30,196 nucleotides of DNA from positions 1 through 30,196 of IMG/VR virus record IMGVR_UViG_3300015265_000013. The stretch is one strand, 5' to 3'. Both the position numbers and the translations under genes were made by a program. Source of the DNA: a virus. Below the pieces are notes generated by a model. It did no database searches, had not been told where the DNA came from, and was given only the letters and a program-made list of their open reading frames with translations. Below, piece after piece: positions 1 to 30,196 of the stretch. The number at the start of each line of letters is the position of its first letter. The stretch's first letter is position 1.

Positions 1-26
1 AAACCCGGCCATTGCGCCGGGTTTTT
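1..26 (+). terminator. Rho-independent terminator upstream of holin
   Basis: A perfect 9-bp stem (1-9 with 16-24) closes a 6-nt loop and runs into a T tract (22-26). The leading AAA means it could also work on the opposite strand. It separates the holin and late genes from whatever lies to the left. Confidence 0.8.
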
Positions 27-43
27 GCGTTTAGGGGTTGGCG

Positions 44-388
44 ATGACAAACGAGCAACAAGCGCTGGCAGAGATGCCGATCTGGTTAGTGATCGTCCTG
101 GCCCTGGTCGGCGGCGTATCGGGGGAGATGTGGCGGGCCGACAAGGATGGGGCGCGGGGCTGGGCGTTGTTGCGCCGCCTCGCGCTTCGGTCCGGGGCCT
201 GCATTGTCTGCGGGGTGTCGGCGATGATGCTGATGATCGCAGCCGGCATGACGATCTGGACAGCGGGCGCCTTGGGTTGCCTGACGGCAATGGCCGGTGC
301 CGATGTGGCCATCGGGTTGTACGAACGCTGGGCTGCCAAGCGGCTGGGCGTCTGCGAAGTCCCGCCAGCCGGGGGCGAGCAGGGGTGA
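44..388 (+). CDS. Phage holin, LydA-like family
   Basis: This 114-residue protein has an N-terminal hydrophobic helix (about residues 10-25, PIWLVIVLALVGGVSG) and a second hydrophobic stretch (about 60-95), with a charged segment between them. That layout and the sequence resemble the LydA/phage_holin_3 group common in Pseudomonas prophages. The expected role is to permeabilise the inner membrane so that the endolysin encoded near 20.8 kb can reach the wall. A TTG two codons upstream is in frame, but ATG at 44 lies just after GGGGTTGGCG and is preferred. It sits directly before the cos region, away from endolysin and Rz. In packaged phage DNA it would therefore be near the right end, if the cos site is where I place it. 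The family call is by pattern recognition, not by search. Confidence 0.72.
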   Translation: MTNEQQALAEMPIWLVIVLALVGGVSGEMWRADKDGARGWALLRRLALRSGACIVCGVSAMMLMIAAGMTIWTAGALGCLTAMAGADVAIGLYERWAAKRLGVCEVPPAGGEQG

Positions 389-441
389 CGCACCGATCTG
401 GGGCGCGAAAACCGCCGGGGACCCTGGCGAATTTCGGGGGG

Positions 442-463
442 TACGGGGTCGGAAACCCGCGGG
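442..463 (+). other. Candidate cosN (lambda-like cohesive-end nick site)
   Basis: The string TACG (442-445), GGGTCGGAAACC (446-457), CGCGGG (458-463) lines up without gaps with lambda cosN, TACG / GGGCGGCGACCT / CGCGGG. Both flanks are identical and the central 12 bases are similar. By analogy the 5' overhang would be bases 446-457. It lies in the gap just before the terminase small-subunit gene, as in lambda. The nick positions are inferred from the alignment. Confidence 0.6.
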
Positions 464-478
464 ACTGTGTTAGCGGAC

Positions 479-540
479 GGTTCACCAGCTTAGTGAACTG
501 AGGTGAACAGGTGAACTGGCGGTGAACTCGCCGGTGAACT
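479..540 (+). repeat. GTGAAC repeat array, candidate cosB terminase-binding region
   Basis: GTGAAC occurs five times in direct orientation (493, 503, 511, 522, 534), mostly as GGTGAAC. One inverted copy, GTTCAC, is at 480-485. Spacings are 8-12 bp, close to one helical turn. The array lies between the cosN-like core and the terminase small-subunit start, where lambda has its cosB R sites for Nu1 and IHF. Binding by the small subunit is inference. Confidence 0.6.
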
Positions 541-552
541 GGAGAATTAACC

Positions 553-1143
553 ATGACAATCATCAGCAAAACGGAGTTTGCGGCCCGGCGCGGCTGGGCC
601 AAATCCTATGTTTCCAAATTGGCTAGTCAGGATCGGCTGGTGCTCACCGCAAATGGCAAGATCGACTTGGAAGCCACTGAGGCGCTGCTCGATAGAACCA
701 GCGACCCCAGCAAGGCCGCCGTCGCCGATCGTCACCAACAAGATCGGATCCAGCGTGACGTTTACAGCCAACTGTCGCCCCTGACGGAGCCGACTTACAC
801 GGCTGCGCCGCCGCAGCTAATGCCGAGCGACGGCAAACACCCCGATTACCAGAAGTCCCGCGCACTGCGTGAGCACAACATGGCCAAGCTGGCTGAGATC
901 GAGCTGGGCAAAGCGCAGGGTTCGCTGGTGTCGAGGGAGGCCGTCGAGACCGGTGCTTACGATGCCGGTCGCTTGTTGCGCGATCAGTTGTTCGGACCGC
1001 TGCCTCAGCTGTCCTACGACCTGGCTGCAATGACGGATCCCTGGCAGATCGAAAAACACCTCACCGCGACAATCCGTCGAACGCTGGAAGAAGCCGAGCG
1101 CCTCTCTTCAGCGGATCTTGAACATGCCTTAACAGCGAGCTGA
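553..1143 (+). CDS. Terminase small subunit, Nu1-like
   Basis: This 196-residue protein opens with a winged-helix-type DNA-binding region: residues 1-45 include KTEFAARRGWAKSYVSKLA and GKIDLEATEALLDRT, typical of the DNA-packaging Nu1 family. A flexible, proline-containing linker follows, then a helical C-terminal half (about 95-196) that should assemble with the large subunit. The protein recognises cos and positions the large subunit for cutting. Start ATG 553 follows GGAG (541-544) at good spacing. Directly upstream is the GTGAAC array, its plausible binding site. Its last codons overlap a possible lost start of the large-subunit gene at 1124. Confidence rests on the N-terminal motif and on position before the A-like gene. 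Confidence 0.8.
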   Translation: MTIISKTEFAARRGWAKSYVSKLASQDRLVLTANGKIDLEATEALLDRTSDPSKAAVADRHQQDRIQRDVYSQLSPLTEPTYTAAPPQLMPSDGKHPDYQKSRALREHNMAKLAEIELGKAQGSLVSREAVETGAYDAGRLLRDQLFGPLPQLSYDLAAMTDPWQIEKHLTATIRRTLEEAERLSSADLEHALTAS

Positions 1144-1177
1144 ACCTACGCACACGGAGTTTTCTGACGGTGCACAG

Positions 1178-3181
1178 GTGTACCGTGAGAACTACTTTCG
1201 TGGCCTGCGCCCCGACCCCGATCTCTGGATCGACGAATGGGCCGACGAGTACATGCGGATCCCGCGAGACACCGGCGCCCCCGAGCCCGGCCAGTACCGC
1301 ACTTCACGGACACCTTATGCCCGCGAGCCAATGCGTTGCCTGTCGCCGGCTCATCCCTGCAGGCGCGTGGTCACCATGGTGGCCTCGCAGTTGATGAAAA
1401 CCCAGATCGCCCTGAACTGGATGGGCGGCCTGATCCACATGGCGCCTTCGAACATCCTGGCCCTGCTACCCAGCCTCGGCTTGTCCAAGCGGGTATCGGG
1501 GCGGATTAGCAAGACCATCCAAGCAACCCCTGTGTTGCGCGAGCGGGTCGCGGCCACTCGCTCGCGGGACGCACGCAACACGATGGACACCAAGGAATTC
1601 GAGGGTGGCTCGCTGTACGTCACCACCGCCGGTTCAGCGGCCAACCTGTCGGAGCTGTCAGCACGCTACATTTACGGCGACGAAGTTGACCGTTGGGAGA
1701 ACGACGTCGGCCAGGAGGGTGATCCCATCAAGCTGGCAGAGACGCGGGCGACCAACTTCGGCCGCAACGCCAAGATCTATTTTTCCAGTTCACCGACAAT
1801 CAAAGGCGCCTCGCGGATCGCTGATCTGTTCGAGTCCAGTGACCAGCGCCACTACTATGTGCCTTGTCCGCACTGTGGGCACATGCAGGTGCTGGAGTGG
1901 GAAAACCTGCTCTATTCCGCCGATTTCAGCGTCGTGCATTACAAGTGCGCAGCGTCCGGGATGGACTGTGACGTGCTCATCGAGGAGCACTATAAGAGCG
2001 ACATGCTCGCCCGTGGTGAGTGGCGTGCGCATGCCAGCGGCGACGGCAAGACGGTGGGATTTCATCTCAGCGCCTTGTACTCGCCGACAGGCTGGATGGA
2101 CTGGACCTCGCTTGCCATCGAGTTTGAAGACGCGAAAAAAGCCCAGGCCCAAGGCGACACCAGCTTGATGCAGGTGTTTTACAACACTCGCCTTGCCAAG
2201 GTTTGGGATAGCGCACTCGAACAAACCAAGTCTGAAGTGCTGATCGCTCGGGCACGACTGGAGACCTACACCCTAGGCACAATGCCCGCCGGTGTGCTGA
2301 TGCTCACCGGCGCCGTCGACGTACAGGCCAACCGCCTGGAAATGATGGTGATGGGTTTTGGCGTCGGCATGGAGCGCTGGGTGGTCGATCACCAGGTCAT
2401 CTGGGGTGACCCGGCCGATGAGCGAACCTGGGCTGTACTGGACGAAAAACTCAAGGCTCGCTATCGGCATCCTTGCGGAGTCGGCTTGGGCATCCTTGCC
2501 GTTGGCGTCGACTCCGGCGGTCACCACACCGATGAGGTCTACCAATTCTGCCGCGTGCGTCGTTGGCGCAACGTCTTCGCCATCAAGGGCGCGAGCAAGC
2601 CGGGTAGGCCGGTCATCGCACAACGCCCGTCCTTGGTTGATGTGACTTGGAAAGGCCAGACCGAACGCAATGGCGCCGAGCTGTGGTTTGTCGGCACCGA
2701 CACGGCAAAGGATTGGATCTACAACCGCTATCCGTTTCCGGACGGACCGGGTTCGCTGCACTTTGCCAATGACTTGCCGGACGAGTTCTTCGCTCAGTGC
2801 GTCGCCGAGCGCAAGGTCGTGCGCTACGTGCGCGGCCACAAGCGTATCGAATGGGTCAAAGGCAAGGCCGAGCGCAACGAGGCGCTCGATCTGATGGTGT
2901 ACTGCCTCGCGATGGCGCACTACCTCGGCATCAATCGCTACCAGGAACACGACTGGGATCAGGTGCGCCAAGCGCTGGCTCAGTCCGGTCTGTTCGACGA
3001 TGTCTTGGGCATCAAGCCGGTTCAGGGTGAGCGCGTTGATGAAGGCGAAACACCTGAACCTACGGCTGTGCGACAAGCTCAAGCCGCACCACCACCTGCT
3101 GCACCAGTCGCTCCAGCGCGACCACCAGCTGCACCACCTCAACGCCGCAGTTCAACCAGCGGTTATCTGAAGAGACGCTGA
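1178..3181 (+). CDS. Terminase large subunit, lambda gpA family
   Basis: This is the packaging ATPase and nuclease. As read from GTG 1178 it has 667 residues. Visible parts are an atypical Walker A region (about 68-76, VASQLMKTQ), a Walker B region (about 164-171, YIYGDEVD), a four-cysteine cluster (C230, C233, C257, C264), and the start of the nuclease domain near D381 (GAVDVQANRLE). The C-terminus is Pro/Ala/Gln-rich. The start is uncertain. GTG 1178 has no well-spaced ribosome site, yet the frame stays open back to 1133 and reads like protein (HTEFSDGAQVYREN). Just before that comes ATG-CCT-TAA at 1124-1132. One base change (CAA to TAA) in codon 3 would explain this, so the original start may be 1124, overlapping the small-subunit gene. 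Activity depends on whether GTG 1178 is used efficiently. Confidence 0.9.
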   Translation: MYRENYFRGLRPDPDLWIDEWADEYMRIPRDTGAPEPGQYRTSRTPYAREPMRCLSPAHPCRRVVTMVASQLMKTQIALNWMGGLIHMAPSNILALLPSLGLSKRVSGRISKTIQATPVLRERVAATRSRDARNTMDTKEFEGGSLYVTTAGSAANLSELSARYIYGDEVDRWENDVGQEGDPIKLAETRATNFGRNAKIYFSSSPTIKGASRIADLFESSDQRHYYVPCPHCGHMQVLEWENLLYSADFSVVHYKCAASGMDCDVLIEEHYKSDMLARGEWRAHASGDGKTVGFHLSALYSPTGWMDWTSLAIEFEDAKKAQAQGDTSLMQVFYNTRLAKVWDSALEQTKSEVLIARARLETYTLGTMPAGVLMLTGAVDVQANRLEMMVMGFGVGMERWVVDHQVIWGDPADERTWAVLDEKLKARYRHPCGVGLGILAVGVDSGGHHTDEVYQFCRVRRWRNVFAIKGASKPGRPVIAQRPSLVDVTWKGQTERNGAELWFVGTDTAKDWIYNRYPFPDGPGSLHFANDLPDEFFAQCVAERKVVRYVRGHKRIEWVKGKAERNEALDLMVYCLAMAHYLGINRYQEHDWDQVRQALAQSGLFDDVLGIKPVQGERVDEGETPEPTAVRQAQAAPPPAAPVAPARPPAAPPQRRSSTSGYLKRR

Positions 3182-3182
3182 T

Positions 3183-3389
3183 ATGCCCTTTACCCAGAAA
3201 CACCTCGAAGTTATCGAGCGTGCCATTGCGCGTGGCGAAAAAACGGTGCGCTACAGCGACCGAACGGTTGAGTACCGCGATGTCGATGAACTGCTCCGCG
3301 CTCGTGAAGAAATCCGCAGTTCGTTAATCAGCGCTGCCGCTCCGCGTTCGCGGGTCGTGCGGCTCAGTCACGGAGGTAAGGGAGTCTGA
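3183..3389 (+). CDS. Head-tail joining protein, gpW-like
   Basis: This 68-residue basic protein has the size and pattern of the lambda gpW family: an N-terminal helix (KHLEVIERAIARGEKTVRY), a short beta hairpin (RTVEYRDVDELLRA), a second helix and a disordered Arg-rich tail. gpW sits in the portal vestibule after DNA filling and keeps the genome in the head before tail joining. It lies one base after the terminase stop, and its TGA overlaps the portal ATG (TGATG at 3387-3391). Gene order terminase-W-portal is the same as in lambda. Confidence 0.85.
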   Translation: MPFTQKHLEVIERAIARGEKTVRYSDRTVEYRDVDELLRAREEIRSSLISAAAPRSRVVRLSHGGKGV

Positions 3390-4873
3390 TGTCTCGACAA
3401 TTTCCGGCACTGTCTCGTAGCGGATTTTTGCTGCCATCGAACATCAAGGCCAGCTACGAAGGCGCCGGAGAGGGCCGTCGTTCGGCCAGTTGGGATGCCT
3501 CCGATAACGGCATCAACAGCATCAACACCCCGGCGCTACGTAATCTGCGCGCCCGCTCGCGGGCTGCGGTGCGCAATGATCCGTATGCGGCCAACGCGAT
3601 CAACAAGCGCGTCAGCAATCTCATCGGCACCGGTATCACGCCGCGCCCGAAGGTGAAGGACGAAGAGCTGCGCAACCTGTTGCAGGAGCTCTGGGAAGAC
3701 TGGGCCGATGAGTCGGATGCCGATGGCCTCTGCGACTTTTATGGGCAGCAGGCGCTGGTGGCTCGCACCGTCGAAACGGCCGGCGAGTGCTTTGTTCGGT
3801 TGCGTCCGCGTGGTCTTGAAGAAGGCATAGTCGTGCCACTGCAGTTGCAAACTCTGGCACCGGAGTTTGTGCCGCACGACAAATTCGAGACCACCCGCGA
3901 TGGCAACATCATTCGCGCCGGGATCGAGTTCAACCCGGCCGGTAAACGCGTGGCGTACTGGATGTACCGCTCGCACCCACGCGACGCGTCGTCGCTCAAC
4001 AGCGGATACAACCAACTGGTGCGCGTCCCGGCCAGCCAGGTGCTGCATATCTTCGAGCCGCTGGAACCGGGTCAATTGCGCGGCGTGCCACGCATGTCGC
4101 CGGTCCTCAAGCGCTTGCGCAGCCTGGACAACTACGACGACGCGGTGCTGTTCCGGCAGGAGGTGTCCAACCTGTTCGCCGGCTTCATCAAGCGCCCGTC
4201 GCCGGACATGGGCCAGGTACCTCGCGATCCGGTCACTGGCCAACTGATCACCACCGACCGTGATGGCTTTACACCGATGGTGGCGCTGGAACCCGGCACC
4301 ATGCAGGAGCTGGGCGCCGGTGAGGAGGTTGAATTCTCCAAGCCGCCGGACGCCGGCAACAACTACCCGGACTTCATGCGTCAGCAACTGATGGCCGCAG
4401 CAGCCGGCACCGACACGCCTTACGAGATCCTCACCGGTGACATGAAAGGCATCAACGACCGCGCGCTGCGTGTGGTGCTCAACGAGTTCCGGCGCCGCCT
4501 CGAACAGCTGCAATTCAACGTCTACATCCACCAGCTCTGCCGGCCGGTACGTGCCGCCTGGTTGGACATGGCGGTGCTGGCCGGTGTGATCGAGCTGCCG
4601 GACTACGCCAAGCGTCGTCGTGAATTTCTGCGCACGCGCTGGGTGCCGCAAGGCTGGGCCTACATCCAGCCGGTGCAGGACGTGCAGGCGCGAATGCTGG
4701 AGGTCAACGCCGGGTTCGGTTCACGCAGTGAGATGTGCCTGCGCACCGGTTACGACGCCGAAACGGTTGACGCGGAAAACGCCGCTGACGCTCAACGTGC
4801 CCGCGACTTAAAACTCAATTACCGAACGCTCGTCGAGGTCGAAATCCACCCTGACGACCAGGAGAAACCATGA
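3389..4873 (+). CDS. Portal protein, lambda gpB family
   Basis: This 494-residue portal (lambda-type) forms the dodecameric ring at one head vertex through which the terminase pumps DNA. Family features include the N-terminal ARSRAAVRNDPYAANAINKRV segment, a central region around FEPLEPGQLRGVPRMSPVL (about residue 215-235), and GTDTPYEILTGDMKGINDRALR (about 340-362), the usual portal signature. Length is normal for the family. It is coupled to the gpW gene upstream by TGATG and to the protease gene downstream by an ATGA overlap at 4870. No damage is visible. Confidence 0.93.
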   Translation: MSRQFPALSRSGFLLPSNIKASYEGAGEGRRSASWDASDNGINSINTPALRNLRARSRAAVRNDPYAANAINKRVSNLIGTGITPRPKVKDEELRNLLQELWEDWADESDADGLCDFYGQQALVARTVETAGECFVRLRPRGLEEGIVVPLQLQTLAPEFVPHDKFETTRDGNIIRAGIEFNPAGKRVAYWMYRSHPRDASSLNSGYNQLVRVPASQVLHIFEPLEPGQLRGVPRMSPVLKRLRSLDNYDDAVLFRQEVSNLFAGFIKRPSPDMGQVPRDPVTGQLITTDRDGFTPMVALEPGTMQELGAGEEVEFSKPPDAGNNYPDFMRQQLMAAAAGTDTPYEILTGDMKGINDRALRVVLNEFRRRLEQLQFNVYIHQLCRPVRAAWLDMAVLAGVIELPDYAKRRREFLRTRWVPQGWAYIQPVQDVQARMLEVNAGFGSRSEMCLRTGYDAETVDAENAADAQRARDLKLNYRTLVEVEIHPDDQEKP

Positions 4874-6012
4874 AACCGCCGTTCCCTCTACGGATCTTCA
4901 ACAAACTGGACGGGCAACTGCCCGTGCAAGACAAACACTGGTACAGCCTCCGGGCCAGCGGTGAAGCCGAGCAACGCACTATCGAGGTGTACGTCTACGG
5001 TGAGATCGGCACCTGGGGTATTACTGCCAATCAGTTCGTGCGCGATCTGGCTGCGCTGGATGACGGTACTTCACCGATTGTCGTTGCGTTCAACAGCATC
5101 GGCGGCGACCTGTTCGACGGTCTGGCCATTCATAACGCCCTGTCGCGATTGGGCGAGCGCTGCACCGGCCGCGTCGATGCCCTCGCGGCGAGCGCGGCAA
5201 GCGTCGCGGTCTGCGGTGCCCACCGGGTGGTGGTGGCGGAAAACGCCGCGCTGATGATCCACAACCCGTGGACGTACGCCTCGGGTGATGCCGAGGATAT
5301 GCGCAAGGTCGCGACCGCGCTGGATCAAGCGCTGGAGCTCATCATCACGGCCTACAAGGCAAAGGCGCCAAACATCGACGAGGTCGAGTTGCGACGCCTG
5401 GTCAATGCCGAGACGTGGCTCACAGCCCGCGAAGCGGTGGCTCTCGGCCTGGCTGACGAAGTTGGCGACGGTGTGCAGATCAAGGCGTGTCTGGGGCAGG
5501 GCACGGTGATGCAGAAATACCAGCACACGCCCCAGGCATTGCTGGATCTGCTGAATGAACCCACGAAACCGACCGAATCGGTGATCGACGATCCTGAACC
5601 ACCGGCACCTGGTGCGGATGCGGCGGCGCTGGCTCTGCTGATCAGCAAGTCCTGTAACCAAGGCGGGATGAGCAACTTGATCGAGCCACTGCTGGCCACC
5701 ACCAAGTTGGTTGATGAGGCGACCGTGAACGCCGCGATCACCCAGGCCAAGTCGATACGCGATCTGTGCGTGGCCGCCCGGTTGCCAGAGTTCGCGGTGG
5801 AGTTTGTGCAAGCCGGACTGGATACCAGCGCCGTGCGTGCGCGGCTCTTCGACAAGGTCGTAGGGAAGGGCGGGGGCTTCGAGATCGACAACAGCCTGCC
5901 GCAGAACGAAGACCCGGCGCCAAAAATTCAAGCCAAACAACCCGATCCGTCCTCGATCTGGGCAGCCCGTCAGGCCGCACAGTCCACAACCTCGAAAGGA
6001 GCAAGACCATGA
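4870..6012 (+). CDS. Head maturation protease, ClpP/S49-like (lambda gpC role)
   Basis: This 380-residue protein has a ClpP-type serine protease fold in residues 1-205. It shows the NSIGGD loop (75-80), the nucleophile Ser108 in LAASAAS, and His131 in MIHNPW, followed by TWLTAREAVALGLADEVGDG. It would process head proteins during capsid assembly. The C-terminal 170 residues are helical and acidic to mixed, the usual place of the scaffold portion in C-like proteins. An in-frame ATG at 5668 could start a separate scaffold protein, as Nu3 does inside lambda C. It overlaps the portal and decoration genes by ATGA. The third catalytic residue cannot be fixed by eye. Confidence 0.88.
   Translation: MKPPFPLRIFNKLDGQLPVQDKHWYSLRASGEAEQRTIEVYVYGEIGTWGITANQFVRDLAALDDGTSPIVVAFNSIGGDLFDGLAIHNALSRLGERCTGRVDALAASAASVAVCGAHRVVVAENAALMIHNPWTYASGDAEDMRKVATALDQALELIITAYKAKAPNIDEVELRRLVNAETWLTAREAVALGLADEVGDGVQIKACLGQGTVMQKYQHTPQALLDLLNEPTKPTESVIDDPEPPAPGADAAALALLISKSCNQGGMSNLIEPLLATTKLVDEATVNAAITQAKSIRDLCVAARLPEFAVEFVQAGLDTSAVRARLFDKVVGKGGGFEIDNSLPQNEDPAPKIQAKQPDPSSIWAARQAAQSTTSKGARP
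5668..6012 (+). CDS. Possible in-frame nested scaffold protein (Nu3-like)
   Basis: An internal ATG at 5668 lies in the protease frame, preceded by AAGGCGGG with a rather short 4-base gap from AAGG. It would give a 114-residue protein equal to the protease C-terminus, mostly helical with a flexible Pro/Gln-rich end. Lambda makes its scaffold Nu3 in exactly this way. There is no independent evidence of expression, so this is an inference from position, composition and the lambda parallel. Confidence 0.35.
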   Translation: MSNLIEPLLATTKLVDEATVNAAITQAKSIRDLCVAARLPEFAVEFVQAGLDTSAVRARLFDKVVGKGGGFEIDNSLPQNEDPAPKIQAKQPDPSSIWAARQAAQSTTSKGARP

Positions 6013-6353
6013 CCTCCAAACTGGAACCGATGCACGCAGGCGAATTCCTGCTGTCCGAGGGCGCCGGCAACATCTCCCGCGAAGCGATCAACGTCGCGGC
6101 AGGCCCGGCGCTGGAGCCCGGACAGATCCTCGGACTGGTGACTGCGAGCAGCGAATTCGCCCCGTACAGCCCGACTGCCGAAGACGGCACGGAAAACGCC
6201 GTTGCCATTCTCTACGGCCCGCTCGGCGAGTCAGATGTCGTTCGGCGCGGTCGCGCCGTGGTGCGGCTGGCCGAAGTCAGCGAGGCCCACCTGACCGGTC
6301 TTGACCCAGCCGCCGAGAAGGCCCTGGCCGCGCATTTCCTGATCGTTCGCTAA
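6009..6353 (+). CDS. Head decoration protein, lambda gpD-like
   Basis: This 114-residue protein has the D family pattern: an N-terminal region (HAGEFLLSEGAGNISREAIN), a central GQILGLVTA strand, and the AAEKALAAHFLIVR tail. It would trimerise on the expanded capsid and stabilise it against DNA pressure. ATG 6009 overlaps the protease stop (ATGA) and follows AAAGGAGC. The same frame is open further upstream, but that is the shadow of the protease gene. A terminator-like hairpin follows it, before the major capsid gene. Confidence 0.85.
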   Translation: MTSKLEPMHAGEFLLSEGAGNISREAINVAAGPALEPGQILGLVTASSEFAPYSPTAEDGTENAVAILYGPLGESDVVRRGRAVVRLAEVSEAHLTGLDPAAEKALAAHFLIVR

Positions 6354-6373
6354 GACGGTTCTTCCTTATATGC

Positions 6374-6397
6374 ATCCCGCCGCGAGCGGGATTTTTC
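6374..6397 (+). terminator. Terminator-like hairpin between decoration and capsid genes
   Basis: ATCCCGC (6374-6380) pairs with GCGGGAT (6386-6392) around a 5-base loop, followed by TTTT. It lies inside a gene series that should be transcribed together, so it may be a partial terminator or an mRNA 3'-end stabiliser. Confidence 0.6.
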
Positions 6398-6416
6398 GTT
6401 TCTGGAGAGTACACCC

Positions 6417-7412
6417 ATGGCCGATATCGCCATTTTTGAAGACGACGCTTTCAGCGTCCCCTCGCTGACCGCCGCGATCAACGAGCAGGAATACCTGCCG
6501 GGCCGAATCAGCAGCCTTGGCCTGTTCCGCGAGGAAGGCACCACCAACCTTACGGTGCAGGTCGAGAAGGACGGCGACACCCTGGCTCTGGTGCCGGCTG
6601 GTGAGCGCGGCAGTTCGGGCCTAGTGGTCGGTGGCAGCAAGCGTAATCTGATCCCGTTCAACACCGTGCACCTGCCGGAGCGCTTCACCATCAAGGCCGA
6701 TGAGATCCAAGGCATCCGGGCTTTCGGTACGCGAACCGAGCTGCAGTCTGTGCAGGACGTGGTTAACCGGCGCCTTGCCAAAGCGCGGCGCCAGTTGGAC
6801 GCCACTCATGAATTTCAGCGGATGGGGGCTCTGAATGGCCAGATCCTCGATGCTGATGGCAAGACGGTTTTGCTGGACATCTATAAGTCCTTTGGCGTGA
6901 ACCGTCAGAAAATGCCCATGGGGCTCAATGACCCTGAAGTTGACCTGCGAGTGAATGCTGGCGAAGCGTTGGACATGCAGGCGGATGCGTTGGGTAGTGT
7001 GACTAGCTCGGGTTCTCGAGCCTTCTGCGGCAAGAACTTCTGGAACAAGCTGGTCAGTCACAAGTCGGTCAAGCAAACCTATCTCAACACTCTGCAGGCA
7101 GCCTCTCTTCGCGGTGATGCACGCGAGAGCTTTGAATTCGGCGGCATTGTCTGGGAGCGCTATCGCGGCAAAGTGGCGGGCGTGCTGTTCGTGCACGATG
7201 ACAAGGCGCTGCTGGTTCCCGAAGGTGTGCCGGATCTGTACATCTCGGTCTTCGCACCGGCCGACTACATGGAAACGGTCAACACCGAAGGTTTGCCTTA
7301 TTACAGCAAGCTCGAACCGCTGCCATTTAACAAGGGTGTGGCCGGCGAAGCCCAGTCCAACCCGTTGCACCTGTGCACGCGACCTCGGGCACAGATCCTC
7401 CTGGAACTCTGA
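6417..7412 (+). CDS. Major capsid protein, lambda gpE family
   Basis: This 331-residue protein is the HK97-fold shell subunit of the lambda E type. Recognisable parts are LTAAINEQEYLPGRISSLG near the N-terminus, the LIPFNTVHLPERFTIKADEIQ strand region (about 80-100), FGTRTELQSVQDVVNRRLAK (about 102-122), and the C-terminal PADYMETVNTEG and KGVAGEAQSNPL segments. Length is as expected. ATG 6417 follows GGAGAG at 6404-6409. It has its own leader after a hairpin, which fits a need for very high expression relative to its neighbours. Confidence 0.93.
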   Translation: MADIAIFEDDAFSVPSLTAAINEQEYLPGRISSLGLFREEGTTNLTVQVEKDGDTLALVPAGERGSSGLVVGGSKRNLIPFNTVHLPERFTIKADEIQGIRAFGTRTELQSVQDVVNRRLAKARRQLDATHEFQRMGALNGQILDADGKTVLLDIYKSFGVNRQKMPMGLNDPEVDLRVNAGEALDMQADALGSVTSSGSRAFCGKNFWNKLVSHKSVKQTYLNTLQAASLRGDARESFEFGGIVWERYRGKVAGVLFVHDDKALLVPEGVPDLYISVFAPADYMETVNTEGLPYYSKLEPLPFNKGVAGEAQSNPLHLCTRPRAQILLEL

Positions 7413-7414
7413 CC

Positions 7415-7735
7415 ATGTCTTTCCGCGAGCTGCTGGAAGACATCGACGATACGGTGTTCGAAACCCTCGGCGACACGGCCCGGATCGAGGGCTACGACGA
7501 ACCGATGCTCGGCATGTTCGCGGCACCGTGGATGCAACCCAAGATGGGCAGCGTCAAAACGGCGTTGCGCGAGCCGAAGTTCGAGATCCGCGTCCGTGAT
7601 TCGCACGGCTTGAAAAAAGGACTATTGGTCAGTGTGGATCTGCCGGTGCTGGACGGCGGCGGCGACTACGACCTGCTGCAGCTGGAGCCGGGCGGTGACG
7701 GCCTTGTCGCCTTGATCCTGAGGAAACGACCATGA
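7415..7735 (+). CDS. Head-tail attachment protein (FII-like)
   Basis: This 106-residue protein is encoded two bases after the capsid stop and has the size and placement of the lambda FII / phage_attach group. It is expected to complete the head neck to which the tail docks. The beginning (SFRELLEDIDDTVFETLGD) and the strand-rich C-terminal half (KKGLLVSVDLPVLDGGGDYDLLQLEPGG) resemble family members often annotated as ATP-binding sugar transporter-like in prophages, a misleading name. ATG 7415 is chosen. An upstream in-frame start at 7373 lies inside the capsid gene. The stop overlaps the next ATG by ATGA. Confidence 0.7.
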   Translation: MSFRELLEDIDDTVFETLGDTARIEGYDEPMLGMFAAPWMQPKMGSVKTALREPKFEIRVRDSHGLKKGLLVSVDLPVLDGGGDYDLLQLEPGGDGLVALILRKRP

Positions 7736-8388
7736 GTGTCGGCAGCTACTTCAAGCCCTCGGCCGGTGGCGGGATGATCTCCCTGCAAACTTCGGCGGCA
7801 GACCTGAAAGCCTTTCAGGATTTCGCCGCCCTGGTGCCCAAAGCCGCCGCCGCTGCCCAGCGCCGAGCCATCAACAAAACCCTGCGTTGGCTCGCCACAC
7901 ACATCGCCCGCGCTGTCGGCCGTCAGGAACGTATCGCCGTGGCAGCAGTGCGGCAGCGCCTGCGGGCCTACCCGGTCAGCGGGGGAGCCAACAGCGGCAA
8001 ACTCTGGTTTGGCCTCAACGCCATGGAAGCCAGTCGCATCGGTCGTCCTCGGCAGAGTCGGTCCGGTGTATCGGTGGCCGGTCGACGCTTTCAGGGTGCG
8101 TTCTTCAAGAAGGTCTACGGCAACAGCGCGGACGTCTGGATCCGCACAGCCAGCAAGCATTTCGACGCCAGTGACTACCCCGACAGCGATGTCAGCGGGG
8201 CGGGCGGAGTCAGTTCGGGCTGGATCGCCGAACACGGCAGCCGCTTTCCGTTGGCGAAAGCCAAGGTCTCTCTGGAGCAAGCGCGGCCACACTTCGAAAG
8301 CTGGATCCGCAAGGCCGATGAACATCTGGTGCACGTGCTGCAGCAGGAACTCAACTTTGAACTGCAGAAGCATCTGAAGGGGAAATGA
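7732..8388 (+). CDS. Minor tail protein Z-like, tail completion
   Basis: This 218-residue protein matches the prophage minor tail protein Z pattern. It has a helical N-terminus with ALVPKAAAAAQRRAINKTLRW, a KxWFGLN-type segment near residue 88 (SGKLWFGLNAMEASRIG), a glycine-rich FQGAFFKKV loop, and a helical end (FESWIRKADEHLVHVLQQEL). The Z family is needed for tail completion in lambda-like phages. ATG 7732 overlaps the previous stop. It sits at the border between the lambda-like head block and the P2-like tail block, so here it serves a contractile tail. Confidence 0.75.
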   Translation: MSVGSYFKPSAGGGMISLQTSAADLKAFQDFAALVPKAAAAAQRRAINKTLRWLATHIARAVGRQERIAVAAVRQRLRAYPVSGGANSGKLWFGLNAMEASRIGRPRQSRSGVSVAGRRFQGAFFKKVYGNSADVWIRTASKHFDASDYPDSDVSGAGGVSSGWIAEHGSRFPLAKAKVSLEQARPHFESWIRKADEHLVHVLQQELNFELQKHLKGK

Positions 8389-8389
8389 C

Positions 8390-8911
8390 ATGACGGATCA
8401 AGTCGACGAGCCATTCAGTCTTGAGCAGTTATATCAAGCTATTGAGCGGCGCATTCAGGATCACTTCCCGGGTCTGCAGGCCGTGGCCATGTGGCCGAAT
8501 GATTTGGATCGTCTACCGCTGCCGGCGGTGCTGATAGAACTGGCCGAGATGGAACCAGGCCTTGACCCGGCAACTGGTGAGACCGGTTTGGCCTGTAAGT
8601 TCGAGGCGCGGGTGATCACCGATCCCATTCAGTCGGATCACCATCAGCAGGCGGTGTTTCTGGCCGGCCACCTCGCCGCGCTACTGCGCATGCAGAGCTG
8701 GGGGGTGGCGGTAGAACCGGCCGAGTTCGTGCAGGCCATGCCGGATTGGACCAAGCCCGAGTTGGACGGCTACACCGTCTGGGTCGTGGAGTGGACGCAG
8801 CAGATCTACCTCGGTGACGTCGAATGGCCCTGGCCGGATCAGCCACCGGGCACCCTGATGCTGAACATCGAACCGGGCGATGGTCCGTTCCGTCCGGAGG
8901 ACGTGCCATGA
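8390..8911 (+). CDS. Phage neck/tail-completion protein, uncharacterised
   Basis: This 173-residue acidic protein (Asp, Glu and Pro rich near the end) starts one base after the Z-like gene and overlaps the baseplate V gene by ATGA. It has an alternating pattern with ALLRMQSWGVAVEPAEF and GYTVWVVEWTQQIYLG. That suggests a small alpha/beta protein like the tail-terminator proteins usually found between Z and V. I do not recognise a named family. The structural role is inferred from position and tight coupling. Confidence 0.5.
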   Translation: MTDQVDEPFSLEQLYQAIERRIQDHFPGLQAVAMWPNDLDRLPLPAVLIELAEMEPGLDPATGETGLACKFEARVITDPIQSDHHQQAVFLAGHLAALLRMQSWGVAVEPAEFVQAMPDWTKPELDGYTVWVVEWTQQIYLGDVEWPWPDQPPGTLMLNIEPGDGPFRPEDVP

Positions 8912-9495
8912 GTGCCAGTTACGTCGCGGCGCAGCATGACCGCATGCTCGCCGGCTTGGTCAAGGACTGTTACGTGGTCGCAGTCGACCTTACCTCATCA
9001 CCACCGGCCTGCCGCGTGTCGGACGGTGAATGGGTCAGCGGCTGGGTGCGCTGGCACAGCATCGCGGCTGGCAAGGTGCGTCATTGGCGAGCGCCCAGCC
9101 TGAACGAGCAGGGCACCCTGATCAGTGCCAGCGGCGACGTGGCGCAAGGTACGTTCATTCCCGGCCTGTACGGCAACGGCGGCCCACCGCCGGACAACCG
9201 CGACCATGTCGAAGTCTGGCATTTCGAGGATGGCGGGCGCTTGGTCTACGACTGGCAGGACAGCATTTACAGCATCACCCTGCCCACCGGCACGGTCAGC
9301 ATCAAGGTTGGGACGACCCTGGCTGAGGTGACGGACAACGCCGTCACCGTGAGGGCGGGAACGATCGATCTCGAAGCGACGGTCAACATCAAAGGCCCGG
9401 TCAATATCGACGGCGCGTTGCACGCCACGCAGAACATCACCAGCGACGGCGCGATCCTGGACACCGCCGGTAACAGTAATCATCACTCACACTAA
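8908..9495 (+). CDS. V: Baseplate assembly protein V (spike)
   Basis: This 195-residue protein has the gpV layout: an N-terminal helix, an OB-like domain (VSGWVRWHSIAAGKVRHWRAPSLNEQ, then GTFIPGLYGNGG), a beta-helical needle with hexad-like strands (GTVSIKVGTTLAEVTDNAVTV to INIDGALHATQNI), and a His-rich end, HHSH. A terminal histidine cluster in gpV-type spikes binds iron at the tip. The spike pierces the outer membrane when the sheath contracts. ATG 8908 follows GGAGG (8896-8900) and overlaps the previous stop. This is the first clearly P2-type tail gene. Confidence 0.88.
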   Translation: MSASYVAAQHDRMLAGLVKDCYVVAVDLTSSPPACRVSDGEWVSGWVRWHSIAAGKVRHWRAPSLNEQGTLISASGDVAQGTFIPGLYGNGGPPPDNRDHVEVWHFEDGGRLVYDWQDSIYSITLPTGTVSIKVGTTLAEVTDNAVTVRAGTIDLEATVNIKGPVNIDGALHATQNITSDGAILDTAGNSNHHSH

Positions 9496-9507
9496 GGGGT
9501 AACAAGA

Positions 9508-9783
9508 TTGGCGAAGCGTATGACTTCGGTCGACTTTGAGCTTTCCTGGGATCTCTGTCCGGACAAGTTCCTACTGATTGGCAAAAACCCGTTCTCAAAA
9601 AAACCGTACTGCTCCAAGAAGATCGCACGTTCAGTTTTGGTTGATGGCATGGCCGTCACCAGGGCTGCTCATTCCGCCTGGCTTTGTCCTCGCGATATTC
9701 GTCGGATGAAATCTCTGATTGCTTCGTTATCAGAGCAGATCCTGGTTCAGGTGGGTTATCCCAAGCGCGGCAGCGGTGAGTAG
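9508..9783 (+). CDS. Small hypothetical protein, possible moron
   Basis: This 91-residue basic protein is read from TTG 9508, eight bases after AAGGGG. ATG 9520 is the alternative. It contains three cysteines and many Lys/Arg, and no family is recognised. It interrupts the usual V-W-J-I baseplate order, has more AT-rich codons than its neighbours, and is followed by a terminator-like hairpin (9836-9857). That pattern fits a small inserted gene, but its function is unknown. Confidence 0.5.
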   Translation: MAKRMTSVDFELSWDLCPDKFLLIGKNPFSKKPYCSKKIARSVLVDGMAVTRAAHSAWLCPRDIRRMKSLIASLSEQILVQVGYPKRGSGE

Positions 9784-9835
9784 CGATGCTGGATGGATCG
9801 GGTAACTGTATTAGTGACCTGTTCAACTTTTTCAT

Positions 9836-9857
9836 GCCCGCCGAGTGCGGGCTTTTT
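9836..9857 (+). terminator. Terminator-like hairpin in the baseplate gene block
   Basis: GCCCGC (9836-9841) pairs with GCGGGC (9847-9852) around a 5-base loop, followed by TTTTT. It ends the segment carrying the small gene at 9508-9783. Confidence 0.7.
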
Positions 9858-9873
9858 CATGGCTGGATAATTC

Positions 9874-10143
9874 ATGAGCAAACCAAAAAATGATGCAGAA
9901 GTGCCGGACCAGCATGAGGCGCTGTCAGTGCCTGGGTTGGTGCCACTGACTCAGGGTTTCCCTGGTGACGCGCCTGCTCGGGTCACGACGTTCCGCGACA
10001 CCCTCTACACCTCACGCACGGTCATCCTTCCGGACGGTCGCTCGTTGGCCGTAGCGAAGAACAAGGTCTCGGTCGATATCTCTGATGAAGTGGCGTTGAC
10101 CTGCCTTAAGAACCACGCCGAGTTTGAACCCCTCAAGGAGTAA
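9874..10143 (+). CDS. Small hypothetical phage protein
   Basis: This 89-residue protein starts at ATG 9874 after GGCTGGATAATTC, a weak ribosome site, and ends five bases before the baseplate W gene. The C-terminal half has a beta hairpin pattern (TLYTSRTVILPDGRSLAVAKNK) and ends in a short helix. No signal peptide, membrane segment or known motif is seen. Its tight link to gene W suggests a tail-related role, but the function is unknown. Confidence 0.55.
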   Translation: MSKPKNDAEVPDQHEALSVPGLVPLTQGFPGDAPARVTTFRDTLYTSRTVILPDGRSLAVAKNKVSVDISDEVALTCLKNHAEFEPLKE

Positions 10144-10148
10144 TCCCG

Positions 10149-10475
10149 ATGATCGGAATGGATCGCCACACCGGGCAGCCCATCTCCGGTATCGAGCATT
10201 TACGTCAGTCGGTTGCCGACATCCTCGGCACACCGCTGCTGAGCCGCCGCGAACGTCCGGAGTACGGCAGCAAGTTGCGGCGCATGGTCGACCTGCCCAT
10301 CAACGAAGGCTGGAAAAGTGCGGCGCAGGCAGAGGCCGTCCGCGCGCTCAACCAATGGGAACCACGGCTCAAGCTTGAGCGCGTTGTAGTGGTCTCCGTC
10401 CTGGGCGGTCAAATCAATTTCAAGATCAGCGGCGAGTACCTCGGTGAACGCGGCACGTTGGAGGTGTGGGTATGA
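10149..10475 (+). CDS. W: Baseplate wedge protein W (gp25-like)
   Basis: This 108-residue protein has the GPW/gp25 family pattern. It includes SGIEHLRQSVADILGTPLLSRR early, the conserved RPEYGSKLRRMVD segment (about residue 36-48), PINEGWKSAAQAEAVRALNQWEPR, and a final beta segment. It is a baseplate wedge component that helps trigger sheath contraction. Its stop overlaps the J start (ATGA at 10472). Confidence 0.92.
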   Translation: MIGMDRHTGQPISGIEHLRQSVADILGTPLLSRRERPEYGSKLRRMVDLPINEGWKSAAQAEAVRALNQWEPRLKLERVVVVSVLGGQINFKISGEYLGERGTLEVWV

Positions 10476-11356
10476 GTACCCTGGTAGATCTATCGGAGCT
10501 GCCGGCGCCGGACGTGCTGGAGCCGCTGGACTTTGAGGACACCTACAGCGAAGCGCTGGGCGTGTTCCGTGGGCACATGGGGCAGAACTGGACAGCTTCG
10601 CTCGAAAGCGACCCGGTGACCAAGCTGCTGGAGGTCGGCAGCTACATCAAGCTCGGCAACCGAGCGCGGGTCAACGACGCGGCCAAGGCCCAGTTGTTGG
10701 CCTATGCCACCGGCGCTGATCTGGATCATCTGGCCGCCAACGTCAACCTCAAGCGCCTGGTGATTCAAGCGGCGGATCCGTTGGCTGTGCCGCCGGCGGA
10801 GGCGGTGATGGAGTCCCACGATGCGCTGCGTGAACGGGTGCAGCTGGCTTACGAAGGTCTGACCACAGCCGGCCCGCGCAACAGCTACATCCTGCATGCC
10901 CGCAACGCCTCGGCGCTGGTCGCTGACGCCACGGCGGAAAGCCCGGAGCCGGCTTGCGTCGACGTCACGGTGCTGGGACTGGAAGGCGACGGCACGGCTG
11001 GGCCGGAGTTGCTGGCCCTTGTCGCTGCGGCTGTGAATGACGATGACGTGCGGCCGGTTGGCGACCGCGTCTCCGTGCGCGGCGCCGAGATCCTGCGGTA
11101 TCGCGTCGACGCCGTGCTGCACATGAAAGGTGCCGGCCCGGAGAATGACGCGGCGCTTACGGAGGCGACCCGTCGACTGGAAGCCTGGATCAATCCACGG
11201 CGCCGGCTGGGCGTCGAGGTGGCCCGGTCGGGTGTCGATGCCCAGTTACATGTCGCCGGTGTCGGCCGGGTCGAGCTCAAGGATTGGCAGGATCTGAAAC
11301 CCACCAGGGCTCAGGCCGCGTACTGCACGGGTTATACCGTCGTGCTGGGAGGTTGA
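10472..11356 (+). CDS. J: Baseplate assembly protein J
   Basis: This 294-residue protein is of the Baseplate_J type. Visible are an N-terminal acidic region with FEDTYSEALGVFRGHM, a helical segment (VTKLLEVGSYIKLGNRARVNDAAKAQLLAYATGADLDHLAA, about residues 48-88), then ERVQLAYEGLTTAGPRNSYI and AVNDDDVRPVGDRVSV, typical of J. It forms the wedge around the central hub with W and I. ATG 10472 overlaps the W stop. GTG 10466 is an alternative. Gene I abuts it directly. Confidence 0.92.
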   Translation: MSTLVDLSELPAPDVLEPLDFEDTYSEALGVFRGHMGQNWTASLESDPVTKLLEVGSYIKLGNRARVNDAAKAQLLAYATGADLDHLAANVNLKRLVIQAADPLAVPPAEAVMESHDALRERVQLAYEGLTTAGPRNSYILHARNASALVADATAESPEPACVDVTVLGLEGDGTAGPELLALVAAAVNDDDVRPVGDRVSVRGAEILRYRVDAVLHMKGAGPENDAALTEATRRLEAWINPRRRLGVEVARSGVDAQLHVAGVGRVELKDWQDLKPTRAQAAYCTGYTVVLGG

Positions 11357-11962
11357 ATGCGCAGTCTCTTACCGCTCAACAGCACGCCCCTGGAACGGAG
11401 TATCGAAGCGACCTTCGCCGAGACCACGTTGATTCCGCTGCGCACGCTCTACAACCCCGACACCTGTCCGGTGCATCTGCTGCCACATCTGGCCTGGGCC
11501 TGGTCGGTCGACCGCTGGGACCCGGCATGGCCGGAGCCGGTCAAGCGCGCCGCGATCAAGGCCTCGTTCTACATCCACAAGCACAAGGGCACCATCGGCG
11601 CGTTGCGCCGGGTGGTCGAGCCGCTGGGTTACCTGATCGAGGTGCTGGAGTGGTGGCACACCGTACCCGAAGGCGTGCCAGGCACCTTCGCCCTGAAGGT
11701 CGGCGTTCTCGACACCGGCATCACCGAGGAGATGTACCTCGAGCTCGAACGCCTGATCGATGACGCCAAACCGGTCAGCCGGCAACTCACCGGCTTGGCC
11801 ATCAGTCTTGAAACGCAAGGCGATCTGAACATTGAAGCGGCTCTCTACGAAGGCGACGAAATCGACGTCTACCCACCCGTGATGCGAGACATCGAAGTCA
11901 CCGGCAGCTTCGGCGTGATCGGACGCGAACACACCATCGACACCCTGGACATTTATCAATGA
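11357..11962 (+). CDS. I: Tail protein I (baseplate)
   Basis: This 201-residue protein is of the P2 gpI family. Its opening (SLLPLNSTPLERSIEATFAE) and the HLLPHLAWAWSVDRWDPAWPE segment (about residue 40-60) are family hallmarks, followed by KHKGTIGALRRVVEPLGYLIEV. It completes the baseplate wedge and connects to the tail fibre. It abuts J with no gap, and its stop overlaps the fibre start by ATGA. Confidence 0.92.
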   Translation: MRSLLPLNSTPLERSIEATFAETTLIPLRTLYNPDTCPVHLLPHLAWAWSVDRWDPAWPEPVKRAAIKASFYIHKHKGTIGALRRVVEPLGYLIEVLEWWHTVPEGVPGTFALKVGVLDTGITEEMYLELERLIDDAKPVSRQLTGLAISLETQGDLNIEAALYEGDEIDVYPPVMRDIEVTGSFGVIGREHTIDTLDIYQ

Positions 11963-13485
11963 CTGATGCGAATACTCAGTTTTTCGCCATTCTCACGACT
12001 GTAGGAAAGGCCAAACAGGCGAACGCCGATGCGCTCGGCATTCCCTGGAAGATCACCGAAATGGGCGTCGGGGACGCCAACAACATTGACCCGGTCATCC
12101 CCGCCGAGGGCCAGACCAAGCTGATTAACGAATGGCGGCGCAAGCCGTTGAACCGGCTGTTCGTCGACCCGGTTAACCCAGCAGTGATGATCGCCGAGCA
12201 GATTATTCCGGCCGATGAGGGTGGGCGCTGGATCCGCGAGATCGGCCTGTACGACGCGGATGGCGATCTGGTGGCCGTGGCCAACTGTGCGCCGAGCTTC
12301 AAGCCGTTGCTCTCGCAAGGCTCGGGCCGCACCCAGATCGTGCGCATGAACTTCATCGTCACCAGCACCGGCAACATCCAGCTCAAGATCGATCCGGCGG
12401 TGGTGCTGGCCACGCGGGCCTTCGTCGAAGCGGCGATTCTGGAGGTGCTGCCGAAGAACAAGACGCCGGGCCAATTCACGCGGGTCAAGGTCAATGATCG
12501 TGGCCTGGTGGTGGAGGGTGATAATCCGAACACACTGGCAGGCATGGGCATTACGGACACCTACACCAAGACGCAGATCGAGGCGATGATTGCCGCTGCC
12601 TCGGCGTTGCCGGTCGGCGTCATGGCGCCGATTCCCGTAGACAAAATCCCGCCCGGGTTTCTTGAGCTGGACGGCTCGGTCAAGAGCATCGCAGTCTATC
12701 CCGATCTGGCGGCGTTCCTCGGCACGCTCTACAACAAGGGTGATGAGGGCGCCGGTAATTTCCGCTTGCCGGAATCGCGTGCCGAGTTCCTTCGCGGTTG
12801 GGATCATGGGCGTGGTGTCGATGCTGGCCGGGCGATTGGTAGCAAGCAGCTGGGTTCCAGCCTGCGTGCAGTGGCGAGTAATAGCGGTACCCCAAGTTCG
12901 GGCAACCTCTGGAACAACACCGAGTTCGACGAGCTGGGGAGCGGCGTGTTCTACCAAACACAGTCGACAGCGAGTCAGACGGCGGTGCAGACCGGTGTTG
13001 TCCGTCCGCGAAACTTGGCAGTGATGTGGTGCATCAAGGCGTGGAACGCGCCGATCAATCAGGGAAACATCGACATTCAGGCGCTGGCAGCGCTGGCGAC
13101 GCAAGCCACGGAGGTCAAGCTCGGTACGGCCAAGATCGCCACGCAGGCACTGACCGATGCCGGCGCTGATGACGCCACTATCGTCACGCCGAAAAAACTC
13201 CGCTGGGGATTCTCGGCGGTCTTTGCGAATAACGGCTACATCGTTTTTCCTTCCTGGCTGGGCGGATTGATCCTTCAGTGGATCGGGACGACCAATCTGG
13301 GAACGCAGGGAGCATATTCGACTTGGGTGCTTGGTTTTCCAAATGCCTGTTACGGCGTTTGGGTGACTGGGGCTAACGGGTCTTCGCCCGGCAGCATTTC
13401 GTTGGGTGACAAGCAACTGACGAAATTCGCCGCCTTTTCCTCAATCCTGCCATTCAGTTTCGGCGCCATTGGTATCGGGCGTTAA
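11959..13485 (+). CDS. H: Tail fibre protein with collar and gp53-like C-terminal domain
   Basis: This 508-residue fibre begins with a P2 gpH-like attachment domain (about 1-150; QFFAILTTVGKAKQANADALG, then GGRWIREIGLYDADGDLVAVAN). A tail-collar domain follows (about 215-280; PPGFLELDGSVK and GNFRLPESRAEFLRGWDHGRG). It ends in a domain (about 415-508; NGYIVFPSWLGGLILQWIG) resembling gp53-like fibre tips. The tip would contact the host receptor, probably a surface polysaccharide. It overlaps gene I by ATGA and is followed by its assembly chaperone. The C-terminus is the part most likely exchanged between phages. Confidence 0.88.
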   Translation: MTDANTQFFAILTTVGKAKQANADALGIPWKITEMGVGDANNIDPVIPAEGQTKLINEWRRKPLNRLFVDPVNPAVMIAEQIIPADEGGRWIREIGLYDADGDLVAVANCAPSFKPLLSQGSGRTQIVRMNFIVTSTGNIQLKIDPAVVLATRAFVEAAILEVLPKNKTPGQFTRVKVNDRGLVVEGDNPNTLAGMGITDTYTKTQIEAMIAAASALPVGVMAPIPVDKIPPGFLELDGSVKSIAVYPDLAAFLGTLYNKGDEGAGNFRLPESRAEFLRGWDHGRGVDAGRAIGSKQLGSSLRAVASNSGTPSSGNLWNNTEFDELGSGVFYQTQSTASQTAVQTGVVRPRNLAVMWCIKAWNAPINQGNIDIQALAALATQATEVKLGTAKIATQALTDAGADDATIVTPKKLRWGFSAVFANNGYIVFPSWLGGLILQWIGTTNLGTQGAYSTWVLGFPNACYGVWVTGANGSSPGSISLGDKQLTKFAAFSSILPFSFGAIGIGR

Positions 13486-13494
13486 GGGGGATTC

Positions 13495-13917
13495 ATGAAG
13501 AGTTTTTACAGTCAGTCAACGGGCTGTACGTATCTGGAGGGCCTGCACGAAAGCATGCCTGCCGATGCAGTGCAGATCGATTTGGATCGGATACTTTCGG
13601 TGATGGGGAATCCGGCGCCGGGAAAGGTGCGCGGTCATGATGAATCGGGACTGCCGATTCTGATCGATCCATCCACCGACGAGCTGGCCGAGGCGGAACG
13701 CTGTTGGCGTGACGCCGAGATTGAGCGGGTACTGTGGCTGCGTGAACGACACCGTGATGAAGTGGACAGGGTGCGCGAGACGACATTATCGGCTGATCAG
13801 TTCGGCGAGCTTCTGGATTACATCCAGCTCTTGCGGGATTGGCCGGCCAGCGCCGAATTCCCTGATAAGGCGCATCGCCCAGTGGTACCTGATTGGGTGG
13901 CCGGCCAAGCCCAATAA
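13495..13917 (+). CDS. Tail fibre assembly chaperone
   Basis: This 140-residue protein directly after the fibre gene (ATG 13495, after GGGGG) has the Caudo_TAP pattern. That includes an N-terminal YSQSTGCTYLEGLHESMPADAVQ segment and a helical middle, ELAEAERCWRDAEIERVLWLRERHRDE, ending in LLDYIQLLRDWPASAEFPD. The family helps the fibre tip to fold or trimerise. It ends the baseplate/fibre block, and two terminator-like hairpins follow. Confidence 0.85.
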   Translation: MKSFYSQSTGCTYLEGLHESMPADAVQIDLDRILSVMGNPAPGKVRGHDESGLPILIDPSTDELAEAERCWRDAEIERVLWLRERHRDEVDRVRETTLSADQFGELLDYIQLLRDWPASAEFPDKAHRPVVPDWVAGQAQ

Positions 13918-13946
13918 ACGCCCCGCACTGACGGGGCGTTTTCTTT
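13917..13946 (+). terminator. Rho-independent terminator after fibre assembly gene
   Basis: AACGCCCC (13917-13924) pairs with GGGGCGTT (13933-13940) around an 8-base loop, followed by TTTCTTTT. It overlaps the stop codon of the fibre assembly gene. Confidence 0.85.
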
Positions 13947-13977
13947 TCTGTCACGCATAACACCAACACCTTCACAG

Positions 13978-13999
13978 CCTCGCTTATGCGGGGCTTTTT
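13978..13999 (+). terminator. Second terminator-like hairpin before sheath gene
   Basis: GCCTCGC pairs with GCGGGGC (one G-T pair) around TTAT, followed by TTTTT. It stands about 20 bases upstream of the sheath ribosome site, so transcription entering the sheath block must read through or start here. Confidence 0.65.
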
Positions 14000-14020
14000 C
14001 GTTTCCGGAGATTGACCTCT

Positions 14021-15187
14021 ATGAGTTTCTTTCACGGCGTCACGACCACCTCGGTCGATACCGGCGCGCGCACTATCTCGTTGCCGTCCTCGTCGATCAT
14101 CGGCCTGTGCGACACCTTCACCCCCGGACTGGTCGGCGGCGGCACCGCCAAGGCCGGTGAGCTCAAACTGATCACCACCGAGCGCGAGGCCATCGCCGCC
14201 TTCGGCGCGGGGGCTGCGATCACCAAGGCCTGCCAGGCGATCTACACCAAGGCCAAGGCGGTGATCGTCGCCATCGGTGTGCCGAAGATGGACGACCCGG
14301 CGCTGCAAACCTCGGCGATCATCGGTGGCGTTTTGGTGTCAGGTCAGCGTACCGGTCTGCAGGCACTGCTCGATGGCAAGAGCCTGTTCAACGCCCAGCC
14401 GCGATTGCTGATCGCACCAGGTCATTCGGCCACCCAGGCGATAGCCACAGCAATGGACGGTCTGGCGCAAAAGCTGCGGGCCATCGCCATCATCGACGGG
14501 CCGTGCACCACCGATGAAGCCGCCATGGCCTACGCCGACAACTTCGGCAGTCGCAACCTGTTCATGGTCGACCCTGGCGTGCAGTTCTGGGACACCGATA
14601 CCAGCAAGACCGTTGATGCGCCGGGATCGGCATGGACCGCCGGCCTGTTCGCCTGGACCGATGCCACCTACGGTTTCTGGGCCTCGCCGTCGAACAAGGA
14701 ATTCACCGGCATCACCGGCACCACGCGCGCGGTCGAGTACTTGGACGGTGACGAGACGTGTCGAGCCAACCTGCTCAACAACGCCAATATCACCACGATC
14801 ATTCGCGACGACGGCTACCGCCTGTGGGGCAACCGCACGTTGTCGAGTGATCCGAAATGGGCCTTCGTCACCCGCGTACGCACGCTGTTCATCCTCATGG
14901 ACGCGGTGCAGGCCGGCCACAAGTGGGCGGTCGACCGCTCGATCACCAAGACCTACGTCAAGGACGTCACCGACGGCCTGGAAGCGTTCATGCGCGACCT
15001 GAAGAATCAGGGCGCGGTGATCAACTTCGAAGTGTTCGCCGATGAGGAACTGAACACGGCTACCCAGATCGAGCAGGGCAAGGTGTTCTGGCGGATCCGC
15101 TTCACCGACGTGCCGCCGGCCGAAAACCCGAATTTCCTCTTCGAAGTCACCAACCAATGGATGACCGAAGTCCTCGAATCGGCCTAA
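14021..15187 (+). CDS. FI: Tail sheath protein (P2 FI-like)
   Basis: This 388-residue protein is the contractile sheath subunit. Family hallmarks are FFHGVTTTSVDTGARTISLPSSS at the N-terminus, SIIGLCDTF, KAVIVAIGV, a central WTDATYGFWASPSNKEFTGITG (about residue 210-232) and the VTNQWMTEVL end. It stores the energy for injection. ATG 14021 follows CCGGAG. TTG 14012 is in frame but lacks support. The tube gene follows after 12 bases, the standard sheath-tube pair. Confidence 0.95.
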   Translation: MSFFHGVTTTSVDTGARTISLPSSSIIGLCDTFTPGLVGGGTAKAGELKLITTEREAIAAFGAGAAITKACQAIYTKAKAVIVAIGVPKMDDPALQTSAIIGGVLVSGQRTGLQALLDGKSLFNAQPRLLIAPGHSATQAIATAMDGLAQKLRAIAIIDGPCTTDEAAMAYADNFGSRNLFMVDPGVQFWDTDTSKTVDAPGSAWTAGLFAWTDATYGFWASPSNKEFTGITGTTRAVEYLDGDETCRANLLNNANITTIIRDDGYRLWGNRTLSSDPKWAFVTRVRTLFILMDAVQAGHKWAVDRSITKTYVKDVTDGLEAFMRDLKNQGAVINFEVFADEELNTATQIEQGKVFWRIRFTDVPPAENPNFLFEVTNQWMTEVLESA

Positions 15188-15198
15188 GGAGGCCTCCT
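15187..15198 (+). promoter_or_regulatory. Perfect palindrome containing the tube ribosome-binding site
   Basis: AGGAGGCCTCCT is a 12-base palindrome covering the Shine-Dalgarno sequence AGGAGG (15187-15192), two bases before ATG 15200. In RNA, AGGA can pair with TCCT around GGCC, which could partly hide the site unless ribosomes finish the sheath gene. Confidence 0.45.
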
Positions 15199-15199
15199 G

Positions 15200-15703
15200 A
15201 TGAAACCTGAAGTTTTGTCCAATTGCACAGCGTTTATCGACGGCGTGAGTTTTGCCGGCGAGGTGCCAAGCCTGACCCTGCCCAAGGTCGTGCTGAAAAC
15301 CGAAACCTACCGGGGCGGCGGGATGGCCGGCGAGATCGAGATCCCGGTCGGTGTCGAAAAGCTCGAATCCGGCTTCACCACCAACGGGGTGCGTCGTGAG
15401 GCCTTGAAGTGGTTCGGGTTGTCCGACCGCACCGCCTGCAACGCGGTTTTTCGCGGTTCATTCAAGGGCCTCCAGGGCAAGGTCACCTCGGTGATTGTCA
15501 CCATGCGTGGTGGCCTGAAGGAGGTCGACATGGGCGACTGGAAGGCCGGCGAAAAAGCCGAGACCAAACACAACATGGCACTGACCTACTACAAGCTCGA
15601 AGTCGGCGGCCGGTTGATTTACGAGATCGACATGGTCGGCATGGTGCTGGTGATCGACGGCGTCGACCAGCTCGCAGACGAACGTTCGGCCCTGGGCCTT
15701 TAA
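15200..15703 (+). CDS. FII: Major tail tube protein (P2 FII-like)
   Basis: This 167-residue protein is the inner tube subunit of P2-type tails. Typical parts are EVLSNCTAFIDGVSFAGEVPSLTLPK at the start, KTETYRGGGMAGEIEIPVGVEKLE, SFKGLQGKVTSVIVTMRGGLKEVD, and the YYKLEVGGRLIYEIDMVGMVLVIDGVDQL end. Hexameric rings stack to form the DNA channel. It follows the sheath gene and precedes gene E. Confidence 0.95.
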   Translation: MKPEVLSNCTAFIDGVSFAGEVPSLTLPKVVLKTETYRGGGMAGEIEIPVGVEKLESGFTTNGVRREALKWFGLSDRTACNAVFRGSFKGLQGKVTSVIVTMRGGLKEVDMGDWKAGEKAETKHNMALTYYKLEVGGRLIYEIDMVGMVLVIDGVDQLADERSALGL

Positions 15704-15715
15704 GGATTACAGACC

Positions 15716-16030
15716 ATGAAGCAAGACATGCAATCGTCCACTGAGTCGCCCCTGCCTAAATGGCTGCAACTGTCCGACGACGGTTTTCGCATCAGCCTCA
15801 AATACCCGACCGAGTTGTGCGGTGTGACGGTCGACACCCTGATGATGCGCGCGCCGTGCGTGCGGGATGTGCGGGCGGCACAAGCGTCCTCCAACGGTGA
15901 CGCCGAGCAACGTGAAATGTCACTGTTCGCTTCGCTGACCCAGACCCCCGAGGCGGATCTGATGGGCCTGAAGATGGTCGACTACCTGCGCCTGCAGGCG
16001 GGTTATTTTCGCCTGGTCTCGGACGAGTAA
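15716..16030 (+). CDS. E: Tail assembly chaperone E
   Basis: This 104-residue protein matches the phage tail assembly chaperone family (P2 gpE-like). The body contains ISLKYPTELCGVTVDTLMMRAPCVRDVRAAQ and ends LGLKMVDYLRLQAGYFRLVSDE-like. It precedes the tape-measure gene and is thought to wrap it during tail building. Near its end the +1 frame is open and carries the E' extension. The codon TTT at 16007-16009 is followed by C, so tRNA-Phe could slip to TTC. Confidence 0.9.
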   Translation: MKQDMQSSTESPLPKWLQLSDDGFRISLKYPTELCGVTVDTLMMRAPCVRDVRAAQASSNGDAEQREMSLFASLTQTPEADLMGLKMVDYLRLQAGYFRLVSDE

Positions 16031-16148
16031 ATGCGACGGTTCCACGTTGAAGATGCTGGCCAAACGCATGGCCAGGGAGACCGGGTTCTCAGCGGCTGAG
16101 ATCACGACCATGCCCTTCAATGAACTGGTGTGGTGGCTCTCTGACTGA
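15972..16148 (+). CDS. E' extension, expressed by translational frameshift
   Basis: The frame +1 (equivalently -2) to gene E is open from 15972 to the TGA at 16146-16148. Its last 31 residues, from MLAKRMARETGFSAAEITTM to ELVWWLSD, look like the conserved E'/GpE family end. It has no ribosome site of its own with a good start (ATG 16053 is internal). E and E' in P2-like phages are joined by frameshifting. If slip occurs at TTT-C (16007-16010), the fusion would be about 143 residues. The slip position is inference. Confidence 0.7.
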   Translation, partial: RWSTTCACRRVIFAWSRTSKCDGSTLKMLAKRMARETGFSAAEITTMPFNELVWWLSD

Positions 16149-16186
16149 GCCACCGCTCAACACTTTCCGACGCATAAGGCACGCTC

Positions 16187-18631
16187 ATGGCGAAGAACCT
16201 CGCGCTTGGCTTTGTCATTGGCGGCGCCGTCGATCCGACGGTAGGCAAAGCGTTCAAGGACGTCGAAAGCAAGATCAAACATCTGGATTCGGTGGGCAGC
16301 AAAGCCCGAGTCCTGCAGAACACCATCGGCGACACCATGCGTCTGCGCGATGAATGGCGCAAGGCGCACACGACCGGCGCCGAAGGCGCGGACAAGCTGC
16401 TGGCCAAATATGAAAAGAACCTCGCGCTGCTGAAAAAGCAGGGCGTCGAGGTGGGGCGGTTGAGCAAGGCTTACGCGACCATGGGCCGCGTGGCCGCCGG
16501 CGCCGAACTCAAAGCACTCGGGCATCGACAGATCGAGGAAGGCCGGTCCGGTCTGAAAAGTACCCTCGGTCAGGCCGGCGCGCTGACCGCCGCCGCAGCC
16601 ATCCCGACCAAGGTGAGTGCCGACTACGGCGCGATCATCCGCGACATCGCGATCAAGGCCAACATTGCCAATTCCCCGGAAGAGGCGCAGTTGTCCAAGA
16701 CCGTGATCGACACGTCGCGCGATACCGGCATGGCACGCAATCAGGTGGCCGAGGTGGTCAACGCCCTGGTCGGCGCCGGCATGGAGCTGGACAAAGCGTT
16801 GGCGTACGCCCCGACGGCGGCGAAGTTCGCCGTGGGCCAGGGATCGGAAGGCACCGAAACGGCGAAGATGATCAACGCCCTGGGGCAGAACGCCAAGATC
16901 ACTGACCCCAAGGTGATGCAACAAGCGCTGGAAGCCATCGCCTACCAAGGTCAGGCGGGCAGTTTCGAAGCGGTCGACATGGCCAAGTGGTTTCCCGAGC
17001 TGCTGGCCGGCATGGGCAAACTGGGCATCACCGGCATGGACTCGGTGACGCAGCTGGGTGCGATGCTTCAGGTACAGATGAAGACGGCCGGCGGTTCGGA
17101 CGAGGCCGCGAACAACCTGAAAAACTGGATGGAAAAAATCGGTTCCGGCGAAACGGTCGACGCGTACAAAAAGGTCGGTATCGACTACAAGGGTTCGATG
17201 CAGACCGGTCTGCAAAACGGCATGTCCACCCTGGAGTCCAGCTTTGCCCTGGCCCAGAAATACATTCAGGCGACCGATCCGAAGCGTGCCGCCGAGATGG
17301 CCAAGGCCACGGCGGCGATCAGCAAGGAGGCCGATCCCGAGAAGGCCAAGGCCATGATGAAGTCGCTGGAGGAGGCGTTGCGTACCGGTGACCTGTTCGC
17401 TGACATGCAGGTGAAAGCAGCCCTGACGGCGTATATGCAGAACAAGGATCTGTACAACCAGCTGAAAAAGGACTCGGCCGGTGCCACCGGGATCCTCGAC
17501 AAGAACCTCGCTGAACGCCGGCAGACGTCTGCGCAAAAGTGGTCCGAGATGGCCCAGTCCATGGACGATGCCATGCGCAGCATCGGCGATGCGATTCGGC
17601 CGGTCACCGATGCCGTGGCTGATGGCATCAACAATGTCAGCCGCAAGCTGTCGGTTTTTGCCGACGAGTTTCCACGAGTCACGCTCGGCATCGGTACGGC
17701 CGTGGCTGGACTGGTCGCGCTGAAGGGCGCGGTCAGTGCATTCAAGGTCGGCAAGGGCCTGATGAACCTCGGGCGTGGCACCTTGATGGGCAACCCGAAC
17801 ATCCCGCAAAAGGTGATCGTTACCAATATGCCAGGTGCAGGGGGCGGACTGGATGCCGGCGACCTGGATGGCGGCGATGGCAAGAAGAGCAAGGGCGATA
17901 AGAGACGTGGCCGGGAAGGTAGAGGTCGTGGTGGCCAAATCACCGAGGGCATGAAAGGTCCGGTGATCTTCGCGGCCGTCGACGCCGGCTTCAAAGCCTA
18001 CGACACCTACCAGAATGCCGAGACTCAGGACGAAAAGGCCGAAGGCTACGGACGAGCCGCCGGCAGCCTGGCCGGCACCTTGGCCGGTGCGGCCGCCGGT
18101 GCCGCCATCGGCACGGCGGTGCCGATCATTGGCAACATCGTCGGCGGCGCGATTGGCGGTTATATCGGTTATATGGGGGGAGATCTGGCCGGCGGAATTC
18201 TGGGTAAAAAACTGTTTGGCACCGACGAATCGCTGAAGCGCGTGCCGGATGCCGGGCCATTGATGATGGCCAGCGCCGGAAAAAACCTGCCACCGGTGAT
18301 GGGCGACATTGCCAAGTCATTCGAACCCAAACCGGCTTCTGGTCCGTTGGCACCTGCTGCAATGGGCGATGTGGCCCGGTCGTTGGCCGCGCCCGCCACA
18401 ACGCCGGTGCCTCCGGCACTGCTGGCCGCACCGGTTCCGGCCACCAAGTCTGAAGCGCCTAAGGTCGAGCAGCGGGTCGAGATCTCGGCGCCGCTGCACA
18501 TCACCGTGCAGGGCGATGCCAAGGATCCGGCGCAGATGGCGCGGGAGCTGCAACCCTTCATCGCGCAGCAAATGCAGCAGGCCACGCAGCAGCTGCAGAA
18601 CCGCCAACTGTACGACCAACCGGATGTGTAA
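16187..18631 (+). CDS. T: Tail tape-measure protein
   Basis: This 814-residue protein sets tail length. The N-terminal 110 residues are coiled-coil-like. A TP901-type core follows (about 140-330; YGAIIRDIAIKANIANSPEEA, VAEVVNALVGAGMELDKALAY). Around residues 625-680 there is a long Ala/Gly-rich hydrophobic stretch (GTLAGAAAGAAIGTAVPIIG, then GGAIGGYIGYMGG) that could enter the host membrane. A basic Lys/Arg/Gly linker (about 565-585) precedes it. The C-terminal Pro/Ala-rich tail ends in a helix. Its size predicts a medium-length tail. It is preceded by E/E' and followed by U. Confidence 0.93.
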   Translation: MAKNLALGFVIGGAVDPTVGKAFKDVESKIKHLDSVGSKARVLQNTIGDTMRLRDEWRKAHTTGAEGADKLLAKYEKNLALLKKQGVEVGRLSKAYATMGRVAAGAELKALGHRQIEEGRSGLKSTLGQAGALTAAAAIPTKVSADYGAIIRDIAIKANIANSPEEAQLSKTVIDTSRDTGMARNQVAEVVNALVGAGMELDKALAYAPTAAKFAVGQGSEGTETAKMINALGQNAKITDPKVMQQALEAIAYQGQAGSFEAVDMAKWFPELLAGMGKLGITGMDSVTQLGAMLQVQMKTAGGSDEAANNLKNWMEKIGSGETVDAYKKVGIDYKGSMQTGLQNGMSTLESSFALAQKYIQATDPKRAAEMAKATAAISKEADPEKAKAMMKSLEEALRTGDLFADMQVKAALTAYMQNKDLYNQLKKDSAGATGILDKNLAERRQTSAQKWSEMAQSMDDAMRSIGDAIRPVTDAVADGINNVSRKLSVFADEFPRVTLGIGTAVAGLVALKGAVSAFKVGKGLMNLGRGTLMGNPNIPQKVIVTNMPGAGGGLDAGDLDGGDGKKSKGDKRRGREGRGRGGQITEGMKGPVIFAAVDAGFKAYDTYQNAETQDEKAEGYGRAAGSLAGTLAGAAAGAAIGTAVPIIGNIVGGAIGGYIGYMGGDLAGGILGKKLFGTDESLKRVPDAGPLMMASAGKNLPPVMGDIAKSFEPKPASGPLAPAAMGDVARSLAAPATTPVPPALLAAPVPATKSEAPKVEQRVEISAPLHITVQGDAKDPAQMARELQPFIAQQMQQATQQLQNRQLYDQPDV

Positions 18632-18640
18632 GGAGGACTG

Positions 18641-19486
18641 ATGGCCTACATGGAACAACTGCAGTCAGGGCTCAAGCAACTGGCAGCGGCAGGGGAGACC
18701 GGCCGGCGCAGCCTTGACGGCATGATGGGACCGGTCAACGGCGCCATCAGCGAGATCAGTGGTGCGGCCTCGGAGCTGGAGGGCATTCCATTTGTCGGTC
18801 CGGCAATCGGGGAAAAGCTGCAGCGCGTGATGCGCGGGGTGAATGCCGCCCAGGCCAAGGTCGGCCAGGTGGTAGCCACTTACAACAAAGCTACGCGAGC
18901 CGTGTCGCAGATCGATGAGCGCATGGGACAACTGAAGGAACAGGCCGCCCGGGCGTCGACCGCGATCAACAAGATCGCCGGCAAGGTCAGTCCGTCGCTG
19001 GGCAACATCCTGCCGACCGAGTCACTGGCCGGTGATGCGACGCCCGTGCCGGAAGCGGTGAAGCCGTTTCCGCACCTGCTGATCGTGCAGCCGCTGGATC
19101 CCAAAGCGGTCCCGTATTACTTCAACCTGGACACTGCCGCGTTCGACGAACTGCGACGCTCCACGGAATACCGCTGGGCCTCGCAGGAACGCCTGACCCG
19201 GCGGCCGGCGCAGCAGGCCGTGGGCATCGGTGAGGACAAGATCACCCTCAAGGGCGCGATCTTTCCGGGCTTCAAGGGTGGCATCAAGCAACTGGATACG
19301 CTGCGCAGCCTCGGCGCTCAGCAGCTGCCGCTGACGCTGACCACCGGCTATGGCGACGTGCTTGGCACCTGGTGCTTGAAGAATGTCGACGAAGAACAAA
19401 GCGCGCTGCTGCAGGGCGGGATCCCGCGCAAACAGGCGTTCACTTTGGAGTTTGTGCGTTATGGCGATGACCTGCAGAACGTCTGA
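18641..19486 (+). CDS. U: Tail protein U with long N-terminal extension
   Basis: The C-terminal 135 residues (from about 145; FPHLLIVQPLDPKAVPYYFNL onward, with STEYRWASQERLTRRPAQQAVG and LTTGYGDVLGTWCLKNVDEE) match the P2 gpU tail-terminator family. Here 140 extra residues precede it: a Gly/Ala-rich helical region (SGLKQLAAAGETGRRSLDG, KVGQVVATYNKATRAVSQI) resembling tape-measure or DNA-circulation protein ends. Ordinary gpU proteins lack this part. ATG 18641 follows AAGGAGG. Gene X overlaps its end. Confidence 0.85.
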   Translation: MAYMEQLQSGLKQLAAAGETGRRSLDGMMGPVNGAISEISGAASELEGIPFVGPAIGEKLQRVMRGVNAAQAKVGQVVATYNKATRAVSQIDERMGQLKEQAARASTAINKIAGKVSPSLGNILPTESLAGDATPVPEAVKPFPHLLIVQPLDPKAVPYYFNLDTAAFDELRRSTEYRWASQERLTRRPAQQAVGIGEDKITLKGAIFPGFKGGIKQLDTLRSLGAQQLPLTLTTGYGDVLGTWCLKNVDEEQSALLQGGIPRKQAFTLEFVRYGDDLQNV

Positions 19487-19667
19487 CGGAGATCTGCTCG
19501 ATACCCTGTGTTACCACGCTTATGGGCATCTAAACGGGACGGTCGAGGCGGTGCTGGATGCCAATCAGGGCCTGGCCGATGAGCCGCAACCTTATCGTGC
19601 CGGTATTGTGATCGAGTTACCAGATCTGCCTCAGCCGACGGAGGAGGGTATAGCGCTGTGGAATTGA
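19461..19667 (+). CDS. X: Tail protein X (LysM-like)
   Basis: This 68-residue protein is of the P2 gpX family: RTSDGDLLDTLCYHAYGHLNGTVEAVLDANQGLAD followed by AGIVIELPDLPQP, a single LysM-like fold. It likely sits at the baseplate hub near D. ATG 19461 overlaps gene U by 26 bases. ATG 19467 is an alternative start. A strong terminator-like hairpin follows before gene D. Confidence 0.88.
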   Translation: MAMTCRTSDGDLLDTLCYHAYGHLNGTVEAVLDANQGLADEPQPYRAGIVIELPDLPQPTEEGIALWN

Positions 19668-19720
19668 TGAACTACAGTTCCTAGCGTGACATCCATCGCT
19701 CCTTTAGTTTCATCCCCTTC

Positions 19721-19748
19721 AAAGCCCGCCCTGTGCGGGCTTTTTTTT
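19721..19748 (+). terminator. Rho-independent terminator between X and D
   Basis: AAAGCCCGC (19721-19729) pairs with GCGGGCTTT (19735-19743) around CCTGT, inside an 8-base T run (19741-19748). It is the strongest hairpin in the tail block, although the next tail gene starts only about 11 bases later. Confidence 0.85.
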
Positions 19749-19758
19749 GGAACAAATA

Positions 19759-20808
19759 ATGACCCCGACCTTTCGCATCGTCGCCGACGGTGCCGATATC
19801 ACCCAGCGGATCAATGACCGTCTGTTGCAGTTGAAGACCACCGACAAGCCCGGCATGGAGTCTGACGAGTTCGAGTTGCGCATTGACGACCGCGACGGTG
19901 CAGTGGTGCTGCCTCCACGCGGGGCCAGCATCGAGATTTTCCTCGGCTATGCAGAAACCAAACTGACCCGCATCGGCCGTTACGTCGTCGATGAGATCGA
20001 GCTGTCCGGCCCACCGGACACGTTGGTGATCACCGGCAAGGCCAGCGACATGCGCGGCAGCGGCAAGACCACTCGCAGCGGCAGTTGGGAAAACGTGCCG
20101 CTGTCACGGATCGTCGCCGACGTCGCCGCTCGCAACGGCTGGCAGGCGGTCTGCCCGGTGCAGACCAAGGTGCCGCGCGCCGATCAGCTCAACGAGTCGG
20201 ACTTCAACTTCATTACCCGTCTGGCCAAGCAGTACGACTGCACGGCCAAGGTCGCTGACGGCAAGCTGCTGGTGATGCCACGGCAAGCCGGGCAGAGCGC
20301 GTCGGGTAAGGCATTTGGCGTGGTGACGATTCAGCGGCGGGACGTCAGCCGCTTCCAGTTCCGGCTCGGTGACCGCAACACCCACAAGGCGGTGTCGGCC
20401 AAACACCAGGACAAGAAGACCGGCAAGCTCGCCGTGGTCACCTTGGACAACGACGAATCGCCGGACGGTTTACCGCCGGTGCATACCGACCGCCACATCT
20501 ACCCGAACAAATCCGCCGCCGAAGCGGCAGCACAGGCGCGTCTCACCGCGTTCAACCGCTCCACGGCCGGCGTCCGGCTGGAGATGGCAGGGCGCACTGA
20601 TTTGTTTGCCGAACGATCGATCAACGCCCAGGGCTTCAAGATCGGGCTCGATGGCGAGTACCTGGTCGACTCGGTGGAGCAGGTGTTCACCCAGGCCGGT
20701 TGGAGCACTACGGTCGAGTGCAACGGCGGCAAGAAAGGCAAGGCTAAAGCCAAAGGCAAGAAGAAAAAGCCGGCGAAGGATCTGAAGGTTGTTCAGATCA
20801 AGCAGTAA
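19759..20808 (+). CDS. D: Baseplate hub/late control protein D
   Basis: This 349-residue protein matches the P2 gpD (phage late control D) family, a gp27-like baseplate hub. It has FRIVADGADITQRINDRLLQL at the N-terminus, DEFELRIDDRDG, a central SDFNFITRLAKQYDCTAKVADGKLLVMP region (about residue 152-178), and the HIYPNKSAAEAAAQARLTAFNR segment (about 245-266). The C-terminus is very Lys-rich (GGKKGKAKAKGKKKKPAK). ATG 19759 follows GGA (19749-19751). TTG 19747 is possible but lies inside the terminator T run. It completes the tail module. Confidence 0.92.
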   Translation: MTPTFRIVADGADITQRINDRLLQLKTTDKPGMESDEFELRIDDRDGAVVLPPRGASIEIFLGYAETKLTRIGRYVVDEIELSGPPDTLVITGKASDMRGSGKTTRSGSWENVPLSRIVADVAARNGWQAVCPVQTKVPRADQLNESDFNFITRLAKQYDCTAKVADGKLLVMPRQAGQSASGKAFGVVTIQRRDVSRFQFRLGDRNTHKAVSAKHQDKKTGKLAVVTLDNDESPDGLPPVHTDRHIYPNKSAAEAAAQARLTAFNRSTAGVRLEMAGRTDLFAERSINAQGFKIGLDGEYLVDSVEQVFTQAGWSTTVECNGGKKGKAKAKGKKKKPAKDLKVVQIKQ

Positions 20809-20838
20809 TGCTGCATTCCCGTAACCCAGGAGAACCCC

Positions 20839-21402
20839 ATGTCACTGACGGAACAACAGCTGCAACGCATCATGCCCAACGCCCGCCGCCAAGCGGGCGT
20901 TTTTGTTTCTGCGCTCAATGCCGCCATGGCCCACCGGCAGATCAACACGCCGCAACGCCAAGCCGCGTTTCTCGCCCAGGTCGGGCACGAGTCCGGCGAG
21001 CTGAATTACGTGCGCGAGCTGGGCGGCGACCAGTACCTGAGCAAGTATGACACCGGCACTCTGGCCGCACGGCTGGGCAACACGCCCGAGGCCGACGGCG
21101 ATGGCCAGCGCTACCGTGGCCGGGGACTGATTCAGATCACCGGCCACAACAACTACCTGCGCTGCAGCTTGGCGCTGTTCGGCGATGAGCGCTTGCTACG
21201 CACCCCAGAACTGCTGGAGTTACCGCAGTGGGCCGCTGAGTCGGCCGCGTGGTTCTGGTGGGTTCGCGGGCTGAATGCCCTGTCGGATCAGGGCGAGTTC
21301 GAGGCAATCACCCGCAAGATCAACGGCGGTCTGAACGGCCTACAGGAGCGCCTGCAGTTGTGGGGGCGGGCGAGGGCGGTGTTATGCGTCTCGGCGAACT
21401 GA
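20839..21402 (+). CDS. Endolysin, glycoside hydrolase family 19
   Basis: This 187-residue protein is a GH19 (chitinase-fold) lysozyme that cuts peptidoglycan. The catalytic Glu is in GHESGE (about residues 49-54). YRGRGLIQITGHNNY (about 92-106) and WAAESAAWFWW are further family signatures. No signal peptide is seen, so it depends on the holin for release. ATG 20839 follows CAGGAG. A 9-bp hairpin with a broken T run lies inside the first 21 codons (20878-20908). Rz overlaps its end. Confidence 0.92.
   Translation: MSLTEQQLQRIMPNARRQAGVFVSALNAAMAHRQINTPQRQAAFLAQVGHESGELNYVRELGGDQYLSKYDTGTLAARLGNTPEADGDGQRYRGRGLIQITGHNNYLRCSLALFGDERLLRTPELLELPQWAAESAAWFWWVRGLNALSDQGEFEAITRKINGGLNGLQERLQLWGRARAVLCVSAN
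20878..20908 (+). terminator. Terminator-like hairpin inside endolysin gene
   Basis: AACGCCCGC (20878-20886) pairs perfectly with GCGGGCGTT (20893-20901) around 6 bases, followed by TTTGTTTCT. It encodes part of NARRQAGVFV, so it is also coding. It could attenuate lysis-gene transcription. Confidence 0.55.
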
Positions 21403-21926
21403 TCCCGGTACCGTATCGGCTGCTGGTCAGCACGGTGCTGCTGGCCACGCTGGCCGGTGGATCCGCGGCCATCGCCTGGCAATTGCAGGATTGGCGCTAC
21501 GGCAAACAGCTCGCCGAGCAGGCTCGCCTCCACACCGAAACCCTTAATCAACTGGCCCTGGTCTCAGCCGCGCAGCAGCGCGCCGAACAAGACAAACGCC
21601 TCGCGCTCGAGCAGCGCCTGGCAGCCAGTGAACAGACCCATTACCGAGCCTTGAGCGATGTCCAACGTGATCAAGGTCGCCTGCGCGACCGCCTTGCCAC
21701 TGCTGATCTGCGCCTGTCAGTCCTCCTTGATGCCACCACCGGTGCCGGCAGCGGATCGCTGCCAACCTCCGCCACCACCGGCGGCGTGGTTCATGGCCCC
21801 ACAAGAGCCGAACTTGACCCAGCGCATGCTCAACGAATTATCGGCGTCACCGACGACGGCGACCGGGGGCTGATTGCCCTCGCGGCCTGTCAGGCGTACG
21901 CCCAAGAAGTCTCAACACCGAAGTGA
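21384..21926 (+). CDS. Rz: Spanin inner-membrane subunit, Rz
   Basis: This 180-residue protein has one N-terminal transmembrane helix (about 12-32; LLVSTVLLATLAGGSAAIAW). A long periplasmic coiled coil follows (about 35-110; rich in Gln, Glu, Arg and Ala) and then a flexible end. This is the i-spanin layout. It joins Rz1 across the periplasm and fuses the membranes at lysis. ATG 21384 overlaps the endolysin end by 19 bases. The Rz1 gene is wholly nested in another frame. Confidence 0.88.
   Translation: MRLGELIPVPYRLLVSTVLLATLAGGSAAIAWQLQDWRYGKQLAEQARLHTETLNQLALVSAAQQRAEQDKRLALEQRLAASEQTHYRALSDVQRDQGRLRDRLATADLRLSVLLDATTGAGSGSLPTSATTGGVVHGPTRAELDPAHAQRIIGVTDDGDRGLIALAACQAYAQEVSTPK
21658..21873 (+). 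CDS. Rz1: Spanin outer-membrane lipoprotein, Rz1 (nested in Rz)
   Basis: This 71-residue protein in the +1 frame is fully inside Rz. It has a lipoprotein signal (MSNVIKVACATALPLLICAC) with lipobox I17-C18-A19-C20, so the mature protein would start at Cys20. It is Pro-rich (LMPPPVPAADRCQPPPPPAAW), as Rz1 proteins are. It would be the o-spanin partner of Rz. The nested arrangement is the classical lambda-type one. Confidence 0.85.
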   Translation: MSNVIKVACATALPLLICACQSSLMPPPVPAADRCQPPPPPAAWFMAPQEPNLTQRMLNELSASPTTATGG

Positions 21927-21940
21927 AAAAGAGCGGCCGG

Positions 21941-21962
21941 TCCGGATGCGTCAACATCCGGA
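21941..21962 (+). repeat. Perfect 8-bp hairpin downstream of Rz
   Basis: TCCGGATG pairs with CATCCGGA around CGTCAA. Outer GCGG/CCGC arms could extend it. There is no T run, so it is not a standard terminator. It may protect the lysis mRNA 3' end or stop transcription with Rho. Confidence 0.5.
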
Positions 21963-22041
21963 TCGACCGCCGTCCCTGCAGATTGTCCCTGCAAGTCCAG
22001 CCAAGGCTCTTGCTCCGTGCACAAAGCGCGGCGAGCCTAGC

Positions 22042-22061
22042 ACCTGTTTATTCATACAGTA
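22042..22061 (+). promoter_or_regulatory. LexA (SOS) box upstream of DNA methyltransferase
   Basis: CTGT (22044-22047), eight bases, ACAG (22056-22059) fits the CTG-N10-CAG LexA box with an AT-rich centre and flanking A/TA. It lies 16 bases before the methyltransferase ATG, overlapping where RNA polymerase and ribosome sites would be. The box is seen directly. Repression by LexA is inference. Confidence 0.7.
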
Positions 22062-22076
22062 AAGGTCTTGCTTTTT

Positions 22077-22871
22077 ATGTCTACACCCATCATTCCTTGG
22101 ATGGGCGGCAAACGCCGCCTGGCCGACCGCCTCCTTCCGCTTTTTCCGCCGCACGAATGCTACGTCGAAGTCTTTGCCGGCGGTGCCGCGCTGTACTTCA
22201 TGAAGTCCCAGCCGTCGCCCGTGGAGGTCCTCAACGACATCAACGGCGACCTGGTCACGCTTTATCGCGTCGTGCAGAACCACCTCGAAGAATTCGTGCG
22301 CCAGTTCAAATGGGCGCTCAGTTCGCGGCAGGTGTTCGAATGGCAGAAAATGACCCGCCCTGAAACCCTCACCGACATCCAGCGTGCCGCCCGATTCTTT
22401 TACCTGCAGCACCATGCCTTCGCCGGCAAGGTCTCGGGTCAGACATTCGGCACGGCGACCACCGCACCAGCCATCAACCTGCTGCGCATCGAGGAAAACC
22501 TCTCGGCCGCTTGGCAGCGTCTGTCTGGCACCTACGTCGAAAACCTTCCCTGGCTTGAATGCGCTGAACGCTACGACCGTGCCCACACCTTCCACTACAT
22601 GGATCCGCCTTACTGGCAGACTGCCGGCTATGGCGTGGACTTTCCGTTCGAGAACTACGAGCGGATGGCCGACTTCATGCGCCGCTGCAAAGGCAAGGTG
22701 ATGGTCAGCATCAACGACCATCCAGACATCCGCCGCATATTCGAAGGCTTCCACTTCGAAACCTTGGACATTCGCTACACCACGACCAACCAGCGGCAGG
22801 GGAAGGCCGAAGTCAGTGGCGAGCTGGTGATCATGAACTGGGAGCCCGCAGCGTTGGGCGGATTGTTCTGA
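22077..22871 (+). CDS. D12-class N6-adenine DNA methyltransferase
   Basis: This 264-residue protein has the D12 (Dam-like) order: WMGGKRRLADRL (8-19), the AdoMet-binding EVFAGGAAL (about 31-39), VLNDINGDLV, and the catalytic DPPY (176-179), followed by a target-recognition region and a final VSGELVIMNWEP strand. It methylates adenine, with the recognition site unknown (GATC is the commonest for Dam-like phage enzymes). No restriction partner is adjacent, so it is an orphan enzyme, possibly protecting phage DNA. ATG 22077 follows AAAGG (22061-22065). TTG 22068 is an alternative start. The LexA-type box just upstream suggests induction with the SOS response. Confidence 0.9.
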   Translation: MSTPIIPWMGGKRRLADRLLPLFPPHECYVEVFAGGAALYFMKSQPSPVEVLNDINGDLVTLYRVVQNHLEEFVRQFKWALSSRQVFEWQKMTRPETLTDIQRAARFFYLQHHAFAGKVSGQTFGTATTAPAINLLRIEENLSAAWQRLSGTYVENLPWLECAERYDRAHTFHYMDPPYWQTAGYGVDFPFENYERMADFMRRCKGKVMVSINDHPDIRRIFEGFHFETLDIRYTTTNQRQGKAEVSGELVIMNWEPAALGGLF

Positions 22872-22938
22872 ACGCCAAAGTGTGAAGCGGATTAGCAGAA
22901 TGGATGTAGCCAGCCGTATCGAAATTATATCGAAAGCA

Positions 22939-22954
22939 GTACATATGTTTGTAC
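22939..22954 (+). repeat. Short inverted repeat upstream of acyltransferase
   Basis: GTACA (22939-22943) and TGTAC (22950-22954) flank TATGTT in an AT-rich segment 45 bases before the acyltransferase start. It overlaps a TACAAT (22952-22957) that could be a -10 element. It is not a LexA box. A dedicated repressor site is possible but unproven. Confidence 0.35.
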
Positions 22955-22998
22955 AATGTGCCCCAAAATTTTATCCCCGGCAGGGAAGAAGAGGGTGC

Positions 22999-24900
22999 AT
23001 GCATAACAAAGATTTGAGCTATCGCGCAGATATCGATGGCCTAAGAGCGATTGCTGTACTGCTTGTGGTTCTTAACCATGTTGGCTTCAGTGCCTTCTCG
23101 GGCGGCTTTATTGGTGTTGATGTTTTCTTTGTGATTTCAGGCTATTTGATCACTGGAATCATACTTGGACAGATGTCAAAAGGCACATTCTCGTTCACCC
23201 AGTTTTACCTTCGTCGTGCTCGACGAATTCTTCCGGCACTCTATGTTGTACTCTTGGTTGTGATGATTGCGGGGTATCATTTATTTCTTCCTAGTGATTA
23301 CAGTGCCCTGTCGCAAAGTACATTGAGCGCGATAGCTTTTGTATCAAACATTTTTTTCTGGAAAACGTCTGGCGGCTATTTTTCTTCGAGTTCGGAAGAA
23401 ATGCCCCTGTTGCACATTTGGTCGCTTTCAGTAGAGGAGCAGTTTTACTTTGTTTGGCCTCTCGCGCTTTTGTTGATGTTCAAGTTGAAGTCGACTAGTG
23501 CTCGTATTGCGGTGGCAACAGTTCTTCTTGTTGCTTCTTTTATACTGGCAGAAATTGGTGTAAAGAATGAATGGTCGAGCGCTTACTTTCTGTTGCCGTC
23601 GCGTGCAGGCGAGCTGATTATTGGTGCTTTGTTAGCCTTTTGGCTCGCTAAGCGTAAGCCAGTTGATCATGCAAGTGTTTTCGCTAATCTACTTTCGATT
23701 GCGGGAATTTTGATGGTGCTGGTTCCGGCATTTGTACTGGATAAGGTATCTGATTTTCCTGGTGTCAACGCATTGATTCCATGTATTGGTGCAGGGCTGA
23801 TAATCACATCTAGGGTAATGGGAAAGAGCGTAGTTTCCTTTATTTTGGAAAGTCGACCATTTGTTTTCGTCGGACTCATCTCGTATTCCCTTTATCTTTG
23901 GCACTGGCCGCTGATCAGTTTTCTTCACTATTCGAGAGTCGAAATAACATTGGAGCTTGCTGCAGGTTTGGTGATTGCCTCTGTTTTTTTAGGCTATTTG
24001 AGTTGGCGATTTGTGGAACAGAAATTTCGACATAATAATAAGCCGATGGGGAAAAATATTGCGACCATCACTGTTTTTGCGGGTTTGTTTGTTGTCTCGT
24101 TGCCAATGGTGGTGTACCTGAAAGATGGAATGCCTACGAGATTTCCGTTTGCAATGTTGACTCAAGATCAACTGGCTGCCGAGCTGGGAAGATATTGGAG
24201 CGGTATTGAAAATACATCCATGGTTGCAAAGTTTGATGATTCAAAAAATAAAAGGAAAGTATTAATTGTCGGGAATTCGCATGCCTATGATTTTTCGTAC
24301 GCCCTTACTGAGAATCAGTTTGATGGGCAAGTAAAGCTTATCGCTACGCCGCATTTTTGTTTTAACTTTTCACATGATTTCGGTTTGCCGGATAAGGTGG
24401 AAGAGTGTAAAGCTTCGCTGAAGAAAGTTCTTGAGAGTCCAGAGTTAAAAAAAGCGGATGTAATCTATTTGCATGATAACTGGGAAGGTAAGAATTTTAG
24501 TGGTCTCTCGGATATGATCGGTAAAGTGAGGGCTATCAATTCTGCCCCTATTTATGTGGTTGGGCCAAAGATGGTTTTTTTGGAGGCCGTTCCAAAAATT
24601 TCACAAAGGGCGCAGCATGAACGATATGTAACTGCGGCGAGTATTAATGAGTACTCAAGGCAGTTTATGGAGCCCAAGAAGTTTAAGTATGATGAGGAGC
24701 TTAAAGCTTATTTTGAGAAGGGGAAATTTGAAGGTGTTAAGTATATAAGCGCGCTTGATGTGCAGTGTGGATCTAATCATAAGTGTGACGTGCTTACTGA
24801 AGGTGGTGAATACCTTTATTTTGATTATGGTCATTTCACATTGATTGGCTCTCGGGTTTTTGGGAAACACCTAAAAGATAAATATGGTGATCTGTTTTAA
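22999..24900 (+). CDS. OafA/YrhL-like membrane acyltransferase with SGNH domain
   Basis: This 633-residue protein begins with RADIDGLRAIAVLLVVLNHV, the signature of acyltransferase-3 membrane proteins. About ten transmembrane helices follow (VDVFFVISGYLIT, SVEEQFYFVWPLALLL, SYSLYLWHWPL) to about residue 375. The C-terminal periplasmic part (about 400-633) has SGNH-type motifs (VLIVGNSHAYDF, DYGHFTLIGS). Such proteins transfer acetyl groups to O-antigen or other surface sugars. ATG 22999 is next to the conserved start and follows GAAGAAGAGG. In-frame upstream starts reach 22882 but add an unlikely 39 residues. It is much more AT-rich than the phage genes, pointing to transfer. It is a likely lysogenic conversion gene that alters the phage receptor. 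Confidence 0.88.
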   Translation: MHNKDLSYRADIDGLRAIAVLLVVLNHVGFSAFSGGFIGVDVFFVISGYLITGIILGQMSKGTFSFTQFYLRRARRILPALYVVLLVVMIAGYHLFLPSDYSALSQSTLSAIAFVSNIFFWKTSGGYFSSSSEEMPLLHIWSLSVEEQFYFVWPLALLLMFKLKSTSARIAVATVLLVASFILAEIGVKNEWSSAYFLLPSRAGELIIGALLAFWLAKRKPVDHASVFANLLSIAGILMVLVPAFVLDKVSDFPGVNALIPCIGAGLIITSRVMGKSVVSFILESRPFVFVGLISYSLYLWHWPLISFLHYSRVEITLELAAGLVIASVFLGYLSWRFVEQKFRHNNKPMGKNIATITVFAGLFVVSLPMVVYLKDGMPTRFPFAMLTQDQLAAELGRYWSGIENTSMVAKFDDSKNKRKVLIVGNSHAYDFSYALTENQFDGQVKLIATPHFCFNFSHDFGLPDKVEECKASLKKVLESPELKKADVIYLHDNWEGKNFSGLSDMIGKVRAINSAPIYVVGPKMVFLEAVPKISQRAQHERYVTAASINEYSRQFMEPKKFKYDEELKAYFEKGKFEGVKYISALDVQCGSNHKCDVLTEGGEYLYFDYGHFTLIGSRVFGKHLKDKYGDLF

Positions 24901-24974
24901 CTTATTGGAGCGGAGTGGTCTATCAGGGGTGAATGGTAAATGTTGTTAAATGGCCAGTCGGTAGAAGCGACCTG

Positions 24975-25663
24975 TTATTTTGATTGTGATATTTTATCAA
25001 TAAGTTCAGGTCCTTGGTTGCGAACATTGCCTATAGCTTGGTCAACTTTGAACCACTCAAACACCTCGGCCTTTTCACCCTGGTGCAGCACCACTTGTTC
25101 GGCGCGCTCCTTCGACGTAATTGGGTCCAGCCATTCACGTGCTAGCTCAGATGGGAGCACTACCGGACGCCGGTCATGGATACCACCATCCCGCTGGCAC
25201 TGTCAGCGGTGATGATCACGAAACCGTCATTCTCGCTGTGTTCTTGCCCGGCGGTTGGGTATTGACCAATCGCGGCACACAGGATTGGTGCATGGTCCTG
25301 ACGGCGAATCAAATAGGGCTGTTTTTTAGGTCCGCCCTCATCCACCCATTCGAACCAGTTGTTGATCGCGACAATAGCTCGATATGGCCATATGGCACGA
25401 AAGAACGGCCCGTGCGCGACCTTCTCTACTCGAGCATTGATGGGAGCCGCACGATCTTTTGCCCAATGCGGCCGCCATCCCCAGCACACTAGGTCGGCGT
25501 GCAGAATGTCACCTTCTAAGTGGGGTAAGGCAACCTGCGTTGAAGGCGCGACGTTGTACTGCTGGAGCGGCTGATCTCCAACGGTACTGACCAGAGCATT
25601 GGGCATGCTCAAGGCGGCAACGAAGTCGTGAATGCCGCTGTACTGCGAGAGTCGTCCGCACAT
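24975..25663 (-). pseudogene. SRAP (YedK/HMCES-like) protein, frameshifted
   Basis: Read from ATG 25663 the gene opens with MCGRLSQY, the catalytic Cys2 of SRAP proteins that bind abasic sites in single-stranded DNA. It continues with WGWRPHWAK, INARVEK and NNWFEW. After GMVVSMTGVR it stops at 25160. The next frame continues correctly as IHDRRPVVLPSELAREWLDP, down to a stop at 24975. One missing base near 25181-25185 (GTGG_TATC) explains this. The lost part includes the family's conserved His (in IHDRRP). The full product would be about 228 residues, normal for SRAP. It is divergent from umuDC-like genes, with an SOS box between. It is either a pseudogene or carries a sequencing error. Confidence 0.82.
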
Positions 25664-25723
25664 TGCCTGCCCGCCTATCTGATATTTCCTACGAAAAATT
25701 GACCGCAAGGCTTTCAGAAAGTT

Positions 25724-25743
25724 AACTGTATATTCGTACAGTA
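25724..25743 (+). promoter_or_regulatory. LexA (SOS) box between SRAP and umuDC-like genes
   Basis: CTGT (25726-25729), eight bases, ACAG (25738-25741) is a very good CTG-N10-CAG box with TA-rich centre and flanks. It lies 17 bases before the umuD-like start and 61 bases before the divergent SRAP start, so one operator could control both. Confidence 0.88.
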
Positions 25744-25759
25744 TTGGAAGTCGTGCGTC

Positions 25760-26155
25760 ATGAGTTATTCAATTCTAGGTCCCATCAGTGAGGGCGGCTT
25801 GACGGTGCCGCTGTGTCTCTTCCGCGTCCCGGCCGGGTTTCCGTCGCCGGCAGCGGATCACATTGAAGCGCAGATCTCGTTGGATGAAGTGCTGAACATT
25901 CGTGCCCCACATGTCTATCTGGTGTCGCTCACCGGTGAAAGCATGCAGGGCGCGGGAATATATGAGGGAGACCTGGCCATTGTCGATCGATCAATCGAGC
26001 CTGCCCACGGCCACATCGTCATTGCGCTCTTGAACAATGAACCCGTCTGCAAGCGCCTGTGCCTTCGCGGCAGGGAAGTTATCCTGATGTCGGAAAACCC
26101 CAAGTATCCGCCACGGTACGTCCTTGAAGGTGACGAGCTGGCGATCGGGGTGTGA
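25760..26155 (+). CDS. umuD: UmuD-like autoproteolytic protein
   Basis: This 131-residue S24-family protein has an Ala25-Gly26 cleavage site (FRVPAGFPSP), nucleophile Ser61 in TGESMQGAGI and general base Lys98 in VCKRLC. RecA filaments would trigger self-cleavage to a UmuD'-like form that activates the polymerase partner. ATG 25760 follows GGAAG (25746-25750). It is behind a LexA box and 21 bases upstream of umuC. No frameshift is present. Confidence 0.92.
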   Translation: MSYSILGPISEGGLTVPLCLFRVPAGFPSPAADHIEAQISLDEVLNIRAPHVYLVSLTGESMQGAGIYEGDLAIVDRSIEPAHGHIVIALLNNEPVCKRLCLRGREVILMSENPKYPPRYVLEGDELAIGV

Positions 26156-26176
26156 TCACCAACAGCGTGCGCAGCC

Positions 26177-27454
26177 ATGTCTAAGCCGCTGCCGGTATTC
26201 GGCTTGATCGATTGCAACAGCTTCTACGCCAGCTGCGAACGCGTGTTCCGACCAGACCTCGCCAAAGTGCCCATCGTGGTGCTGTCGAACAACGACGGCT
26301 GCGTCATCGCCCGCAGCTACGACGCCAAGCCCTACGTAAAAATGGGCGAGCCGTACTTCCAGATCAAACACAAACTCAAGCAGCACCGCATCGTGCCGTT
26401 CTCCTCGAACTATGCGCTGTACGGCGACATGAGCGAACGTGTCATGACCCTGATTGAATCGATGGTGCCGGCCGTCGAGGTCTATAGCATCGACGAAGCC
26501 TTCGTCGACCTCACCGGTATCCACGACTTGGACGGCCTCGGCCGTAGGATCCGCAGCCAGGTGCTGCGATGCACGGGCATCCCAGTCGGAGTCGGCATCG
26601 CGCACACCAAGACCCTGGCCAAGTTGGCCAACCACACCGCCAAACGCCTGCAGGCGCAAACCGGTGGCGTCGTGAACATCTGCGACCCGATCAAGCGCGA
26701 CTGGGTGTTACGCAACACGGACGTGGCCGAGGTCTGGGGAGTAGGGCGGCGCATGAAGTTGCACCTGGATGGCATGGGCATCAAGACTGCGATGGATCTG
26801 GCCAAGGCAGATGCCTGGACGCTACGGAAAAACTTCAGCGTGGTGATCGAGAAGACGGCCAGGGAGCTGGCTGGCACTGCATGTCTTGAGTTGGATGAAC
26901 CGGATCCGCCCAAACAGGAGATCTGCTGCAGCCGGATGTTCGGCAGGCGCCTCACGGAGCTGGCACCGATCAAGGAGGCCGTTGCTACTTACGTGATGCG
27001 CGCCTCGGAAAAACTGCGGGCCCAGAACTCACTGTGTAAGAAGATCCGTGTCAGCATTCGCACTGGCATGTTCAATCCGGATGAAGCCAAGTACGCAAAC
27101 GGCGTTCTGATTGAGCTGCCGTATCCCAGCGATGATGTGCGCCTGCTCACCAAGGCAGCCGTCGACGCTGTGGAGCGCGTGTTCCGGCCAGGATTCAAAT
27201 ACAGCAAGGCAGAAGTGATGCTCGTCAATCTTTGCCAACCTGGTGAATTCACCGAGGATCTATTTGCCACCACGCAAGCGGCCGAGGCGACGAACCTGAT
27301 GACGGTGTTGGATAAGATCAACGAGAGGTGGGGTAGGGGAACACTGCGGTCTGCGGGTGTGCCGATCAATCCCGATTGGGCAATGCGGCGCGAGATGATG
27401 AGTCAGAGCTACACGACAAAGCTTGATCAGTTGTGGAGGGTAGCTTGCAGGTAG
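26177..27454 (+). CDS. umuC: UmuC-like Y-family DNA polymerase (Pol V)
   Basis: This 425-residue protein has the Y-family palm motifs: LIDCNSFYASCE (Asp12) and SIDEAFVDL (Asp106-Glu107). They are followed by the GVGIAHTKTLAKLANHTAK thumb/HhH region and the little-finger domain, with DUF4113-like C-terminus (RWGRGTLRSAGVP, PDWAMRREMMSQSYTT). It does translesion synthesis with the UmuD-like partner. Length is normal (E. coli 422). It is the second gene of an SOS operon. Its end marks the last gene before the tRNA-like site. Confidence 0.95.
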   Translation: MSKPLPVFGLIDCNSFYASCERVFRPDLAKVPIVVLSNNDGCVIARSYDAKPYVKMGEPYFQIKHKLKQHRIVPFSSNYALYGDMSERVMTLIESMVPAVEVYSIDEAFVDLTGIHDLDGLGRRIRSQVLRCTGIPVGVGIAHTKTLAKLANHTAKRLQAQTGGVVNICDPIKRDWVLRNTDVAEVWGVGRRMKLHLDGMGIKTAMDLAKADAWTLRKNFSVVIEKTARELAGTACLELDEPDPPKQEICCSRMFGRRLTELAPIKEAVATYVMRASEKLRAQNSLCKKIRVSIRTGMFNPDEAKYANGVLIELPYPSDDVRLLTKAAVDAVERVFRPGFKYSKAEVMLVNLCQPGEFTEDLFATTQAAEATNLMTVLDKINERWGRGTLRSAGVPINPDWAMRREMMSQSYTTKLDQLWRVACR

Positions 27455-27500
27455 CAGAGGTGTCAGGTTCTGTTCGTTATCGGACACTAAAAACCGGAAA

Positions 27501-27522
27501 CAGACACCTTAACAGACACCTT
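27501..27522 (+). repeat. Tandem CAGACACCTT repeat
   Basis: CAGACACCTT occurs at 27501-27510 and 27513-27522, with an inverted AGGTGTC near 27459-27465. It lies between umuC and the tRNA-like site. Its function is unknown. It could be an arm-type recombinase site or a mobile-element trace. Confidence 0.4.
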
Positions 27523-27557
27523 GTTGACGCGGGGTAGGCTGGAGGCCTTGAAAATAG

Positions 27558-27630
27558 TGGAGCGGGTGAAGGGAATCGAACCCTCGTTATCAGCTTGGGA
27601 AGCTGAGGTCGATGGCCCAGTGACACCTGC
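27558..27630 (-). tRNA. tRNA-Gly(CCC)-like sequence, probably degenerate att remnant
   Basis: On the - strand the anticodon arm (TCAGC-TTCCCAA-GCTGA, anticodon CCC), T arm (with GGTTCGATTCC), acceptor 3' strand CACCCGC and encoded CCA (27558-27560) are intact. The acceptor 5' strand reads GCAGGTG (27624-27630), pairing with one A-C mismatch. The D-arm region between them does not form a normal D stem. This looks like the 3' half of a tRNA gene duplicated by integration, with a partly matching phage- or element-derived 5' part. It may not yield a working tRNA. Confidence 0.65.
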
Positions 27631-27720
27631 AGCTACAAACAACTCACTCAGATGATTCCAAAGTGCTATCTTTGGAGCTTGCAGTTGGAGAGCCTTAACG
27701 ACAAGTAACAGGAGTGAGAA

Positions 27721-28074
27721 ATGGATATCGCAGTTCTAAGCGTTCATGGCCACGGTAAGGCCGATGAGGAATACGTGCTACTGAAGGTAAGTGTTGATTG
27801 CGAGTTGTCCTACTACGCGCTCATCGACACTACATACGACGGTGAGAAAATCACAGATAAAAATAGACACGTTTTTTGGTTTCCAAAAAAAGAAGTAAAA
27901 GCCGGGGATGAGATTGTTCTGCGGACCAAGGTAGGGAAAAATTCTTGGTCCACCGCAACTTCAGGTCGTAGGCATACTCTTTATTGGAACCTCAAATCAG
28001 CCGTGTGGAACGACACGGGGGACGCGGCGACGTTGCTAAGGCTCCAGACTTGGAAAACCCTGAAAGTTAGGTGA
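27721..28074 (+). CDS. Small lamin-tail-like domain protein
   Basis: This 117-residue protein consists of one beta-rich domain. The segment VFWFPKKEVKAGDEIVLRTK and the motif TLYWNLKSAVWNDTGDAATLL resemble lamin-tail domains, an Ig-like fold in bacterial proteins often found with defence or DNA-associated genes. There is no signal peptide or membrane segment. ATG 27721 follows GGAG (27711-27714) six bases upstream. It lies between the tRNA-like site and a SIR2-like gene on the opposite strand. A role as a defence partner is a guess. Confidence 0.6.
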   Translation: MDIAVLSVHGHGKADEEYVLLKVSVDCELSYYALIDTTYDGEKITDKNRHVFWFPKKEVKAGDEIVLRTKVGKNSWSTATSGRRHTLYWNLKSAVWNDTGDAATLLRLQTWKTLKVR

Positions 28075-28391
28075 TGCCTCTGCTTAGTTCCCCTTCGGGG
28101 ATCATTGACGTACAGAAGCTCCGCTACCCTAGCCAAGTGGCGGACTTTTACGTGTTTGAGCCTGCGAGCTAGCGTCGTCGGTTGCTATCTGGTCTGGAGA
28201 GAGCGGCACCGGCGAGATTCAGAGGGCAAGCCTAGCAGCGGAAGTGCTGAAGAGGTTTAGGGCAAAATTAGGGCAAACTCAGGGCCGCTATGCGCCGCCA
28301 GACGCCATGAGCAACAGACGAAATTGCTGAAATTGCTGGTCTTTAGCGGTCTACAAGGATGCATGAAGGGGTTCGAATCCCTATCCCTGCT
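28075..28391. other. Gene-poor stretch with GGGCAAA pair and tRNA T-arm-like end
   Basis: No convincing gene is seen. A TCCCC-TTC-GGGGA hairpin without a T run lies near 28089-28102. A pair of GGGCAAA motifs follows (about 28260-28280), and AGGGGTTCGAATCCCT (about 28367-28382) looks like a tRNA T arm. The following bases do not complete an acceptor stem with CCA, so it may be a second, decayed attachment site. Confidence 0.35.
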
Positions 28392-29618
28392 TCACGGATG
28401 CCCCATCAGTTCGCGCTTGATTTTTTCACGCGCTTCTTTCCTCAACTCTCGCAGCGCCTTCTGGGATGTCGTGAGTTCACTGGAATTCAGTCGTAAGAAG
28501 TAGTCGGATGCTCCGATAGAAAAACATTGGACCTGCCCTGCCAAGTGTTTAAACCTGTCGGGGACACACTTGATGCCTGGATTAATAATCGAAAGTTTGC
28601 GAGACTTTAAGAACGACATCCATTCAGCGATTTGTTCGTCAATGTGGTTGTCCCCGAAACTGTATCCTATGCAAATAAGCTCGTCGGCGTAGTTGAGGCT
28701 TCCTTTAAAAAGGGATAGAAACTCAGAGGGGGCTATCTGAGTTAGCTTTTTTGAGAATTTGTGCGCGCCAGATAGTAAGCTTTTACGTAGAAAATTAATT
28801 TTGCCTTCGTTGTCTTCGTATACGATTTCATTTGTACATATAACGCCGTCTCGCACGGCGATGTCTTGGTTTATTTGGGTTATTAGTCTGAGTTGATTTG
28901 CGTAAGATGCTGGGTTGTTGCTCGTGGGTTTTACTTTTAAATAGTCGAGGGCGTCATTTTGTCCGAATATATCAAGTGCTCCATGCAATTTTATAAGGTT
29001 GATGCCGTATTCGCCAGGCTTAAAGAAATCATACTCGTTTTTAGTGATGGATTCGCGGCTCAACTTTTCGAATTCAATTTCATATGTTGACTCGCTGCCT
29101 ACGCTCATTTGCAAACTAATGCTTTCATTGAAGCCCGATTTCAAAGGTATGCTGGTTTTTGAAGCCAGCATCTCAACTATGCAGTCATGGTTCAATGAGA
29201 AAATCCATAAGGGCTTGTTCTTTATTGCTAGCTCATTTATGCCGTTGAAATCATCTAGCGCGCTCAAAGCGTAATTGTTATTTATGACTTGTCTCTCAAG
29301 CAGTAGGCCGTATACCAACTGAAGGAGAAAGCTGAGAGCTGAGTGGTAGTCTTGCCTGATTTTTTCATTTCGCTCTCTAGAACACTCTACTTCTATAGCG
29401 CCAATGATGTTTTCGTAATGAAGGTGTTCATTCTTTAGAAGGCCAATCAGGCTGCATATCACCTCATCATTCCATCCGCAGCCTCGAGATTTCCAAGTTT
29501 CATTTAGCGTAGTCAGCTTCTCAGGAGACATCCAACGCCTTATCTCGGTCGTTAGTTCCCAAACTAGCGGCATGCCACAATCATAGGAGGCTCCAGCACC
29601 AATAAATAAGGCTTTCAT
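28392..29618 (-). CDS. SIR2-like (predicted NADase) protein, candidate phage defence
   Basis: This 408-residue protein carries the SIR2-like motif series: GAGAS at residues 7-11, IFSLNHD (139-145), LIKLHGALD (208-216) and CIGYSFGDNHIDEQI (316-330). Such stand-alone SIR2_2-type proteins in Thoeris, DSR and related systems degrade NAD when phage infection is sensed. The middle region (about 20-130) is helical and unassigned. The last 30 residues are a charged helix. ATG 29618 has AAGGAG 13 bases upstream, a rather long gap. The gene is AT-rich compared with the prophage, which suggests acquisition. A lamin-tail-like gene is convergent to it. The defence role is inferred from family and location, not shown. 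Confidence 0.8.
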   Translation of the reverse strand: MKALFIGAGASYDCGMPLVWELTTEIRRWMSPEKLTTLNETWKSRGCGWNDEVICSLIGLLKNEHLHYENIIGAIEVECSRERNEKIRQDYHSALSFLLQLVYGLLLERQVINNNYALSALDDFNGINELAIKNKPLWIFSLNHDCIVEMLASKTSIPLKSGFNESISLQMSVGSESTYEIEFEKLSRESITKNEYDFFKPGEYGINLIKLHGALDIFGQNDALDYLKVKPTSNNPASYANQLRLITQINQDIAVRDGVICTNEIVYEDNEGKINFLRKSLLSGAHKFSKKLTQIAPSEFLSLFKGSLNYADELICIGYSFGDNHIDEQIAEWMSFLKSRKLSIINPGIKCVPDRFKHLAGQVQCFSIGASDYFLRLNSSELTTSQKALRELRKEAREKIKRELMGHP

Positions 29619-30196
29619 AACTTTAGTATCACTCCTTCAGAAGACGCTAAAGCATAGCAGCGGCAGCGCTAACTATTACGGCTGTCGGCAAAGCAAGGAG
29701 TGCTAGGAGGACGCGTTGCGCTGCTGGGATGAGTTGGTACGCTGGCTGATGCGATAGCAAGTCCAATCCGTCATTCGGGCAGTTTGAGCGTCGAAGGGTA
29801 TGGGGCAAAAATGGGGCAAACCGTACGCCAATCTATGCCATTTAATGCCCGCTATGCGTTTATGCGAGCAGGCAAGAATGCTCGGTTAAGCCTGCAAACT
29901 CGGGCCTATTCAACCAAAGCTGTCAGGTACTCCAGCACAATCGGAGTGTGGGAGGACAGGTCGGAGACGGCTTTATTCATCGGATTGTCAGGTAACTCGT
30001 TGGAAGGTGTGGGGCAAAAGCGCGGCAGTGGCCGGGCTTTTCCGCGATGGGCGCAAGGTTACCATGGGCGGTCTGTCGGACGCAGGCATCGCGGCCGGGT
30101 GACAGCTATATGGCGCAAAAAGCTCGACTATGCACGATTTATGCAAATCAGCATTTGTCTTCGCGAAAAACTTCAAGCACTATGCGCGTTATGCAA
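29619..30196. other. Gene-poor region with GGGCAAA motifs and possible coding remnant
   Basis: No complete gene is supported. Double GGGGCAAA motifs occur near 29800-29820 and once near 30011. A short open stretch ending with a TGA near 30102 reads plausibly as protein (AVAGLFRDGRKVTMGGLSDA) but has no start or family. An integrase or other gene may have decayed here, or lie beyond the right edge. Confidence 0.4.

Follow-up and report, generated by a model that had tools for sequence, protein, structure and literature searches.

The described systems closest to the locus reported here are SIR2-HerA (Nezha) and the SIR2_2/SIRim class of proteins; within the latter, DSR2 has a long C-terminal part and ThsA has a C-terminal SLOG domain. 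For Nezha of V. cholerae, passages of the published account describe the active-site Asn and His as required for immunity, and report that the SIR2 protein needs HerA (PMC11559045). One paper places small antiviral hotspots between conserved phage genes in P2, in P4, and in a P2-related phage of Vibrio (PMC9122126), and two others treat the mutS-cinA locus as a known site of tailocins and prophages, with prtR and a holin gene in a recombination hotspot (PMC2647930, PMC7815802).

We analyzed the IMG/VR virus record IMGVR_UViG_3300015265_000013 over its whole length of 30,196 bases (hereafter the window). Judged by eye from its lists of open reading frames, the genes run in the order holin, terminase, portal, tail, lysozyme, Dam-like methylase, and acyltransferase, followed by SRAP-like and UmuD/UmuC-like genes and then a region coding for a lamin-tail protein and a SIR2 protein. 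The acyltransferase-like gene (22882-24900; 672 aa, by eye) has a low G+C content (0.423) and is possibly an O-antigen-modifying lysogenic conversion gene; the SRAP-like, UmuD-like, and UmuC-like genes (by eye) occupy 25160-27454 and precede a tRNA-Gly remnant. The original prediction proposed that two genes of the window, for a SIR2-family protein and a small lamin-tail-like protein, form a candidate defense pair next to a tRNA-like integration site. The ORF list bears out that both reading frames are real and convergent, with a gap of 317 bp between them. We instead favor the reading that the SIR2 gene by itself is a prophage-borne, NAD-depleting defense carried as self-contained cargo, to which we give a probability of roughly 60%, its activity being predicted. 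The features of the region are as follows.

27558..27630, minus strand: degenerate tRNA-Gly(ccc), probable att remnant (ARAGORN; Rfam tRNA, 32.9 bits versus a 29-bit threshold)
27721..28074, plus strand: protein of 117 aa with a lamin-tail fold, interpreted as an independent phage passenger (profile, fold, viral relatives)
28227..28386, plus strand: W1, an att/arm-like repeat of about 160 bp at the SIR2 stop codon (23 of 398 Pseudomonas genomes match, beside unrelated genes)
28392..29618, minus strand: SIR2_2-type protein, 408 aa, probable NAD+-consuming enzyme (motifs, model pLDDT 92, structural match)
28977..28991, minus strand: KLHGA motif, residues 210-214, with the presumed catalytic H212 (aligned with LYKLHGSL of 8j4u)
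29184..29198, minus strand: SLNHD motif, residues 141-145, with the presumed catalytic N143 (aligned with IFTTNYD of E. coli SIR2, 8j4u)
29801..29926, plus strand: ARM, a phage segment on the other side of the SIR2 gene (44 of 398 Pseudomonas genomes match)
29906..29980, minus strand: mutS 5′ remnant, 13 shared codons and then divergent, probable prophage-mutS junction (sequence; beside ARM in 8 of 20 loci)
29927..30196, plus strand: leader between mutS and the repressor; the repressor itself lies beyond the window end and is present in contig L002 (repressor-anchored viral loci)

The lamin-tail and SIR2 genes have G+C contents of 0.475 and 0.433, respectively, and that of the late genes is higher (0.618). 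A promoter scan was at chance level (two found versus 2.8 expected), and there are five terminator-like sites versus 2.4 expected.

The SIR2 protein and its relatives

The SIR2 protein is matched by PADLOC SIR2 models (best E 3e-14), and it does not reach the cut-offs of Pfam SIR2_2 (PF13289; 15.1 versus 24.5 bits) or NCBIfam NF042942 (25.8 versus 500 bits). It carries the motifs GAGAS, SLNHD, KLHG, and GYSFGD, and a check for SIR2_2-type NADase features found the SIR2 fold together with the GAG, N..D, HG, and GYxFxD motifs. In an alignment of 27 rows, the window sequence among them, G7-G9, N143, H144, K210, H212, G213, G318, Y319, F321, and D323 are identical in all 27, and D145 is kept in 26. 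The description as a SIR2-family protein with the signature motifs is thus upheld by the PADLOC matches and the kept NAD-site residues, and the sequence points to a probable NAD+-consuming enzyme. Comparison with the L002 homologue gives a dN/dS of 0.09, indicating purifying selection.

An AlphaFold2 model of the protein (mean pLDDT 92) has the SIR2 subunit of SIR2-HerA as its best solved Foldseek match (E 4e-12), and VIA-align superposes the two with Z 21.2 (rmsd 4.2 over 314 aligned residues, model range 1-382); across the best solved matches, all SIR2 subunits of SIR2-HerA, Z is 18.8-21.2. The same chains are reached by sequence in a profile search (8j4u, E 6.5e-14), in which SLNHD faces TTNYD and KLHG faces KLHG. 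The middle region of the protein had been described as lacking an assigned domain, but it is not a novel domain: it falls within the structural alignment to the SIR2-HerA subunits and therefore belongs to a known architecture.

Homologues occupy 31 distinct places, comprising L002, a Vibrio plasmid, 27 genome loci (two of them, L034 and L035, weak or partial), and two further viral loci (L037 and L038); the neighbor counts below omit three further matches (a second copy in G017, G102, and the partial G159). Their distribution is patchy, with 5 of 398 Pseudomonas genomes matching at E 1e-30, and a protein search of phage records with SIR2 gave no match. BLAST clustering yielded no neighbor family common to more than two of the 31 loci, so an obligate linked partner of SIR2 is not visible. 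When 148 neighbors were scanned with Pfam (149 were selected and one was omitted), Mrr_cat was the commonest among the families listed, the first 25 of 162, with 3 of 148; 20 chosen nearest neighbors were scanned singly and the others in part.

The defense context of the relatives is mixed. Established or candidate defense genes adjoin some homologues: one (L028) lies about 100 bp, by its likely start, downstream of a PDC-S71 gene, another (L013) about 27 bp downstream of an FRG/PDC-S15 gene, and a third (L012) near a kinase-domain gene; others have metabolic neighbors, namely glutamine synthetase (L017), H+-pyrophosphatase (L016), and pirin (L009). The L012 homologue, from Collimonas (2323-3743), adjoins a tRNA-Gly(ccc) gene too.

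In a Campylobacteraceae genome (L023, 7986-12409), a SIR2 homologue without a separate sensor domain appears to be part of a type II CBASS operon. It lies about 55 bp upstream of a CD-NTase gene (SMODS, E 5e-8), which is followed by genes for an E1-E2 protein and a JAB protease, and the layout looks like type II CBASS with SIR2 in the effector place. CBASS linkage was located at 1 of the 31 loci; a second SMODS match and a second ThiF/E1-E2 match among the neighbors were not placed, and phmmer with the L023 proteins found L023 alone. Our guess that L029 also carries a CBASS operon proved wrong on scanning. By eye, no CD-NTase was recognized in the ORF lists of the window, and the L023 homologue has one alongside. 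In open-licence PMC papers on SIR2 with CBASS, the SIR2 passages of one paper describe no SIR2 effector of CBASS, which is a weak indication of absence.

A search of 30 records with DUF87 (HerA) gave no match in the window, L002, L037, and L038 records, which are possibly fragments; in the other 26, SIR2 has no match above the cut-off within 10 kb on its contig, many of these contigs being short. DUF87 matches do occur in 25 of the 30 records, and they are generic, since all 14 control genomes match as well. The sole match within 5 kb of a SIR2 homologue, in G009, is below the cut-off (20.5 bits) and lies at a distance of about 4.3 kb; the Vibrio plasmid has its nearest match about 13 kb from SIR2. 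These searches bear on a reading in which SIR2 is an effector that needs a host partner in trans, such as a HerA-like ATPase or a cyclic-nucleotide synthase, with the prophage carrying half a system. Because Nezha SIR2 is reported to need HerA, a HerA-less relative could be inactive alone; the closest fold is indeed the SIR2 subunit of SIR2-HerA, and the L023 homologue directly precedes CD-NTase, E1-E2, and JAB genes. Given generic DUF87 matches, none of them above the cut-off within 10 kb on contigs that are often short, and CBASS linkage at a single locus, we consider such a dependence improbable.

The CobB and SIRT5 deacylases also match the SIR2 fold, with lower Z (about 13-15), and the gene adjoins the repressor leader, as might be expected of a non-defense sirtuin deacylase or of a regulator of lysogeny or excision. 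Either role seems unlikely to us: the antiphage SIR2 subunits match better, the gene family is patchy in Pseudomonas, and a related prophage has a lamin-tail gene in the SIR2 place. The single-gene defense reading stays our preferred one, and we regard SIR2 as a plausible defense gene from its NADase-type motifs, its Nezha-like fold, its prophage cargo place, and some defense-gene neighbors of its relatives.

The lamin-tail protein as a separate gene

The small protein matches Pfam LTD (PF00932) with E 1.7e-4, under the gathering score (22.3 versus 34.3 bits). Its model (pLDDT 90) aligns with the human lamin A/C tail with Z 10.2 (94 residues aligned, 2.8 Å); lamin rows range from Z 6.8 to that value and the first non-lamin row has Z 5.0, indicating that the Ig-like LTD fold is present and that the protein had been aptly named lamin-tail-like. 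The family is found at 33 viral loci and in 10 of 398 Pseudomonas genomes; a protein search for it among phages and plasmids gave no match. All 14 of the 14 differences between the window gene and that of L003 are synonymous, indicating purifying selection. By eye, the gene lies downstream of lysis genes in L004 and L007 and adjoins a repressor in L005. The most fitting name for the product is a stand-alone lamin-tail protein of phages, and we read the gene as an independent passenger. Open-licence PMC abstracts combining lamin tail domain with phage or prophage describe no phage-borne stand-alone protein, weak evidence of absence.

The two genes were compared for co-occurrence in both directions. 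The lamin-tail profile matched none of the 31 SIR2-bearing genomes or records; this search contained no internal positive control, and the query works, as it matches 10 of the 398 Pseudomonas genomes. The SIR2 profile matched 1 of 44 lamin-tail-bearing records, namely the window itself, 34 of the 44 being virus records and possibly fragments. Among the 398 Pseudomonas genomes, the 10 with lamin-tail and the five with SIR2 do not overlap, which is undecisive alone as the chance expectation is about 0.1.

The structure of the window is also informative. Positions 28248-30196 match L002 at 91%, with the SIR2 gene inside; the L002 SIR2 protein is 96% identical, and L002 has no lamin-tail gene. Positions 27490-28118 match L003 at 91%, with the lamin-tail gene inside; the protein is identical, and L003 has no SIR2 gene. 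The L002-like and L003-like blocks meet in the gap between the SIR2 and lamin-tail genes, and the window is a mosaic. For each gene, the purifying selection is seen against an element in which the other gene is absent.

The genes are adjacent and convergent in the window and both families occur in viral records (SIR2 in L002, L037, and L038), but the distribution in both directions, the close relatives that each gene has in elements lacking its neighbor, the opposite strands with an att-like repeat in between, the mosaic structure, and a locus (L110) in which a lamin-tail gene takes the SIR2 place rather than accompanying SIR2 lead us to reject the proposed two-gene defense system, which we now think very improbable. 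In open-licence PMC, the work listed on SIR2 with lamin tail concerns Parkinson's disease, weak evidence of absence.

The tRNA-like site near the genes was correctly noted, with a tRNA-Gly(ccc) call by ARAGORN and an Rfam score above the threshold. A stretch that includes the 3′ part of the tRNA-Gly (positions 27490-27606) occurs twice in L003, the second time at 97%, consistent with an att remnant. Between the two copies of this segment, L003 codes for a 290-aa caspase/CHAT-like protein (7262-8134; by eye, with no Pfam match).

A variable place at the mutS end

Beyond the far side of the SIR2 gene lies the mutS remnant, a second junction absent from the earlier description; we take both this remnant and a long frame at the far end of L002 to be MutS by their sequences rather than by a profile. 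In contig L002, which codes for a PrtR/cI-like repressor (HTH_3 and Peptidase_S24), the mutS remnant and SIR2 stand together at one end and a mutS frame of 902 residues (45318-48023) at the opposite one. The simplest reading of this contig is a prophage that has integrated at the 5′ end of mutS, and the window element is probably likewise mutS-integrated, with its other end outside the record. We had also considered the window and L002 as permuted phage genomes; the mutS frame at the far L002 end favors an integrated prophage. At the end with the full mutS frame, L002 also has a 430-residue PIN-like frame (44013-45302; by eye), a possible second cargo gene.

Among repressor-anchored viral loci (the best 80 of 542), 78 of 80 match part of window positions 29780-30196; one of these 80, which is the L002 contig, has SIR2, and none has lamin-tail. 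In L179, the sole such locus that was read closely, the repressor has mutS immediately upstream. Prophages appear to use the 5′ end of mutS recurrently, with the remnant at 8 of the 20 ARM loci of Pseudomonas and the full frame in L002.

We examined 20 W1 regions (from 19 of the 23 matching genomes) and 20 ARM regions (from 20 of the 44, mostly best-scoring), with one overlap (G392). SIR2 is in none of these 40 regions and lamin-tail in one, L110, where the lamin-tail gene sits in the SIR2 place and in the same orientation, with W1 on one side and ARM and the mutS remnant on the other. When 10 ARM-adjacent genes were scanned (Pfam, E 1e-3), there was one FRG, one CAP12/Pycsar-type TIR, and one KAP NTPase; the rest were one DUF2846 under the cut-off and six without a Pfam match. 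The mutS remnant is present at the FRG locus and absent from the TIR and KAP loci, and the flanking genes of some ARM regions look chromosomal (e.g., L239, by eye). With SIR2, lamin-tail, and FRG genes all at mutS junctions, the evidence for swapped cargo is good, and a defense bias of the place is a separate matter. For SIR2, use of this place is seen in two sequences, the window and L002.

Another W1 copy, in L003, is adjoined by a gene for an S-type pyocin-domain protein (4170-5366) and a small DUF6572 neighbor (3803-4228) that is possibly an immunity gene (by eye).

Proposed function and comparison with known systems

We propose that the SIR2 gene is self-contained Pseudomonas prophage cargo, sitting in a variable place where the prophage end abuts mutS, and that it codes for a SIR2_2-type enzyme built like the SIR2-HerA subunit with no linked HerA. 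The protein would be made in the lysogen and stay inactive until a second phage infects; on infection it would cleave NAD+, the infection would abort, and the host population of the prophage would be protected. Both the NAD+ cleavage and the abortive protection are suggested by analogy with Nezha, as described in passages of PMC11559045. The lamin-tail gene would be independent, brought beside SIR2 by recombination near the repeated att-like segments. We speculate further, and tentatively, that the whole SIR2 clade is a HerA-free, one-gene NADase defense with the helical part as its own sensor, which can also be plugged in as an effector (e.g., in the Campylobacteraceae type II CBASS), and that mutS-integrated Pseudomonas prophages keep a swap slot; this wider scheme is possible rather than probable.

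A tempting but unsupported two-gene system is removed and replaced by a HerA-less Nezha SIR2 relative that possibly works alone; if it is active alone, it would illustrate how triggering of a Nezha-type SIR2 can do without HerA. In Pseudomonas prophages, the variable place at the boundary between mutS and the repressor could be mined for defense genes, and by-products of the analysis are a SIR2 homologue in what looks like a CBASS effector place and a family of lamin-tail proteins that stand alone in phages.

The SIR2 subunit of SIR2-HerA/Nezha (PDB 8sub, 8suw, 8j4u, 8w9l, and 8yhx) is alike in size, at about 400 aa, and in a fold that can be aligned over residues 1-382, the helical middle included, with Asn and His equivalent. 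The differences are an identity of about 20%, SLNHD in the window family as against TTNYD in 8j4u, and no HerA-type gene above the cut-off near the window SIR2. The window protein is a single protein of 408 aa that ends soon after the SIR2 fold and so probably lacks the long C-terminal part of DSR2 and the SLOG domain of ThsA; with the SIR2_2/SIRim class (ThsA, DSR1, DSR2, and FAM118), as presented in part of PMC12700824, it has SIR2_2-type motifs in common. The Pseudomonas mutS-cinA tailocin/prophage locus has the same order of mutS, PrtR-like repressor, and holin, and the passages describing it (PMC2647930, PMC7815802) cover tailocins and prophages, not the present cargo place. Prophage antiviral hotspots (P2/P4, and cI-integrase in Vibrio), in the sections of PMC9122126 that treat them, are likewise small variable places with conserved phage parts around them, near a repressor; unlike those, the place described here belongs to a Pseudomonas prophage, lies at the mutS-repressor boundary, and has att-like segments as its bounds.
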